Program-made: the position numbers and the translations under genes
The notes under the pieces: model-generated
The model's input: only the letters and a program-made list of their open reading frames with translations
What the model was told of the DNA's origin: nothing
Database searches by the model: none
Shown: in pieces, positions 1 through 61,746 of the stretch
Numbering within the stretch: position 1 is the stretch's first letter
How the letters are laid out: each line of letters starts with the position of its first letter
Source: Pseudomonadota bacterium
GTDB lineage: Bacteria > Pseudomonadota > Gammaproteobacteria > Burkholderiales > Burkholderiaceae_C
Direction: 5' to 3'
DNA length: 61,746 bases
Assembly (NCBI GenBank): GCA_021830925.1
Contig: JAKBNS010000211.1
Coordinates: 1-61,746, forward strand

Positions 1-708
1 CTAGCCGACGACGCCCTCGCGGGGAGCCAGTCGGCACGCCTGGACGCTCCCGGTGCGGCCAGGGTGGAGGCGCTGGCCGGAGGCATCCTGAATGCCTTCG
101 GCAGCTATGCGGGCATCGCGCTGTGGCTGTCCGACGCGCGCAACGATTTCGCGCTGCGCGGCGCCTACCTGCCCGGCACGCTGGAGCAGACGCGTGCGCT
201 GGGCCGCTACCTGCGCGCCGCGCCGATCCCGCCGGGCGCCGACGAGGTGGCCGCGTGCATCACCCGGCTGAGCGGGCGTCAGGCGCGGGCGGTGTTGCAG
301 CGGGTCTACGTCACCGGGGTGCGCCAGACCACCACCGGCGCCTCGCTGGACACCGGGCTGATCGAGTTGTCGGAGCATCCCCGCCCCGCGGCGGGCGCTC
401 CCCGACACACCGTGTACAACCTGAACGAGAACCTGATCCTGTACTCGTCGACGAGCTCGGCCCCCGGCGCGGTCGCGCCGGACTCGATCTGCTACTACAG
501 CGAAGCGACCGGCCGCGGCTTCTCCAACGCCACCGACGACCTGAGCCCGTATTACGACTTCGCCGCGGCCTGTTCCACCGGCGTGCCGATCAGCGTGATT
601 CACGTGGCCGCGGCCGAGGCCCTGACCGACACGCCCGGGGTGTGCGAATCCTTCGCCGCGCTGCTGCGCGACCTGGGCTACGCCGGCGCTCTGCCCCGCG
701 GCTGCTGA
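1..708 (+). CDS. Unrecognised protein, C-terminal part only (5' end outside window)
   Basis: The frame is open from the first base of the window, so the true start lies upstream; an internal ATG at 64 is possible but nothing marks it as a start. The visible 235 residues match no family I recognise. They contain five Cys, including one as the last residue, and a stretch rich in Ser, Thr, Tyr and Asn (around LNENLILYSSTSS), which suggests an exported or envelope protein, but no signal peptide can be seen because the N-terminus is missing. It ends 11 bp before a diguanylate cyclase gene on the same strand, so the two are probably co-transcribed. A sensory or surface role coupled to the cyclase is only an inference. 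Confidence 0.6.
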   Translation, partial: LADDALAGSQSARLDAPGAARVEALAGGILNAFGSYAGIALWLSDARNDFALRGAYLPGTLEQTRALGRYLRAAPIPPGADEVAACITRLSGRQARAVLQRVYVTGVRQTTTGASLDTGLIELSEHPRPAAGAPRHTVYNLNENLILYSSTSSAPGAVAPDSICYYSEATGRGFSNATDDLSPYYDFAAACSTGVPISVIHVAAAEALTDTPGVCESFAALLRDLGYAGALPRGC

Positions 709-719
709 GGAGAAGCGCC

Positions 720-1709
720 ATGGACCAGCCCGGCGATCGCGAACGACTCATGCTGGCCCTCGAGGCCGCGGGCCTGGAGATGTGGGAAAACGACCTGGTG
801 GAAGGCAAGGTCACCCGCAAGGTCACGAAGGTGTTCGAGGAACTGGGCTACCGGCCCGAGGAGGCGGTGGGCTTCGTCGAGGACATCTATCGCATCGTGC
901 ATCCCGACGACGTCGCGCAGCTCAAGGCCGCCGTGGTCGCGCACGTGGCGGGCGAGACGCCCCAGTACCGCTGCGAGTTCCGGCTGCGCGCCAAATCCGG
1001 TGCCTGGGTCTGGTACGCCAACTACGGCAAGATCATGGACCGCGACGGCACGCGCCAGGGACGGCGCTTCGTGGGCGTGACCTTCAGCATCGACGACAGG
1101 CGGCGCAAGGAGGCCGAGCTCGAGCGGGCCAACGCGCTGCTCGTCGAGCGCAACCGGCAACTCGCGGAGTTGAACGAAACCCTGCAGGCACTGGCCACCA
1201 CCGACCCCCTGACCGGCCTGGCGAACCGGCGGCAACTGTTCGAAGCCGGCGAGCGCGAGGTGCTGCGCGCGCAGCGCATGGGCCATGCCCTGTCGCTGCT
1301 GATCGTGGACATCGACGATTTCAAGCTGGTCAACGATACCTGGGGCCACGCGGCGGGCGACGAGGTGATCTGCGCGGTGGCGGCGACCTGCGCGCGCAGC
1401 GTGCGCGGGCAGGTCGACCTGGTCGGGCGCATCGGCGGGGAGGAGTTCGCGGTGCTGCTGCCCGAGGTGGGCATGGACGACGCGAACACCCTGGCCGCGC
1501 GCCTGTGCCGCACGATTCCGGCCTCGCCGGTTCCGCTGGGGACGACCGCGCTGCTGGAACTCACGGTGAGCATCGGCATCGCCACGCTGACCCCCGAGGT
1601 GGTCTCGGTGCACGAACTCCTGCGCCTGGCCGACCAGGCGCTGTACATGGCCAAGGGGGCCGGCAAGAACTGCGTGCGGCCCCTGCCCCGGGGCGAGTTG
1701 CTGGCCTAG
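720..1709 (+). CDS. PAS-GGDEF diguanylate cyclase
   Basis: Makes cyclic di-GMP from two GTP. Residues 10-125 form a PAS fold of the PAS_3 type (HPDD at 61-64, then a W-rich strand), followed by a short coiled linker (126-158) and a GGDEF domain. The active-site motif GGEEF is at 239-243 and the metal-binding Asp lies in DIDDFKLVND. The position of the allosteric inhibitory RxxD motif reads GQVD, so product inhibition through the usual I-site is probably absent. No membrane segment is seen, so it is likely cytosolic. The ATG follows an AGGAG that overlaps the preceding stop codon, which decides this start and indicates an operon with the upstream gene. Length of 329 residues is normal for a one-sensor cyclase. 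Confidence 0.93.
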   Translation: MDQPGDRERLMLALEAAGLEMWENDLVEGKVTRKVTKVFEELGYRPEEAVGFVEDIYRIVHPDDVAQLKAAVVAHVAGETPQYRCEFRLRAKSGAWVWYANYGKIMDRDGTRQGRRFVGVTFSIDDRRRKEAELERANALLVERNRQLAELNETLQALATTDPLTGLANRRQLFEAGEREVLRAQRMGHALSLLIVDIDDFKLVNDTWGHAAGDEVICAVAATCARSVRGQVDLVGRIGGEEFAVLLPEVGMDDANTLAARLCRTIPASPVPLGTTALLELTVSIGIATLTPEVVSVHELLRLADQALYMAKGAGKNCVRPLPRGELLA

Positions 1710-1747
1710 CCAGCTGGCAGCCCGAGGCGCGCCGACCGGCTCCCGCC

Positions 1748-2341
1748 CTACTTGGCGGAGCAGCCGCCCGAGCTGGTCACCGAACCGGCGCCGGCCACCA
1801 CGGACTGCAACTGGCCCTTGTCGATGCCCCGCAGCAGCGACGGCGTGGACTGGCCCTTCTTGCACACCAGCAACGTGGGCGTGGCCACCTGGCCGGCCGC
1901 CTTCAGGTTGTCCAGGTTGGTGCGCAGGGTGCGATCGGTCTCGAAGCTGGGCTGGGCCACGGGGTAACCGCCCTCCTCGGCCAGTTCATTGAACCCTGCT
2001 TCGTTCTTCTCCCACGCCGCGGCCGGGTCCGGCGCCTGCAGGATGCCGGCGGCGCGGCCTTCGCTGTCGGGCTTGAGGAAGCCCACCAGCACCACGTGCA
2101 CGCGCAGCTTGCCCGCGGCGATCAACGGCGCGCTTTCCACGCTCAGCTGATGGCAGAAGCGGCAGTTGGGGTCCTCGAAGACGACGATCAGCGGCCCCGC
2201 CGTGCCCACCGTGAATCCCTTCGTCTGCATGGCCTGGCGCGCGAGTCGTGCGGCGGCCGCGCCATCGGCGGCATTTCCGGGCTGTGCGAAGGTCACTTCG
2301 GCGATGAGCAGGCTGGCGAGCAGGAGCAGGAGTCGTTTCAT
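1748..2341 (-). CDS. Secreted thioredoxin-fold protein, DsbC/DsbG-like
   Basis: Probable periplasmic thiol:disulfide oxidoreductase or isomerase. The N-terminus (MKRLLLLLASLLIAEVTFA) is a clear signal peptide. The redox motif CRFC sits in the context VVFEDPNCRFCHQL, and a cis-Pro-like segment (ATPTLLVC) follows late in the fold, as in the thioredoxin-like catalytic domain of DsbC/DsbG. At 197 residues it is shorter than classic DsbC and has little room for the N-terminal dimerisation domain, so it may be a monomeric relative. I chose the ATG that starts the signal peptide; a second in-frame ATG 12 codons upstream would add an unusual polar extension. It stands alone, tail to tail with the preceding cyclase. 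Confidence 0.85.
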   Translation of the reverse strand: MKRLLLLLASLLIAEVTFAQPGNAADGAAAARLARQAMQTKGFTVGTAGPLIVVFEDPNCRFCHQLSVESAPLIAAGKLRVHVVLVGFLKPDSEGRAAGILQAPDPAAAWEKNEAGFNELAEEGGYPVAQPSFETDRTLRTNLDNLKAAGQVATPTLLVCKKGQSTPSLLRGIDKGQLQSVVAGAGSVTSSGGCSAK

Positions 2342-2502
2342 GGCAGGGATCGGGGGTCCTGAATGCGAAGAACTCATGATAGGGGGCCGCCTGGACTTGC
2401 GCCCGGACTCGCCACATGCCCGCCGGAGAAGACGGGAATGGCGCGGCCCGCGCCGTGAGCCGTCATGGCGTGTATTGCAGCCAACCCTTACATTACGCCG
2501 TC

Positions 2503-3447
2503 ATGCATATCGTCGGCTTCTACGTCTGCCCGGGGCACCAGGTGCTGGACCTGGCCGGTCCGCTGGGGGCTTTCGAATCGGTGACGGTCGTGCTCGGACG
2601 GCCCGCCTACGAGTTGTGCGTGCTTTCCCGCGCCGGGGGCATGGTGCAGGGCAGCGGCGGCCTGGCCATCGCCACGCAACCGGCGCGCGGTGCGGTGCTG
2701 GACACGCTGCTGAGCATCGGCGGCGAGCTCGCACCCATGCTCGACGCCGGCGAGGCCGCGGCGGTGCGGGCGCTCGCGCAGGACACTCCGCGCGTCGCCA
2801 GCGTGTGCACGGGCGCCTTCCTGCTGGCCGAGGCGGGTCTGCTGCGCGGCCGACGCGCCACCACCCACTGGCGCGCCGCGCGCCGCCTGCAGCAGCGCCA
2901 CCCCGAGGTGAAGGTCGAGTCCGACCGGATCTTCGTGCGCGACGGCGCCCTCTGGTCCTCGGCCGGGGTCACCGCGGGTATCGACCTGGCGCTGGCGTTG
3001 ATCGAGGCCGACCATGGCATCGACGTGGCGCGCCAGGTCGCACGCGAACTCGTGGTCTACCACCGCCGCGCGGGCGGCCAGTCGCAGTTCGCGCCGATCT
3101 CCCACATGGAGCCGCAGTCCGACCGCATCCGGCTGGCGCTGGGCTTCGCGCGGGATCATTTGCACCAGGACCTGCGGCTGGAACGCCTGGCGGAGGCGGC
3201 GCATCTCAGCCCGCGCCAGTTCGGGCGCCTGTTCCACCAGGAAACCGGGGAGACCCCGGCGAAGGCGGTGGAGCGCATGCGCGTGGAGGCTGCGCGCGCG
3301 CGCCTGCAGGACGGTACCGAGTCCATCGAACGCATCGCGCGCGACGTGGGCTTCGGCGACCCCGAACGCATGCGCCGCGCCTTCCTGAAGTGGCACGGCA
3401 CGCCGCCCCAGGCGCTGCGCCGCAAGGAACGCGCGCCGCGGGCGTAG
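2503..3447 (+). CDS. GATase1-like AraC-family transcriptional regulator (GlxA/FtrA type)
   Basis: DNA-binding regulator. The N-terminal half (about 1-170) is a DJ-1/PfpI-like class I glutamine amidotransferase fold with the Cys elbow SVCTGAFLLAEAGLL. The C-terminal half (about 205-305) carries two AraC-type helix-turn-helices (LERLAEAAHLSPRQFGRLF and IERIARDVGFGDPERMRRAF). Members of this group respond to small nitrogen compounds or aldehydes, and the amidotransferase part serves as a ligand sensor rather than an enzyme. The ATG at MHIVGFYVC begins the first strand of the fold; a further in-frame ATG 29 codons upstream would add a tail unlike the family. No target gene is obvious in the immediate neighbourhood. 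Confidence 0.88.
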   Translation: MHIVGFYVCPGHQVLDLAGPLGAFESVTVVLGRPAYELCVLSRAGGMVQGSGGLAIATQPARGAVLDTLLSIGGELAPMLDAGEAAAVRALAQDTPRVASVCTGAFLLAEAGLLRGRRATTHWRAARRLQQRHPEVKVESDRIFVRDGALWSSAGVTAGIDLALALIEADHGIDVARQVARELVVYHRRAGGQSQFAPISHMEPQSDRIRLALGFARDHLHQDLRLERLAEAAHLSPRQFGRLFHQETGETPAKAVERMRVEAARARLQDGTESIERIARDVGFGDPERMRRAFLKWHGTPPQALRRKERAPRA

Positions 3448-3519
3448 CTCGGCTCCGCGGCGGCGTCCAGGCGCAAGTCGATCGCATGCGCGGGCCGGGG
3501 CGGATCACGTCCGCGCTCC

Positions 3520-4872
3520 TCAGCGCATGGTCACGAACTCTTCCGCGGCGGTCGGGTGGATGGCCACGGTGTCGTCGAAGTCGCGCTTGGTGGCGCCCAT
3601 CTTCAGGGCCACGGCGAAACCCTGCAGCATTTCATCCATGCCGTAGCCGATGCCGTGGATACCCACGATGCGCTGGCGCTCGCCCTCGCACACCAGTTTC
3701 ATGCGCGCCGGCTGGCGCGCCTGGGTCACCGCGGTGTACATGGCGGTGAAGGAGGACCGGTACACGGTGACCGCGGCGTCGCCGTACTCGGCCCGTGCCT
3801 CGGGCTCGCTCAGGCCCACGGTGCCGATGGGCGGGTGGCTGAACACCACGGTGGGCACGTTGCGGTAGTCCAGGTGCTCGTCGGGCCTGGCGTTGAACAG
3901 ACGCTCCGACAATCGCCGCCCGGCGGCCACCGCCACGGGGGTCAGCGCCACCCTGCCGGTGACGTCGCCCACCGCGTGGATGCCGGGCACGTTGGTGTCC
4001 TGGTAGTCGTCGACCAGCACGTGGCCGGCGTCGTCGGTGGCCACGCCCGCGGCGGGCAGGCCCAGCGCGGTCGTGTCGGGACGGCGCCCGACGGCCCAGA
4101 TCAGGCAGTCGGTGGTATGGCTGCGGCCGTCCTCCAGCAGCAGTTCCAGGCTGCCGTCGGGGTTGCGCCGCACGGCCCTGGGCACCGCATGGGTATGCAG
4201 CGCCGGCCCTTCGGCCTGCATCACCTCCGCCAGGGTCTCGCCCAGCATCGGGTCGAAATGGCGCAGCGGCGTGTCGTGGCGCACGAACAGGTGCGCCTGC
4301 GAGCCCAGCGCGTTGAGCACCCCCGCGAGTTCCACGGCGATGTAGCCGGCGCCGACGATGGCGCTGCGCCGCGGCAGCTCGCGCAAGGCGAAAAAGCCGT
4401 CGGAATCGATGCCGAGTTCGGCGCCGGGAATGTCCGGACGCGCCGGGCGGCCTCCCGTGGCGACCAGGATGTGATCGGCCGTGAAACGCTCCCCGTCCAC
4501 CTCCACCGTGCGCGGGTCGATGAAACGGGCGCGGCCGCGCAGCAACTCCACCCGGTTGCGTTCGAAGCCGCTCAGGTAGGACGCGTGGATGCGCTCGATG
4601 TAGGCCTGGCGGTTGGCCACCAGCGTGGCCCAGTCCAGTTGCGTGCCGCCGGTGTGGAACCCGTAGCCGGGGCCGTAGCGCTGGATGGCGTCGGCGATCT
4701 GCGCCGCATGCCACATGATCTTCTTGGGCACGCAGCCCACGTTCACGCAGGTGCCGCCGATGACGCCGGCTTCGACCAGCAACACCTTGCGCCCGTGCAT
4801 CGCGGCGCGGTTGGCCGAGGCGATGCCGCCGCTGCCGGCGCCGATCACGAGGTAGTCATGGTGCCGGCTCAT
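3520..4872 (-). CDS. gor: Glutathione-disulfide reductase
   Basis: NADPH-dependent flavoenzyme that keeps glutathione reduced in the cytosol. The FAD-binding glycine motif is at the start ([16 protein letters not shown]), the redox-active pair is in [13 protein letters not shown], the NADPH-binding fold is marked by [13 protein letters not shown] followed by Arg residues ([11 protein letters not shown]) that favour NADPH over NADH, and the C-terminus has the catalytic HPTAAEE. Length of 450 residues is exactly that of bacterial Gor. Its ATG overlaps the stop of the upstream RidA-like gene (ATGA), so the two are translationally coupled. Trypanothione reductase or another disulfide reductase is less likely given the overall fit. 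Confidence 0.95.
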
Positions 4873-5234
4873 CGCCCACCCTCCCCGGCCTGCAGCGCCG
4901 TCGCCACGACCTCGATGCGCCAGCGCGGATCGGCCAGCGCCGCCTGCACGGTGGCGCGCGGCGGTGTCGCGCCCGGCACCACCCAGGCGTCCCAGACGGC
5001 GTTCATGGCCGCGATATCGGCGATGTCGGCGAGGAAGATCTGCACGTTCAGCAGATGGCCCTTGTCGGAGCCGCACTCGGCCAGCAGGCGCTCCACGTGG
5101 CCCAGCACCTCGCGGGTCTGGGCGGCGATGTCGCCCTCGGGATGGTTCTCCGGAACCTGGCCGGCCAGGTGGATCACGCCGTGGGCGATCGCGGCCTCGC
5201 TGAGACGCGGGCCGACATGGAGTCGTCGGATCAT
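4869..5234 (-). CDS. RidA/YjgF/UK114-family protein
   Basis: Small trimeric protein of the Rid superfamily. Canonical RidA hydrolyses reactive enamines and imines released by PLP enzymes. The sequence keeps the late [10 protein letters not shown] segment with the Arg that binds the substrate carboxylate, and the central hydrophobic core ([25 protein letters not shown]). At 121 residues it is slightly short. Similarity to RidA proper is moderate, so it may belong to a Rid subgroup of unknown substrate. It is the first gene of a two-gene operon with glutathione reductase, joined by an ATGA overlap, which suggests a shared stress or metabolite-damage role. Confidence 0.85.
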
Positions 5235-5301
5235 GGGCTGCGGGGGATCGATGGGGGAATGCCCATTGTCTCACCCGTCGCGCGGGTCCGCAGGTGGCCG
5301 C

Positions 5302-5673
5302 TCAACCCCGGCCGCGCAACGCGGCGAGCACGTGTCGATACAACTCGCGATGATTCAACGGCTTGCCCAGGACCCCGTCGAATCCCGCCTCGAGCAGGTG
5401 CGCCCGTCGCGAAGCCAGTGTGCGCGCCACCAGGGCGTGCACCCGAACGCCCGATGTGACCGGGTCGGCCTTGAGCTCGCGCGCGGTCCGCGCGTCGTGT
5501 TCGTTGTGGGGTCCGATCCCCATCAAGACCAGCAAGGGCTTGTGACGCCGCGCCAGTTCGGCGCCCTGCACCGCGTCGGTCGCAGACACCACATGGTGTC
5601 CGGCATGTTGCAGCACAAGCATCGCGAGCTTGCGGCTGATCGCATCGCTGTCGATCAACAAAATCGTCGCCAT
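5302..5673 (-). CDS. Orphan receiver-domain protein lacking the phospho-acceptor Asp
   Basis: A stand-alone CheY-like receiver of 123 residues. It starts with the strand and acidic pocket of the fold (ATILLIDSD) and keeps the conserved Lys (GVLGKPLNHREL), but the third-strand Asp that is normally phosphorylated is Gly (LLVLMGIGP, residue 52) and the usual Thr/Ser of the switch is Val. It therefore should not be activated by ordinary phosphotransfer and is best viewed as a pseudo-receiver. The ATG is preceded by GGAGA at good spacing, which is preferred over a GTG five codons upstream. It is divergent from the ANTAR regulator/kinase pair and has a perfect 13-bp inverted repeat in its leader. 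Confidence 0.85.
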   Translation of the reverse strand: MATILLIDSDAISRKLAMLVLQHAGHHVVSATDAVQGAELARRHKPLLVLMGIGPHNEHDARTARELKADPVTSGVRVHALVARTLASRRAHLLEAGFDGVLGKPLNHRELYRHVLAALRGRG

Positions 5674-5687
5674 AGGCGTCTCCGGCA

Positions 5688-5717
5688 CCGAGGACCTCGC
5701 GGATGCGAGGTCCTCGG
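5688..5717. repeat. Perfect 13-bp inverted repeat with 4-nt loop in the pseudo-receiver leader
   Basis: Arms CCGAGGACCTCGC and GCGAGGTCCTCGG are separated by GGAT. Neither strand has a run of T after it, so it is not a typical intrinsic terminator. It lies just upstream of the pseudo-receiver ribosome-binding site on the minus strand and could act as a leader hairpin or protein-binding site. Each arm is itself nearly palindromic (GAGGACCTC), which also fits an operator. Confidence 0.7.
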
Positions 5718-5907
5718 CCGATCGGCGGAGACGGGGGCGGGGTCTCTTGGGGTTGCGGCTGGCTCGGCCTGGAGGCGGCCGGGGTCGGGGGCCGCACGCT
5801 CGAGCATCCGGAATCTACAAGTGCTCGTCAGCAAACTGCGGCGCGTCAACGAACAAGGCGGATGCTAGGGTCGCGCGCCCAAGCGGTCAATACAATCCTG
5901 GACGCAT

Positions 5908-5973
5908 GCCCCCGAATGGGGGCGAGGCTCATGTCCTCATACCCAAGGGTGTATAAGTTCCAGGCGATACACC
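5908..5973. promoter_or_regulatory. Upstream region of the ANTAR operon with two inverted repeats
   Basis: The 321-bp space between the pseudo-receiver and the ANTAR gene has no gene. It holds a 6-bp hairpin (GCCCCC-GAAT-GGGGGC, 5908-5923) and, 21 bp before the ATG, a 7-bp inverted repeat GGTGTAT/ATACACC spaced by 12 bp (5948-5973). The second may be an operator. I found no convincing -35/-10 pair and no paired hexanucleotide-loop hairpins of the type bound by ANTAR proteins. Confidence 0.35.
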
Positions 5974-5994
5974 GCCGACGCTCGCCACGCCGCC

Positions 5995-6579
5995 ATGATT
6001 CCTCCCCGCCTTCTCCTTGTCGATGACGACCGACTGGTGCTCGCGACCACCGCCGCGGGTCTTCGCCTGCTGGGTTACGAAGTGACCACGGCAGACGGTT
6101 CCGAGCAGGCGCTGCGCCTGGCTTCGACGGAGAGCTTCGACCTTGCCATCCTGGACATCCGCATGCCGAGTCTTTCCGGCGTCGAGCTCGGCCACCTGCT
6201 GGAGCGCCGGCACCGTCTGCGCAGCCTGTTTCTCAGCGCCTTCGGAGAGCGCGCCGAGGTGACCCAGGCCATCCGCCAGGGTGCGCTGGGCTATTTGCGC
6301 AAGCCCGTGGACCCGGCACACATGATGCCGGCCATCGAGGCGGCACTGGCGCGGGCGCGCGACCTGGACGCGCTGGCCGAATCCAAGCGGCAACTCGAGC
6401 GCGCGCTCGCGGAGCAGCGTCGGACCAGCATGGCCGTGGGCATTGTGATGTCCCAGCGACGAATCTCCGAAACAGCAGCCTTCGAACACCTGCGCGGTGA
6501 AGCGCGCAAGCAGCGGCGCAAGCTCAGCGAACTGTGCAGCGACCTGGTCGCCGCACAACAGCGTCCGGATCATGACTAG
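5995..6579 (+). CDS. ANTAR-domain response regulator (AmiR/NasT/EutV family)
   Basis: Two-component regulator that should act on RNA rather than DNA. Residues 1-120 are an intact receiver (acidic pocket VDDD, phospho-acceptor D54 in AILDIRMPS, Lys in GYLRKPVD), followed by a helical linker and a C-terminal ANTAR domain (about 130-190; AVGIVMSQRRISETAAFEHL). Phosphorylated ANTAR proteins bind paired hexaloop hairpins in nascent leaders and prevent transcription termination. It overlaps the next gene by 8 bp, a histidine kinase of the HisKA_2 type, the same pairing as EutV/EutW. The regulated leader was not found nearby, so the target operon is unknown. Confidence 0.93.
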   Translation: MIPPRLLLVDDDRLVLATTAAGLRLLGYEVTTADGSEQALRLASTESFDLAILDIRMPSLSGVELGHLLERRHRLRSLFLSAFGERAEVTQAIRQGALGYLRKPVDPAHMMPAIEAALARARDLDALAESKRQLERALAEQRRTSMAVGIVMSQRRISETAAFEHLRGEARKQRRKLSELCSDLVAAQQRPDHD

Positions 6580-8029
6580 CTCCTCGACCGCCGCCTGGCC
6601 GCACGAGCATTCCGACGAAGCGCGCCGAGCGCTTCGTGCCCAGCAACGGCGCTTCCGCGCCCTGGTCGCGGCGAGTGCGGAGGCCGTGTACGAGATGAAC
6701 CCCGACTGGTCGGAAATCCGCTTCCTGGACGGAGGCGGTTTCGTCACCGACATCACGCTGCCCACGCAGGGATGGCTGCAGCGGTACGTGCCGCAGGACG
6801 AGCTGACCAAGGTCCAGGAACACATCCGGGCTGCCGTGGCCCAATGCGGCAAGTTCGACCTGGAACACCGGGTCATCCGCGACGACGGCAGCATCGGGTG
6901 GACCCACTCGCGGGCCGTGCCGGTACTGGACGACGACGGACAGCCCTGCGCATGGGTGGGCCTGGCCAGCGATGTCACCGCACGCAAGGAGGCGGAACTT
7001 GCGTTGCGCGACAGCGAACAACAATTGCGCGCAGTCGCCGAGAACATTCTCGACGGCATCTTCCACACCGACCGCTCGCATGCCATCCAGTATCTCAACC
7101 CGGCGACCCTGGGGTGGCTGCGCCGCATGCTGGGCATGCCCGAGCTTCAACTCGATCAACTGCTGGGACGCAACCTGTGGGAATGGATGGGCGACAGCCC
7201 GCTTGCTCGCAGTTGCCGCGCGCATAGCGAGCACGCCATGGCCACCGGCCGCGGCACCAGCGCGGAACACGAGACGCTGGTCGACGCGCAGGTACGCAGC
7301 CTGCTCACGCTGCACGTGCCCATCCGGGACGAAAGCGGCGAAGTGATCGGCGTTCTGGGCATCGCACGCGACATCACCGAACGCCTGCGCGAGGAACACG
7401 CCCGACTTGCGCAGGTGCAGGCGCAACGCGACGTGCTCGTGCGCGAGGTGCACCACCGCATCAAGAATCACCTGCAAGGCATGCTCGGCCTGCTGCGCCT
7501 GCAACTGGCGCGCAACCCCGGCGTGGCCGGCCCGCTGTCCGAGGTCATGGCGCAGGTGCACGCCATCGCGGGAATCTACGGCATGGGGGAGCAGACGGAG
7601 TCCGGGGAAGTGGACCTGGGGCGCACCACGGCGCTGGTGGTGCAGGGCGCGGTGGGCGCCGCGGCGCTGCGCTTCGACAACGCGCTGGGCGCCTTGGCCC
7701 TGCTGGCGCAGGCCGACGCGGTGCCCATCGCCCTGGTGATCAACGAGCTCGTGACCAACGCGGTGAAGCACCTGGCGCGCGTGGAACTCGAGCGCCCGGT
7801 ACGGGTGGCGCTGCGCCGCGACGGGGATGCCGCGCTGATCCAGGTGCGAAGCGGACCCGCCAGGCTCCCGCCGGGCTTCGACTTTGCCCAGCGCCGCGGC
7901 ATCGGCACCGGGCTGAGCCTGCTGGGCACGCTGCTGCCCAGCAAGGGCGCCGAGCTGCGCATCAGCCAACACGCCGACGAGGTGCTGGCCGAGCTTCGGC
8001 TGCGCGCGCCGGTGGTGGTCCTGCGCTGA
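6572..8029 (+). CDS. PAS-PAS-HisKA_2 sensor histidine kinase, partner of the ANTAR regulator
   Basis: Soluble sensor kinase of 485 residues with no membrane segment. Two PAS domains (about 25-140 and 145-270) precede a HisKA_2 dimerisation and phospho-acceptor region (REVHHRIKNHLQGMLGLLRL, His near 294-295) and a HATPase domain with an N box (VINELVTNAVKH, about 389-400) and G box (RGIGTGLSLL). HisKA_2 kinases commonly pair with ANTAR regulators, and the 8-bp overlap with the preceding gene makes that pairing near certain here. The ATG inside the overlap is chosen because an upstream in-frame start would lie deep in the ANTAR gene. The signal is unknown; a cytosolic ligand or redox cue is an inference from the PAS domains. 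Confidence 0.92.
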   Translation: MTSSSTAAWPHEHSDEARRALRAQQRRFRALVAASAEAVYEMNPDWSEIRFLDGGGFVTDITLPTQGWLQRYVPQDELTKVQEHIRAAVAQCGKFDLEHRVIRDDGSIGWTHSRAVPVLDDDGQPCAWVGLASDVTARKEAELALRDSEQQLRAVAENILDGIFHTDRSHAIQYLNPATLGWLRRMLGMPELQLDQLLGRNLWEWMGDSPLARSCRAHSEHAMATGRGTSAEHETLVDAQVRSLLTLHVPIRDESGEVIGVLGIARDITERLREEHARLAQVQAQRDVLVREVHHRIKNHLQGMLGLLRLQLARNPGVAGPLSEVMAQVHAIAGIYGMGEQTESGEVDLGRTTALVVQGAVGAAALRFDNALGALALLAQADAVPIALVINELVTNAVKHLARVELERPVRVALRRDGDAALIQVRSGPARLPPGFDFAQRRGIGTGLSLLGTLLPSKGAELRISQHADEVLAELRLRAPVVVLR

Positions 8030-8054
8030 GCGCGGGGAGCGCGCGGATGCGCGC

Positions 8055-9074
8055 TCAGCCGACGGCCTCCACCGCGCCGCTGCGCAGGCTGCGCGTGATG
8101 GCCTCGGCGATGCGCGTGGCCTCGGTGGCGTCGGCCAGCGTGGTGCGCGCGGGGCGCAGCCCCCGGCAGGCGTCGACGAAGGCCCCGATCTCGAGCTGGA
8201 AGGCCTGCTCGAAGCGCTCGAAAAAGTCCGCCGTGGCGGCATGGCTCACGCCCTGCGCATCGCGCGCGACCACGCGATCCCTCGCGGCGCCGTGCCCGAT
8301 CTCCAGGATGCCCGCGGTGCCGATCACCTCGGTGCGGGTCTCGTGGCCGTGCGGCATGGTGCGGCTGGCGTAGAAGGCGGCGCGCGCGCCGCCCTCGAAC
8401 TCGACCAGCGCCAGCCCGTTGTCCACGTCGCCGCACTCCTGCAGCCCCGGGTGCAGCACGATGCTGCCGGTGGCGAAGGCGCGCAGCGCGCGCGGGTAGC
8501 CCAGCATCCAGCGCGCCAGATCGATGTCGTGCACGCTGCAGTCCATGAACAGGCCCCCGGAACTCGGGGCGAAGCGCACGAAAAATCCTTCCGGGTCGTT
8601 CAGGTCGCAGGTCTGCGAACGCACCAGGAAGGGGCGCCCCACCCGCCCGTCGCGCACCTGCTCCCAGGCGCGGGCATAGCTGGGGTCGAAGCGGCGCACG
8701 AAACCCACCATCGCCACCTGCGCCGGATGCTCCCGCGCCACCTCCTGCACGCGTTCGCAGTCCTCCACGCGCAGCGCCAGGGGCTTTTCCACCAGCACGT
8801 GCTTGCCGGCGCGCAGCGCGGCGATGGTCTGCTCGGCGTGCACGCTGGTCGGGGTGACCAGCACCACGGCGTCCACGTCCGGCGCCGCCAGCAGCGGCTC
8901 CAGGCTGTCGTGGCAGCGCCCCAGGCCCAGCTCGGCCTGCGCCCAGGCGCGCTCCTCGGCCAGCGGACTGCAGGCGGCGACCAGTTCGCAGCCACGGGTG
9001 AGGGCCAGCTGACGCGCGTGGCGCTTGCCCAGGCGGCCGAGGCCGGCGATCGCGACGCGCAGATTCGATTTCAT
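8055..9074 (-). CDS. Gfo/Idh/MocA-family oxidoreductase (second inositol-locus dehydrogenase)
   Basis: NAD(P)-dependent sugar or cyclitol dehydrogenase. The Rossmann motif GLGRLG is at the N-terminus, the catalytic Lys in EKPLALRVED, and the His/Asp pair in GGLFMDCSVHDIDLARWMLG. Length of 339 residues is standard. It is the last gene of the minus-strand inositol operon, 21 bp after IolG. In other bacteria extra family members oxidise scyllo-inositol, D-chiro-inositol or an inositol methyl ether, so the pair here probably widens the range of inositol isomers used. The exact substrate cannot be read from the sequence. Confidence 0.9.
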   Translation of the reverse strand: MKSNLRVAIAGLGRLGKRHARQLALTRGCELVAACSPLAEERAWAQAELGLGRCHDSLEPLLAAPDVDAVVLVTPTSVHAEQTIAALRAGKHVLVEKPLALRVEDCERVQEVAREHPAQVAMVGFVRRFDPSYARAWEQVRDGRVGRPFLVRSQTCDLNDPEGFFVRFAPSSGGLFMDCSVHDIDLARWMLGYPRALRAFATGSIVLHPGLQECGDVDNGLALVEFEGGARAAFYASRTMPHGHETRTEVIGTAGILEIGHGAARDRVVARDAQGVSHAATADFFERFEQAFQLEIGAFVDACRGLRPARTTLADATEATRIAEAITRSLRSGAVEAVG

Positions 9075-9095
9075 CGGGCCAGTCCTCGTCGCGGC

Positions 9096-10091
9096 TCAGA
9101 GCGTCACCGGGGCGCCGCTGGCCCAGCTCGCCGCGGCCGCGTCGGCCAGCAGCTGTGCCTGCACGCCGTCCTCCACCGTGGTGCCGGGCCGGGCGCCGCT
9201 TTGCAGGCAGGCGAAGAAGTGGCTGATCTCGGCGCGGTAGGCCGCCGCGTAGCGCTGCAGGAAAAAGGCCTCGGGATTGTCCGCGCGCACGCCGTCGGCC
9301 CCCCAGCGCAAGACGCGGGTGCGGGTCTCGTTGCCGCACTGGAGCATGCCGCGCGAGCCCAGGATCTCGAAGCGCTGGTCGTAGCCGTAGGCGGCGCGGC
9401 GGCTGGTGTTGATCTGGCACAGCCGGCCCTTGCGGGTGCGGATGGTCACGGCGGTGCTGTCGGCGTCTCCCAGCTCGGCGATGGCCGGATCGGTCAGCAC
9501 CGAGCCGGCGGCGCTGATCCACTGCGCCTCGTCGCCGTCGGCGCACAGCACCCAGCGGAACACGTCGAAGTCGTGGATCAGCATGTCGCGGAAAATGCCC
9601 CCCGAATGCCGGATGTAGTCGGCGGGCGGGGCCGCCGGATCGCGGCTGGTGACGATCAGCATCTCCGGCTCGCCGATCTCCCCGCGGCGCAACTCGGCCA
9701 CGGCCTGCTCGAAGGTGGGATCGAAGCGGCGCTGGAAGCCGATCATGCAGGCCACGTCCGCCGCCCGCACGCGCGCCGCGCATTCGCGCGCGCGCTCGGC
9801 CGACAGGTCCACGGGCTTTTCGCAAAAGATGTGCTTGCCCGCCGCCGCGCTGCGCTCGATGAGTTCGTAATGCGTGGAGGTGGGCGAGGCGATGACCACC
9901 GCCTGCACGGCGGGATCGGCCAGCGCCGCCTCCGGCGTGCTGGCCGCCGCGCCGGTGATCTGGGCCAGCGCCGCGGCCTGCTCGGGCACGGGATCGCACA
10001 CGTGCGTCAGGCGCAATCCGGGTAGCGAGCACAGGTTGGCGGCATGGATGCGGCCGATGCGGCCGGCACCGAACAGGGCGACGTGGTTCAT
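9096..10091 (-). CDS. iolG: Inositol 2-dehydrogenase
   Basis: Oxidises myo-inositol to scyllo-inosose with NAD+, the first step of inositol breakdown. The Rossmann motif GAGRIGRIHAANL, the catalytic Lys in EKPVDLS, and the conserved FQRRFDP and GGIFRDMLIHDFDVFRW segments with the active-site Asp/His are all present at family positions over 331 residues. It follows the RpiR-type regulator gene on the same strand and precedes a paralogous dehydrogenase. Of the two paralogues this one is the better match to IolG, judged by the FQRRFDP and GGIFRDM motifs. The remaining pathway steps are encoded by the divergent iolCDEB cluster. Confidence 0.88.
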   Translation of the reverse strand: MNHVALFGAGRIGRIHAANLCSLPGLRLTHVCDPVPEQAAALAQITGAAASTPEAALADPAVQAVVIASPTSTHYELIERSAAAGKHIFCEKPVDLSAERARECAARVRAADVACMIGFQRRFDPTFEQAVAELRRGEIGEPEMLIVTSRDPAAPPADYIRHSGGIFRDMLIHDFDVFRWVLCADGDEAQWISAAGSVLTDPAIAELGDADSTAVTIRTRKGRLCQINTSRRAAYGYDQRFEILGSRGMLQCGNETRTRVLRWGADGVRADNPEAFFLQRYAAAYRAEISHFFACLQSGARPGTTVEDGVQAQLLADAAAASWASGAPVTL

Positions 10092-10145
10092 GGCGGGGCT
10101 CGTGGGTGGGCGAACGCGGGGTGGGATGCGCCGGAGGGCGCGGGC

Positions 10146-11096
10146 TCAGCGACGGGCGCCGGGGGCGCCGCCGTGGGGAAGTTCGAGTTGGTAGGCCACG
10201 GCCAGGAACAGACTCTGCGCCAGGCCCATGGTGCCGCTCAGGGCGCGGAAACCGAAGGTCGCGTGGTCCTGCACGATCAGGCAGCTCTCGGCGAGTCGGG
10301 CCAGCTCGCCCATGCGGCTGTCGGTGATGGCGATCAACTTCGCGCCGCGCCGCGCTGCCTGCTCGGCGAAGGAGACGGTCTCGGCGGCGTACGGGGCGAA
10401 GGTCACGGCGATCACCGCGTCGCCGGCGCGCACCGAGCGCACCTGTTCCTGCTGCATCGCTCCGAGCGCGCTGACCAGGCCCACGCGCTTGTCGGTGTGC
10501 TGCAGCGCATAGGCCAGGTAGCTGGCCACCGCGAAGGACCGGCGCACGCCCACCACCCAGACCTGGTCGGCCTCGACCAGGCGCCGCACCGCGCGCTCGA
10601 AGGCCTCGGCATCCAGTCCGTCGCGCAACTCCTGCATGGCGGCCATGGAACCGGTGAGGAAGCCCTGCGCGATCTCCACGCTCGACAGGTCCTTCGCACC
10701 GCCCTCGATCACCTCGCGCAGGCGCAGGTGGTAGGAGCGCCCGGGCGCGATCTGACGCGAAATGCCGTCGCGAAACACCGCCTGCATCTGGCTGAACCCC
10801 GAGAAACCAAGGCGCTTGGCGAATCGCACCACCGCCGAGGGCTGCACGCCGCAGTGCGCCGCCAGTTCCAGGATGCCGTCCAGCCCGATGCGGTCGCGGT
10901 GTTGCTCGACATAGCGGGCGATGAGCTTCTGCTGCTTGCTCAAGGAGTCGAATTCGCGCGCGATGCGCGCGATCACGCCGTCGACATCGGGCGGGCTTTC
11001 GCTACTCACGGAGGGAACTCCCGAAGGCATGGTGGTGGAGCCGGCCGGGGCCTGCGAGCCTGCCTCGCCGGGTGCTGCTCGGCGCGAATTATCCAC
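10146..11096 (-). CDS. RpiR/MurR-family transcriptional regulator, probable inositol regulator
   Basis: The N-terminal domain (after a disordered tail of about 40 residues) is an HTH_6 helix-turn-helix (ILELAAHCGVQPSAVVRFAK), and the C-terminal part is a SIS phosphosugar-binding domain (VGVRRSFAVASYLAYAL; VIAVTFAPYAAETVSFAEQA). RpiR-type IolR proteins repress inositol genes in other proteobacteria and are released by a pathway intermediate. The gene lies inside the inositol operon, 7 bp after the SDR gene, so it is probably autoregulated. The farthest start is a GTG giving 316 residues; an ATG at position 11030 would remove 22 residues of the unstructured tail, and neither has a clear ribosome-binding site. 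Confidence 0.88.
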   Translation of the reverse strand: MDNSRRAAPGEAGSQAPAGSTTMPSGVPSVSSESPPDVDGVIARIAREFDSLSKQQKLIARYVEQHRDRIGLDGILELAAHCGVQPSAVVRFAKRLGFSGFSQMQAVFRDGISRQIAPGRSYHLRLREVIEGGAKDLSSVEIAQGFLTGSMAAMQELRDGLDAEAFERAVRRLVEADQVWVVGVRRSFAVASYLAYALQHTDKRVGLVSALGAMQQEQVRSVRAGDAVIAVTFAPYAAETVSFAEQAARRGAKLIAITDSRMGELARLAESCLIVQDHATFGFRALSGTMGLAQSLFLAVAYQLELPHGGAPGARR

Positions 11097-11103
11097 GGGC
11101 GTG

Positions 11104-11949
11104 TCAGAGGGGTGCGGAGGGCTGCGGGGCGCTGTCGTAGCCGCCCCACACGGACTGGTCGTACTCGATGACCGAGCCGGTCATCAGCCCGGACTCGTCG
11201 CTGCACAGGAAGGCCACGGCGCGTGCTACCTCGACGGGGTCGACCAGGCGCCCGAAGGGCTGGCCCGCGGCGGCCTCGCGCAACCAGTCGGCGCTGGCGC
11301 CGTGAAACTCGCGCTGGATGCGGTCCTCGCCCTCCGAGGCCATCCAGCCGATGTTCAGGGCGTTGACCCGGATGCGGTTGCGCAGCAGCGAATACGCGGC
11401 GTTGCGGGTCAGCGTGGCAAGCGCGCCCTTGGAGGCGCAGTAGGCAGCCAGGAAGGACTGCCCCGCCCGCGCCGACATGGAGCCGATGTTGACGATGCTG
11501 CCTTCGAGTCCCTCGCGGCGCATGACCCGCACCGCCTCCTGCATGAGAAAGAACGGCGCGCGCACGTTGACCGCGAACATGCGGTCGAACAGTTCGGGGC
11601 TGGTATCGAGCAGGCTTCCGCGATCGGTGATGGCCGCGGCGTTGACCAGCACGTCCACGCGCCCGAAACGCCGGTCGGCCTGGGCCACGACCTCGCGGCA
11701 ATCGTCCACGCTGCCCAGGTCCGCCGGCACGTACAGCGCGTCCAGCGCGCCGCCCTCGCGCAGCCGCTGCTGGCGCTGCAGCCCGCGCTCGCGCTGGCGC
11801 CCGCAGAACACCAGACCGCGCAGGCCGCGCGCGGCGAGCGCGTCGCAGATGGCCGAGCCCAGGCCCTGGGTGCCGCCGCTGACCACGGCCACCTTGCCGT
11901 CCAGGCGCGAGGGGTCGCGGTTGCTCGTCGCAGCCTTGGTCTCTGACAT
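11104..11949 (-). CDS. SDR-family oxidoreductase in the inositol operon
   Basis: Classical short-chain dehydrogenase of 281 residues. The cofactor motif is SGGTQGLGSA, followed by the NAAA strand and the catalytic Ser/Tyr/Lys in NIGSMS and YCASK. The Arg in the first loop (FCGRQRERG) leaves NADP preference possible. It lies between the ABC transporter genes and the RpiR regulator on one operon, so its substrate is probably an inositol isomer, an inosose or a methylated inositol. The reaction is not determined by sequence. Confidence 0.88.
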   Translation of the reverse strand: MSETKAATSNRDPSRLDGKVAVVSGGTQGLGSAICDALAARGLRGLVFCGRQRERGLQRQQRLREGGALDALYVPADLGSVDDCREVVAQADRRFGRVDVLVNAAAITDRGSLLDTSPELFDRMFAVNVRAPFFLMQEAVRVMRREGLEGSIVNIGSMSARAGQSFLAAYCASKGALATLTRNAAYSLLRNRIRVNALNIGWMASEGEDRIQREFHGASADWLREAAAGQPFGRLVDPVEVARAVAFLCSDESGLMTGSVIEYDQSVWGGYDSAPQPSAPL

Positions 11950-11991
11950 GGGAAGACTCCCCGTTTGGAGTTGTCGCGCGTTTTCGCGCGT

Positions 11992-12014
11992 GGTCTCAGG
12001 TCTCAGGTCTCAGG
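11992..12014. repeat. Three tandem 7-bp repeats (GGTCTCA) at the ABC ATPase stop codon
   Basis: Three exact copies of GGTCTCA plus two further bases. The minus-strand stop codon of the ATP-binding gene lies in the third copy, the one met first when reading that gene, so slippage in the other copies would lengthen or shorten only the non-coding spacer before the SDR gene. Confidence 0.8.
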
Positions 12015-12834
12015 ACACCAGGGCCGGCTCGGCACGACCGCCGCCGGCCTTGCCCTCGAGTTCGTGGCGCAGCGCATCCAGCCCGGCGCCGCCGGCCATG
12101 TGGAACATGAGTTGTTCCAGCGACAGATCGCTCCTCGGCGCGTCGAGTTCCACGTGGCCCTGCGCGAGCACGACGAAGTGGTCGCCCACCATGTAGGCAT
12201 GGTGGGGGTTGTGGGTGATGAAAATCACGCCGGCGCCCTGATCGCGCGCGGCGCTCAGGACGTAGCGCAGCACGATGCCCGATTGCGTGACCCCGAGCGC
12301 GGCCGTCGGCTCGTCCAGGATCAGCACCCGCGCTCCGAAGTGGATGGCGCGGGCGATCGCCACGACCTGGCGCTGCCCGCCGGACAGCGTGCCCACCGGG
12401 CGCTCCAGGTCGGCCACGCGGATGCCCATGCGCTGCAGCGCCTCGCGGGTCTGGTGCTGCATCGCCGGCACGTCCAGCCGGCGCAGCGGCCCGCGCCCGC
12501 GGGTCAGTTCCGAGCCGAGGAAGAAGTTGCGCCAGATGGGCATCAGCGGGGCCAGCGCCAGGGTCTGGTAGACCGCGGCGATGCCCAGGTCCAGCGCCTC
12601 GCGCGGGGAGTTGAACCGGACCGGCGAACCCTCCACCGTGTAGGTTCCGGTGTCGTGCTGGAACAGTCCGGCGATGATGCTGATCAGCGTGGACTTGCCG
12701 GCTCCGTTGTCGCCGAGAACGCAGGTCACCTCGCCGCGCCGCACCGCCAGGCTCACGCCGCGCAGGGCCTCGACGTGACCGAAGGTCTTGCCGATGTCCG
12801 CGAGGCGCACGATCGGCTCCGTGCTTGCTTGCAT
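12010..12834 (-). CDS. Sugar ABC transporter ATP-binding protein (inositol uptake)
   Basis: Single-domain ABC ATPase of 274 residues, unlike the double-domain RbsA type common in this transporter class. Walker A is GDNGAGKST, the signature is LSGGQRQ, Walker B is RVLILDEPTAAL, and the H-loop is FITHNPHHA. It drives import through the permease encoded 2 bp upstream, with the binding protein encoded first in the operon. The arrangement matches CUT2/ribose-type importers. Linkage to the iol genes makes inositol or an inositol isomer the probable cargo. Confidence 0.93.
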   Translation of the reverse strand: MQASTEPIVRLADIGKTFGHVEALRGVSLAVRRGEVTCVLGDNGAGKSTLISIIAGLFQHDTGTYTVEGSPVRFNSPREALDLGIAAVYQTLALAPLMPIWRNFFLGSELTRGRGPLRRLDVPAMQHQTREALQRMGIRVADLERPVGTLSGGQRQVVAIARAIHFGARVLILDEPTAALGVTQSGIVLRYVLSAARDQGAGVIFITHNPHHAYMVGDHFVVLAQGHVELDAPRSDLSLEQLMFHMAGGAGLDALRHELEGKAGGGRAEPALVS

Positions 12835-12836
12835 GC

Positions 12837-13898
12837 TCAGTCTCCGCGGGTCGAGCGGGTGCGCACCCAGTAATTGAACACGGTGGCGGCGAGCAGGGTC
12901 GCGCCGACGAAGAACTTGAACCAGTCGGGGTTCCAGTCGGCGTAGATCACCCCCTGGATGGTCATGCCGAAGATCAGCGCGCCCAGCGCCGAGCCCACGG
13001 CCGAGCCGTAGCCCCCGGTCATCAGGCAGCCGCCGACCACCGCCGCGGCGATGTAGACCAGCTCGTTGCCCCGGCCCGCGGCCGACTGCACGGTGTCGTA
13101 GGTGAACAGCATGTGCATGCCCAGCAGCCAGGCCGAGAAGCCCACCAGCATGAACAGGACCGTCTTGGTGCGGGCCACCGGAACCCCCACGGCGCGCGCG
13201 CTGGCGCTTTGCCCGCCCACCGCCAGCACCCAGTTGCCGAAACGACTGCGCAGCAGGATCCAGGTGCCGCCGGCGATCAGCACCAGCCAGTAGAGGATGG
13301 CGATGCTCAGCTGAGTGTGGCCGATCTGGAGGCTGGAGGCGAACACGGCGTGCGCCGACGCGTAGCCGGGCGTCATGCTGATGTCCGAGGTGGCCACGTT
13401 GCCGGTGATCAGGCGGGTCAGCGCGATGTTGGCGCCCTGCAGCATCAGGAAGGTGGCCAGCGTGACCAGGAAGCTGTGCAGCCTGGTGCGGGCGAGCAGG
13501 TAGCCGTTGAGGGCACCGATGCCCAGCGCCAGGACCAGCGAGAAGGCCACGCCGAACCACAGGTTGAGCCCGAAGGAGGTGCTGAAGATCGACGCGGCCA
13601 GCGACGCGGTGGTCACCGCGACGCCGGCGGTGAGATCGAACTCGCCCCCGATCATGAGCATCGCGACGGCCACCGAGGGAATGCCCAGCGTGGCGGCCTG
13701 GTACAGCACGGTGGACTGCGCCGACAGCTGGTGCAGCGGCGGCGCCACCACCCAGAACAGCGCGAACACGAGAATGGTGCCGCCCAGCGCGCCCGCCTCC
13801 GGGCGCCGCAGCAAGGCCTTCCAGAGGGGCCCGCGGACCGGCGCGGCTGCGGCATGGCCCGCGGCGGGCAATGCCGCCTGTTGCTTGCTCATGGTCAT
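12837..13898 (-). CDS. Sugar ABC transporter permease (inositol uptake)
   Basis: Inner-membrane permease of the RbsC/BPD_transp_2 type, with about eight to ten hydrophobic helices over 353 residues and the family's cytoplasmic coupling loop (RSRFGNWVLAVGGQSASARAVGVPV). The conserved GGEFDLTAG segment near the first helices is typical. The ATG is chosen because GGAG lies 7 bases upstream; an ATG two codons later is also possible. It is placed between the periplasmic binding protein (64 bp upstream) and the ATPase (2 bp downstream). Confidence 0.93.
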   Translation of the reverse strand: MTMSKQQAALPAAGHAAAAPVRGPLWKALLRRPEAGALGGTILVFALFWVVAPPLHQLSAQSTVLYQAATLGIPSVAVAMLMIGGEFDLTAGVAVTTASLAASIFSTSFGLNLWFGVAFSLVLALGIGALNGYLLARTRLHSFLVTLATFLMLQGANIALTRLITGNVATSDISMTPGYASAHAVFASSLQIGHTQLSIAILYWLVLIAGGTWILLRSRFGNWVLAVGGQSASARAVGVPVARTKTVLFMLVGFSAWLLGMHMLFTYDTVQSAAGRGNELVYIAAAVVGGCLMTGGYGSAVGSALGALIFGMTIQGVIYADWNPDWFKFFVGATLLAATVFNYWVRTRSTRGD

Positions 13899-13962
13899 CG
13901 ATGTGCTCCGCTTCGGCACCGGGCGGCGCGCCGCGCGCGTCCCGGTGCCTGGACTTGCAGAC

Positions 13963-14928
13963 TCAGCGCGTTCCGCGCTCGGCGTACTTGGCCACCATGG
14001 CGGCGTTCTCCTGGGTGACGAAGGACGGCCCGGTCAGCACCGGACGCCCGCCGCCGACGGTGTCGCCGTTGGTCAGGTTCAGCCACAGCATGTCCACCGC
14101 CTCGTAGCCCTCGACGTAGGGCTGCTGGTCGATGGCCCACTTCAGCTTGGTGCCCTTGGCGATCATGCGGATCGCCGTCGGGCTCATGTCGAAGGTGCCG
14201 ACCACGGCCTTGCTGCCCGCCATGCCGATGGCCCGCACCGCGGTGACGGCGTAGGGCGCGCCCAGCGTGACCACGTAGTCGATGGCCGGGTCCTGCTGCA
14301 GCTTGGCGACCATGCGCGACTGCACGTCGGCCATGTTGTTCTCGTTGACGTACAGCACCGCGAACTTGCCCTTGAAGGTCTTCTTGATGCCGTCGCAACG
14401 GGCCTCGAGCTGCACCGCGCCCTGCTCCTGGTTGACGCACAGCACGTTCTTCGCGCCCTCGTCGTTCAGGCGCTCGCCGACGGCCTCGCCGGCCACCATC
14501 TCATCCTGCCCGGCGTAACCCAGCAGGCCCATGGCCTTCCACTGGCCGGTACCGGCATTGAAGCCGACCACCGGGATGTGGGCCGCCTGCGCCTGCTTGA
14601 CCGCGGCGCGCATGGCGTCGGGATGAGCCAGGGTCAACGCGATGCCGCTGACATGCTGTTCGACCGCGTTGACCACCAGTTGCGCCTGCTTGGACGCGTC
14701 GGGGCTGGCCATGTAGATCAGGCGCACATGATCGTTCTTCGCGGCGGCCTCCGCCCCCTTGCGAACGATGTCCCAGAAGGTGTCGCCCGGTGCGGCGTGG
14801 GTGATGATGGCGATGGTGTACTCGGGCGTCTTGGCGTGGGCCGGCATGCCCAGCCCGACCGCGCCGCAGACCAATGCCAGCGCCGCGGCCCACTTGGCCG
14901 TGACGCCGGAACCTTTCTTGAATTGCAT
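13963..14928 (-). CDS. Periplasmic sugar-binding protein of the ABC importer (inositol uptake)
   Basis: Type I periplasmic binding protein of 321 residues. The N-terminus (MQFKKGSGVTAKWAAAL, ending PAHA-K) is a Sec signal peptide, followed by the ribose-binding-like fold (YTIAIITHAAPGDTFWDIVRKGAEAAA; NAVEQHVSGIALTLAHPDAM; GYAGQDEMVAGEAVGERL). It captures the substrate and delivers it to the permease. The start is supported by GAGGAG 7 bases upstream. It is the first gene of the seven-gene minus-strand operon and is divergent from iolC across an AT-rich control region. Confidence 0.93.
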   Translation of the reverse strand: MQFKKGSGVTAKWAAALALVCGAVGLGMPAHAKTPEYTIAIITHAAPGDTFWDIVRKGAEAAAKNDHVRLIYMASPDASKQAQLVVNAVEQHVSGIALTLAHPDAMRAAVKQAQAAHIPVVGFNAGTGQWKAMGLLGYAGQDEMVAGEAVGERLNDEGAKNVLCVNQEQGAVQLEARCDGIKKTFKGKFAVLYVNENNMADVQSRMVAKLQQDPAIDYVVTLGAPYAVTAVRAIGMAGSKAVVGTFDMSPTAIRMIAKGTKLKWAIDQQPYVEGYEAVDMLWLNLTNGDTVGGGRPVLTGPSFVTQENAAMVAKYAERGTR

Positions 14929-15094
14929 GTCTGTCTCCTCGGTGGCAGCGTGTGCGGGCGATGGCGTGATGTGTGGTTGCCGGCTGTCACGCCCACACGA
15001 CTCCAACCGGCTGTTCCGGCGCACCGGGCGAGGCCGGGGCCGGGGCGACGTGGCGAGCGAACTCGGCATCGCAGGCCGCAGTATGGATCAAGCG

Positions 15095-15119
15095 AGAAAT
15101 TTTTTTCTAGGTAATTTCC
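15095..15119. promoter_or_regulatory. AT-rich palindromes in the divergent iol control region, candidate RpiR operator
   Basis: In the 285-bp space between the importer operon and iolC there is a marked AT-rich island. It holds the palindrome AGAAA-N4-TTTCT (15095-15108) and, one base on, an imperfect palindrome GGTAATTTCC (15110-15119); a T-rich tract follows near 15131-15140. The form AGAA-N6-TTCT resembles the GGAA-N6-TTCC sites that I recall for RpiR-type IolR in rhizobia. No clear -35/-10 pair was identified. Assignment to the RpiR regulator is inference. Confidence 0.45.
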
Positions 15120-15213
15120 CGATCGAAGGGTTTTTTCTTTCTGGACTACGCTGCGGACCCATGGGCGCCCGGCATCCGGGCCGGACGTGCCCGACACCCG
15201 CACCGCGACCCCG

Positions 15214-17148
15214 ATGAGCACCTTGCCCTTCCCTTCCGAGCGCCGCCACGACCTGGCCTGCCTGGGCCGGCTGGCCGTCGATCTGTATTGCGAACAGTTC
15301 GGCGCGCCGCTGGAAGCCGCGCGCAGCATGGCCATGTACCTGGGCGGAAGCTCGGCCAACGTGGCCTTCGGCGTGGCCCGCCTGGGCCTGCGCAGCGCCA
15401 TGATCTCGCGCGTCGGCGACGAGCAGATGGGGCGCTTCCTGCTGAACGCGCTGCAGCGCGAGGGCTGCGACGTCAGCCAGGTGCAGGTCGACCCGCGGCG
15501 CCTGAGCGCGCTGGTGCTGCTGGGCCTGAAGGACCGCGACACCTTCCCCCTGCTGTTCGTGCGGGAGAACTGCGCCGACATGGCCCTCGACGCGCAGGCC
15601 ATCTCCGAGTCCTTCATCGCCGAGTGCCGGGCGCTGGCGATCACCGGCACCCACCTGTCCACCGACACCACGCGGGCCGCGGCGTCGACGGCGCTGCGCC
15701 ATGCGCGCGCGCACGGCGTGGTGCGCATCCTGGACATCGACTACCGACCCGTGTTGTGGGGCCTGACCCGCCCCGGCGCCGGCGAGAACCGCTACGTGCC
15801 CGACGCGCGGGTGAGCGCGCGCCTGCAGGAAATGCTGGCGCAGTTCGAGCTGATCGTGGGCACCGAGGAGGAATTCATGATCGCCGGCGGCGTCCCCGGC
15901 GATCTGCTCGCCAGCCTGCGGCGGGTGCGCGAGGTCACGCCGGCGGTGCTGGTGCTCAAGCGCGGCCCGCTGGGTTGCTGCGTGATCGAGGGCGCGCTGC
16001 CCGGCGACCTGGCCGCGCTTGCCCTGCACGCCGGCGAGCGGGTGCGGGTGCGCAACGTGCTCGGCGCCGGCGATGCCTTCCTGGCCGGGCTGCTCGGCAG
16101 CCTGCTGCGAGGGCAGGACTGGGCCGAGGCGGCGCGCGTGGCCAATGCCTGCGGCGCCATCGTGGTGTCGCGCCACGCCTGTTCGGCGGCCATGCCCACG
16201 CCGGCCGAACTCGAGCACTGGTTCGCACGCGCCCACCACGCGGACGTGGATGCCGACGCCGAACTCGCCCACCTGCACCGGGTCAGCGTGGCGCGAGCGC
16301 GCTGGGACGAGCTGCACGTGATGGCCTTCGACCACCGCAGCCAGTTCCTGGATCTGGCGCGCGAGGCCGGCGCCGACGAGGCGCGCATTCCGGCGCTCAA
16401 GCAGTTGCTGCTGGGCGCGGTGGCCCGCGTGGAGGCGCGCAGCGACCTGCACGGGCGCATCGGCGTGCTCATCGACGGCGGCGACTACGGAGCCGATGCG
16501 CTGGCCCACGCCACCGGCCGCGGCTGGTGGGTGGGGCGCCCGGTGGAGCTTCCCGGATCTCGTCCGCTGCGCTTCGACGGCACCGCGTCCATCGGCAGCG
16601 CGCTGGTGTCCTGGCCCGCCGAGCAGGTGGTCAAGTGCCTGGTGCATTACCACCCCGACGATGCCATCGAGCTGCGCCTGGAACAGGAGGACCGGCTGCT
16701 GGAGTTGTGGGAGGCCACGCGCGCCGTGGGCAACGAACTGCTGCTGGAGGTCATCGCCCCCCGCGAGCTGTGCGCGCCCGGCACCGAGGACCAGGCCGTG
16801 CTGCGCGCCGTGCAGCGCCTGTACAACCTGGGCATCCGCCCGGAATGGTGGAAGCTGGCGCCGATGCGCGCGCCGGGCTGGCAGGCGCTGGGGCGCCTGC
16901 TGGCGGCGCGCGACCCCTATTGCCGGGGCGCGGTGATCCTGGGCCTGAACCAGCCGCTGCCGGAGCTGGCGGCGAGTTTCGCCGAGGCCCGCGACCCCGT
17001 GGTCAAGGGCTTCATGGTGGGGCGTACGCTGTGGGCGCGCGAATCCCTGCAATGGCTGCGCGGCGAGATCGACGACACCCGCCTGGGCGACGCGGTGGCG
17101 GCCAATTTCGTCGCCCTGATCGATGCATGGGCCGCGCGGCGCGCCTGA
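15214..17148 (+). CDS. iolC: Bifunctional 5-dehydro-2-deoxygluconokinase / 5-dehydro-2-deoxyphosphogluconate aldolase (IolC-IolJ fusion)
   Basis: Two enzymes in one chain of 644 residues. The N-terminal half (about 12-325) is a PfkB-type sugar kinase (GGSSANVAFGVARLGL; catalytic Asp in VLGAGDAFLAG) that phosphorylates 5-dehydro-2-deoxygluconate. The C-terminal half (from about 365) is a DUF2090-type domain (MAFDHRSQFLDLA; VLIDGGDYGADAL; VKCLVHYHPDD; VKGFMVGRTLW) that supplies the IolJ-type aldolase giving dihydroxyacetone phosphate and malonate semialdehyde. The fusion is typical of many proteobacteria. I chose the ATG before STLPFP; a GTG nine codons upstream is possible. It opens the iolC-D-E-B operon. 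Confidence 0.95.
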   Translation: MSTLPFPSERRHDLACLGRLAVDLYCEQFGAPLEAARSMAMYLGGSSANVAFGVARLGLRSAMISRVGDEQMGRFLLNALQREGCDVSQVQVDPRRLSALVLLGLKDRDTFPLLFVRENCADMALDAQAISESFIAECRALAITGTHLSTDTTRAAASTALRHARAHGVVRILDIDYRPVLWGLTRPGAGENRYVPDARVSARLQEMLAQFELIVGTEEEFMIAGGVPGDLLASLRRVREVTPAVLVLKRGPLGCCVIEGALPGDLAALALHAGERVRVRNVLGAGDAFLAGLLGSLLRGQDWAEAARVANACGAIVVSRHACSAAMPTPAELEHWFARAHHADVDADAELAHLHRVSVARARWDELHVMAFDHRSQFLDLAREAGADEARIPALKQLLLGAVARVEARSDLHGRIGVLIDGGDYGADALAHATGRGWWVGRPVELPGSRPLRFDGTASIGSALVSWPAEQVVKCLVHYHPDDAIELRLEQEDRLLELWEATRAVGNELLLEVIAPRELCAPGTEDQAVLRAVQRLYNLGIRPEWWKLAPMRAPGWQALGRLLAARDPYCRGAVILGLNQPLPELAASFAEARDPVVKGFMVGRTLWARESLQWLRGEIDDTRLGDAVAANFVALIDAWAARRA

Positions 17149-17161
17149 GACGGAGGATTCG

Positions 17162-19018
17162 ATGCATTTCGTACGCATGACCATGGCGCAGGCACTGGTG
17201 CGCCACCTGGCCGCGCTCAGGGTGGAAACGGCCGACGGGCGCGTGCAACCCTACTGCGCCGGCGTGTTCGCCATCTTCGGGCACGGCAACGTCTGCGGCC
17301 TGGGCGAGGCGCTGTGGGAAGGTCGCGACGAGCTGCCCACGCTGCGCGCGCACAACGAGCAGTCCATGGCGCACGCCGCGATCGCCTTCGCCAAGGCCAG
17401 CATGCGCCAGCGCATCATGGCGGTAACCACCTCCATCGGCCCTGGCGCGACGAACCTGGCCACGGCCGCGGCGCTGGCCCACGTGAACCGGCTGCCAGTG
17501 CTGCTGCTGCCGGGCGACACCTTCGCCTCGCGACGCCCCGACCCGGTGCTGCAGCAACTGGAAAGCTTCCACGCCGGCGACCTCAGCGTCAACGACTGCC
17601 TGCGCCCGCTGACGCGCTACTTCGACCGCATCACCCGCCCCGAGCAGATCCTCGCCGCGCTGCCCCAGGCCGTGGCCGCGATGATCGACCCGGCCACCTG
17701 CGGCCCGGCCTGCCTGGCACTGTGCCAGGACGTGCAGACCCAGGCCTTCGACTGCCCGGAAGACTTCCTGCACCCACCGGTGCTCCATTTCCGGCGTCCT
17801 CCCGCCGACGCCGGCGAACTCGAGCGCGCCGTGCATTTGCTGCGCCGCTGCGAGCGCCCGCTGATCATCGCCGGCGGCGGGGTGCTGTACAGCCATGGCG
17901 GCGAAGGCCTGCGCGCATTCGCCGAGGCCCACGGCATCCCGGTGGCCGAGACCCACGGCGGCAAGAGCGCGCTGGCCTGGGACCACCCGCTGAACGTGGG
18001 CGCCATCGGCGTCGACGGCGCCCCCTCGGCCAACGCGCTGGCCGAGGAAGCCGACCTGGTGTTCGCCGTCGGCACGCGTCTGCAGGACTTCACCACGGGT
18101 TCGCACGCGCTGTACCCGGGAGCCGAACTGCTGGGCCTGAACGTGCAGCCCTTCGATGCCGCGAAATGGCGCGGCCGCAGCCTGGTGGCGGACGCACGCA
18201 CCGCGCTCGAGCAACTCGAGCCCGGACTGCAGGGCTGGCGTGCCGACCCGGAATGGTCGCGCCGCGCGCATGCCCTGTCGGCGGACTGGCGGCGCCGGGT
18301 CGACGAGCTGACCGGCACGCGCCTGGTCGGCACCCTGCCCTACGACGCGGAAGTGATCGGCGGCGTGCGCGATTCGGCGCCCGACAGCCCGGGGGGCGAC
18401 GTCGTGGTGTGCGCCGCCGGTACGCTGCCGGCCGAACTGCACAAGCTCTGGCGCGCCTCGCGGCCGGGCAACTACCACGTCGAGTACGGCTACTCCTGCA
18501 TGGGCTACGAGATCGCCGGCGGCCTGGGCGTGAAGCTTGCCCGCCCCGAGCAGGAAGTGGTGGTGATGGTGGGCGACGGTTCCTACCTGATGCTCAATTC
18601 CGAGCTGGCCACCTCGGTCATGCTGGGTCGAAAGCTGATCGTCGTGGTGCTGGACAACCGCGGCTTCGGCTGCATCGAGCGCCTGCAGGGCAGTTGCGGC
18701 TACCCCAGCTTCAACAACCTGCTCGACGGCTGCGTGCCCGAGGGCGGCGAGCCCGTGCGCATCGACCTGGCACTGCACGCGCGCAGCCTGGGCGCCGAGG
18801 CCGTGCATGTGCGCAACCTGGAGGAATTCGGCGCGGCCATGCGCGAGGCGCGCACGCGCGGGCGCACCCAGGTGATCGTCATCGACACCACCCATGCGCG
18901 GGTGACGGCCGACGGCGGTTGCTGGTGGGACGTGGCGATGCCCGAGGTCTCGACCCGCGCCGAGGTGCAGCAGGCGCATGCGCGTTACGAGCTGGCGCGC
19001 CAGATGCAGCGCCCCTGA
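17162..19018 (+). CDS. iolD: 3D-(3,5/4)-trihydroxycyclohexane-1,2-dione hydrolase
   Basis: ThDP-dependent C-C hydrolase that opens the diketo ring to 5-deoxy-glucuronate. It has the acetolactate-synthase-like three-domain layout over 618 residues: a pyrimidine-binding domain with the catalytic Glu (HNEQSMAHA, E66), a middle domain (PLIIAGGGVLYS), and a diphosphate-binding domain with the GDG motif at 471-473 continuing to the Asn metal ligand in LDNRGFG. A strong GGAGG 5 bases before the ATG decides this start. It follows iolC by 13 bp. Confidence 0.95.
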   Translation: MHFVRMTMAQALVRHLAALRVETADGRVQPYCAGVFAIFGHGNVCGLGEALWEGRDELPTLRAHNEQSMAHAAIAFAKASMRQRIMAVTTSIGPGATNLATAAALAHVNRLPVLLLPGDTFASRRPDPVLQQLESFHAGDLSVNDCLRPLTRYFDRITRPEQILAALPQAVAAMIDPATCGPACLALCQDVQTQAFDCPEDFLHPPVLHFRRPPADAGELERAVHLLRRCERPLIIAGGGVLYSHGGEGLRAFAEAHGIPVAETHGGKSALAWDHPLNVGAIGVDGAPSANALAEEADLVFAVGTRLQDFTTGSHALYPGAELLGLNVQPFDAAKWRGRSLVADARTALEQLEPGLQGWRADPEWSRRAHALSADWRRRVDELTGTRLVGTLPYDAEVIGGVRDSAPDSPGGDVVVCAAGTLPAELHKLWRASRPGNYHVEYGYSCMGYEIAGGLGVKLARPEQEVVVMVGDGSYLMLNSELATSVMLGRKLIVVVLDNRGFGCIERLQGSCGYPSFNNLLDGCVPEGGEPVRIDLALHARSLGAEAVHVRNLEEFGAAMREARTRGRTQVIVIDTTHARVTADGGCWWDVAMPEVSTRAEVQQAHARYELARQMQRP

Positions 19019-19063
19019 ACCCCCGCCCCCTTCCCGCCCACCTGGACACCTGGATCCGGCGCC

Positions 19064-19999
19064 ATGACCTGGAACGTACGCATCGGCATCAACCCCATCG
19101 GCTGGATGAACGACGACCTGCCCTCGCTGGGCGGCGACACGCCGCTGGACACCGCACTGTCCGAAGGGCGGGCCATCGGCTACGCCGGCTTCGAGCTGGG
19201 CAACAAGTTTCCCTCGGACCCCGCCGAGCTGAAGGCGCGCCTGGACGGCTTCGGCCTGGCCTGCGTATCCGGCTGGTATTCGGGCTTCCTGGCCGAGGCC
19301 CTGGACGGCCCCGACGGCGACGCGATGCTCGCGCGAGAGGTGCAACGCTGCATCGCGCATATGCGCAAGCTGCGCCACAACGGCTGCGACGTGGTGGTGT
19401 ACGGCGAATGCGCCGGCACCGTGCAGGGGCTGATGGACACGCCGGTATCGCGCCGCCCGCTGCTGCGCGGCGACGCGGCGTGGCAGGAGTACGCGCGCCG
19501 CCTGGACGCCTTCGGCCGGCACCTGCTGGACGAGTACGGCCTGCGCCTGGCCTACCACCACCACATGGGCGCCTGCGTGGAGTCGCCGAGCGACGTGGAC
19601 CGGCTGATGGAACTGACCGACCCGCGCAAGGTGTTCCTGCTGTTCGATACCGGACACGCCTATTTCGGAGGCGCGACACAGCCGGTGGATCTGCTGCGCC
19701 GGCATGTGGGTCGCGTGGCCCACGTGCACTGCAAGGACGTTCGCCCGCAGGTCATCGCCAAGGCGCGCAACGAGTCCTGGAGCTTCCTGCGCGGCGTGCT
19801 GGCCGGCGTGTTCACGGTGCCTGGAGACGGCGCCCTCGACTTCGGCGGCGTGTTGCGCACCCTGCACGAGGCGAACTACGCCGGCTGGCTGGTGGTCGAG
19901 GCCGAACAGGACCCGGCCGTCGCGCCCAGCGAACCTTTCGCCCGCAAGGGCTTCGAGACCCTGCGCGCCCTGGTCGACGGCCTGGGCGCTGGAGCCTGA
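19064..19999 (+). CDS. iolE: Inosose dehydratase
   Basis: Removes water from scyllo-inosose to give the diketone used by IolD. It is a xylose-isomerase-like TIM barrel of 311 residues. Metal ligands are visible in YHHHMGACVES, FDTGHAYFGG and AHVHCKDVR, with the final Glu in LVVEAEQD. The N-terminal signature INPIGWMNDD is specific to IolE. It lies 45 bp after iolD and 2 bp before iolB on the same operon. Confidence 0.96.
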   Translation: MTWNVRIGINPIGWMNDDLPSLGGDTPLDTALSEGRAIGYAGFELGNKFPSDPAELKARLDGFGLACVSGWYSGFLAEALDGPDGDAMLAREVQRCIAHMRKLRHNGCDVVVYGECAGTVQGLMDTPVSRRPLLRGDAAWQEYARRLDAFGRHLLDEYGLRLAYHHHMGACVESPSDVDRLMELTDPRKVFLLFDTGHAYFGGATQPVDLLRRHVGRVAHVHCKDVRPQVIAKARNESWSFLRGVLAGVFTVPGDGALDFGGVLRTLHEANYAGWLVVEAEQDPAVAPSEPFARKGFETLRALVDGLGAGA

Positions 20000-20001
20000 A
20001 C

Positions 20002-20814
20002 ATGGTCAGTCCCCTGCTGGTCAAGGCCGCGCCCGACGGGCGCGAGATCGTCACCGTGACCCCCGAGAGCGCCGGCTGGACCTACGTCGGCTTCCAGGCC
20101 ATCCGGCTGCCGGCCGGGCAGTCGCACGAACTGTCCACCGGGCAGCGCGAACTATGCCTGGTGGTGCTCACCGGCTGCGTGGACGTGGAGGTGGACGGGA
20201 CCCGCCATGCCGGGCTGGGCCGGCGCGACAGCGTGTTCGAGCCCGTGGCACCGGCCGCCTTGTACGTGCCGCCGGGGCGCGCGCTGCGCGTGCTCGCGCA
20301 GCGCGACGCCGAAATCGCGCTGTGCAGCGCACCTGGCGACGGGCGTGAACGCCCGGTGCGCGTGATCGACCCGCTGGCCATGCGCGCCGGCACCCGCGGC
20401 CAGGGCACCAACCTGCGCCACGTGCGCGACATCCTGCCCCACGACGATCCGGGGGCCGCGCACCTGCTGGTGGTGGAAGTGATCACGCCGGCGAGTCACT
20501 CGTCGAGCTACCCGCCGCACAAGCACGACGACGAGCGACCGCCGCTGGAGACCCGGCTGGAGGAGACCTACTACCACCGCCTGGACCCGCCGCAGGGTTT
20601 CGCCTTCCAGCGCGTCTACACCGACGACCGCAGCCTGGACGAGGCCTGTGCGGTGGAGAACCACGACGTGGTGCTGGTGCCCAGGGGCTACCACCCCGTG
20701 GTCGCCCCGCACGGCTACCAGCTGTACTACCTCAATGTCATGGCCGGCCCGAACCGCCTGTGGGTGTTTCGCAATGATCCGGCGCACGAGTGGATGCTGA
20801 GCCCCCCGCGCTGA
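20002..20814 (+). CDS. iolB: 5-deoxy-glucuronate isomerase
   Basis: Converts 5-deoxy-glucuronate to 5-dehydro-2-deoxygluconate, the substrate of the IolC kinase. It is a double-cupin (KduI-like) protein of 270 residues. The metal-site signature is in SHSSSYPPHKHDD with the downstream Glu and His in EETYYHRLDPPQGF and GYHPVVAPHGYQLYYLN. It starts 2 bp after iolE. Its last 77 bp overlap the 3' end of the convergent Mpo1-like gene, so antisense transcription over the end of iolB is possible. No terminator fits between them. Confidence 0.96.
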   Translation: MVSPLLVKAAPDGREIVTVTPESAGWTYVGFQAIRLPAGQSHELSTGQRELCLVVLTGCVDVEVDGTRHAGLGRRDSVFEPVAPAALYVPPGRALRVLAQRDAEIALCSAPGDGRERPVRVIDPLAMRAGTRGQGTNLRHVRDILPHDDPGAAHLLVVEVITPASHSSSYPPHKHDDERPPLETRLEETYYHRLDPPQGFAFQRVYTDDRSLDEACAVENHDVVLVPRGYHPVVAPHGYQLYYLNVMAGPNRLWVFRNDPAHEWMLSPPR

Positions 20815-21319
20815 AGGCCGCGCGCAGTCGGTCGGCGTCGGCGTCCACCGCCGCGCGCAGCGGCTTGCGCAGGCCGAGCAGGAACGCCGCCTCGGCCACG
20901 ACGAACAGCGGGCCGACCAGCAGGCCCACGAGGTCGTCGACGAAGGCCGGCTTGCGGCCCTCCCAGGCGTGGCCGACGAACTGGAACACCCAGCCCACGA
21001 TGAAGGCGCCGACGCCCACGCTCAGCCAGCCGGCCGTGGGCAGCGCCGCGGCCCAGGCGCCCACGCGCAGCGCCAGCGCGAACAGCACGCACATCGCCAG
21101 GCCCAGGGGCCGATCCAGCAGCAGGTAGAACGCGCAGGCCGCGAGCGCCAGCGGCCACGCCGGCGTGAAGCCGAAGCCGCCCAGGCTCAGCGCCGGACGC
21201 GACAGCAACGCGACCAGCGCCAGCACGATCAACGGGATGCCCACGAAGTGGGTGGCGACGTTGCGCGGGTCGCGGTGGTAGGAGGCGTATTGCGCGAGTT
21301 GCTGCCGCAGGGTCTTCAT
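20738..21319 (-). CDS. DUF962 / Mpo1-like integral membrane protein
   Basis: Small membrane protein of 193 residues with four or more hydrophobic helices. It has the two family signatures: an N-terminal YASYHRDPRNVATHFVGIP and a later FVGHAWEGRKPAFVDDL with conserved His and Asp. The yeast homologue Mpo1 is an iron-dependent dioxygenase that shortens 2-hydroxy fatty acids, and these His residues are its likely metal ligands; bacterial roles are little known. Its start overlaps the stop of the LacI-type regulator by one base (TGATG), so it is translated from that mRNA. The 3' end overlaps iolB on the other strand. Confidence 0.85.
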   Translation of the reverse strand: MKTLRQQLAQYASYHRDPRNVATHFVGIPLIVLALVALLSRPALSLGGFGFTPAWPLALAACAFYLLLDRPLGLAMCVLFALALRVGAWAAALPTAGWLSVGVGAFIVGWVFQFVGHAWEGRKPAFVDDLVGLLVGPLFVVAEAAFLLGLRKPLRAAVDADADRLRAAFSAGGSASTRAPDHCETPTGGSGRP

Positions 21320-22341
21320 CAGGCACTCTCCCGGATCACCAGTTCGAATCCCAGGTCGATGCTGGCCTGCGCCAGCGGCTCGCCGCGGATCAGCGCGAGC
21401 ATCATCTCGGCGGCCGCCAGGCCCATTTCGCGCCTACGCGTGCGCACGCTGGTCAGCGGCGGCAGCATCTGCGCGCTGCCGGGCAGGTCGTTGAAACCGG
21501 CCACGGCCAGGCGCGAAGGCACCGCCACGCCCAGCTGCAACGCCTTGAGCAGCGCGCCCTGGGCCAGGTCGTCGTTGCAGAAGAACACGGCGTCGACGTC
21601 GGGGTGGCGCGCCAGTTCCTGCTCCAGCAGCACGCCGCCGAGTTCGATGGACGACGGCGCCGGGCTCAGCCATTCCAGCGTGGGGTCGTACAGGCCCGCC
21701 GCGCGCAGCGCCTGGCGGTAACCCTCGGCGCGCTGCAGCACCCGCGGGTCGAGCTGCGCCGCGGCGTAGGCGATGCGCCGGCGCCCGCTGCGCAGCAGGT
21801 GCTCGGTGAGGGCGCGGCCCGCGGCCGCCTGCGACAAACCCACGCTGTGGATGCCCGGCGCCGAGGTCACCTCCATCAGATGCACCGTCGGCACGCCACT
21901 GTCGTGGATCAGGCGGCGCGCGGTCTCGGTGCGGTCGAAGCCGGTCACCAGCAGACCGGCCGGACGGTGGGGCAGGAAGCCGCGCAGCAGTTGTTCCTCC
22001 TCCGCCACGTCGTAATGGGTCACGCCGATCAGGGTCTGGAACCCGGCCGGCAGCAAGGTGCGCTGCACGGCGTCGAGCACTTCGACGAACAGGGTGTTGG
22101 ACAGCAGCGGGACCAGCACCGCGACCTGGGTGCTGCGGCTGGAGGCCAGTGCGCGCGCGGCCGGGTCGGGCACGTAGCCCAATTTCTGCGCGGCGGCCTG
22201 GGTGCGCCGCACCAGCTCGGCGTGCACGCCGCGGGTGCCGCGCAGCGCCCGCGAGGCCGTGATGGGGCTGACGCCCGCCTCGCGGGCGACGTCCTGCAGC
22301 GTGGCCCGGCCACTGGCCCGGGAGGAGCGCGATGAACTCAT
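21319..22341 (-). CDS. LacI-family regulator, probable gluconate repressor (GntR type)
   Basis: Repressor of 340 residues. The N-terminal helix-turn-helix and hinge (LQDVAREAGVSPITASRALRG; LGYVPDPAARALASSRS) are followed by a periplasmic-binding-like effector domain (VAVLVPLLSNTLFVEVLDAVQ; VDAVFFCNDDLAQGALLKAL). It is divergent from gntK, and two palindromes with a TAGCGCT-type core lie between the genes, as for gluconate repressors of pseudomonads and enterobacteria. The likely effector is gluconate or 6-phosphogluconate. The start is the ATG before SSSRSSRASG. It is co-transcribed with the Mpo1-like gene. Confidence 0.9.
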   Translation of the reverse strand: MSSSRSSRASGRATLQDVAREAGVSPITASRALRGTRGVHAELVRRTQAAAQKLGYVPDPAARALASSRSTQVAVLVPLLSNTLFVEVLDAVQRTLLPAGFQTLIGVTHYDVAEEEQLLRGFLPHRPAGLLVTGFDRTETARRLIHDSGVPTVHLMEVTSAPGIHSVGLSQAAAGRALTEHLLRSGRRRIAYAAAQLDPRVLQRAEGYRQALRAAGLYDPTLEWLSPAPSSIELGGVLLEQELARHPDVDAVFFCNDDLAQGALLKALQLGVAVPSRLAVAGFNDLPGSAQMLPPLTSVRTRRREMGLAAAEMMLALIRGEPLAQASIDLGFELVIRESA

Positions 22342-22382
22342 GATGCCGATAACCCTAATACAAATCCCTTGAGCGCGGCTTA

Positions 22383-22396
22383 GGATAGCGCTATCC
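22383..22396. promoter_or_regulatory. Operator 1: perfect palindrome GGATAGCGCTATCC
   Basis: A perfect 14-bp palindrome with a central CpG-like GC step, the usual geometry of LacI-family operators. It lies 42 bp upstream of the repressor ATG and about 80 bp upstream of gntK. The TAGCGCT core agrees with the gluconate-repressor consensus known in Pseudomonas. It should control the repressor gene and help control gntK. Confidence 0.8.
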
Positions 22397-22474
22397 AACG
22401 ATTCTTTCCGCCAGGCACTCGCCTGAAGCTCGCAAATTCAAGGGACACATTCCGGGGAAACCTCACGCCCCGAA

Positions 22475-22993
22475 ATGACAGCGCTACCAATGCCCACCAA
22501 GCTGATCGTCATGGGAGTCGCCGGCTGCGGCAAGTCGAGCCTGGGCGCCGCGCTCGCGCAGCGCCTGGGCGTGCCGCTGATCGAGGGCGACGATTTCCAC
22601 AGCCCCGCCAGCAGGGACAAGATGGGCCGCGGCGTGGCCCTGGACGACGCCGACCGCGCGAGCTGGCTGGATCGCCTCGGCGAGGAACTGCGCCGCCACG
22701 AGTCCGGCGCCGTGCTCACCTGCTCCGCGCTGAAGCAGGCCTACCGGCAGCGCCTGCGCCAGGCCGAACCGCGGCTGCGCTTCGTCTACCTGCGCATCGA
22801 CCCCGAGCTGGCCTACCAGCGGGTCAGCGCGCGCCAGGGCGGGCATTTTTTCCAGCCGAGCCTGGTGGCCAGCCAATTTGCCACGCTGGAGTCGCCCGAA
22901 GGCGAAACCGGCGTGTTCACCGTGGATGCGATCCTCGGCACGCCCGAACAGGCGGGCCGCGTGACGGACTGGATCGCCTCCGAATCGCCCTAG
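22475..22993 (+). CDS. gntK: Gluconokinase
   Basis: Phosphorylates D-gluconate to 6-phosphogluconate with ATP. A P-loop (MGVAGCGKSSLG), the gluconate-binding EGDDFHSPASRDKM segment, and the lid region (LTCSALKQAYRQRLR; GGHFFQPSLVASQFATLE) match the GntK family over 172 residues. The farthest ATG is given; an ATG five codons later (22490) is equally possible and would leave operator 2 entirely in the leader. Neither has a strong ribosome-binding site. It is followed by the carrier gene after 41 bp, giving a kinase-transporter operon under the divergent repressor. Confidence 0.94.
   Translation: MTALPMPTKLIVMGVAGCGKSSLGAALAQRLGVPLIEGDDFHSPASRDKMGRGVALDDADRASWLDRLGEELRRHESGAVLTCSALKQAYRQRLRQAEPRLRFVYLRIDPELAYQRVSARQGGHFFQPSLVASQFATLESPEGETGVFTVDAILGTPEQAGRVTDWIASESP
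22476..22489. promoter_or_regulatory. Operator 2: imperfect palindrome TGACAGCGCTACCA overlapping the gntK start
   Basis: An imperfect 14-bp palindrome sharing the AGCGCTA core with operator 1, centred 93 bp away from it. It lies directly at the alternative starts of gntK, where a bound LacI-type repressor would block transcription. The near nine-turn spacing between the two sites would allow DNA looping; that is inference. Confidence 0.6.
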
Positions 22994-23034
22994 CGGCCAC
23001 AGACCCGCGCGGCCCCGCCTCCCAGGAGACACTC

Positions 23035-24330
23035 ATGAGCACTCCACGAAGCAGCAACCTGCCCAAGCGGCGCTGGATGATCGGCGCCCTGCTGGGCGTC
23101 GGCATCCTGATCAACTACCTCGACCGCATCAGCCTGTCGGTGGCGGCGCCGCAGTTGCGCACCGAGTTCCACCTTTCGCCGGCCGAGGTCGGTCTGTTCC
23201 TCAGCGCCTTCTTCTGGTCCTATTCGCTGCTGCAGGTGCCCGCGGGCATGCTGCTGGACCGGCTGGGGCCCAAGCCGATCGGCCGCTGGGGCGCGCTGCT
23301 GTGGAGCGCGGCCTCGCTGCTCACCGCCGTCGCGGGTGGCTTCGGCGGAATCTTCGCGGCGCGGGTGCTGCTGGGCGTGGCCGAGGCGCCGGCCTTCCCG
23401 GCCTGCGCCAAGGCCACCGGCTACTGGTTCCCGCGCCGCGAGCGCGCGCTGGCCACCGCCTTGTTCGACGCCGCGGCCAAGTTCTCCAACGTGATCGGCG
23501 TGCCCCTGGTGGCCTGGGTCGTGGTGGCCTTCGGCTGGCGCTGGGGCTTCGGCGTCACCGCCGCGCTGAGCTTCGCGTATTTCATCGCCTACTGGGCGCT
23601 GTACCGCGACCCCGGCGCCGACACCCGGCTCAGCGAGGCCGAGCGCGCCTACATCGTCGAGGGCGGCGCCACCCCCGAAGGCGCGGCGCCCGCCGGGGCC
23701 TTCAACATGTTCGGCTACGTGCTGACCAAGGCCAAGGTCTGGGGCCTGACCATCGGTTTCGCCGCCTACGGCTATTCCTTCTACCTGTTCCTGACCTGGC
23801 TGCCCAGCTATCTGGTGCAGACCATGCACATGAACATCCTCACCTCGGCCGAGTACACGGCCATCCCCTGGCTGGTGGCCACCTGCACCGACCTGCTGGT
23901 GGGGGGCTGGCTGATCGACCGCCTGGTGGCCGCCGGACGCGACGAATCGCGGGTGCGCAAGACCGTGCTGATCGCCGGCATGGTGCTGGGCCTGGCGGTG
24001 TTCGGCGCCACCCAGACCACCAACCCGGGCTGGGCCATCACCTGGATCTCCATCGCGCTGGGCGGACTGGCGGCGGCGGCGCCGGTGGGCTGGTCGCTGC
24101 CCTCGCTGATCGCCCCCAAGGGCGGCGTGGGCACCGTGGGCGGCATCATGAACTTCGTCAACAACCTGATGGGCGCGGCCGCGCCCATCGTCACCGGCAT
24201 CATCGTCGGCAGCACAAGTTCCTTCGCCAACGCCTTCGGCGTGGCCGGCGTGATCCTTCTGATCGGCATCGCCGCCTTCGTGTTCCTGCTCGGGCGCATC
24301 GAGCCGGTGCCCGAACCGGGGCAGCGCTGA
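23035..24330 (+). CDS. MFS transporter, probable gluconate/sugar-acid carrier
   Basis: Twelve-helix secondary transporter of 431 residues, of the anion:cation symporter group that carries hexonates and hexuronates. The first helix has NYLDRISLSVAAP and the loop between helices 2 and 3 has GMLLDRLGPKPIGRWG, both typical of this group. A good AGGAGA precedes the ATG. Its position after gntK, under a LacI-type repressor with gluconate-like operators, makes D-gluconate the most likely cargo; galactonate or a related acid cannot be excluded. The gene ends at a strong inverted repeat that it shares with the convergent scoB gene. Confidence 0.9.
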   Translation: MSTPRSSNLPKRRWMIGALLGVGILINYLDRISLSVAAPQLRTEFHLSPAEVGLFLSAFFWSYSLLQVPAGMLLDRLGPKPIGRWGALLWSAASLLTAVAGGFGGIFAARVLLGVAEAPAFPACAKATGYWFPRRERALATALFDAAAKFSNVIGVPLVAWVVVAFGWRWGFGVTAALSFAYFIAYWALYRDPGADTRLSEAERAYIVEGGATPEGAAPAGAFNMFGYVLTKAKVWGLTIGFAAYGYSFYLFLTWLPSYLVQTMHMNILTSAEYTAIPWLVATCTDLLVGGWLIDRLVAAGRDESRVRKTVLIAGMVLGLAVFGATQTTNPGWAITWISIALGGLAAAAPVGWSLPSLIAPKGGVGTVGGIMNFVNNLMGAAAPIVTGIIVGSTSSFANAFGVAGVILLIGIAAFVFLLGRIEPVPEPGQR

Positions 24331-24340
24331 GTCTTGAAGC

Positions 24341-24376
24341 CGCGGCGCTCCCGACTCGCGGGGCGGGAGCGCCGCG
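24341..24376. terminator. Bidirectional hairpin between the MFS gene and scoB
   Basis: A perfect 13-bp inverted repeat (arms CGCGGCGCTCCCG and CGGGAGCGCCGCG, loop of 10) fills the 55-bp space between two convergent genes. It lacks a T run on either strand, so it may slow rather than fully stop RNA polymerase, but its place between converging ends supports a terminator or mRNA-end role. Confidence 0.6.
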
Positions 24377-24385
24377 CGATCCGCA

Positions 24386-25051
24386 TCAGGCCGGATCGAC
24401 CTGCATCTCCGGCACTTCCGACGGCACGATCAGGCGGCCGGCCGTCTTGGAGACGATCTCGTCCACCGATACGCCCGGCGCGCGCTCCTTGAGCACGAAG
24501 GCGCCGTCCTCGATCTCCAGGTAGGCCAGGTCGGTGAGCACGCGGCGGATGCAACCGGCACCGGTCAGCGGCAGCGAGCAACGCGGCAGCAGCTTGGACT
24601 CGCCGTTCTTCGACGCGTGGGTCATGACCACGATGATGTTGGCCGCGCCGGCCACCAGGTCCATCGCGCCTCCCATGCCCTTGACCAGCTTGCCGGGAAT
24701 CATCCAGGAAGCGATGTTGCCCTCGACGTCGACCTCGAAGGCGCCCAGCACCGTCAGGTCCACGTGGCCGCCGCGGATCATCGCGAAGGAGTCGGCCGAA
24801 TCGAAGATGGCGGCCCCGCGTCGCGCGGTCACCGTCTGCTTGCCGGCATTGATCATGTCGGCGTCGACCTCGGCCTCGGTCGGGAAGGGCCCCATGCCCA
24901 GCAGCCCGTTCTCGGACTGCAGCATCACGTCGATGCCCGGCGGGACGTAGTTGGCCACCAGCGTGGGAATGCCGATGCCCAGGTTGACGTAGTAACCGTC
25001 GCGCAGTTCGCGCGCGACGCGCTGGGCCATTTGTTCTCGGGTCAGGCTCAT
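24386..25051 (-). CDS. scoB: 3-oxoacid CoA-transferase subunit B (SCOT type)
   Basis: Beta subunit of 221 residues. It carries the active-site Glu that forms the CoA thioester intermediate in QSENGLLGMGP, preceded by NLGIGIPTLVANYVP. With subunit A it moves CoA from succinyl-CoA to acetoacetate or a related ketoacid, feeding ketone bodies into central metabolism or PHA synthesis. It follows scoA by 10 bp. Pathways for 3-oxoadipate use similar subunits (PcaIJ), but no aromatic-degradation genes are seen here. Confidence 0.93.
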   Translation of the reverse strand: MSLTREQMAQRVARELRDGYYVNLGIGIPTLVANYVPPGIDVMLQSENGLLGMGPFPTEAEVDADMINAGKQTVTARRGAAIFDSADSFAMIRGGHVDLTVLGAFEVDVEGNIASWMIPGKLVKGMGGAMDLVAGAANIIVVMTHASKNGESKLLPRCSLPLTGAGCIRRVLTDLAYLEIEDGAFVLKERAPGVSVDEIVSKTAGRLIVPSEVPEMQVDPA

Positions 25052-25061
25052 GGACTTTTCC

Positions 25062-25766
25062 TCAGGCGGCGCGGCGCACGGTGCGCTGCTCGATGCGTTT
25101 CTCGAAGCTGCCCTGGATCACGCGATCGACGTAGATGCCGGGGGTGTGGATCTGCGCCGGATCGAGTTCGCCGGGTTCGACGATCTCCTCGACCTCGACC
25201 ACGGTGATGCGCCCCGCGGTGGCCGCCAGCGGGTTGAAGTTGCGCGCCGTGTGGCGGTAGATCACATTGCCGAAATGGTCGGCCTTCCAGCCCTTGACGA
25301 TGGCGAAGTCGCCGGTGATGGACGGCTCGAGGATGTAGTTGCGCCCGCCGAACTCGCGCACTTCCTTGCCCTCGGCCACCGGGGTGCCGTAGCCGGTGGC
25401 GGTGAAGAAGGCGGGGATGCCGGCGCCGCCGGCGCGCAGCTTCTCGGCCAGCGTGCCCTGCGGGGTCAGCTCGACCTCGATGTCGCCGGCCAGCAGCTGT
25501 TTCTCGAACAGCGCGTTCTCGCCCACGTAGGAGGCGATGACCTTGCGGATCTGGCGCTGCTCGAGCAGCACGCCGAGGCCGAAGCCGTCGACCCCGCAGT
25601 TGTTCGAGACCACCGTCAGGCCGCGCGTGCCGCGGCGATGGATCTCGGCGATCAGGTTTTCCGGAATGCCGCACAGGCCGAAGCCGCCGGCGATCACGGT
25701 CATGCCGTCGGCCAGGCCGTCCAGCGCCTGGGCGTAGCTTTGCACGCGTTTGTCGAGTCCGCTCAT
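25062..25766 (-). CDS. scoA: 3-oxoacid CoA-transferase subunit A (SCOT type)
   Basis: Alpha subunit of 234 residues with the CoA-binding glycine motif [13 protein letters not shown] and the family segments [14 protein letters not shown] and [14 protein letters not shown]. The C-terminus ([16 protein letters not shown]) is the form seen in succinyl-CoA:3-ketoacid transferases. It is the first gene of a two-gene operon and is divergent from a LysR regulator across a short AT-rich region with two palindromes. Confidence 0.93.
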
Positions 25767-25840
25767 CCGATCTCCGCTGGGTTGGTGTCCGGCGTCGCGC
25801 CGGGGTGAAAAGCTCTATGGTCGCGCAGGGCCAAGGATTT

Positions 25841-25858
25841 GTGAAATTGGAAATTCAC
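25841..25858. promoter_or_regulatory. LysR-type palindrome in the scoA/LysR divergent promoter
   Basis: GTGAA-N8-TTCAC, containing a T-N11-A core, lies 28 bp upstream of the LysR start and 74 bp upstream of scoA. This is the usual form and place of a LysR recognition site. Assignment to the neighbouring regulator is inference from position. Confidence 0.55.
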
Positions 25859-25863
25859 GTTCA

Positions 25864-25879
25864 TTATTTTATAAAATAA
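25864..25879. promoter_or_regulatory. Perfect 16-bp all-AT palindrome next to the LysR start
   Basis: TTATTTTATAAAATAA is a perfect palindrome with no G or C, 7 bp before the LysR ATG, in a genome of very high GC. It may include the -10 region of one or both divergent promoters (TATAAAAT reads on both strands) and a low-affinity regulator site. No ribosome-binding site is visible for the LysR gene in this stretch. Confidence 0.5.
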
Positions 25880-25886
25880 ATAAATC

Positions 25887-26795
25887 ATGACCCTGAAACA
25901 GCTACGGGCCTTCCTCGCGGTCGCGCAGACCCTGAGCTTCGTGCAGGCCTGCGAGCGCGTGCACTTGTCCCAGCCGGCACTCAGCCTGGCCATCAAGGCG
26001 CTGGAGGCCTCGCTCGGCGGCGCGCTGTTCGTGCGCAGCAGCCGCAGCGTGCAACTTACTCCGGAAGGCGAGGTTCTGCTGGCGCTGGCGCCGCGTCTGA
26101 TCGCCGACTGGGACGACGCGCGCGAGCGCATGCGGCGCCATTTCGCGCTGGACATCGGGCGCGTGGAAGTGGCGGTGATTCCCTCCTTCGCCTGCAACCT
26201 GCTTCCGCGCGCGCTGGCGCGCTTCGTCGAACGCCACCCGCGCATCGACGTGGCGATCCACGACGTGATCAACGAGCGGGTGCTGGACATGGTGCGCGGC
26301 GGCCAGGTCGAACTGGGCATCGCCTTCGAGCCCATGCAGCTCGATCGCCTGGGGTTCCAGGCTTTTCATACCGACCGTTTCGTGGCGGTCGTACCGCGGG
26401 ACAGCGAACTGGCACGCGAGGAGCGCGTCGCCTGGGATAGCCTGCTGCGCGAGCGTTTCATCGCGCTGCAACGCCCCTCCGCGGTACGCGGGCTGCTCGA
26501 ACAGGTGCTGGCCGAGCACCGCATGGAACTGCGCGTGGCCTTCGAATGCCATCAGCTCGCCACCGTGGGGCGCATGGTGGCGCAGGGCCTGGGAGTCAGC
26601 GCGGTCCCGGGCTTTTGCATGGAGCAGATGGCCGAGCTGGGCGCCTGCTGCGTGCCCCTGGTGGCCCCCGAGGTACAGCGACCCATCGGGCTGCTGCGCC
26701 GCACCGACCGCCAGCTCTCCACCGCCGCGCAGGCGCTGTGCGACCTGCTGCTGCGCATCGAGGACTGGGCCCCGGGCGAGGCCGTCGCCGCCTGA
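25887..26795 (+). CDS. LysR-family transcriptional regulator, divergent from scoAB
   Basis: Regulator of 302 residues: N-terminal winged helix (MTLKQLRAFLAVAQTLSFV; HLSQPALSLAIKALEASLG) and a C-terminal LysR substrate-binding domain (VEVAVIPSFACNLLPRALARF; VELGIAFEPM; GRMVAQGLGVSAVPG). Its place, head to head with the CoA-transferase operon, suggests that it senses a ketoacid or acyl-CoA and controls scoAB. The start codon is 7 bp after an all-AT palindrome, with no clear ribosome-binding site, so translation may be weak or leaderless. The next 243 bp contain nothing I could recognise. Confidence 0.9.
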   Translation: MTLKQLRAFLAVAQTLSFVQACERVHLSQPALSLAIKALEASLGGALFVRSSRSVQLTPEGEVLLALAPRLIADWDDARERMRRHFALDIGRVEVAVIPSFACNLLPRALARFVERHPRIDVAIHDVINERVLDMVRGGQVELGIAFEPMQLDRLGFQAFHTDRFVAVVPRDSELAREERVAWDSLLRERFIALQRPSAVRGLLEQVLAEHRMELRVAFECHQLATVGRMVAQGLGVSAVPGFCMEQMAELGACCVPLVAPEVQRPIGLLRRTDRQLSTAAQALCDLLLRIEDWAPGEAVAA

Positions 26796-27038
26796 AGCAT
26801 CGGGCATGCGCGCGGTGGCGCAACCGCGGCCTTGCGCCCGCCGCGGCGCCACGCCAGGAGCGAGCCGACCCTGACAGGCCGGGAGCGGATGCGTGATCCC
26901 GTGAAGGATTCCACACTCCCCAGGGTTTCCTGGAGGCTCTCGGGGCACGAACGAGGCGCAGCCGGATATGGTTCATCCGCATGGCGACCATTCCCGCGGC
27001 CGCCGTTCCCCCACCCCTGAGCCGGCCCGCGCAAACCC

Positions 27039-28934
27039 ATGACCACCGACACCCTGCTCGCGGGCCAAGCCCGTCCCGTTCCAGCCGCCCCCGCGCCCGC
27101 GGGCGTGTCGATCGACGATCTGTGGAAGGCCCTGCGCAGCCATGCCCATGACCCGGCGCAGCACCTGGGCGAGGCCCTGGTCCAGCGCGGGCTCATCACC
27201 CCGGCACAGCTCGCGCAGGCGCTCGCGCGCCAGGCGAAGGAGCAGCCGCATCGCGCGCTGGGGACCATCCTGGTCGATGGCGGCTTGCTGCGCGGCGAGC
27301 AACTCGACAAGGCCATCTCCGACTGGCTGGGCATGCACGTCGTCGACCTCGGCCAGCTCGCGCCACAGGCCCAGGCGCTGCGCCTGGTGCCGGCCGGATG
27401 GGCCGAGCGCGAGGCAGTGCTGCCACTGATGCTGCGCGACGGCCATCTGGTGGTGGCGTTGGCCGATCCGTGGAACAGCCGCAACCTGCTCAATGAACTT
27501 CGCCTGTTGACAAGCCTGGACATCGTGCCTGTCGCCGCCGCGCCCGCCACCCTGGGCCCGGCCATCGCCCGCGCCTATCGCGAGGCGGCCCCCGCGGGCG
27601 CGACGCAACCGCGCGACACGCGAGAGCTGGCCGCCGAACTCACGCGCCAGCCCGAACCCGCGCTGGCGGCCGACATCGCCGCGGCGAACGAATCGGACAG
27701 CACGCTGGTGCTTTTCATCAACTCGCTCATCGCCGATGCGATACGGCTTCGCGCCTCGGACATCCACGTGGAGACCGGTTCCGCCCCGAGCGGCGTGCGC
27801 ATCCGCCTGCGCATCGACGGCGACCTGGTCGACCACCTCCAGCTTCCCGCGCGCTACGCCTATGCCATGATTTCCAGGCTCAAGATCATGGCCGACCTGG
27901 ACATCGCCGAGCATCGCAAGCCGCAGGACGGAAAGATCGACTTCGCACGCTTCGGCGGGCCCCACATGGAAATGCGCATGGTGGTCGTCCCCACGGCGCA
28001 CGGCATGGAGGACGTCGTGCTGCGTCTGCTCGGGGGACTCAAGCCGATTCCGCTGGAGCACATCGACCTCAGCCCGGTCAACCTCGCGGCGCTGCGCGAG
28101 GTGATCGTCAAGCCCTACGGCCTGATCCTGGTCTGCGGCCCCACGGGCAGCGGCAAGACCACCACCCTGCACTCGGCCGTGCGCGAGATCAACACGGAGA
28201 AGTGCAAGATCTGGACCGCCGAGGACCCCGTGGAGATCACCCAGCCGGGACTTCGACAAGTGCAGGTCAATCCCCGCATCGGATGGACCTTCGCGGCGGC
28301 GATGCGCACCTTCCTGCGCGCCGATCCCGACGTGATCGTGATCGGCGAGATGCGCGACGAGGAGACCGCGCGCATCGCCGTCGAGGCCTCCCTGACCGGA
28401 CACCTGGTCATGTCGACGCTGCACACCAATTCGGCCGCCGAAAGCATCGCCCGGCTGCTGGAGATCGGCCTCGACCCCTTCACCTTTTCCGACTCCCTGC
28501 TGGGCATCCTGGCGCAGCGCCTGGTGCGTCGCCTGTGCGTGCACTGTCGGGTGCGCGAAGCCATGGCGGACGACGAGTTGCAGCACCTGGCCGGCCTGTA
28601 CCTGGCCAGCGGCGGCGGCGCCGGGGAGTCGCGCGAGCGCCTGCTCGAACGCTGGAGGTCCAGCTACGGCGACCCGCAGGGCCGCGTGCTGCGCTATCGC
28701 CACGCGGGCTGCGCGCACTGCGAGTCCTCGGGCTTTCACGGGCGGCTCGGGCTGCACGAATTCCTCGGCAGCGACGACGCCCTGCGCGAGCTGGTGCGCC
28801 GACGCGCGCCGGCCCGGGACGTCGTCGCGCTGTCGCAGGCGCGAGGCATGCCCACCCTGCTCCAGGACGGCATCGAAAAGATGTTCGGCGGACTCACCGA
28901 GCTCCCCGAGGTGCTCGCCGCGACCAACCACTGA
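27039..28934 (+). CDS. Stand-alone PilB/GspE-type secretion ATPase with MshEN c-di-GMP-binding motifs
   Basis: Hexameric ATPase of type IV pilus or type II secretion assembly, 631 residues. Near the N-terminus two tandem MshEN-like motifs (HLGEALVQRGLITPAQLAQA from 42, ALGTILVDGGLLRGEQLDKA from 73) match the c-di-GMP-binding repeats of MshE/PilB-type ATPases. The motor has Walker A (GPTGSGKTTTLHS, near 367), Asp box, Walker B (VIVIGEMRDEETARIA) and a two-CxxC zinc site (CVHC near 499, CAHC near 556). No pilC, pilD or secretin gene lies beside it, so it is an orphan of its machine. It converges on a large c-di-GMP enzyme gene. Confidence 0.92.
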   Translation: MTTDTLLAGQARPVPAAPAPAGVSIDDLWKALRSHAHDPAQHLGEALVQRGLITPAQLAQALARQAKEQPHRALGTILVDGGLLRGEQLDKAISDWLGMHVVDLGQLAPQAQALRLVPAGWAEREAVLPLMLRDGHLVVALADPWNSRNLLNELRLLTSLDIVPVAAAPATLGPAIARAYREAAPAGATQPRDTRELAAELTRQPEPALAADIAAANESDSTLVLFINSLIADAIRLRASDIHVETGSAPSGVRIRLRIDGDLVDHLQLPARYAYAMISRLKIMADLDIAEHRKPQDGKIDFARFGGPHMEMRMVVVPTAHGMEDVVLRLLGGLKPIPLEHIDLSPVNLAALREVIVKPYGLILVCGPTGSGKTTTLHSAVREINTEKCKIWTAEDPVEITQPGLRQVQVNPRIGWTFAAAMRTFLRADPDVIVIGEMRDEETARIAVEASLTGHLVMSTLHTNSAAESIARLLEIGLDPFTFSDSLLGILAQRLVRRLCVHCRVREAMADDELQHLAGLYLASGGGAGESRERLLERWRSSYGDPQGRVLRYRHAGCAHCESSGFHGRLGLHEFLGSDDALRELVRRRAPARDVVALSQARGMPTLLQDGIEKMFGGLTELPEVLAATNH

Positions 28935-28951
28935 AGCCGGCGTTCGGCCGC

Positions 28952-28986
28952 GCGTTCGCGGCGCCGCGCCTGGGCGTCGCGAACGC
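28952..28986. terminator. Inverted repeat between convergent ATPase and GGDEF-EAL genes
   Basis: Arms GCGTTCGCG and CGCGAACGC, loop of 17, lie in the 60-bp space between two converging stop codons. There is no T run. A bidirectional transcript-end hairpin is the simplest reading. Confidence 0.4.
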
Positions 28987-28994
28987 CCTGCGGT

Positions 28995-31900
28995 TCAGGC
29001 CGTCGGCTTCGCCGCGCGTGCGGACAGCCACTCCAGGAACTCCTGGGTGGCGCAGCTCGCCTGGGCGCCTTCGGTGTGCACGAGACCATGCAGGCGCACG
29101 CCCTCCGCGCAGTCCTCGCGGCCTTCGAGGAAACGCCCCACGGGGCATTCGTGCGCGCCGTGCGGGGTCCTCTCCTCGGTCGCGTGGGTGTAGCGCCAGT
29201 GGTAGGCCAGCGCCCCGGCAAAGGTCTGGATCGGCGCCGCCTGCGCTCCCGTCGCCGGCGTGAAGCCGGCGATCCAGGACGGCAGCTCGGCCAGGGGCAT
29301 CGGCCTGGCGAACAGATAGCCCTGGGCCTGATCGGCGCCGAATGCCGCGGCCACTTCCAGCATCGCCCGGTCCTCGATGCCCTCGACGACCACGCGCTGC
29401 CCCAGATCGCGTCCGAGCAGCACCAGCGCACCGACCAGCTTGACGGTCTGCAAGGGACTGTCGTACACGCGGCGGATCAGCGTCTGGTCGATCTTGATCG
29501 CGTCGAAGCGATAGGCCGCGATGCGTTCGATGCTGCTGTAGCCGGTGCCGAGGTCGTCGATGGCCACGCCCACGCCGACCCCGCGCAGCGCCTCGATGGC
29601 CCGGCCGTGGGTGGCCGGATCGAATTCCTGTGTCTCCAGCAGCTCCAGGGTCAGGCGCCCGGGCGCGATGCCGCGCTTGCGCAGCGCGGCATCGACCCAC
29701 TGGGCGCAATCCGCGTCGAGCAGGGTCGAGGGCGGCAGGTTGATCGAAAGGTCCAGCGCCAGGCCCCGGGCATCCCAGGCGCTCAGCGCATCGAGGGCGA
29801 GGTCGAGCCCCAGCCGGAACACGCGGTCCAGCTCGATCTCGCCCAGCGGCGGCAGAAAGACCGAGGGAGGGATGATCTCGCCGTCGGACATGCGCAGGCG
29901 CGCCAGCGCCTCGACGTGACGGACGCGGCCGGACTGCAGGTCCACCGTCGGCTGCACGAACATCTCGAGGCCGCCGGCGAACAGCCGATCCCGATAGCGC
30001 AGTGCCGCCTCCTGCGAGAGCTCCACCGAGCGGACGGGCCCGGCGCAGCGCCCCCAGGCCACTTCCAGGCGACGGCGCAGGCCCGCACTCCATTCCTGCA
30101 TCCACGCCGACGCGAACTGGGCGGTCTGGCGCCCGAACACACTGACCACGCCCACCACGTGGCCGTCACGTCCGCAAAAGGGTATCGACACGTGCGAGCG
30201 GATTCCCAGGCGCGCACCGACGTCGCGCCACGGCGCCACGCGCTCGTCCTGGGCCCAGGAATCGATGCGGGCGATGGCCTCGTTGCGCCATGCCAACGAG
30301 GTCGCGCTGCGCCCCCTGGGGGAGTCGGGGTCGAGTTCAGGCAGGCCTTCGCCGGCGAAGAGTTCGGTCAGCGGGTCCACGCCCTGCGCGCAGGCGCTGG
30401 CCTCGACCACGAGCGCGCCGCTGCGATGCAGACGCGTCAGCGCGACGGCCACGACACCGGGCAGCCGCCCCAGGAAGGCGATCTCGTGTTGCGAAGCATC
30501 CGACCATCGCGCGCCGCGCACCGGCTGCTCGCGCGCGAAGACCTCCAGATAGGAACGACTGACCGCCTCGGCGGCGGCGAACTGCGCGTGCAGGTCGTCC
30601 TGGAGGCGCAGGTCGAGCAGCCCGAGCAAGCGGTATCGCTTGGTCAGTGGCAGCCGAGCCGCAGCCAGACGCTCGGCGAGCAGCCCGCGGTAACGCATCG
30701 ACGCGCGCGCGAGCATGGAGCCGCTCACGCCACCCAGCAGATGGATCTCGCCCAGTTGGCGCGCGCGCCCCAGCAGGCGCTCGCGCGTCGTCCGCGGATC
30801 GACGAGCATCGACAGGTAGGCCGCCTGGCGGCGCTTGAGCTCGGCGAACTGCTCCCCGGACAGGGTCCCCAGCAGGGCCAGCGCGGCCGGGTCCTTCGCC
30901 AGGTCGCGGTAGAACTCCTCGACGAACTCCGCGTGGATGCGATCGAACAAACCGGCGAATTCGGTGAGCAGCACGTCGGCCTCCGCGGCGTAGCCGTCCA
31001 GCGGGGACTCCGGCTGCTCGACCGCGCCGTCGGCGACCCCCATCTGCCACCAGTTGATGCGCGTCTTCTTTCTCTGCTTGAGCTGGTACATCGCGGCGTC
31101 GGCCAGGCGCAGCAACTGGTCCGGATCCCAGCTGTCCTGCGGAAAGCGCGCGACTCCCATGGTCAGTCCCACGCGCGCTGACGCCCCCTCGGCCAGCGCG
31201 ACCGGGCTGACGACGGCCTCGTGCAGGCGTCCGAACACGGCCGACAGTTGCTGCATCGCGAGCACGGAGTCGATTTCCTCGACGACGAACACGAACTCGT
31301 CGCCGCCGAGGCGCGCGATGAGTTCGCTGCGGCGCAAACGGGCACGCCAGCGCCCCGTCAGCTCCCGGAGCAGAAGATCCCCGGCGGCGTGTCCGTAGCG
31401 GTCGTTCACGTCCTTGAAGTCGTCCAGGTCGATGTAGCAGACGGCGACCTCCTTGCGGTCGCGCCGCGCGCGCGCGAGCGCCTCCTGCAGGTGCAGGTTC
31501 AGCGCGAGACGGTTGGGCAGGCCCGTCAGCGCGTCGCGCAGCGACTGCACGGTCGCCGTGCGCCGCATATCGGAGAGCTGAACAAAGGAGGCCTGGATGC
31601 GCACCGCGGCCAGCATCAGGAAGGCAAAGTACAGGACGATCAGCAGGCCGAGAGCCTCCAGCGATGGATTGGCCGACCCGATGAGCCGCAAACTCGTGGG
31701 TACGAAAGGCGGGAGAATGAACAGCGCGGCCGACCATGCGTCGGAGGCCAGCTGGGCGACGCCCGCACCGCACACCGCGGCGACGACCGCGGCGACGAGG
31801 ATTTCATCGAAGGCCGTGCTCGGCGGCATCAGCAGGGGCAGCAGCGCCCAGGCGCAGCCCAGCAGGCCCACGCTGGCACGCAGGTGCAACAGCCACCGCG

Positions 31901-32243
31901 AAGCGTTCGTTCCCTCGGCCAGCGCGGCCCTTGCGCCGAACCACACGCTCATGCGCACCACATGCGCGAGCACGATACTGGCGATCCACGTCCACAGGAG
32001 GCGTGCGGAGACTTGATCGCGCAGCACCCAGGCCATGAATCCGGTGGGCACGATGCTTCCGATGAATCCGACCGGAATGATCTGCAGCAGGACCCGCACG
32101 CGGTCGACGATGATGTCCGCCTGGCCCGTCCGGGCCGCCGCGTCGAATGCGCCCGCCACGAAATCCTTCAGGGCCAGCGCCCCGAGGGCACGCGCACCGG
32201 GATGCGCCGCCGACAGCTCCGATGGAGGCCCGCTGGGTTTCAT
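28995..32243 (-). CDS. Membrane GGDEF-globin-GAF-EAL protein with C-terminal CZB-like zinc domain
   Basis: Dual c-di-GMP enzyme of 1082 residues. In order: a membrane region of five or six helices (about 50-215); GGDEF domain (DLDDFKDVND; GGDEF at 313-317; I-site position reads RRSE); a helical globin-like domain (about 425-560) whose LGEIHLLGGV (H501) resembles the proximal His of protoglobins and globin-coupled sensors; a GAF-like domain (about 590-715); an EAL domain with all key residues (EAL 778-780, N835, IDDLGTGYSS, K917, E954); and a tail with HW, CPVGRFL (C1033) and HGLVH (H1052, H1056), the ligand pattern of CZB zinc sensors. The ATG before KPSGPP is chosen; longer starts add a tail unlike the family. 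It may sense a gas and zinc. Confidence 0.9.
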   Translation of the reverse strand: MKPSGPPSELSAAHPGARALGALALKDFVAGAFDAAARTGQADIIVDRVRVLLQIIPVGFIGSIVPTGFMAWVLRDQVSARLLWTWIASIVLAHVVRMSVWFGARAALAEGTNASRWLLHLRASVGLLGCAWALLPLLMPPSTAFDEILVAAVVAAVCGAGVAQLASDAWSAALFILPPFVPTSLRLIGSANPSLEALGLLIVLYFAFLMLAAVRIQASFVQLSDMRRTATVQSLRDALTGLPNRLALNLHLQEALARARRDRKEVAVCYIDLDDFKDVNDRYGHAAGDLLLRELTGRWRARLRRSELIARLGGDEFVFVVEEIDSVLAMQQLSAVFGRLHEAVVSPVALAEGASARVGLTMGVARFPQDSWDPDQLLRLADAAMYQLKQRKKTRINWWQMGVADGAVEQPESPLDGYAAEADVLLTEFAGLFDRIHAEFVEEFYRDLAKDPAALALLGTLSGEQFAELKRRQAAYLSMLVDPRTTRERLLGRARQLGEIHLLGGVSGSMLARASMRYRGLLAERLAAARLPLTKRYRLLGLLDLRLQDDLHAQFAAAEAVSRSYLEVFAREQPVRGARWSDASQHEIAFLGRLPGVVAVALTRLHRSGALVVEASACAQGVDPLTELFAGEGLPELDPDSPRGRSATSLAWRNEAIARIDSWAQDERVAPWRDVGARLGIRSHVSIPFCGRDGHVVGVVSVFGRQTAQFASAWMQEWSAGLRRRLEVAWGRCAGPVRSVELSQEAALRYRDRLFAGGLEMFVQPTVDLQSGRVRHVEALARLRMSDGEIIPPSVFLPPLGEIELDRVFRLGLDLALDALSAWDARGLALDLSINLPPSTLLDADCAQWVDAALRKRGIAPGRLTLELLETQEFDPATHGRAIEALRGVGVGVAIDDLGTGYSSIERIAAYRFDAIKIDQTLIRRVYDSPLQTVKLVGALVLLGRDLGQRVVVEGIEDRAMLEVAAAFGADQAQGYLFARPMPLAELPSWIAGFTPATGAQAAPIQTFAGALAYHWRYTHATEERTPHGAHECPVGRFLEGREDCAEGVRLHGLVHTEGAQASCATQEFLEWLSARAAKPTA

Positions 32244-32533
32244 CTGTCCGTCCGTCCGGTCTAGCGTCTCGTGTCGGTCGCCGGCCTCGCGACGATCCGG
32301 GGGCGGGAAATCCGACCGAGGCCCGTGGGCGACGCCTGACGATGCGCGGCGCCCTGCAACGCAGAGTATCCGAGAACAAAGGGTTCGAACGTGCAATAGA
32401 TCACGAAAAGCACTACCCGTCGCGATCTCCGCGCTTTCCCGACTTTTCGGCCTCGAAATCCTCGGAAGCGTCGCGAACGGACGACATTCATCATTCACGG
32501 GCACGCTGCGGGCCGCGGGCCGCGAGGTGCAGG

Positions 32534-32554
32534 GGGCCGGGCACCGCCCGGCCC
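32534..32554 (-). terminator. GC hairpin after the SDR gene; surrounding 319-bp space has no gene
   Basis: Arms GGGCCGGGC and GCCCGGCCC with a 3-nt loop sit 8 bp beyond the SDR stop codon on the minus strand. There is no T run, so efficiency as an intrinsic terminator is doubtful. The rest of the 32244-32562 space carries the upstream region of the large c-di-GMP gene; I saw no gene or clear promoter in it. Confidence 0.45.
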
Positions 32555-32562
32555 GGGGGCGT

Positions 32563-33342
32563 TCAGAGGATCATGCCCCCCGAAGCCTCGATGCGCTGCC
32601 CGTTCACCCAGCGGTGCGAGGACATCAGCAGGGAGGCGATGAGCGGCCCGATGTCCTCCGCCACGCCGGCCCGCCCCAGCGCGGTGTTGGCGGCCACGAT
32701 GCGGTTCACCTCGGGGTTGTCGCGCACCATGCCGCCGCTGAAATCGGTCTGGATGGCTCCCGGCGCCACGGTGTTCGCGGCGATGCCCCGAGGACCGAGT
32801 TCCTTGGCCAGATACCGCGTGAGCACCTCCACCGCGCCCTTCATCGAGGCGTAGGCGGCGCTGCCGGGAAAGGCGAAGCGGGTGAGCCCGCTGGACACGT
32901 TGACGATGCGCCCGCCGTCGCGCAGCAGGCCCAGCAGCTTCTGGGTGAGCAGGAACACGCCCTTGAAATGCACGGCGTAGAGGCTGTCGAGTTCCGCCTC
33001 GGTGGTCGATTCGATGGGCCGATGGTGCGACGTGCCGGCGTTGTTCACGAGAAAGTCGATGCGATCCGTTCCCAGCGTGGAAATCGCCTCGGGCAGCCGC
33101 GCCACGAAGGCGTCGAAGCTCGAGGCATCGCCGCTGTCGAGGGGAAGCGCGATGCCCCGGCAGCCGCGCTGCGCGAGCAGCGCCACGACCTCGTCGGCCT
33201 GCGCCCGGTTCGTGTGGTAGGTGAAAATGCTCGGCACGCCGAGTTCGGCCAGGCTGAGCACGGTGCTGCGCCCCAGGCCCCGGCTGCCGCCGGTGACGAG
33301 GGCGATGCGGGGCGATGCGGTGGTGTAGACGAGGTCGGTCAT
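32563..33342 (-). CDS. SDR-family oxidoreductase
   Basis: Classical short-chain dehydrogenase of 259 residues with cofactor motif TGGSRGLGRS, NNAG strand, catalytic Ser in NVSSGLTRF and Tyr/Lys in YASMK. The C-terminus (WVNGQRIEASGGMIL) is the usual SDR end. It resembles 3-oxoacyl-ACP-reductase-like proteins, but the substrate is unknown. GGAAG precedes the chosen ATG. It is divergent from an AraC-type regulator across 127 bp, an arrangement that often means the regulator controls the dehydrogenase. Confidence 0.9.
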   Translation of the reverse strand: MTDLVYTTASPRIALVTGGSRGLGRSTVLSLAELGVPSIFTYHTNRAQADEVVALLAQRGCRGIALPLDSGDASSFDAFVARLPEAISTLGTDRIDFLVNNAGTSHHRPIESTTEAELDSLYAVHFKGVFLLTQKLLGLLRDGGRIVNVSSGLTRFAFPGSAAYASMKGAVEVLTRYLAKELGPRGIAANTVAPGAIQTDFSGGMVRDNPEVNRIVAANTALGRAGVAEDIGPLIASLLMSSHRWVNGQRIEASGGMIL

Positions 33343-33469
33343 GGAAGGCTTCCGGGGTCGGGTTTCGATACTGCCAGCGTAGGCCGCCCAGGTGCATCGC
33401 CGACAGACCCGATCCGCGCTTTTCATGACCTGTTCCTGCCCGCCCCGGCGCGGGCCGGGACGCCGCACA

Positions 33470-34384
33470 ATGGAGCCCGTGAACCCCTCCCGATCCAAGG
33501 CCCGCGCGCTGCGCGAACTCGTCGCGACGCTGCAGGACTACGTCGAGCGCCAGCCCGGCGACAGCCCTTACCGCACCCCGGTCGAAGGCCTCATCGTGCT
33601 GCGCGGCCGCCAGCAGCGCAAGCCCACGCACCTCCTGCACCGTCCGGCGCTGTGCGTGGTCGCGCAGGGCGCGAAGTGGACCGGCTTCGGCGCGCATCGC
33701 CTGCGCTACGCCGCCGGCGAGGCCATGCTGGTGACCCTGGACATGCCCGGCGCCAGCCAGATCGCGCAAGGAGCCGCCGACAAGCCCTACCTGAGCCTGG
33801 TCATCGAGCTCGACACCGCCGCGATGCGCGAGACCCTGGAGCGCCTGGGCGAGCAGGCCGTGCCGCGCGCACCGGTCACGCAGGGCGCCTTCGTGCTGTC
33901 GCTGGACACCGCGCTGATCGACTGTGCCGCGCGCGCCGTACGCCTGCTCGAAACCCCACGCGCCCTGCCCCTGCTCTATCCACTGCTGATGCGCGAGATC
34001 AGCTACCACCTGCTCAGCGGCCCCCACGGCGCCAGCATCGCGCAGGTCCTGGCGGGCGGCGAACGCGGCCAGGGCCTGGTGCGCGCGTTGCGGGCGCTGC
34101 GCGACCACTACGACCAGCCGATGCGCGTGGAGCAGCTGGCGCGACTGGCGAACCTGAGCCCCTCGGCCTTCCATCGCCGGTTCAAGGAACTCGCGGGGCA
34201 ATCGCCACTGCAATACCAGAAGACCCTGCGCCTGCTCGAGGCGCGCCGCATGATGCTGGACGGCGAGGCCAATGCCCAGACGGCCGCGCTGCGCGTGGGC
34301 TACGAAAGCGCCTCGCAGTTCCACCGCGAGTACCTGCGCATGTTCGGCGCTCCGCCGCGCGAGGACCTGCGGCGCCTGCGCTGA
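33470..34384 (+). CDS. AraC-family transcriptional regulator
   Basis: Regulator of 304 residues. The N-terminal part (about 20-170) is a cupin-like AraC_N domain (EGLIVLRGRQQRKPTHLLHRPALCVVAQG), and the C-terminal part has two helix-turn-helices (VEQLARLANLSPSAFHRRFK; AALRVGYESASQFHREYLRM). The ATG before EPVNPS is preferred because the sequence further upstream is unlike the family. It most likely activates the divergent SDR gene; the inducer is unknown. Confidence 0.9.
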   Translation: MEPVNPSRSKARALRELVATLQDYVERQPGDSPYRTPVEGLIVLRGRQQRKPTHLLHRPALCVVAQGAKWTGFGAHRLRYAAGEAMLVTLDMPGASQIAQGAADKPYLSLVIELDTAAMRETLERLGEQAVPRAPVTQGAFVLSLDTALIDCAARAVRLLETPRALPLLYPLLMREISYHLLSGPHGASIAQVLAGGERGQGLVRALRALRDHYDQPMRVEQLARLANLSPSAFHRRFKELAGQSPLQYQKTLRLLEARRMMLDGEANAQTAALRVGYESASQFHREYLRMFGAPPREDLRRLR

Positions 34385-34428
34385 TCGGCTCGCCACGCGG
34401 CCGGTTCGCGCCAGCCTTCAGCCGGCGA

Positions 34429-35220
34429 TCACCAGCGGCGCTTGCGCACGTGGCGCAGGAACTCCTCGAGGATGGGCGTGCAGTCCAGCAATTCCGGGTT
34501 CGACGGATGATGGAATTCCGGGTGCCATTGCACCCCGAGCAGGAAATTGCGCCCCGTGCCGCGAATCGCCTCCGGCAGGCCGTCGTCGGGACTGATGGCT
34601 TCCACCACGAGCTCCCGTCCCAGACTGCGCACCGCCTGGTGATGCACCGAGATGACGTTGAGACTCGCGGGGTCGACCTCCGGGTACAGGCGCGCCAGCA
34701 GCCCGCCCTTGACCAGGCGCACCGGATGCTGGTTGAGATCGTAGGCCTCGCTGAGGTGCGCGATTCCCTGCTCGGGAAGCTGGGTGGGCAGGTCCTGGTA
34801 CAGCGTGCCGCCCATGGCCACGTTGATCAGTTGCGCTCCGCGGCAGATGCCCAGCACCGGCTTGCGCACTTCGATGAACTCGTGCAGCAGTTCCATTTCG
34901 TAGCCGTCACGCACCGGGTCGCCGGCCCATTCGGGCTTCAGCGGCTCCTCGCCGTAGCTGCTCGGGCTCAGGTCGGCGCCACCCTGCAGGATCAGGCCGT
35001 CGAGCGCATCGGCGTAGTCGGACAGCCGGATGTTGCTGCGCACGATGCCCACGCCGCTGGCCACCGTCGGCACCATGAACACCAGCACGTCGCGCGACAT
35101 GGCCCAGTGCGCCACCGACTGTTCCAGGTACTGCAGGGTCTTGGCGCGCAACCCCGCCAGGCCCGGCTGGGGATGCTCGATGCGGGCCGAGATTCCGATC
35201 TTCAGGGGTTTCGTGGCCAT
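34429..35220 (-). CDS. Class I glutamine amidotransferase-like hydrolase (peptidase C26, PuuD-like)
   Basis: Probable gamma-glutamyl hydrolase of 263 residues. The nucleophile elbow GICRGAQLINVAMGG, the early LILQGGADLSPSSYG, and the catalytic His/Glu in GVQWHPEFHHP are all present. In E. coli PuuD such an enzyme frees GABA from gamma-glutamyl-GABA in putrescine breakdown. No other putrescine genes are near, and YvdE-like or other C26 members with different substrates remain possible. It converges on the AraC gene. The 258 bp upstream, to the edge of the repeat element, contain nothing I could recognise. Confidence 0.88.
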   Translation of the reverse strand: MATKPLKIGISARIEHPQPGLAGLRAKTLQYLEQSVAHWAMSRDVLVFMVPTVASGVGIVRSNIRLSDYADALDGLILQGGADLSPSSYGEEPLKPEWAGDPVRDGYEMELLHEFIEVRKPVLGICRGAQLINVAMGGTLYQDLPTQLPEQGIAHLSEAYDLNQHPVRLVKGGLLARLYPEVDPASLNVISVHHQAVRSLGRELVVEAISPDDGLPEAIRGTGRNFLLGVQWHPEFHHPSNPELLDCTPILEEFLRHVRKRRW

Positions 35221-35512
35221 GGCGTCCTCGCGCGACGGAGCCGATCGAATCCAGATTTTGTTCGAAGCAGCCGCCGTCTATAACCTAGCACGCTCCTTCG
35301 CCAATCGCCGCGCCTTGCGCCGATGTCGTGCGGAGATCGACCGGGTTTCACGGGCATTCGTGGCGCATCGCCGACGCTCGGCCGCAGATGGATCTGCATC
35401 CTGAGCGCCTGGCATCGGCGCGGTAGCCAACGGCGTTCTGTTCAGAAACGCTGCCGGCGGGCGCATGCCAGGCGCGTGCTAGTGTCCTGTCCCGCTAATA
35501 ACTGTCATTTCG

Positions 35513-35610
35513 CTGGGCCGTATCGGGGCGCAGGCAAGGCGCGGGCGCGGGTCCAGGCTGAGCGCCTGGCCCCGTGGCCGCAACGCCGCATGCGCCCCGA
35601 TACGGCCCAG
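35513..35610. repeat. Inner hairpin 1 of the element: perfect 20-bp arms
   Basis: Arms at 35513-35532 and 35591-35610 (start CTGGGCCGTATCGGGG) are perfect inverted copies around a 58-bp loop, which itself contains CCAGG-N7-CCTGG. The left arm begins directly after the left terminal repeat. Such an arm pair could extrude as a cruciform or fold as RNA. Confidence 0.85.
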
Positions 35611-35625
35611 CCCGAAGGGTTCGGC

Positions 35626-35713
35626 GCCTGCGGGGCCCTCGCCGGCCGCCCGCACAGGGGCAAGACGCCCAGTCTTGACCCTGTGCGGGCGGCCGCCGAT
35701 CGCTCCCGCAGGC
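35626..35713. repeat. Inner hairpin 2 of the element: nested 9-bp and 16+6-bp arms
   Basis: Outer arms GCCTGCGGG and CCCGCAGGC enclose a longer stem (35644-35694) with arms GGCCGCCCGCACAGGG and CCCTGTGCGGGCGGCC. These continue, after one mismatched pair, into CAAGAC/GTCTTG with a 5-nt loop. A short hairpin CCGAA-GGG-TTCGG lies just before. The whole right half is therefore one long stem. Confidence 0.85.
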
Positions 35714-35750
35714 ACACGAACGAAATGACAGTTATTAGCGGGACAGAACA

Positions 35751-38183
35751 CTAGCCGCAACTCCCGATATACCCGCAGTTGTCGCAGCGCTCGCAACCGT
35801 CGACCTTGCGCAGGTAGGGGCCGCCGCATTCGGGGCAGACCCGTCCGCCCGACAGCAGTTGCGGCAACGCCTCGGCCTTGTCCAGGTCGATGTGCAGCGC
35901 CTGCGGCTGGGGTCGGCGCTGCGCGAGCTGCTGCAGCGGCTGCTCGCGCCCGTCCTCGCGCAGGAAGCCGCGGCGCTTGAGCATTTCCTGCAGCGCGAAG
36001 GCGATGGCGGCCACCTCGGACTGGTGGAAGCGCGGCGCGCGGCTGCCGTCGGACTTGATCACCTCGCCGCAGCGCACCGGACCCTTGTCCCACACCACCT
36101 CGCGCATGTTCAGCAGGGATTTGGCGACCGAGCCGCCGGAGCGCGCCACCAGCGAGAGCAGACGCATGTTGGAGGCGATCCATTGCTGCCCCTCGTCGCG
36201 CTGGCCGGCGGGCATGAAGAACTCGATCGGACGCTCGATGCGCACGGGCTGGCCGTCGAGCAGGCCCTCGACCTCGGCGAAGGAGATCGACAGGTACACC
36301 GTCTTGCCGCCCTCGGCGGTCATGTAGCTGACCTTGCTGGTCACCGCCTGCAGGTCGCCGCCGGGGCGGCCCTCGATGCGCCGGGTCAGCGGGTCGACGT
36401 CGGCGGGCACCGGCGCCTGCGCGGCCTCGGGGGCCACCGCGGGCGCGGCCTGCAGCACGGCACCCAGCACAGTGTTGGGGCGGTAGGTGGCCAGACCCTT
36501 CAAGCCGGCCTTCCAGGCTTCGAGGTACAGGTCCTGGAAGTCCTCGAAGGGGTAGTCCTCGGCGACGTTGACGGTCTTGGAGATGCCGGTATCGACGAAG
36601 GGTTGCACGGCGGCCAGCATCTGCATGTGCTCGCGCGCGGGCATGTCCAGCGCGGTCACGAAAGCGGGCGGCAGCTTGCCCGTATCCCCGCCGCGCTGGC
36701 GCCACAGGCGCCAGGCGTGGTCGGCCACCTCGTATTCGCGCGTGGTGTCGTCGGGCATGCGCTTCTTGCGCGTGTAGACCCAGGAAAAGGCGGGCTCGAT
36801 GCCGTTGCTGGCGTTGTCCGCGAAGGCCAGGCTGATGGTGCCAGTGGGCGCCACGGCCAGCAGGTGGGAGTTGCGCAGGCCGTGGCTGCGGATGCGCTCG
36901 CGCAGTTCCTGCGGCAGGCGGCTGGCGAAGCCGCCGGCCAGGTACTTCTCGGCGTCGAAGCGCGGGAAGGCGCCTTTCTCACGGGCGAGCTCCACCGAGG
37001 CCTCGTAGGCGGCGTCGCGCAGGTTGCGCGCCATCTCGGCGGCGAAGGCGCGCGCCTGCGCGCTGTCGTAACGCAGCCCGAGTTCGATGCAGGCGTCGCC
37101 CAGGCCCAGGAAGCCCAGGCCCACGCGGCGCTTGTCGCTGGCCTCCGCGGCCTGCTGGGGCAGCGGCCAGAAGGTGATGTCGAGCACGTTGTCGAGCATG
37201 CGCACGGCCGTGCGCGCCACCTCGCGCAGCCCGGCCATGTCGAAGCGCGCGCCGGGCTCGAAGGGGTCGATGACGAAGCGGGTCAGGTCCAGCGAGCCCA
37301 GGCAGCAGCAACCGTAGTCGGGCAGGAATTCCTCGGCGCAGGGGTTGGTGGCCTCGAAGGTCTCGCAGTAGTGCAGGTTGTTGTCGCGGTTGGCGGCGTC
37401 GAGGAACAGGATGCCGGGCTCGGCGTGGTCGTAGGTGCAGTGCATGATCTGTTCCCACAGCGCACGCGCGCGCACCGAGCGGTACACCCACTGGCCGTCG
37501 TCGCGCTGGCGCGCGCCGTTGGCGATCTGCTCGTCGCCCGGACGCGCGCGGTGCACCAGGTCCACCTCGGCGTCGTCGCGCACGGCCCGCATGAAGTCGT
37601 CGCCCACGCCGACCGAGAGATTGAAGTTGCGAAAGGCGCCGCCGTCCTTGGCGTGGATGAAGGCCTCGATGTCGGGGTGGTCGATGCGCAGCACGCCCAT
37701 CTGCGCGCCGCGGCGCGCCCCCGCCGACTCCACCGTCTGGCAGGAGGCGTCGAACACGCGCATGAACGACAGCGGGCCGCTGGCGCGGCTGTGGGTGGCG
37801 CCCACCAGGGCGCCGGCCGGGCGGATGCGGCTGAAGTCGTAGCCCACGCCCCCGCCGCGGCGCATGGTCTCGGCGGCCTCGGCCAGCGCGCGGTAGATGC
37901 CGGGCTTGCCGTCGACGTCCTCCGACACCGAGTCGCCCACCGGCTGCACGAAACAGTTGATCAGCGTGGCCTGGATGCCGCTGCCGGCGGCCGACATGAT
38001 GCGCCCGGCCGGAATGAAGCCGCGCTGCATGGCCTCGAGGAATCGCGCCTGGGCGGCGGCGGGATCGGGTTCCACCGCGGCCAGCGCGCGCGCGACGCGT
38101 GCGTGAATGTCCTCGGCGTTGCGCTCGCCGTCCTTGGCGTATTTCTCCGCCAGGACGTCGAGGCTGATGTCTTGTGCCTGCAT
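35751..38183 (-). CDS. nrdJ: Adenosylcobalamin-dependent ribonucleoside-diphosphate reductase (class II)
   Basis: Makes deoxyribonucleotides with a B12 radical, with or without oxygen. Length is 810 residues. Visible marks are the finger-loop motif NPCAEEFLPDYGCCCLGS, the conserved MRRGGGVGYDFSRIRP and APTGTISLAFADNASNGIEP segments, and a C-terminal zinc-ribbon with CPECGG and CERCDNCGYIGSCG that serves re-reduction by thioredoxin. AGGAG precedes the ATG. The reading frame is complete, but its TAG stop lies in the outermost 4 bp of the neighbouring repeat element. It follows rmuC by 65 bp on the same strand. Confidence 0.96.
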   Translation of the reverse strand: MQAQDISLDVLAEKYAKDGERNAEDIHARVARALAAVEPDPAAAQARFLEAMQRGFIPAGRIMSAAGSGIQATLINCFVQPVGDSVSEDVDGKPGIYRALAEAAETMRRGGGVGYDFSRIRPAGALVGATHSRASGPLSFMRVFDASCQTVESAGARRGAQMGVLRIDHPDIEAFIHAKDGGAFRNFNLSVGVGDDFMRAVRDDAEVDLVHRARPGDEQIANGARQRDDGQWVYRSVRARALWEQIMHCTYDHAEPGILFLDAANRDNNLHYCETFEATNPCAEEFLPDYGCCCLGSLDLTRFVIDPFEPGARFDMAGLREVARTAVRMLDNVLDITFWPLPQQAAEASDKRRVGLGFLGLGDACIELGLRYDSAQARAFAAEMARNLRDAAYEASVELAREKGAFPRFDAEKYLAGGFASRLPQELRERIRSHGLRNSHLLAVAPTGTISLAFADNASNGIEPAFSWVYTRKKRMPDDTTREYEVADHAWRLWRQRGGDTGKLPPAFVTALDMPAREHMQMLAAVQPFVDTGISKTVNVAEDYPFEDFQDLYLEAWKAGLKGLATYRPNTVLGAVLQAAPAVAPEAAQAPVPADVDPLTRRIEGRPGGDLQAVTSKVSYMTAEGGKTVYLSISFAEVEGLLDGQPVRIERPIEFFMPAGQRDEGQQWIASNMRLLSLVARSGGSVAKSLLNMREVVWDKGPVRCGEVIKSDGSRAPRFHQSEVAAIAFALQEMLKRRGFLREDGREQPLQQLAQRRPQPQALHIDLDKAEALPQLLSGGRVCPECGGPYLRKVDGCERCDNCGYIGSCG

Positions 38184-38248
38184 GGGGGCTCCTGCGTTGC
38201 GGGAATGGCGATTCCCTGGGAAGCCCGGGACGGCCTCCCATGCCCCAT

Positions 38249-39679
38249 TTATAGCTCCGGTTCCTGCTCCTCCGGGTTGACCGGGGGCAAACCCAGGACG
38301 CTCTGCGCCTGTTCCGCCGGCAGCGCCTCGACGGCCTTGAGCTGACGGCCCATGACCCGGGTGCGGGTCTCGGCCGCGCCCAGGGTGCTGCCGGCCTCGT
38401 CCAGCTTCCTGCGCACCTTGGCCAGCACGTCGCCGAACTTGCCGAATTCGGTCTTCACCGCGCCCAGCACCTTCCACACCTCGGTGGAACGCTGCTGCAG
38501 CGCCAGGGTGCGAAAGCCCATCTGCAGGCTGTTGAGCAGAGCCAGCAGCGTGGTCGGCCCGGCCAGCATCACGCGCTGCTCGCGCTGCAACGCCTCCACC
38601 AGCCCGGGGCGGCGCAGCGCCTCGGCGTACAGGCCCTCGGTGGGCAGGAACAGGATCGCGAAATCGGTGGTGTACGGCGCCGCCACGTACTTGGTACGAA
38701 TGCTTCTGGCCTCGTCGCGCAGGCGCAGTTCCAGCGCCTTCGCGGCCGCCTCGGCGGCCGCCTTGTCGGCGCTTTCCTGGGCCTCCAGCAGGCGTTCGTA
38801 GTCCTCGCGCGGGAACTTGGCGTCGATGGGCAGCCACAGCGGGCCCTCGCCGTCGCCGGGCAGGCGGATGGCGTACTCCACCCGCGCGCCGCTGCCCGGC
38901 ACGGTCTCCACGTTCACGCCGTACTGCTCGGGCGTGAACACCTGGTCGATCAGGCCGGCCAGCTGGATCTCTCCGAACATGCCGCGGGACTTGACGTTGG
39001 AGAACACGCGCTGCAGGTCGCCCACGCCCTGCGCCAGCTTGCGCATCTCGCCCAGGCCGCTGTGCACCTGCTCCAGGCGCTCGGCCACCTGGCGGAAACT
39101 CTCGCCCAGGCGCTGCTCCAGCGTGGCGTGAAGCTTCTCGTCCACGGTCTGGCGCATCTGCTCGAGCTTTTTCTCGTTGTCGGACTGCAGCTCGCGCAGG
39201 CGCTGCTCGACGGTGGCACGCAGTTCGCCCTGCCGCTGCTCGGAACTCGCGCGCAGCGCCTCGAAACGCTCTCCCAGCTGTTGCTGCAGGGCTTGCAGGG
39301 CCTGGGTATTGCCCTGGTTCAGCGCCGCGACCTGCTGCACCAGGGTATCGGCCACGCCTTTTTGCAGGCTGTGCAGTTGCTGCACCACCGCGCCCAGCTG
39401 CTCGTTGCCGGTGCGCGCCGCCTGCGCCTGCTGGGTCAGCAGGGTCTGCTGGAAACGCGCGAACTGGTCGGCCTGCTCACCGCGCAGGCTCTGCCCGCTG
39501 GCCTGCACGGCCGCGCGCAGTTCACGCTCCAGGCGTTCCAGCGCCGGCCCCAGGCCGTCGTCCTGGCCGCGCCGGACCTCGGCCAGCCCGCGCAGGCGCC
39601 CCAGCAGCACTGCGCCGGCGGCCACCAGCACGACCAGCAGCCCCGCCACCAGTAGCAACGCCACGCTGTCCAGGCTCAT
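38249..39679 (-). CDS. rmuC: DNA recombination protein RmuC
   Basis: Member of the RmuC family, which limits inversions at short inverted repeats. Length is 476 residues: an N-terminal membrane anchor (SVALLLVAGLLVVLVAAGAVLL), a long coiled coil rich in Gln, Glu and Leu (about 45-215), and a C-terminal restriction-endonuclease-like domain (VKSRGMFGEIQLAGLIDQV; LPIDAKFPREDYERLLEA; DFAILFLPTEGLYAEAL). It begins 8 bp after the end of the 2-hydroxyacid dehydrogenase gene. Its place beside a structure rich in inverted repeats is a curious coincidence only. Confidence 0.94.
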   Translation of the reverse strand: MSLDSVALLLVAGLLVVLVAAGAVLLGRLRGLAEVRRGQDDGLGPALERLERELRAAVQASGQSLRGEQADQFARFQQTLLTQQAQAARTGNEQLGAVVQQLHSLQKGVADTLVQQVAALNQGNTQALQALQQQLGERFEALRASSEQRQGELRATVEQRLRELQSDNEKKLEQMRQTVDEKLHATLEQRLGESFRQVAERLEQVHSGLGEMRKLAQGVGDLQRVFSNVKSRGMFGEIQLAGLIDQVFTPEQYGVNVETVPGSGARVEYAIRLPGDGEGPLWLPIDAKFPREDYERLLEAQESADKAAAEAAAKALELRLRDEARSIRTKYVAAPYTTDFAILFLPTEGLYAEALRRPGLVEALQREQRVMLAGPTTLLALLNSLQMGFRTLALQQRSTEVWKVLGAVKTEFGKFGDVLAKVRRKLDEAGSTLGAAETRTRVMGRQLKAVEALPAEQAQSVLGLPPVNPEEQEPEL

Positions 39680-39687
39680 GGACGGGC

Positions 39688-40680
39688 TCAGGCTGCCGGC
39701 GCGGGTACCGGGGTGAGCGGCACGCCACCGCCCAGCACGGCCAGCAGGTTGTCCACCGCAAGGCGCACCATGGCGCGGCGCGTGGGCAGCGAGGCGCTGG
39801 CGATGTGCGGAGTGATCAACAGGCGCGGCGCGTCCAGCAGCACCGGGTTGGGCGTGGGCTCGCCCTCGAACACGTCGAGCCCGGCGGCGCCCAGGTGCCC
39901 GGAGTGCAGTGCCGCGGCCAGCGCCGGCTCGTCCACCAGGCCGCCGCGGCCGATGTTCACCAGCGTGGATCCCGGGCGCATGCGCGCCAGCTCGGCGGCG
40001 CCGATCAGGTGCCGCGCCTCGGGGCTGTAGGGCAGCGCCAGCAGCACGTGGTCGCTTTGCCGCAGCAGATCGTCCAGGCCGCGGTATTCGGCGCCGGTCT
40101 CGGCTTCCAGCGCGGGGTCGAGACGGCGGCGGTTGTGGTACAGGATGCGCGCGCCGAATCCCAGCGCGGCGCGGCGCGCCACCGCGCGCCCGATGCGCCC
40201 CATGCCGACGATGCCCAGCGTGCTGCCGTGCACGTCGGCGCCGGCGAACAGGTCGGCGCTCCAGCGCTGCCAGCGCCCCTCGCGCAGGTAGCGCTCGGCC
40301 GCGCCCAGCTGGCGCACCGCGCCCAGCAGCAGGGCCATGCCGAAATCGGCGGTGGTCTCGTCCAGCACGTCGGGCGCGTGCGTGACCACCACGCCGCGCG
40401 CGGCACAGGCCGGCACGTCGACGTGGTCGTAGCCCACGGTCATCGTGGCCACCACGCGCAGGCGCGGGCAGGCGTCGAGCAGCGCGCCGTCGATGCGCTC
40501 GCTGCCGGTGATCAGCGCGCCCTGCTTGTCGCTCAGCCAGGCGCGCAACTCCTCGGGCGTGGCGCTGCGGTCGGTTTCGTTGTACTGCAGGTCGAAGGTC
40601 TCGCGCAGCGGCTGCAGCACATCGTCGAACAGCTTGCGTGCCACCAGCACGCGGGGGCGTCGGCTCGGGTCGGTCGTCAT
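39688..40680 (-). CDS. D-2-hydroxyacid dehydrogenase (glyoxylate/hydroxypyruvate reductase-like)
   Basis: NAD(P)H-dependent reductase of 330 residues. The nucleotide-binding motif is [16 protein letters not shown], and the catalytic Arg, Glu and His are in [27 protein letters not shown] and ITPHIASAS. The basic residues after the glycine motif (YHNRRRLDP) favour NADPH, as in GhrB. The start overlaps the stop of pncB by 4 bp (ATGA). It probably reduces glyoxylate, hydroxypyruvate or 2-ketogluconate; the last would link to the gluconate genes in this window, but that is speculation. Confidence 0.92.
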
Positions 40681-41876
40681 GGTCGGGGGGTCGGAGCAGG
40701 AATCTGGAACACCTCGCGCAGATAGGCGAGGTAGGCCGGGTCGTCGCACATGTTCTTGCCCGGCTCGTCGGTGACCTTGGCCACCGGCTGGCCGTTGCAG
40801 CGAACCATCTTGATCACCATCTGCGGCGCCTCGTGGCCCACGTCGTGCATCAGGTTGGTGCCGATGCCGAAGGCCATGCCCACGCGCTCGTGGAACCGCC
40901 GGTACAGGGCCTCCACCCTGTCGATGGTCAGCGCGTCGCTGTACACCAGGGTCTTGCCGCGTGGATCGACGCGGTGGCGCGCGTAGTGGGCGATCATCTG
41001 CTCGGTCCACGCGAAGGGGTCCCCCGAATCGTGGCGCGCGCCGTCGAACAACTTGCAGAAATACAGGTCGAAGTCCCGCAGGAAGGCCTGCAGGCCGTAC
41101 ACGTCGGCCAGCGCGATGCCCAGGTCCCCGCGGTACTCGCGCGCCCAGGTCTCGAAGGCGAACACCTGGGTGTCGCGCAGGCGCGGGCCCAGCGCCTGGC
41201 AGGCCTGCAGATATTCGTGCGCCATGGTGCCCAGGGGCACGAGGTCCATCTCGCGCGCCAGCGCCACGTTGCTGGTGCCCGCGAGCTGTTCGCCCAGTCC
41301 GGCGCGCAGGCGCTCCAGCACGCGGCGCTGCCAGTCGCGCGAATAGCGACGTCGGGTGCCGTAGTCGGCGATGCGGCAGTCCTCCAGCCCGCGCTGATGA
41401 AGCTGGGCGATCTTGCCGTCCAGGCGAGCCATCGCCGCGCGCTGGTCGGCATGCGCATGCACATGGGTGGCCCACACCTCGCCGACGATGGCCAGCACCG
41501 GCACCTCGAACAGGATGGTGTGCAGCCAGGGGCCGCGGATGGTGATGTCGATCTCGCCGCGCGCACGCGCCGCCGGCTCGTCCGCCGGTCGCGCCTGGAT
41601 GCGCGAGCGATTGAGCCGGAACAATTCCAGGAAATCGACGAAATCGCTCTTGATGAACCGCAGGCCCCGCAGGTAGTCCAGCTCCTGCGGCGTGAAGTGC
41701 AGCATGCACAGCGCGTCGAGTTCGGCGTCGATGCGCGGCAGCAGGGACGCCAGCTCGACCCCGGGGGTGCGGCAACGAAAGCGGTATTCGACGTCCGCGG
41801 CCGGGAAATGATGCAGCACCACCTGCATCATGGTGAACTTGTACAGGTCCGTGTCGAGCAGCGACTCGATGATCAT
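40677..41876 (-). CDS. pncB: Nicotinate phosphoribosyltransferase
   Basis: Joins nicotinate to PRPP to form nicotinate mononucleotide in NAD salvage. Length of 399 residues is typical of the PncB type. Family marks are [13 protein letters not shown] at the N-terminus, FGTSN-like [22 protein letters not shown] with the catalytic His, DSGDPFAW, and [12 protein letters not shown] in the phosphate-binding region. It overlaps both neighbours by 4 bp (ATGA), so nitroreductase, pncB and the dehydrogenase are translationally coupled. Confidence 0.95.
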
Positions 41877-42577
41877 CGGTCGACGAAGCGGGTGAACTCG
41901 GCCACGTCGGCCCGCTCGGTATGCAGGGTGTTCTCCACCGCTCGCGGGTCGGCCCAGCCCAGCGACATGCCGCACACCACCTGCTGCGTGGCCTGAAGAC
42001 CAAGTTCCTGCTCGATGATGCCGTGGAACTGGGTGAAGGCCGCTTGCGGACAGGTGTCGAGTCCGCGCGCACGCGCGGCGATCATGAGACTCTGCAGGAA
42101 CATGCCGTAGTCCAGCCAGCTGCCCTGCTCCATCACCCGGTCGATGCTGAACAGCAGGCCCACCGGGGCGTCGAAAAACAGGAAATTGCGCCGATGCTGG
42201 GCGTGCATGGCCTGCTTGTCGGTCTTGGCGATGCCCAGGAGCCCGTACAGATCCCAGCCCACCTTGCGCCTGCGCTCCAGGTACGGACTCTCCCAGCGGC
42301 GCGGGTAGTAGGCGTATTCCTCGGTGTGGTCCGCCGCCTGCGCGGGATCGTCGTAGGCCGCGGCGATGCGTCGGCTCAGCCGCTGCAGCGCCTCGCCGGT
42401 GAGCACGTGCACCTGCCAGGGCTGGGTGTTGCTGCCCGAGGGGGCCCGCGCGGCCACGCGCAGGATCTGCTCGAGGACTTCGCGCGGCACCGGGCGCGCC
42501 AGGAAGCGACGGATCGAGCGGCGCGAGGTGATGGCCGCGTCCACCGCCTGGATGCTGGGGTCGGGAGCTGAGGACAT
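41873..42577 (-). CDS. Nitroreductase-family FMN oxidoreductase
   Basis: FMN-dependent NAD(P)H oxidoreductase of 234 residues. The FMN phosphate site is in TSRRSIRRF, and the [17 protein letters not shown] and [19 protein letters not shown] segments are characteristic. These enzymes reduce nitroaromatics, quinones or flavins. It opens a tightly coupled operon with pncB, so a role that uses nicotinamide cofactor pools is plausible but unproven. It is divergent from a GAF-GGDEF-EAL gene across 195 bp in which I see no clear promoter. Confidence 0.92.
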
Positions 42578-42772
42578 GATGGACCCGAAGTGTAGGGCGC
42601 GGGGCCGCGCGGCGCCCGGCAGGCACGCGCACGCACCACGACGAGGCGTCCTGGCGCTGGGGCGCCTGCTCGCGGTGCGCACCGCCCCGCCGCGGTGCGC
42701 GCCCGCCAGACGCCTGTGCGTGGCCTCTGGCATGCGCCTTGCTGCTGTCGACCTGTCAACCCAAGGCCTTCG

Positions 42773-44926
42773 ATGCGACATCTGGATCCAAGCATTCTTC
42801 CGAGCGGCGCGGCCGGCGCGCAGGCACAGGCGCAGGTGGGCACCGAGGTCATCCGGCGCCTGGCCGCGCAGCGCGATCTGGAGCGCTTCTTCGAGCTGGC
42901 GGCAGCCGAGGCGGCGCGCGTACTGCACGCCGACGGCGCGGCGCTGATCGAGCGCGATGGCCCCTCGCATCTGCGCTACCGCTTTTTCCAGGGGCTGCCG
43001 GAGGATTACCGGCGCCTGGCCGCGGGGTACCGCTTCGAGATCTCCGACGGCACCGCGGGACAGGCGCTGCGCTGCGGCGAGCCGGTGTTCACGGCCGACT
43101 ATCCCGCCAGCGACCATGCGATGCCGGATTTCGTGCGCTGCGGGCTTCGCGCCAACCTGATCGTGCCGGTCGGTCCGCTCGACGACCGCCGCGGCGTGAT
43201 CGCGGTGGCCTGGTTCGAGCGTGCGCCGGCGCACGAGCCCGATGCCGAGCAGCTGGCGGTCGTGGCCATGGTGGCCGACCTGATGTACTGGGCGCTGCAC
43301 CGCCAGCATCTGGAACACAGTCTGCAGCAGCAGGCGCGTCACGACCCGCTGACCGGACTTCCCAACCGACGCTATCTGCTCGGCCAGCTCGACACCATGC
43401 TGCGCCAGCAGTCGCCGCAGGCGCCGCTTGCGGTGGCCTGGCTGGACCTGGACGGATTCAAGCCGGTCAACGACCTGCACGGCCACGAGCAGGGCGACGC
43501 GGTGCTGGGCATGTTCGCCGAACGCCTGCGCGGGGCGGTGCGGGAGAACGATTTCGTGGCGCGCCTGGGGGGCGACGAGTTCGCCGCGGTGTTCGCCGAG
43601 GTGCACGGCGAGCAGGAGCTGCACGCGCTGCTGGACCGGCTGAGCGAACGCCTGAACCGACCCTACCGGCTGCGCTCGGGCATCGCCGTGGAGTGTCCGG
43701 CCAGCATCGGCGCGGCGTGGGCGGGCGCGGCTTCGCTGGACGCCGAGGCGCTGCTGCGCGACGCCGACCGCGCCATGTACCTGGCCAAGGGACGGCATCG
43801 CCCCGGGCAGGCCGCCTGGCGGGTGTTCGCGGTGCCGCCGCCGCGGCTCGGCGCCGACGCCCACGCCGAACTGCCGGGACAGCTCGAACTGCATTACCAG
43901 CCGGTGTTCGACCTCGACCGACGCCGCGTGGTGCGCCTGGAAAGCCTGGCCCGGCTGCGCCGGGACGCGCAGCTGCTGGCTCCGGCCGAGTTCCTGGGCC
44001 AGCTGGACCGGCGCCAGCACCGTCAACTGCTGCACGGGGTGCTCGACGCCAGCCTGCACCAACTGGCGCAATGGGAGCTGCAGGGCATGGGCGGCCTGTG
44101 CGTGTCGGTCAACGTGGAGCCGCACTCGCTGGGCGAACCCGACCTGGCGCAACGCGTGGCCGAACGCCTGCAACGCCACGGCCTGCACCCGAGCCGGCTG
44201 ACGCTGGAAATCCTCGAACGCGGCGAACTGCTCAGCCGCGAAGCCGCGCTGCGCCAGCTCACCCTGCTGCGCGCCATGGGGGTGCGCCTGGCCATCGACG
44301 ACCTGGGCGCCGGGCATTCCAGCCTGCTGCGCCTGCGCAGCCTGCCCATCGACGAGATCAAGCTCGACCAGGCCTTCGTGCGCGACATCGCGCGCAATCT
44401 GCAGGACATCGCCTTCGTGCGCAGCGTGCGCGAGCTGGCGCACGGCCTGCACGTCGAGCTGGTGGCCGAGGGGGCCGAGAACGCCGAGATCCTGGAAATC
44501 CTGCGTGCGCTGGGCATCCGGCAGGTGCAGGGCTGGGGCGTCGCGCGCGCGGTACCGGCGCGCGAACTGCCCCAGCTGCTGGCGCGCCTGCGTCACTGGC
44601 GACCGGTACGCGTGGGCAGCGCGCTGGCGCTGGCCTATACGTGGCACCTGAACCTGGATTCCCACATCCTGGGCCTGCTGCACAACGCGCCGGAGCATCT
44701 GCGCGCCTTCCGTCCCGGCGAGGCGCTGCCGGCCGACCTTGACCTGGCCCTGCGCGAACTGCCGGCGGCGCGCGACCTGTACCGCCAGCAGCGGGTGCTG
44801 CTGGCCGACATGGCCCGCCACCACGATCTCGACCTGCGCCTGCCCATGCGCCGCTACCGCCAGCTCGGCGAGCGCGTGCGCGAACTGCTGGCGCTGGCCG
44901 CGCGCATGGGGCCCGACCCGGCATGA
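42773..44926 (+). CDS. GAF-GGDEF-EAL cyclic-di-GMP protein
   Basis: Soluble protein of 717 residues. A GAF domain (about 25-175) precedes GGDEF (LDLDGFKPVND; GGDEF at 266-270) and EAL domains. The I-site is intact (REND at 257-260). The EAL motif is ESL (390-392), but the other catalytic residues are kept (VSVNVE, LEILE, AIDDLGAGHSS, EIKLDQ, AEGAEN, VQGWG), so both activities are possible. A helical tail of about 100 residues follows; its ALAYTWHLN recalls the ALAYHWRYT that begins the zinc tail of the other large c-di-GMP protein in this window, but the metal ligands are not recognisable. The ATG before RHLDPS is chosen as the first close to the GAF start. Confidence 0.92.
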   Translation: MRHLDPSILPSGAAGAQAQAQVGTEVIRRLAAQRDLERFFELAAAEAARVLHADGAALIERDGPSHLRYRFFQGLPEDYRRLAAGYRFEISDGTAGQALRCGEPVFTADYPASDHAMPDFVRCGLRANLIVPVGPLDDRRGVIAVAWFERAPAHEPDAEQLAVVAMVADLMYWALHRQHLEHSLQQQARHDPLTGLPNRRYLLGQLDTMLRQQSPQAPLAVAWLDLDGFKPVNDLHGHEQGDAVLGMFAERLRGAVRENDFVARLGGDEFAAVFAEVHGEQELHALLDRLSERLNRPYRLRSGIAVECPASIGAAWAGAASLDAEALLRDADRAMYLAKGRHRPGQAAWRVFAVPPPRLGADAHAELPGQLELHYQPVFDLDRRRVVRLESLARLRRDAQLLAPAEFLGQLDRRQHRQLLHGVLDASLHQLAQWELQGMGGLCVSVNVEPHSLGEPDLAQRVAERLQRHGLHPSRLTLEILERGELLSREAALRQLTLLRAMGVRLAIDDLGAGHSSLLRLRSLPIDEIKLDQAFVRDIARNLQDIAFVRSVRELAHGLHVELVAEGAENAEILEILRALGIRQVQGWGVARAVPARELPQLLARLRHWRPVRVGSALALAYTWHLNLDSHILGLLHNAPEHLRAFRPGEALPADLDLALRELPAARDLYRQQRVLLADMARHHDLDLRLPMRRYRQLGERVRELLALAARMGPDPA

Positions 44927-45077
44927 GGAGGCTTCTTGATGCGGCACAACATCTCCCCGCACCGAGCGCACGGCGACCGGCGCTGGGCGTGGTTCAATGC
45001 AGCAATCCCCGGCGAGGCATCATGGTCTTCATAACTCCTTGTCATGAAAGATCTTTTGATCCTTTCCGGAAAATTGT

Positions 45078-45150
45078 TGCGCCGCACCAAAAAACTTCTT
45101 GACAGGCGCGCATCCGGGTCTAGAATTCGTCTTGTGCGCTGCACCAAAAA
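45078..45150 (+). promoter_or_regulatory. Two direct repeats flanking the phasin promoter, candidate PhaR sites
   Basis: TGCGCCGCACCAAAAA (45078-45093) and TGCGCTGCACCAAAAA (45135-45150) differ at one base and start 57 bp apart. Each contains TGC-N3-GCA, the type of palindrome recognised by PHA-granule regulators of the PhaR family. One copy lies just upstream of the -35 box and the other just downstream of the -10 box, a placement that would block RNA polymerase. PhaR itself is not in the window. Confidence 0.65.
45099..45126 (+). promoter_or_regulatory. Strong sigma-70-type promoter of the phasin gene
   Basis: A perfect -35 box TTGACA and a near-consensus -10 box TAGAAT are spaced by 16 bp. 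This is the best consensus promoter I saw in the window and fits the high expression usual for phasins. The 347-bp space before the gene holds this promoter, its flanking repeats, and a leader of about 140 nt without other clear signals. Confidence 0.8.
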
Positions 45151-45273
45151 GATCCCGGCCCCGAAGACGCGAACGTCACGGAACGGACTTGTTGAAGGCG
45201 CACGATCGAGCAAGGCTGGGCTCACCTCCGGCCTCCTTTGAAATCCACACCGAATGCCCCCCCACAGGAGCCG

Positions 45274-45837
45274 ATGATGATGACCCCCGAACAAATGATC
45301 GCCGCGCAAAAGTCCCAACTGGAAACCCTGTTCGCCCTGTCGGGCAAGGCGGTGGACGGTTTCGAGCGCATGGTCGAACTCAACCTGCAGACCCTGAAGA
45401 CGGCGCTGCACGAGAGCTCGGAAGCCACGCTGGCCGCGCTGTCGGTGAAGGACCTGCAGGAATTCACCGCGCTGCAGCCCAACCTGGCGCAGCCGCTGAG
45501 CGAGAAGGCCCTGGCCTATGCGCAGCACGTGTATGAAATCGCCTCCGGCACGCAGGCCGAGATCGCCAAGGCGGTCGAAGCCAACGCCAACGAAATGAAC
45601 AAGAAGGTCCAGGCCCTGGTCGAGACCGCCACCAAGAACGCGCCGGCCGGCACCGAGACCGCGGTGGCCATGTTCAAGACCGCGATGAGCGCCGCGAACA
45701 ACGCCTACGACTCGCTGCACAAGGCCAGCAAGCAGGCCGCCGAAGTCGTCGAGGCCAACATCAACACCGTGACCAGCACCGCCATGAAGGCGGCGACGCA
45801 GGGCAACGGCAGCAGCCGCGCCAAGCGCGCCGCCTGA
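45274..45837 (+). CDS. phaP: Phasin (PHA granule-associated protein)
   Basis: Small amphipathic helical protein of 187 residues that coats polyhydroxyalkanoate granules. It has the phasin-family layout: MTPEQMIAAQKSQLETLFAL, then VDGFERMVELNLQTLKTALHE, long helices rich in Ala, Glu and Lys, and a basic tail (SRAKRAA). It starts with three ATG codons in a row after AGGAG; the first is given, while the second or third has better spacing. Codon use is very even and biased as in highly expressed genes. It is monocistronic, with its own strong promoter and a rho-independent terminator. Confidence 0.95.
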   Translation: MMMTPEQMIAAQKSQLETLFALSGKAVDGFERMVELNLQTLKTALHESSEATLAALSVKDLQEFTALQPNLAQPLSEKALAYAQHVYEIASGTQAEIAKAVEANANEMNKKVQALVETATKNAPAGTETAVAMFKTAMSAANNAYDSLHKASKQAAEVVEANINTVTSTAMKAATQGNGSSRAKRAA

Positions 45838-45889
45838 GCCCGGGTCGCGCAAGCCAGGCCGCGCAGACGGCCGTACCCTTTGTCTCCTC

Positions 45890-45907
45890 GGTACTTTCCC
45901 AAGTACC
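45890..45907 (+). repeat. Hairpin in the phasin 3' untranslated region
   Basis: Perfect 7-bp stem GGTACTT/AAGTACC with a TCCC loop, 7 nt before the terminator stem. It may stabilise the phasin mRNA end. Confidence 0.6.
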
Positions 45908-45913
45908 TTCAGC

Positions 45914-45945
45914 AGGCCGATCGGCAACGATCGGCCTCTTTTTTT
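45914..45945 (+). terminator. Rho-independent terminator of phaP
   Basis: A perfect 10-bp stem (AGGCCGATCG/CGATCGGCCT) with GCAA loop is followed by CTTTTTTT. It works for plus-strand transcripts; the minus strand has no T run. Confidence 0.92.
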
Positions 45946-45964
45946 GTCCCTGCGCGACCGAGGG

Positions 45965-46762
45965 TCACGCCCGCCCGAGCAGTTCCAGCAGCGCCCGCGC
46001 CAGCTCCTGCGGGCGCTCCTGCATCAGCGCATGGCCGGCGTCGAGCAGGCTCAGGCCGGCCTGCGGCAGCGCCTGGCGCAGCTCCTCGGTGGCGCGCACC
46101 GGGGTCATGCGGTCGGCCTCGCCCAGCACCAGCTGCACCGGCATGCGCAGGCGACGGGCCATGTCCAGCCCGTGCGCGTAGGCGTTGCAGGCGCCCAGAT
46201 CGGTGGCCAGCAGGTCGCCGGCGGGCCAGCGCGCCTGCACCGAGCGCATCAGGTGCAGGCTGGCCTCGACCAGCGCCGGCTCGGCAGGCTGCGCGCGCGA
46301 GCCCTTGTGGGACCACAGCGCCATGTCCCGCATGGCCGCGTCGGGGTCGCTGCGCGCGCGCTCCAGCAGCACGGGCGACACCGGCATGGGCACCGCGGTG
46401 CCGACCAGCGCCACGTGGCTGATGCGCTGCGGAGCCAGCGCAGCCAGGTGCAGGGCGACCAGCGAGCCCATGCTGTGCCCGCCCAGCGCGCAGCGATCGA
46501 TGGCCAGCGCATCCAGCAGTTCCAGCAGCCAGGAGGCGAGTTCGGGCACCCCCGCGCAGGGCGGCCCGGCACTGGCCGAGTGCCCCGGCAGGTCGGGCGC
46601 GTACACGGCGTGGCCGGCGCGCGCCAGCGCGCCCATCACCGGCAGCCAGGCGCGGTGGTCCTGGCAGGCACCGTGCAACAGGACCGCCGCGGGCTTCTCG
46701 ACGCCGGGCGCGGCGGGCAGGTTGTGCACGTGCACTTCGCGCGAATCGACCAGACATTGCAT
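45965..46762 (-). CDS. Alpha/beta-fold hydrolase
   Basis: Serine hydrolase of 265 residues. Oxyanion region LLHGACQDHRAW, nucleophile elbow GGHSMGSLVALHLA, acid near VLGEADRMTP and His in DAGHALMQERP complete the triad. The substrate is unknown; esters, lactones or C-C bonds are all possible in this family. GGAG lies 7 bases before the chosen ATG; a longer start would add an unlikely Arg/Phe-rich tail. It is divergent from the CBS-domain gene across 104 bp. Confidence 0.9.
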   Translation of the reverse strand: MQCLVDSREVHVHNLPAAPGVEKPAAVLLHGACQDHRAWLPVMGALARAGHAVYAPDLPGHSASAGPPCAGVPELASWLLELLDALAIDRCALGGHSMGSLVALHLAALAPQRISHVALVGTAVPMPVSPVLLERARSDPDAAMRDMALWSHKGSRAQPAEPALVEASLHLMRSVQARWPAGDLLATDLGACNAYAHGLDMARRLRMPVQLVLGEADRMTPVRATEELRQALPQAGLSLLDAGHALMQERPQELARALLELLGRA

Positions 46763-46866
46763 GGGAAAGCTCCAGCTGAACCGGGGGAACCGGCCTCCCC
46801 GCATGGAATCCTGCCGGTGGCTGCACTATATTGGGTCCATGCGGATGACGCCGAATGGAGACGACG

Positions 46867-47325
46867 ATGCAAGTCAGTGATATTTTGCGCATCAAGGGCA
46901 CCGCGCTGTTCACGGTGTCGCCGCGCACCCCGCTGCACGAGGCTGCGCGCACGATGGCCCTGCACGACGTGGGCTCTCTGGTCGTCATGGACGACGGGCG
47001 TCTGGCCGGCATGCTCACCTTCCGCGAGGTGCTGGGTGCCATGGCCTCCGACAACGGAGCCCGCCCCGACGTGGGGCGACTGATGCAGCGCGATCCGGTG
47101 CACTGCGCGCCGACGACCAGCCTGGACGAGCTGCGCCGACTGCTGCTCGACAGCGGCACGCGCTACATCCCGGTGATGGACGGCACCACGCTGCTGGGGG
47201 TCATTTCCTTCCGGGACGTGGCGCGCGCCGTGGTGCAGGAGCAGGACTTCGAGAACCGCATGCTCAAGGCCTACATTCGCGACTGGCCGCCCGAAACCGC
47301 GCAGCCTTCGGGCGGCGTGTCCTGA
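46867..47325 (+). CDS. Tandem CBS-domain protein
   Basis: Protein of 152 residues made almost only of two CBS domains (VSDILRIKGTALFTVSPRTPL to about 65; VGRLMQRDPVHCAPTTSLDEL to about 125). A CBS pair binds adenine nucleotides and acts as an energy or ligand sensor, often for a partner protein. GGAG is placed 6 bases before this ATG, which is preferred to an ATG four codons upstream. The partner is not evident from neighbours. Confidence 0.92.
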   Translation: MQVSDILRIKGTALFTVSPRTPLHEAARTMALHDVGSLVVMDDGRLAGMLTFREVLGAMASDNGARPDVGRLMQRDPVHCAPTTSLDELRRLLLDSGTRYIPVMDGTTLLGVISFRDVARAVVQEQDFENRMLKAYIRDWPPETAQPSGGVS

Positions 47326-47445
47326 AGGCGCCCGGTCGCGGCGGGCCCGCGCGCCGCGGCGCCGCCGCCAACCGTTAGGATTGGGCCTGTCGAGAAGCCG
47401 CGCCGCTGGCGCGGACTCCGGCTTTTTCCGCCGTCGTTCGCGAGC

Positions 47446-48084
47446 ATGCCCGCCCACGTCCCGCCCCCGCGCCCCAGCCATCTGCTGTATCTGCATGGAT
47501 TCCGCTCCTCGCCCGCGTCGGCGAAGGCGCGCCTGACCCTGCAACGCCTGCGGGAGCTGCAGCACGGAGCGCACGCCCCGGTGCACTGGCTGTGCCCCCA
47601 GCTTCCCCCATCGCCGCGCGAGGCCATGGACCTGTGCCTGGCGCTGGTGCGCGAGGCCGCGCCTTCCCGGCTGGTGCTGGTGGGCTCCTCGCTGGGTGGC
47701 TTCTACGCCACCTGGCTGGCCGATCACCTGGACTGCCGCGCCGCGCTGCTCAACCCGGCGGTGGACCCGGCGCGCGATCTGCGCGCGCAGATCGGCGAAC
47801 TCGGCAGCTGGCACGACCCCTCGCTGCGCTTCCGGTTCACCGAGGAGCACGTGCGGGAACTGCGCGCCTACGAAATCGGCGACCTGCACGCGGCGCTGCC
47901 GCACCCCGAGCGCTTCCTGGCGGTGATCGCGCGCGACGACCAAGTGCTCGACTGGCGCGAGATGAGCCAGCGCTACCGCGGCGCCGAACTGCGCCTGGTC
48001 GACCACGGCGGGCACGCGCTGGACGACTACGAACATGCCCACCTCGACGCCGTGCTGGAGTTTCTCGGCGTGCGGGCGAACTGA
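47446..48084 (+). CDS. YqiA/YcfP-family esterase
   Basis: Small alpha/beta hydrolase of 212 residues. The family marks are LLYLHGFRSSPASAKA at the start, GSSLGGFYATWLADHL with the nucleophile Ser, ARDDQVLDWREM with the acid, and DHGGHALDDYEH with the His. E. coli YqiA hydrolyses short acyl-CoA and ester substrates in vitro; the physiological role is unclear. It is followed after 21 bp by an RNB ribonuclease gene, an order seen in other betaproteobacteria. Confidence 0.92.
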   Translation: MPAHVPPPRPSHLLYLHGFRSSPASAKARLTLQRLRELQHGAHAPVHWLCPQLPPSPREAMDLCLALVREAAPSRLVLVGSSLGGFYATWLADHLDCRAALLNPAVDPARDLRAQIGELGSWHDPSLRFRFTEEHVRELRAYEIGDLHAALPHPERFLAVIARDDQVLDWREMSQRYRGAELRLVDHGGHALDDYEHAHLDAVLEFLGVRAN

Positions 48085-48105
48085 ATTCCCCATCGGATTT
48101 TTTAC

Positions 48106-50286
48106 GTGACCTACGTCTTGTTCGAAGAAGCCGGCAAACTGGCGACCGCACGCGTGATGAGCCAGGCCGACGCCTCGATGCAGCTTGAACTGGCCAGCGG
48201 CAAGCGCCAGAAGATCAAGCTGCAGCAGGCGCTGCTGCGCTTCGACACCCCCGAACCGCAGGCGCTGATGGACTGGGCGCAGGCGCAACAGGACGGCATC
48301 GAGCTGGACCTGCTGTGGGAATTCGCGCCCGAGGACGAGTTCGGCTTCGAGCATCTGGCGGCCGAGTACTACGGCAGCGGCACCGACGCGCGCCAGCTGG
48401 CCGCCGTGCTGCTGCGCCTGCACGGGGCGCCGCACTATTTTTCCCGCCGCGGCAAGGGGCGCTTTCGCAAGGCGGCGCCCGAGGTGCTGCAGGCTGCGCT
48501 GGCCGGGATCGCGCGGCGCCAGGAGCTGGAGCGGCGCATCGACGCCGAGGCGCTGGAACTCGAACAGGGCCGCTGCCCGCCGGCCGTCGCCGAGCGCATC
48601 TACGCGCTGCTGTTCAAGCCCGACAAGAACGGCGCGGAATACAAGGCTCTGGCGCTGGCCATGCGGCGCAGCGGCAAGGGTGCGCTGCAACTGCTGCGCG
48701 AGGCCGGCGCGATCGCCTCGCCGTGGAGCTTCCACATGCAGCGCTTCCTGCTGGAGTATTTCCCGCGCGGCACCGGCTTCGCCGAGCTGGCGCCGCCGCG
48801 CGTGTCGCTGGAGGATCTGCCGCTGGCCGAGGTACGCGCCTTCAGCATCGACGATTCGGCCACCACCGAGATCGACGACGCGCTGTCGCTGCGCGCGCTG
48901 CCCGACGGCGGCACCGTGGTGGGCATCCACATCGCCGCCCCGGCCCTGGCGCTGGAACGCGACAGCGTCTGGGACCTCGCGGCGCGCCAGCGCATGTCCA
49001 CCGTGTACATGCCGGGCGACAAGATCACCATGCTGCCCGATGCGCTGGTGCAGGCCTTCACGCTGGCCGAGGGTAGCCAGGCGCCGGCGCTGAGCCTGTA
49101 CGTGGACTTCGACCCGCAGTGGCGCATGCGCGGCCACGAGACCCGCGTGGAGCGGGTACCCATCGTGGCCAACCTGCGCCACGACCTGCTGGATGCCGCG
49201 GTGACCGAGGAGGCGCTGCAGGGCGACCCCGCCACCCAGACCTACCCCTGCGCGGCCGAACTGGCGCAGTTGTGGCGCCTGGCGCAGGTGCTGAAGGCCG
49301 GGCGCGAACAAGTGCGCGGGCGCCCGGAGCGCAATGCCGGCGTCGACTACACCTTTCGCGTGGAGGGCCTCGAACAGGGCGAGGAACACGCGCGAGTGGA
49401 CATCGTGCCGCGCCGGCGCGGCGCGCCGCTGGACCTGATCGTGGCGGAGATGATGATCCTGGCCAACGCCACCTGGGGCGGCTGGCTGGCCGAGGTGGGC
49501 CTGCCGGCCATCTACCGCAGCCAGAGTGGCATGGGGGCCAACCTGCGCACGCGCATGGGCACGCGCGCCGCCCCGCACCAGGGCCTGGGGGTGGCGCAAT
49601 ACGCCTGGTGCACCTCGCCGCTGCGGCGCTACGCCGACCTGGTCAACCAGGGCCAGCTGATCGCCGCCGCGCGCCACGGCCGCACCGCCGCGCTGGCCGC
49701 GCCGTACCGGCCGAAGGATGCGCAGTTGTTCGCCGTGGTGGGCGCCTTCGAGGAGGCCTACAAGGCGTACGCGGACTTCCAGCGCGGCATGGAGCGCTAC
49801 TGGATACTGCGCTATCTGCGCCAGCAGGGCATCGAACAGGCCGACGCCAGCGTGCTGCGCGAAGGCCTGGTGCGCGTGGACGGCATGCCCCTGGTGCTGG
49901 CGGCACTGGGCGCGCAGGATCTGCCCCGAGGAACCCGCGTGCGCCTGCGTTTCGGGGAGCCGGATCTGCTCACGCTGGAACAACCCTGCCACGTGCTGCA
50001 GTTGCTGCAGGACGACGCCGGACAGGCCGAGGCGCCCGAGGCCGGCGAGGCCGAGGACGAGGAAAGCCTGGCCGGCGGGCTGCAGCTGGCGGTGGAGGCC
50101 GACGCCGTGGAGGCCGACACCGAGGGCGTCGAGGCCGCCGACGCGAGCCCATCGGCCGCCCCGGATGCCGGCTCCGACGCCGCGGACGCGTCGCCCGTGG
50201 CCCCGGACGACGACCCCGCGACACAGCCCGCGCAGCACGCGGCGCCGCACCTGCATGGCGGCACGCCGGTCGCCGGCGGCGACTGA
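48106..50286 (+). CDS. RNB-domain exoribonuclease (RNase II/R family)
   Basis: 3'-5' exoribonuclease of 726 residues. The N-terminal part (1-235) replaces the usual cold-shock domains with a divergent region. The RNB catalytic domain (about 240-560) has the acidic cluster SIDDSATTEIDDAL near 246, and the later conserved AQYAWCTSPLRRYADLVNQ. There is no typical S1 domain; the C-terminus (about 640-726) is an acidic, Ala- and Asp-rich tail that is probably disordered. Translation begins at GTG. It is shorter and more divergent than RNase R and may be a processing enzyme special to this lineage. The TonB-like gene follows 21 bp later. Confidence 0.93.
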   Translation: MTYVLFEEAGKLATARVMSQADASMQLELASGKRQKIKLQQALLRFDTPEPQALMDWAQAQQDGIELDLLWEFAPEDEFGFEHLAAEYYGSGTDARQLAAVLLRLHGAPHYFSRRGKGRFRKAAPEVLQAALAGIARRQELERRIDAEALELEQGRCPPAVAERIYALLFKPDKNGAEYKALALAMRRSGKGALQLLREAGAIASPWSFHMQRFLLEYFPRGTGFAELAPPRVSLEDLPLAEVRAFSIDDSATTEIDDALSLRALPDGGTVVGIHIAAPALALERDSVWDLAARQRMSTVYMPGDKITMLPDALVQAFTLAEGSQAPALSLYVDFDPQWRMRGHETRVERVPIVANLRHDLLDAAVTEEALQGDPATQTYPCAAELAQLWRLAQVLKAGREQVRGRPERNAGVDYTFRVEGLEQGEEHARVDIVPRRRGAPLDLIVAEMMILANATWGGWLAEVGLPAIYRSQSGMGANLRTRMGTRAAPHQGLGVAQYAWCTSPLRRYADLVNQGQLIAAARHGRTAALAAPYRPKDAQLFAVVGAFEEAYKAYADFQRGMERYWILRYLRQQGIEQADASVLREGLVRVDGMPLVLAALGAQDLPRGTRVRLRFGEPDLLTLEQPCHVLQLLQDDAGQAEAPEAGEAEDEESLAGGLQLAVEADAVEADTEGVEAADASPSAAPDAGSDAADASPVAPDDDPATQPAQHAAPHLHGGTPVAGGD

Positions 50287-50307
50287 GCCCGCCTGCCGCC
50301 CCGCACG

Positions 50308-51261
50308 ATGCCCGCCATCCCCCGCCCGCGCCTGAGCCCCCTGCAATGGGCGCTGGGCATCTCGCTGGCCGCGCACCTGGTGCTGCTGGGCCTGCGACTG
50401 GGCGTGCCCCAGGCGATGCAGCGCGCATTCCAGAGTCCGCCGCTGTCCGTGGTGCTGGTCAACAGCGCCAGCCCGAAGCCCGTGGACAAGCCGCAGGCGC
50501 TGGCGCAAGCCGACCTGAACGGCGGCGGCAGCGCCCGCGCGGGCCTGGCCGCGACGCCGCTGCCGGACGCCGCACGCACCCAGGCGGGCGACGCCGCGCG
50601 CGACGCCCGCACCGTGATGCAACGCCTGGAGCAACGCGAGCGGCAGATGCTCGACGCGGCGAAAAGCCAGATCGTGACCCTGCAGCACGCGCTGCGCGCG
50701 CAACAGACCACGCAGCAGCAGCGCACCAGCCTGGAGGACCAGCATCGCGAGTTGCTGGACCTGATCGGCGCCATCCAGCGGCGCATCGAACTGAACAACG
50801 CCAGCCCGCGCAAGCGTTTCGTCGGCCCCGACACGCGCAGCGTGCCCTACGCGCTGTACTACGACCACATGCGCGAGAAGATCGAGCGCCTGGGCACGGC
50901 GGAATTTCCGCAGCGCGATGGCCGCAAGATCTACGGACGCCTGATCATGGCCATCACCCTGGACGATTCCGGTCGCGTGCTGCAGGCCGAGGTGGTGCAA
51001 AGCTCGGGGGACGCGCTGCTCGACCGCATGGCGCGCGCCATCGTGCAGGCGGCGCAGCCCTTCGGGGATTTCAGCGCGGCGATGCGCCGCGACGCGGACC
51101 AGATCGAGATGATCGCCGGCTTCGACTTCACCCGGACGGGGGCGCTGAGCACCGACCTGCGCGCCAACGCCCCGCCTGCGACGAATCCGGCGACGAATCC
51201 CACAGCCCCCGCCGCGGCCACGCCGGCTGTCGCGCGGAAGCCCGCCGCCGCTCGACACTGA
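50308..51261 (+). CDS. TonB-like energy-transducer protein
   Basis: Inner-membrane protein of 317 residues with an N-terminal anchor (about 11-32; LQWALGISLAAHLVLLGL), a periplasmic linker, a coiled coil (about 100-160; MQRLEQRERQMLDAAKSQIV), and a TonB C-terminal domain (about 200-275; DGRKIYGRLIMAITLDDSGR; DALLDRMARAIVQAAQPFG). A low-complexity Ala/Pro/Thr tail follows the TonB domain, which is unusual. The coiled coil suggests oligomerisation. No ExbB/ExbD or receptor gene is near, so it either uses a shared motor or has an envelope role tied to its neighbours aroE and mtgA. Confidence 0.87.
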   Translation: MPAIPRPRLSPLQWALGISLAAHLVLLGLRLGVPQAMQRAFQSPPLSVVLVNSASPKPVDKPQALAQADLNGGGSARAGLAATPLPDAARTQAGDAARDARTVMQRLEQRERQMLDAAKSQIVTLQHALRAQQTTQQQRTSLEDQHRELLDLIGAIQRRIELNNASPRKRFVGPDTRSVPYALYYDHMREKIERLGTAEFPQRDGRKIYGRLIMAITLDDSGRVLQAEVVQSSGDALLDRMARAIVQAAQPFGDFSAAMRRDADQIEMIAGFDFTRTGALSTDLRANAPPATNPATNPTAPAAATPAVARKPAAARH

Positions 51262-51276
51262 CAGACCGCTCCGCCC

Positions 51277-52134
51277 ATGTCCGCCCCCGATCTGTACGCC
51301 GTGCTCGGCAACCCGGTGCAGCACAGTCGCTCACCGCGTATCCATGAACTGTTCGCCGCGCAGACGGGCCAGCAGCTGCGCTACGAGCGCCGGCTGGTCC
51401 CGCTGGACGGGTTCGACTCCGCGCTGGCAGCCTTTCGAGCCGAGGGCGGCATGGGCTGCAACGTCACCGTGCCCTTCAAGTTCGACGCGGCGCGCGTCGC
51501 CTCGAGGCTCTCGCCGCGTGCCGAGCTTGCCGGCGCGGCCAACACCCTGGGCTGGGACGGCGACGGCGCATTGTGGGCCGACAACACCGACGGCATCGGC
51601 CTGGTGCGCGACCTGGCGCGCCTGCTGGAGCGCCCGCCGCAGGCGGCGCTGCAAGGGCTCGACGTGTTGCTGCTGGGCGCCGGCGGCGCCGCCAGCGGAG
51701 TGCTGGGAGCCCTGCTGGACGCCGGCGCGCGGGCCGTGGAGGTGTGGAATCGCAGCCCGGAACGAGCCTTGCGCCTGGTGCAGCGCCACGTCGCGAAGGC
51801 CGCGCAGCTGGGCTGTGCGCTGCGTGCCAGCGAGGTCCCGGGAAGCGGACATGCCCTGGTGATCCATGCCACGGCCGGTTCGCTGGGCGGCGAGCTGCCG
51901 CAATTGCCCGACGACGTGCTGCATGCCGGGGCCCTGGCCTACGACATGATGTACGGCGCGCGGCCCACGCCTTTCGTACGCCTGGCGCGCGAGGCCGGTG
52001 CGCGGGCCCATGACGGCCTGGGCATGCTGGTGGAACAGGCCGCGGAGAGCTTCGCGCTGTGGCGCGAGGTGCGGGTGCGCACCGAGCCGGTGCTGCGGCA
52101 ACTGCGCGCCGAGCTCGACGCGCAGGCCACCTGA
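51277..52134 (+). CDS. aroE: Shikimate dehydrogenase
   Basis: Reduces 3-dehydroshikimate with NADPH in aromatic amino-acid synthesis. Length is 285 residues. Substrate-binding NPVQHSRSPRIH and GCNVTVPFK (catalytic Lys), the cofactor motif LGAGGAASGVLGALL and NRSPERA (basic residue for NADPH) are all in place, and DGLGMLVEQAAESFALW closes the fold. It starts 15 bp after the TonB-like gene and precedes mtgA by 17 bp. Confidence 0.96.
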   Translation: MSAPDLYAVLGNPVQHSRSPRIHELFAAQTGQQLRYERRLVPLDGFDSALAAFRAEGGMGCNVTVPFKFDAARVASRLSPRAELAGAANTLGWDGDGALWADNTDGIGLVRDLARLLERPPQAALQGLDVLLLGAGGAASGVLGALLDAGARAVEVWNRSPERALRLVQRHVAKAAQLGCALRASEVPGSGHALVIHATAGSLGGELPQLPDDVLHAGALAYDMMYGARPTPFVRLAREAGARAHDGLGMLVEQAAESFALWREVRVRTEPVLRQLRAELDAQAT

Positions 52135-52151
52135 GACCGCGGGAGCCGACG

Positions 52152-52874
52152 ATGCCTGCGAGCCGTTCCGCCCGCCGCCCACCGCTGGGCCGACTGCTGC
52201 TGCTGGCGCTGAGCGCGCTGCTGGTGCTGCAGTTGTACTTTGCGCTGCGCATCGCGCTGTGGTCGGTGTTGCCGGTGAGCGACACCGCCTTCATGCGCGC
52301 CTCGCAGCTGCGCATGCTGCACGGACGCGAAACGGTGGAATGGCACCACGAATGGATCGCCTACGAGGCCCTGGGGCCCTGGATCAAGCGCGCCGTCGTG
52401 GCCTCCGAGGATGCCACCTTCCTGCACAACCCCGGCGTGGACTGGCAGGCGCTGCGCAAAGCGTGGATCCGCGACCACACGCGCCGCGTGGAGCGCGACC
52501 ACCGCATCGTCGGCGGCTCCACGATCACCCAGCAACTGGCCAAGAACCTGTTCCTGTCCCCCGAGCGAAGCTACCTGCGCAAGGGGCAGGAACTCGTGAT
52601 CACGGGCATGCTCGAGCTGCTGCTGGACAAACGGCGCATCCTGGAGATGTACCTCAACAGTGTCGAATGGGGCGACGGCGTGTACGGCGCGCAGGCGGCG
52701 GCACGGCAGTATTTCCATGTCCCCGTGGCGCGCCTGTCGCCGCTGCAGGCGGCGCGCCTGGCGGTGATGCTGCCGGCGCCGCGATTTTTCCAGCGCCACC
52801 TGTACGGCCCCTACATCGACCGCCGCAGCTACACCATCGCGGCCCGCGCGCGCGACGCGCAGATTCCGCGCTGA
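52152..52874 (+). CDS. mtgA: Monofunctional biosynthetic peptidoglycan transglycosylase
   Basis: Polymerises glycan strands of peptidoglycan from lipid II. Length is 240 residues: a single N-terminal membrane helix (about 13-40) and a GT51 domain with the catalytic Glu in VVASEDATFL (E86), then GGSTITQQLAKNLFL and RKGQELVITGMLELLLDKRR. GGGAG is 6 bases before the ATG, which rules out a longer start inside aroE. The aroE-mtgA order is common in betaproteobacteria. Confidence 0.95.
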   Translation: MPASRSARRPPLGRLLLLALSALLVLQLYFALRIALWSVLPVSDTAFMRASQLRMLHGRETVEWHHEWIAYEALGPWIKRAVVASEDATFLHNPGVDWQALRKAWIRDHTRRVERDHRIVGGSTITQQLAKNLFLSPERSYLRKGQELVITGMLELLLDKRRILEMYLNSVEWGDGVYGAQAAARQYFHVPVARLSPLQAARLAVMLPAPRFFQRHLYGPYIDRRSYTIAARARDAQIPR

Positions 52875-52893
52875 GCTCCAGCGTGGGGGCCGG

Positions 52894-54189
52894 CTATCCT
52901 TTCGCGAGCACCGCGAGCGCGGCGTCGGCCGCGTTCAGCGTGGCCTCGATCACCGCATCGTCGTGGGTGCTGGAGACGAAGCCGGCCTCGAACATGCTGG
53001 GCGCCAGGTACACGCCGCGCTCTAGCATGGCGTGGAAAAAGGTCTTGAAGGCCTCGAGATCGGCACGCGCCACGTCGGCGTAGGTGCCGGGCAGGGCGTC
53101 GGCGAAATAAAAGCCGAACATGCCCCCCTCGCAGTCGGTGCGCAGTGCCACGCCGCGGTGCTCGGCGGCGCGCTCCAGGCCCTGCATCAGACGCCGCGTG
53201 GCGGCCCCCAATGCCTCGTAGAACCCGGGGCGGCGCACGATGCGCAGTTGCGCCATGCCGGCGGCGACCGCCACCGGGTTGCCCGACAGCGTGCCCGCCT
53301 GGTAGACCGCGCCCAGCGGCGACAGGCGCTGCATGACGTCGGCGCGGCCGCCGAAGGCGGCCATGGGCATGCCGCCGCCGATGACCTTGCCCAGCACCAC
53401 CAGATCGGGGCGGATGCCGTAGATCTGCTGCGCCCCACCCAGCGCCACGCGCAGACCGGTCATGACCTCGTCCCACACCAGCAGCGCGCCGTGCTCGGTG
53501 CACAGCTCGCGCAGGCGCTGGTGCCACTGCGCGCTACCCCGCACGAAATTCATGTTGCCGGCGATCGGCTCGACGATCACGCAGGCGATCTGCGATCCCT
53601 TGGTGGCGAACAACTGCTCGATCTGCTCGACGTTGTTGTATTCCAGCACCAGCGTATGGGCCGCCACGTCGGCCGGCACCCCGGCCGAACTGGGATTGCC
53701 GAAGGTCAACAACCCCGAGCCGGCCTTGACCAGCAGGCTGTCCGCGTGGCCGTGATAACAGCCCTCGAACTTGACGATGGCGTCGCGCCCGGTGAAGCCG
53801 CGGGCCAGGCGCAGCGCGCTCATGGCCGCCTCGGTCCCGCTGGACACCAGGCGCACCATCTCCACCGCGGGCATGATCTCGCGCAAGGTCTCCGCGATCT
53901 CGATCTCGTCCGCGGTGGGCGCGCCGAAGGACAGCGAGCGCGTGGCCGCCCGCTGCACGGCCTCGATCACCTCGGGATGGGCGTGACCGGCGATCATCGG
54001 CCCCCACGAGCCGATGTAGTCGATGTAGCGCTGGCCCTCTGCGTCGAACATGTACGGCCCCTGCGCGCGCTCGATGAACCTCGGCACCCCGCCTACCTGA
54101 CGGAATGCCCGCACGGGGGAATTCACGCCGCCGGGAATGCTGCGCTGCGCGCGTTCGAACAGGGACTGGTTGGTGACGGAATCGGTCAT
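52894..54189 (-). CDS. hemL: Glutamate-1-semialdehyde 2,1-aminomutase
   Basis: PLP enzyme that makes 5-aminolevulinate from glutamate-1-semialdehyde, first committed stage of C5 haem and B12 synthesis. Length is 431 residues. The PLP Lys is in [11 protein letters not shown] (K268), with [26 protein letters not shown] and [11 protein letters not shown] in family positions. It converges on mtgA with a 19-bp gap. It follows thiD by 82 bp on the same strand. Its product is relevant to the B12-dependent NrdJ also found in the window. Confidence 0.97.
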
Positions 54190-54271
54190 GAACTGGGAAC
54201 GGGGATGGCGCGCACGCCGGCACGGCGTGCTGCGATGCAACACGAATCGGCCCGAAACGGCCGATCCGCGG

Positions 54272-55138
54272 CTATTGCAGACCGACCGGGGAAATCGAGT
54301 CGCCCTCGCCTTCGGGGCCGGTCTGGGCCCAGAAAAAGCGATCGGGAACCAGGTTGCCCATGCCGGGGCGGTAGGCGAAATCCAGGCTCTGGTCGAGGAA
54401 CTCCAGGGCCTCGTGCACCGCCTGGTCGAGCTTGGCGCCGGTGCCCAGCAGCGAGGCCACGGCCGCCGACAGCGTGTCGCCGGCGCCGGAGAAGCCGGCA
54501 TCGAACATCTCGAAGCGTTCGCGCAGCAGTTGCCGGCGCGGGCTCAGCAGCACGTTCTCGACATGGTTCTCGGGCACCAGCACGCCGCTGACCAGCAGGT
54601 ACTGCACCCCCATGGACTGCGCCTGCTGCATCAGCACGTCGGGGGTCGGCGGCTGTTCGCGCTCGACCTCGGGAAACAGGAACTGGCTCAGCGCCGTGAC
54701 GTTGCCGCACAGCACGCGGGTCTGCGGCAGCACCAGCTCCTGCATGGCCTTGATGTATTCCTCGACCTGGGACTCCTCCAGCGCCTGCAGGTTGCCCACG
54801 TAGGTCACCAGGGGCAGCTGCGCGTAGTCGGCCAGCAGTTCGGCCACCGCGCTGACCACCTCGACGTTGCCCAGGAAGCCGACCTTCCAGGCCGCCAGCT
54901 CGACGTCCTGCAGCACGGCGCGGGCCTGCTCCACGACCGAGTCGGCGTCGATCTCCACGATGTCGAACACCTCGGCGGTATCGCACACCCAGATGGAGGT
55001 GGTCACGGGCAGCGCGTGGCAGCCCACCGCCGCGCAGACCGCCTGGTCGGCACTCAGGCCCGCCGCGCCGCTGGGGTCGGCCGCGTTGAGGAACATCACT
55101 GCGGGAGGGGATTCCGGGGCTTCGCTGGATGGGGGCAT
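54272..55138 (-). CDS. thiD: ThiD-type hydroxymethylpyrimidine/phosphomethylpyrimidine kinase
   Basis: Ribokinase-fold kinase of the thiamine pathway, 288 residues. The N-terminal [20 protein letters not shown] and the catalytic [18 protein letters not shown] with its Asp are clear. The middle is more divergent than E. coli ThiD (an [17 protein letters not shown] insert and an extended C-terminus, [17 protein letters not shown]), so it may be a lineage-specific form, or a pyridoxal-type kinase. The ATG before PPSSEAPES is chosen; another lies 17 codons upstream. It is divergent from rubredoxin across 159 bp. Confidence 0.85.
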
Positions 55139-55297
55139 GATGCGCTTCGCGAAAAGGAGCTGCGGGAGAAACGGCGCAAATCGTTGCAATACCGACGCGG
55201 ACGGTCAAGCCCTCGGCCGTCCGGTCGGCTCGATGCCACAGATGCGGCCGCGCCGTTTCTTAGAATGATTGAATCTTATGCCAGAGGACGATACGCT

Positions 55298-55477
55298 GTG
55301 ACGCAACCTGACTTCAAGACCTGGATGTGCCTGATCTGCGGGTTCGTGTACCAGGAGGAGCTGGGCCATCCCGAAAGCGGCCTCGCCCCCGGAACGCGCT
55401 GGGCCGACGTACCGATGAACTGGACCTGTCCCGAATGCGGCGCCCGCAAGGACGATTTCGAAATGGTGCAGATCTGA
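55298..55477 (+). CDS. Rubredoxin
   Basis: One-iron electron carrier of 59 residues. The four Cys iron ligands are in MCLICGFVY and CPECGARKDDFEMV, with the intervening aromatic core (GTRWADVPMNW). The GTG start after GAGG is preferred because it gives the usual length; an ATG 11 codons upstream has no ribosome-binding site. It heads the pil chemosensory cluster, 34 bp before pilG, an order known in betaproteobacteria; whether it shares the operon's function is unclear. Confidence 0.95.
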   Translation: MTQPDFKTWMCLICGFVYQEELGHPESGLAPGTRWADVPMNWTCPECGARKDDFEMVQI

Positions 55478-55511
55478 ACCGACCTCACTCATTGCTTCAC
55501 GGAGATAGCGC

Positions 55512-55943
55512 TTGAGCACGGCAACCGCTTCGTTCAAGGTCCTGGTGATCGACGACAGCAACACGATCCGGCGCAGCGCGGAGATCTTCCTCAAGCAAGC
55601 CGGCTTCGAGGTATTGTTGTCCGAGGACGGTTTCGACGCGTTGTCCAAGGTCAACGACACGATGCCGGACCTGATCTTCTGCGACGTGCTGATGCCGCGC
55701 CTCGACGGGTACCAGACGGTGGCCATCATCAAGCGCAGCCCGCGGCACGCGGCGATCCCGGTGGTCATGCTGTCGTCCAAGGACGGCGTGTTCGACAAGG
55801 CGCGCGGCCGCATGGTGGGCGCCGAAGCCTACCTGACCAAGCCTTTCACCAAAGACCAGTTGCTGCAGGCGGTGAACGCGCACCGCCAGAGCGCGCATGC
55901 GCCCGCGTCGGGCGCGCCGAGCGACCAACCGGCCCAATCATGA
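55512..55943 (+). CDS. pilG: PilG-like twitching-motility response regulator
   Basis: CheY-like receiver of 143 residues. The phospho-acceptor Asp is in LIFCDVLMPRLDG, the acidic pocket in VLVIDDSNTIRRSAEIFL, and the Lys in EAYLTKPFTKDQL. The IRRSAEIFLKQAGFEV segment is characteristic of PilG. It should take phosphate from ChpA/PilL and promote pilus extension. Translation begins at TTG, supported by GGAGA 7 bases upstream; this rare start may limit output. The stop overlaps the pilH start (ATGA). Confidence 0.94.
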   Translation: MSTATASFKVLVIDDSNTIRRSAEIFLKQAGFEVLLSEDGFDALSKVNDTMPDLIFCDVLMPRLDGYQTVAIIKRSPRHAAIPVVMLSSKDGVFDKARGRMVGAEAYLTKPFTKDQLLQAVNAHRQSAHAPASGAPSDQPAQS

Positions 55944-56305
55944 GCATTCGCAAGATCCTGATCGTCGACGACTCGCGCACCGAGTTGTACTTCCTGTCCG
56001 ACCTGCTGAACAAGAACGGCTACGTGGTGCGCACCGCCGAGAACGGCGAGCAGGCACTGGCCGCGATCGAGCAGGAACGCCCCGACCTCGTGCTGATGGA
56101 CATCGTGATGCCGGGGCTCAACGGTTTCCAGCTCACGCGCCAGATCACCCGCAACCCGGCCTACCGGGAACTGCCGATCATCGTGTGCACCAGCAAGAAC
56201 CAGGAAACCGACAAGCTGTGGGCGATGCGCCAGGGAGCGCGCGACTACGTGACCAAGCCGGTCGACCCCCATGATCTGCTGAGCAAGATCATGGCGCTGA
56301 ACTGA
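55940..56305 (+). CDS. pilH: PilH-like twitching-motility response regulator
   Basis: CheY-like receiver of 121 residues with phospho-acceptor Asp in LVLMDIVMPGLNGF, Thr/Ser switch in IVCTSKNQETDKLWAMRQG, and Lys in YVTKPVDP. The TSKNQETDKLWAMRQGA stretch is diagnostic for PilH. In Pseudomonas PilH acts as phosphate sink or drives retraction, opposite to PilG. It is coupled to pilG by a 4-bp overlap and is followed by pilI after 11 bp. Confidence 0.95.
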   Translation: MSIRKILIVDDSRTELYFLSDLLNKNGYVVRTAENGEQALAAIEQERPDLVLMDIVMPGLNGFQLTRQITRNPAYRELPIIVCTSKNQETDKLWAMRQGARDYVTKPVDPHDLLSKIMALN

Positions 56306-56316
56306 CGCCCCGCTCC

Positions 56317-56838
56317 ATGGCCAAGAGCTCGCTGATCGAATTCCAGGGCCGCCTGGCCGCGCGCCTGCAGGGCGCGCAGCAAACCCGCAGCGAATCGCGC
56401 TGGCTGGCGGTGGTCGCCGGCTCGCATCACCTGTTGCTTCCGCTGGGACAGTCGGGCGAGATCTCCAGCTGGGAGGCGCCCACGCCGCTGCCCCATGCGC
56501 AGCCCTGGTTCACCGGCCTGCTGAACCTGCGCGGAGTGCTGTGCGGGGTCGTGGACCTGGCCGGCTTCCTCGGCGACGCCGACTCCGATGCGCTGTCGCG
56601 CGCGGGCGCGCACAGCCGCCTGGTGCAGTTCTCGCCGCGCCTGGAGATCAATTGCGCGCTGCTGGTGGACCAGCTCTCGGGGCTTCGCATGCCCGCGCAG
56701 TTCACGCAGGAACCCGGCAGCGCACCGCCGGCTCCGCCGTGGCTGGGCGCACAGATGCGCGACGCCAGCGGACAGGTCTGGCGCGAACTCAACCTGGCCC
56801 TGCTCGCGCAGGACCGGCGCTTCCTGCAGGTGGCCTGA
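56317..56838 (+). CDS. pilI: PilI-like CheW adaptor
   Basis: CheW-domain protein of 173 residues that should bridge PilJ and ChpA/PilL. The CheW core is visible as [42 protein letters not shown] and [16 protein letters not shown]. The order pilG-pilH-pilI-pilJ-chpA/pilL and the divergence from chemotaxis CheW support PilI. It lies 46 bp before pilJ. Confidence 0.92.
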
Positions 56839-56884
56839 GCGCCCCGCCCCCAGTTTCCATTCCTTCGAGTCCTTCGGAGCAGTC

Positions 56885-59071
56885 ATGGCCTTGTTTCCCC
56901 TGTTCTCCTCCAAGCGCCCCTCGGCCGAGGCCACCGCCTTCGCCGCCAGCGACGCCACCGTGGGCGGCGCCACGCTGTCCGCGACGGTGCAGGACCAGCG
57001 CGACGCCGAGGAAAACACCGGCGACGAAGCCATTCGCCGCCTGCCCCTGATCGGGCATCTGCCGCTGCAACGCCAGCAACGCCTGCTGGTGTTCCTGCTG
57101 GTGGTCGCGGTGCTGCTGGTGGGAGTGGGCCTGGTGACCACGCTGCGCATCACCTCCTCGTCGGCGCGCCTGCTCAACACCTCGGGCGACGCGCTGATGG
57201 AATCGCAGCGCGTGGCCAAGTCGGTCAGCGCGGCGCTGCTGGGTTCCAAGGAGGGCTTCGGCGAACTGCAGGCCAGTGCAGACGCGCTGGAAGGCGATCT
57301 GCGACGCCTGCACGCCGACGACACCCTGCACGCCGGTGGCGCCCAGCTCGCCGCGGTGACTCCGATGGTCGACGCCACCGTGAAGAACGCGCGCGTGGTG
57401 GTGAACATGCAGTCGGTGCTGACGCAGACCAACGATGCGCTGCGCACCATCAGCCGCCAGTCGGACGCCCTGCTGCAAGGCGCGCAGACCCTGACCTCGC
57501 TGCTGCTGCAGCAAGGCGCCGGCGGCTCCGACGTGGCCGCCGCGGCGCAGCTGGAGATGCTCACCCAGCGCATCGGCAAGTCGGCCAACGAATTCCTGTC
57601 CTATGAAGGCATCAGCCCCGAGGCGGTGTTCGCGCTGGGGCGCGACCTGCAGACCTTCGAGCAGCTGGCCAACGGCCTGCAGCAGGGCGACGCCAACCTG
57701 CAGCTCACTCCCGTGCACGGCGAGGCGCGCGCGCAGGTGGACGGCATGGTCAAGGCCTTCGGCGACGTCTCCAAGCTGTCGCAGCAGATCCTGGGCAACC
57801 TGCAGAACCTGAGCAGCGCGCGCCTGGCGCAAAGCGCGGTGCTGCACGACTCGGTGCCCCTGCTGGGCGGCCTGCAGCAGTTGCAGGCGCACTACTCGTC
57901 GCAGGCCGGCGTGGGCAGCGCCGAGCTGTGGGTGCTGGTGGCCGGCGCGCTGCTGTCGGTACTGGCGCTGCTCGGGCTGGGCCAGCTGTACGTGCAGGCC
58001 TCGCGCGAGCGCGCGCTGCAGTCGGAGCGCGAACGCCGTCGAGCCGAGCGCCAGGAACAGGAGGCGCGGCGCAGCAACGAGGCGAACCAGGCGGCCATTC
58101 TTCGCCTGATGAACGAACTGCAGAACGTGGCCGAGGGCGACCTGACCCAGGAGGCCACGGTGACCGAGGACATCACCGGCGCCATCGCCGACTCGGTGAA
58201 CTACACGGTGGAGGAACTGCGCAGCCTGGTGGCGCAGGTGCAGAAGACCGCCGAACAGGTGCGCCGCTCGTCCGGCCAGGCGCAGACCACCGCCGGCGAC
58301 CTGTTGCGTTCCTCCGAACAGCAGCTGATCGAGATTCGCGAGACCGGTCGTTCGGTGCTGGACATGGCCGAGCGCATCAACTCCGTGTCGGCGCAGGCGC
58401 AGCAGTCCTCGACGGTGGCGCGCCAGTCGCTGGATGCCGCCGAGCAGGGCCTGCTGGCGGTGCGCAACTCCATCGACGGCATGAACGCGATCCGCAGCCA
58501 GATCCAGGACACCTCCAAGCGCATCAAGCGCCTGGGCGAATCCTCGCAGGAGATCGGGGAGATCACCGAACTGATTTCCGACCTGACCGAACAGACGAAC
58601 GTGCTGGCGCTGAACGCGGCCATCCAGGCCGCCTCCGCGGGCGACGCGGGGCGCGGTTTCTCGGTGGTGGCCGAGGAAGTGCAGCGCCTGGCCGAGCGCT
58701 CGGCCGAGGCGACCAAGCAGATCGCCGCGCTGGTTCGCACCATCCAGACCGACACCCAGGATGCCGTGGCGGCCATGGAAAAGAGCACCCAGGGCGTGGT
58801 CGAAGGCGCGAGGCTGTCGGACAGCGCCGGCGCCGCGCTGTCCGAGATCGATCGGGTGTCGCGCCAGTTGGCCGAGCTGATCGAGCGCATCTCGCACCAG
58901 GCGCTGACGGAGGCGCAGGCCGCCAACCAGGTGGCCACGAGCATCCAGCACATCTTCGCGGTCACCGAGCAGACCGGCGACGGCACGCGTTCCACCGCCG
59001 AACTGGTGGCCGAGCTGGCGCGCGTGGCCGAGGTGCTGCGCGAGTCGGTGTCGCGATTCAAGATCGCCTGA
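56885..59071 (+). CDS. pilJ: PilJ-like methyl-accepting chemotaxis protein of the pilus chemosensory system
   Basis: Transmembrane receptor of 728 residues. A cytoplasmic N-terminal tail with [15 protein letters not shown] precedes TM1 (about 66-86), a periplasmic PilJ-type helical sensor region (about 87-345), TM2 (about 347-372), a HAMP-like linker, and the signalling coiled coil with the hairpin tip [20 protein letters not shown] near 595. Receptors of this type respond to surface contact and pilus retraction, and to phospholipids in some species. GGAG lies just upstream of this ATG. The long N-terminal tail before TM1 is normal for PilJ of betaproteobacteria. Confidence 0.95.
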
Positions 59072-59126
59072 GCCTTCCGCACCCTCCAGTCACGCCCGTC
59101 CCGCGAAACCCAGATCCCGCCCCGGC

Positions 59127-61746
59127 ATGAACGAAGTCGCCCAGACCACGCAGTCCTCCACGCTGCCCGATACCGCGGGCCTGGCGTGGGTCCTGGAGCA
59201 GGTTCGCGACAACCTGCTGGCCGCGCTCTCGGCGGTACGGCGCCAGGCGCAGCTGGGCCAGTTGCCCGACGCCGCGTCGGAAGCGGCGAGCGCCCTGCTG
59301 CAGGCCCGCACCCACGTGCACCAGGCCGCCGGTGCGCTGGAACTGATGGGGCAAGCGGGCTGCGCACGCGTGCTGCAGACCGCCGAGCGCGTGCTCATGC
59401 GCGCGCTGGAGCAGCCCCAGCGCCTGGACGCGCCGATGGTGGAGGCGCTGGAGTCGGGCCTGCACGCGGTGCTGGACTTCCTGGAGGCACGCGCCAGCGG
59501 GCGCGGCGAGCCGGCGGTCAAGCTGTTCCGCCAGTACCGCAGCCTGGCCGACCTGGCCGGCGGCGAGCCCGCGCATCCGGCCGATCTGTGGGATTTCGCC
59601 TGGGAGTGGCCGCAAGCGGCCGCGCCCGGCGTCGGCGCCCAGGCCCTGGGCGTGCAGGCCCGCGCCGACTACGAACGCGCGCTGCTGGAGGTGCTGCGCG
59701 CCGGCGACCTGCGCGGGGCCAGCGCCTCGATGCAGGCCGTGGCACGCCAGGCGCAGGCTGCCAGCGATGGCGACGAGCGCTCGCTGTGGTGGATCGCCGA
59801 GGGCTTTTTCGCCGGACTCGGCGACGAGCTGATCGAAGCCGACATCTACGCCAAGCGCCTGTGCAACCGGCTGAACCTGCAACTGCGCCAGATGCTGGCC
59901 GGGCAGGCGCAGGTCTCGCGACGCCTCGGCCACGAACTCCTGTTCTTCTGCGACCAGGCGCTGGCCCGTGCGCTCGAACGCGGACGCGAGGCTCCGCCTG
60001 CGCTGCGCGCCGTGGCGCAGGCCGCCAGGCTGCGACCGCAGGGCGTGGTCGACTGGCAGCAAGCGCATTTCGGCCTGGTCGATCCGGCGCTGGTCCAGCA
60101 GGCGCGCAAGCGCATGGTGCAGGTCAAGGACGGCTGGGCGCATATCGGCAACGGCGACTTCAGCCGCATCGCACGCCTGCAGGAACACCTGCAGCAACTC
60201 GGACTGGTGTTGCGCCAGCTCTGCGCCGGAGCCGAAGTGCTGCCAGGCGCGGTCGAGCGCATGCTGCAGGTGATCGGCGAGCAGCGCTCGCTGCTGACGC
60301 CCGAGCGGGTGCTGGAGGTCGCCACCGCGCTGCTGTTCCTGGAAGCCTCGCTGGTGCATTTCCGCGCCGACGACGCCGACTTCCTGCCGCGGGCGCGCGA
60401 GCTGGCGCAGCGCCTGCAGCGCAGCGCGCAAGGCTATGCCAGCGACGCCTTCGCGCCGTGGATGGAGCAACTGTACCGCCAGGTCTCGGAGAACCAGACC
60501 CTGGGTACCGTGGTGCAGGAGCTGCGCCACGACATGGGCACCGTCGAGCGCCTGCTCGACGCCTATTTCCGCGATCCCGCCGCCCTGGCCGACCTGGAGC
60601 CGGTACCTCGCCTTCTGGGACAGATGCGCGGCGTGCTGTCGGTGCTGGGCATGGACGTGGGTTCGCAGGCGCTGGTGCATATCCGCCACAGCGTGGAAAA
60701 CCTGATGGCCGCGTCGCCCCTGGATGGTTCCTCGGCACCGCGCGGCGCGAATTACGACCACCTGGCGGCCAACATCGGCACGCTGGGCTTCATGGTCGAC
60801 ATGCTGGGCTACCAGCCCGAACTGGCCAAGATTTCCTTCCAGTTCGATGCGCACAGCGGCGAATTGCGCCCGGTGGTGCCGCAGGCCCGCCAGACCGTGC
60901 AGGCGCGGGCCGCCGGGAGCGCGGCCGCGGCGGCCCCGCAGACGCCACCCGAAGCGCAATCGGCCCCGGCGGCGGCGACTCCCGCGGCCGAGCCGGTGCC
61001 GTCGGAGGCACCCCGGGCACCCGTCGACGCCACGGCCCCCATGCCGCCCTCGCTCGACCTCGAGGAGGCCGACACCCTGCTGCCCCCGCTGGAGGCCGAT
61101 GCGAGCGCCGCCGCGCCGACGGCTCCGGCGCCAGCGGCCCTCGACGATGCCGCCGCGCTGGATGCGCTGCTGCTGGGCACGGCGAGCGCCCCCACCGCGC
61201 CAGAGGCCGAGCCGGCGCCCGCGGAGCCGGAGCCGGCGGTCGACCCCGAACTGGTGGAGATTTTCCTCGACGAAGCCGACGAGGTCGTCGAGCAAGGTCG
61301 CGAACGCATCGCCGATCTGCGCGGCAGCGATCCCGCCGACGATTCCCTGACGGCGCTGCGCCGCAGTTTCCACACTCTCAAGGGCAGCGCGCGCATGGTG
61401 GGCATGCGCGATTTCGCCGAGGCCGCATGGGCGCTGGAGCAATGCTTCAACCAGGTGCTGGCCGACGGCTCCCCGGCATCGCCGGAACTGCTCGAACTCG
61501 CCGAGCGCGCGCTGCGGCGCCTCGAGGACTGGGCTCACGCGCTGCGTGCCGGCGATGCCGACGCCCATTCCAGCGACGCGCTGGTGCGGGCCGCACGGGC
61601 CCTGCGCGAGGGCCGGCCGCTGGAACTCGACGCCTGGACGCCGTCCGTCGACGCCGTGCCGGAAGTGCCGGAAGTGCCGGAAGTGCCGGAAGTGCCGGAA
61701 GTGCCGGAAGTTCTCGGGGTACCGGACGTGCCCGAGGTGCTGGAGC
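59127..61746 (+). CDS. chpA: ChpA/PilL-type hybrid chemosensory histidine kinase (5' part; 3' end outside window)
   Basis: CheA-like kinase that receives signals from PilJ and phosphorylates PilG and PilH. The 873 residues present include an N-terminal HPt-like helical region (about 15-120), a FimL/ChpA-like helical section (about 190-560), an Ala/Pro/Glu-rich linker (about 590-700), and one intact HPt domain with the phosphorylatable His in LRRSFHTLKGSARMVGM (H749). A second linker made of VPE repeats begins near residue 844. The kinase core, CheW-like domain and receiver are expected beyond the window. The start ATG is the only good one after pilJ. Confidence 0.92.
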   Translation, partial: MNEVAQTTQSSTLPDTAGLAWVLEQVRDNLLAALSAVRRQAQLGQLPDAASEAASALLQARTHVHQAAGALELMGQAGCARVLQTAERVLMRALEQPQRLDAPMVEALESGLHAVLDFLEARASGRGEPAVKLFRQYRSLADLAGGEPAHPADLWDFAWEWPQAAAPGVGAQALGVQARADYERALLEVLRAGDLRGASASMQAVARQAQAASDGDERSLWWIAEGFFAGLGDELIEADIYAKRLCNRLNLQLRQMLAGQAQVSRRLGHELLFFCDQALARALERGREAPPALRAVAQAARLRPQGVVDWQQAHFGLVDPALVQQARKRMVQVKDGWAHIGNGDFSRIARLQEHLQQLGLVLRQLCAGAEVLPGAVERMLQVIGEQRSLLTPERVLEVATALLFLEASLVHFRADDADFLPRARELAQRLQRSAQGYASDAFAPWMEQLYRQVSENQTLGTVVQELRHDMGTVERLLDAYFRDPAALADLEPVPRLLGQMRGVLSVLGMDVGSQALVHIRHSVENLMAASPLDGSSAPRGANYDHLAANIGTLGFMVDMLGYQPELAKISFQFDAHSGELRPVVPQARQTVQARAAGSAAAAAPQTPPEAQSAPAAATPAAEPVPSEAPRAPVDATAPMPPSLDLEEADTLLPPLEADASAAAPTAPAPAALDDAAALDALLLGTASAPTAPEAEPAPAEPEPAVDPELVEIFLDEADEVVEQGRERIADLRGSDPADDSLTALRRSFHTLKGSARMVGMRDFAEAAWALEQCFNQVLADGSPASPELLELAERALRRLEDWAHALRAGDADAHSSDALVRAARALREGRPLELDAWTPSVDAVPEVPEVPEVPEVPEVPEVLGVPDVPEVLE
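61656..61709 (+). repeat. Six exact tandem copies of a 9-bp unit coding Val-Pro-Glu in chpA/pilL
   Basis: GTGCCGGAA is repeated six times without change, then continues as degenerate VLG-VPD-VPE-VLE units to the end of the window. The unit length keeps the reading frame, so slippage would alter linker length only. The repeat lies between the first HPt domain and the unseen rest of the kinase. Confidence 0.95.

Follow-up and report, generated by a model that had tools for sequence, protein, structure and literature searches.

Known systems

In DcpG of Paenibacillus dendritiformis the globin stands first in the chain, unlike in the protein analyzed here, where a GGDEF domain and membrane helices precede it. 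According to the passages on DcpG in PMC10882959, its O2 form is active in breakdown of c-di-GMP and its NO form in synthesis; like our protein, it combines one globin with both c-di-GMP enzymes, but the C-terminal tail of our protein has no counterpart mentioned in those passages. For the acidophiles of the genus Acidithiobacillus, the relevant passages of PMC6416229 name Protoglobin-GGDEF-EAL-CZB proteins (AFE_1712 and others), and a table there counts 80 GGDEF-EAL proteins with a protoglobin and 62 with CZB, and also lists a GCS-EAL type. These proteins resemble ours in carrying globin, GGDEF and EAL in one chain, with CZB named in addition, and differ in that the domain order as printed begins with the globin. 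Chp1 of Azorhizobium and GCS-HD-GYP of Vibrio fluvialis appear in passages of PMC8846402 and PMC10882959 as globin-coupled phosphodiesterases; both tie a globin to c-di-GMP breakdown as our protein does, whereas GCS-HD-GYP has an N-terminal globin and a different catalytic domain. As to CZB itself, the part of PMC8262984 consulted gives EAL proteins as 3.4% of CZB proteins and describes position 4 of the Cys motif as Gly in nearly all CZB domains; the EAL-CZB proteins and DgcZ are similar to our protein in having a Cys and an HxxxH near a c-di-GMP enzyme.

The initial annotation of this DNA had set the placing of a globin between the two enzymes against the usual globin-first layout and had proposed, if both sensors were real, control of opposing activities by haem ligand and zinc. 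The novelty of this is reduced by the Acidithiobacillus proteins and DcpG: GGDEF-EAL proteins with globin plus CZB are in print (passages of PMC6416229), and so is the control of both enzyme activities by a globin (passages of PMC10882959). The single protein is a variation on published architectures, and the parts that seem to be new are the domain order, a tail family without a name and the expansion described below.

Layout of the gene

The window, a stretch of 61,746 nucleotides of contig JAKBNS010000211.1 (assembly GCA_021830925.1, Burkholderiaceae_C), contains a gene with a single open frame (Table 1), whose orthologues at two other loci, L001 and L243, are 76–77% identical to it at the protein level. 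The order is membrane helices, GGDEF, protoglobin, GAF-like region, EAL and a short tail, and the arrangement first read from the letters, a globin between GGDEF and GAF-EAL behind a multi-helix membrane region, was borne out by Pfam and hydropathy; the residue numbers given at that time (H501, H1015, C1033, H1052 and H1056) are correct in the translation.

Table 1. Coordinates of the gene, its predicted domains and residues, and the neighboring gene in the window
Feature	Coordinates	Strand	Basis or remark
Whole gene, 1082 aa	28995..32243	-	ATG start at 32243; alignment with orthologues L001 and L243 begins at residue 1
Multi-helix membrane region, residues 43-224	31572..32117	-	Hydropathy: several hydrophobic stretches
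GGDEF domain, residues 235-394	31062..31541	-	Pfam 3e-39; RLGGDEF intact
Protoglobin-type domain, residues 410-568	30540..31016	-	Pfam, profile, fold model, conservation
Y445, B-helix tyrosine of FY motif, predicted distal side	30909..30911	-	Y in 82/98 globins
H501, predicted proximal haem ligand	30741..30743	-	Alignment and conservation
GAF-like region between globin and EAL	29988..30539	-	GAF_2 match at residues 637-710
EAL domain, residues 751-981	29301..29993	-	Pfam 2.6e-49
C-terminal helical tail, residues 994-1079	29007..29264	-	C1033, H1052, H1056; nearby H1015, H1020, H1028, H1031
Secretion/pilus ATPase with MshEN domain	27039..28934	+	PF00437 2.6e-111, PF05157 3e-17; tail to tail with the gene

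The membrane region matched no Pfam family at E 0.01, and a related N-terminus (49% identical) also precedes a GGDEF domain in a protein on contig C37 of the same genome. The GGDEF and EAL domains called initially were both confirmed by Pfam, the former with its motif intact and the latter complete, as E778, N835, E870, D896, D897, K917, E954 and Q974, which we take to be the catalytic set, are all present. At the I-site position, GGDEF has R304..E307, that is RxxE and not RxxD, as in L001 and L243; the RxxD inhibitory site is dispensable for diguanylate cyclase activity of GGDEF domains. This domain may synthesize c-di-GMP with the membrane region in control, or may assist EAL by binding GTP. 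The GAF domain of the initial annotation was recovered at its place as a GAF_2 match (E 0.0015), although with 19.2 bits it stays under the Pfam cut-off of 28.6, which paralogue C233 barely exceeds with 29.9 bits.

The globin domain

Judged from its sequence, the domain behind GGDEF is a globin of the globin-coupled-sensor (protoglobin) type with a proximal His and a B-helix Tyr, and its position differs from the usual N-terminal one of such sensors, which we do not treat as a defining feature. Pfam Protoglobin (PF11563) matched residues 427–530 with E 0.0043, so that the profile check proposed initially found the domain, but its 17.5 bits lie below the curated cut-off of 25, which marks a limit of detection and not a biological feature. 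When the window's genome was searched in six frames, 8 of the 9 Protoglobin matches listed exceeded this cut-off, and two of these 8, C184 (24.1 bits) and C282 (20.5 bits), miss it when scanned as whole proteins. This result and the predicted fold described next lift the globin above a chance match. In the relatives L001 (76% identical) and L002, Pfam reported no protoglobin at E 0.1.

Structure models were made for the two small domains, globin and tail, instead of the full-length chain. For the AF2 model of the globin (pLDDT 91.7, pTM 0.85), the best 23 Foldseek rows were all sensor-type globin domains such as those of DosC, Tlr1989, AfGcHK, BpeGReg and HemAT; five rows reached E 0.001 or better (best E 3.5e-4), and the first five had query-normalized TM scores of 0.60–0.74. 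A PDB search with a 17-row globin profile gave, at E 0.01 or below, 8h17 (Tlr1989), 2w31, 7o0i, 5ohe (AfGcHK) and 1or4 (HemAT); its row of lowest E-value was 8pjw, which we take to be an unrelated designed protein and of which no stretch passes alone. H501 was aligned with a His, and Y445 with the FY motif, in the four solved sensor globins whose alignments were shown; the distal role of Y445 is presumed from other globin sensors. Among 98 globins, an uneven sample of best-scoring matches from the loci in hand (over 100 bits and of sufficient length, near-identical ones removed), the H501 column is His in 88, the window's included. The initial annotation had been ready to give up the globin if no such fold was predicted or if H501 was not conserved; what was found is a sensor-globin fold and a conserved His column, which together with the Pfam match support it.

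We infer that this globin binds haem and O2 or NO. Alternatively, the domain could be a structural relic that has no haem, or could hold some other ligand, with regulation left entirely to the membrane and GAF regions. Sensor globins do have known haem-free relatives, the Protoglobin score is below cut-off, and the proximal position is Q, L or Y in 10 of the 98 globins, so that haem binding is not required in every copy; against this, H501 and Y445 are both retained in the window protein and in L001 and the fold model is confident, and we regard a haem-free globin here as improbable.

Judged by position in the chain, the globin would be part of the EAL unit. In 17 of the 98 copies fewer than 160 aa stand ahead of the globin, and a cassette without GGDEF thus exists, while a GGDEF-like motif is found ahead of the globin in 80; the "globin in the middle" therefore looks like a GGDEF fused before a globin-first phosphodiesterase. 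The explanation we favor, and hold to be rather probable, is a phosphodiesterase that responds to gas and is linked to a membrane diguanylate cyclase: a membrane-GGDEF unit would have been fused in front of a conserved cassette of protoglobin, GAF, EAL and tail, and the ligand state of the globin would reach chiefly the EAL domain, by way of the GAF region, so that the protein would act above all as a gas-responsive phosphodiesterase.

The C-terminal tail

The second sensor proposed at first was a zinc-type one, the tail being described as spaced like CZB domains; this spacing was not confirmed. From H1015 to C1033 are 18 residues and from C1033 to H1052 19, followed by the HxxxH step of 4, whereas the CZB domains of the same order are longer between ligands (26–30 and 24–31, then 4), as measured in 25 segments picked by pattern from 32 loci, with the 7 non-fitting ones dropped and the long frames of C209, C210 and C40 unused. 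The distances in 50 relatives of the tail (16–22 and 18–21) show no overlap with those ranges. CZB-like features of the window tail are the HxxxH spacing and a Gly three residues after the Cys, but this Gly occurs in 5 of the 50 tails having Cys and HxxxH.

The profile check of the tail was likewise negative: Pfam CZB (PF13682) gave no match at E 1 with the whole window protein and 13.5 bits (E 0.1) with the tail alone, against a cut-off of 29.4 that the CZB matches listed for the same order do pass. Only 1 of 14 tails scanned had a CZB match, and in the same scan an alpha-amylase-inhibitor model scored slightly above CZB (E 0.076). With the 86-residue tail model (pLDDT 83.8), Foldseek found no match at E 0.001 and two rows at E 10, neither of them CZB, and a PDB profile search with the tail gave two rows, the better one a ribosomal protein at E 0.19. 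The hhalign probability for tail against CZB was 5.8% with 8 tails from a stricter pattern (reversed control 0.3%), 16.5% with the 50 rows chosen for Cys and HxxxH, and 3.3% with all 88 rows. Membership of the tail in the CZB family was thus unestablished by Pfam score, PDB profile search, hhalign, Foldseek and spacing. Nevertheless the profile of the 50 tails scored 21.7 against the CZB profile, more than any of 100 column-shuffled controls (highest 15.6); that of the 88 tails scored 16.8 (highest control 14.3), and paralogue C282 has a CZB-type segment at the tail position, with 20.3 bits (E 7.4e-4) or 26.3 bits (E 3.2e-5), both under the cut-off.

Whether the Cys and His residues go together was counted in 88 of the 98 copies, the 10 without a tail match being left out. 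Cys and a full HxxxH are both there in 50 tails, the window's C1033 and HxxxH among them, and both missing in 26, where the Cys is gone together with one or both His (agreement 76/88); only one tail has HxxxH without Cys. Fisher's test, which ignores kinship, gives p 1.3e-12, but on 6 independent pairs 3.7 changed the same way, 0.0 in opposite ways and 2.3 showed no difference, which is not significant (sign test, median p 0.125). As for H1015, a candidate fourth ligand whose link with the Cys is uncertain, its column is His in 45 of the 50 tails with Cys and HxxxH versus 20 of the 38 others as a raw count, with 2.1 independent pairs linking it to the Cys the same way and 0.7 the opposite; Trp at 1016 is retained in 87 of the 88.

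A two-sensor enzyme, in which a haem gas sensor and a true CZB zinc sensor jointly set opposing activities, could appeal to the joint presence and absence of Cys and HxxxH, to the E 0.1 match, to the profile scores above the shuffled controls and to C282. It is unlikely in our view, because the spacing, the sub-threshold score, the lack of a Foldseek match at E 0.001, the low hhalign probabilities, the rare Gly and the independent pairs all speak against it; of the two sensors initially proposed to be joined to c-di-GMP synthesis and breakdown, the globin stands on profile, predicted fold and conservation, and CZB is unsupported by score and spacing and had no Foldseek match at E 0.001. A stronger contender, to which we give a little less than an even chance, is that the tail is only a dimerization or targeting helix bundle, and that its Cys/His pattern does nothing in itself: the 26 tails lacking these residues while Trp 1016 is kept agree with this, but the 50 tails with all three residues and the single one having HxxxH without Cys do not. 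In the explanation that we favor, the tail would form a small bundle of helices. In many members, the window's included, this bundle could hold a metal via Cys and HxxxH and so modulate the EAL dimer; in the window protein, C1033, H1052 and H1056 together with one further residue could plausibly make up such a site.

Expansion of the globin-GAF module

As far as sequence searches tell, the globin-GAF module is expanded across a Thiomonas-like genus. It occurred in 25 of the 25 genomes of this genus searched, with at least 2 to at least 18 matches each, and in none of 16 other genomes in the same search, among the best candidates scored. In the order, the tail and the module (E 1e-60 or better) were found in the same 15 of 300 genomes, and in the class the module at E 1e-25 was found in 13 of 369, in both cases with the window's genome included and among the best candidates scored; 3 of the 16 frames read at the class-wide loci had a tail-profile match. 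In each genome, scoring covered the 5 to 52 best candidates, so that copy numbers outside the window's genome may be too low. Plasmids were also searched with the globin-GAF part, and none matched.

The window's genome has 14 such modules, each with an EAL match directly behind it, and 34 EAL matches in total; with 14 of the 34 placed behind a module, a large share of the predicted c-di-GMP breakdown of this genome could answer to gases. More speculatively, and we think this doubtful, the cassette of globin, GAF, EAL and tail may be a sensor with two inputs: gas, sensed by haem, and a second signal read by a compact metal or redox site of Cys and His in the tail, which would then represent a new family of small domains. 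In this genus the cassette would have been duplicated to as many as about 18 copies per genome and attached to various front ends, and individual copies would have lost one of the inputs. If so, one cell would possess a graded set of gas- and metal-responsive c-di-GMP enzymes. Because the copies differ naturally in having His or Gln at the haem position and in keeping or lacking the Cys/His set of the tail, they offer a ready-made series for testing what each sensor does.

Local context

Rfam gave no match at gathering score in 28500–33000, and a consensus promoter scan of 28800–32700 found no promoter-like site. The neighboring secretion/pilus ATPase, a separate protein that with its MshEN domain is a possible target of c-di-GMP, is kept beside the orthologue in both L001 and L243.

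Domain composition and the globin

The catalytic signatures are present in both the GGDEF and the EAL domain of the window protein (see table), and the inhibitory site upstream of the GGDEF motif is of the form RxxE. Several hydrophobic stretches lie within residues 43-224, and a Pfam scan of residues 1-231 gave no family at E 0.01.

Coordinates of the window protein, its domains and other features of the window
Feature	Position	Strand	Remark
Whole gene	32243 to 28995	minus	1082 residues
GGDEF	residues 235-394		Pfam match
Protoglobin	residues 427-530		weak Pfam match, below cut-off
GAF	residues 637-710		weak Pfam match, below cut-off
EAL	residues 751-981		Pfam match
Secretion/pilus ATPase	27039-28934	plus	MshEN domain (c-di-GMP binding family); convergent, tail to tail with the gene
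GGDEF domain, another	1194-1670	plus	
GGDEF-EAL pair, another	43334-44548	plus	

In a six-frame search of the window's genome, the Pfam protoglobin model matched nine places, eight of them above the cut-off; the window's own globin is too divergent to be among these nine. When scanned as whole proteins, the copies on contigs C184 and C282 drop under the cut-off and that on C58 lies at it. A search of PDB sequences with an alignment of 17 globin domains gave six rows, five of which are solved globin sensors; the first row was 8pjw, which we take to be a designed, unrelated protein and of which no single stretch passes by itself. The AF2 model of the window's globin domain (10 sequences; pLDDT 91.7, pTM 0.85) was compared with solved structures by Foldseek, and the first 23 rows were sensor-type globin domains (DosC, Tlr1989, AfGcHK, BpeGReg, Geobacter sensor and HemAT), five rows reaching E 0.001 or better. 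Among 98 distinct globins, which include the window's and are the best-scoring among the loci to hand, the column of H501, the predicted proximal haem ligand, is H in 88; the other ten have Q (7), L (2) or Y (1). The column of the B-helix Tyr is Y in 82. The profile matches, the predicted fold and the H501 column bear out the proposal of a globin-like sensor in the initial annotation. Judged by sequence and model, the globin is real, and the window protein is a globin-coupled sensor by fold and proximal His, with an unusual layout and putative haem binding. In the window's genome, the haem position could be read from the pattern in 11 of 14 globin-GAF modules, as H in ten and Q in one. A locus on contig C206 of this genome and nine further relatives represent natural globins with Q, L or Y at the proximal position.

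Domain order

A GGDEF-like motif is N-terminal to the globin in 80 of the 98 copies, fewer than 160 residues precede the globin in 17 (one of these, on C233, starts at the contig end, and some are closely related to one another), and one copy has a longer N-terminal stretch without the motif; globin-GAF-EAL-tail is therefore the conserved unit. On these comparisons, the mid-chain position of the globin appears to be the product of a fusion. We infer that EAL would be the globin's ancestral partner. In the window's genome, a frame of 635 residues on contig C37 has a membrane N-terminus ahead of its GGDEF that shares 49% identity with the window protein's, and an N-terminus more than 60% identical was found only in G322 and G326 among 27 other genomes of the genus. 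Full-length orthologues, 76-77% identical, are the loci L243, which comes from G326, and L001; the tail of L001 has the same letters as that of L140, the copy in G322. The gene for the MshEN-domain ATPase adjoins the orthologue in both L243 and L001. Contig C26 of the window's genome encodes a protoglobin-GGDEF protein of the usual, globin-first layout, with a protoglobin score under the cut-off.

The C-terminal tail

The last 90 residues make up a separate family, with the motifs GALA..W, CP..xF, H...H and a final WL. The AF2 model (11 sequences; pLDDT 83.8, pTM 0.75) has four helices. Cys and both His are present in 50 of 88 tails. In 26 the Cys is missing together with one or both His, in 11 the Cys stands with an incomplete His pair, and in one the pair stands without the Cys. 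On a quick GAF-EAL tree, 3.7 of 6 independent pairs associate Cys and the His pair in the same way and 0 in the opposite way, which is not significant. The stretch from the Trp to the Cys contains a His in 47/50 full-set tails vs 19/38 others, and the H1015 column is H in 45/50 vs 20/38.

The initial annotation had proposed a CZB-type zinc sensor in this tail. The Pfam CZB model scored 13.5 bits, short of its 29.4-bit cut-off, and matched one of 14 tails, with the alpha-amylase-inhibitor model slightly above CZB in the same scan; the ligand spacing did not overlap with that of 25 CZBs; and Foldseek found no similar solved chain at E 0.001. The score and the spacing speak against membership, as may the lack of a Foldseek match. 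Two observations count for a distant link: hhalign scores against the CZB profile were each above a set of 100 column-shuffled controls, both for tail rows chosen for Cys and HxxxH, a partly circular choice (21.7; probability 16.5%), and for all tail rows (16.8; probability 3.3%), and the paralogue on C282 has a CZB-type segment in the tail's place (E 7.4e-4 and 3.2e-5 in two scans, both below cut-off). We lower the claim to a possible metal-binding tail, and do not file the protein under CZB, though it may work like a CZB protein.

Known relatives and possible regulation

The window protein is real, a variant among known globin-coupled c-di-GMP enzymes. Like DcpG, in which O2 favours breakdown and NO favours synthesis (as described in PMC10882959), it joins a globin to both GGDEF and EAL, and it shares protoglobin, GGDEF and EAL with proteins described across Acidithiobacillus, theirs having a named CZB (PMC6416229). 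EAL-CZB proteins are given as 3.4% of CZB proteins in a CZB paper whose architecture legend names globin among the domains (PMC8262984). GGDEF/EAL-rich islands of Thiomonas have been described, and the main text of that report has no word starting with "globin" (PMC2829063). Titles and abstract beginnings of the open-access papers listed gave no description of such a domain order or of a globin-sensor expansion.

The established part is the parts list only, and every step of the regulation most likely to follow is one that we infer: gas binding at the haem of the globin would alter the GAF-EAL unit and with it c-di-GMP breakdown, the membrane region would signal to GGDEF, the tail may tune EAL, perhaps via a metal, and the convergent ATPase would be a possible local target.

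Distribution of the cassette

The expansion of the cassette is more interesting than the single protein. At E 1e-30, the globin-GAF module was found in all 25 genomes of the genus that were searched, the window's included, with 2 to 18 each among the matches listed (EAL and tail being read in only part of them); the same search covered 16 genomes from outside the genus and found it in none. Module (E 1e-60 or better) and tail (E 1e-4) occurred in the same 15 of 300 genomes of the order, the window's included, and eight genomes of other genera in the same family had neither. The window's genome has 39 GGDEF matches, 34 EAL matches and 14 modules, and an EAL match comes after every module. The relative from Thiomonas sp. 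FB-6 is identical over 2001/2001 bases (100%) to G324, a genome in the same genus group, and the organism is therefore Thiomonas-like; further relatives come from Ferrovum and Proteobacteria MAGs. On contig C3 of genome G313, three modules of nearly equal score lie at 2564523, 2589915 and 2591919, with about 2 kb between two of these, as if recently duplicated, and a cassette relative in genome G308 (L139) has one in-frame TAG within its globin-GAF match.
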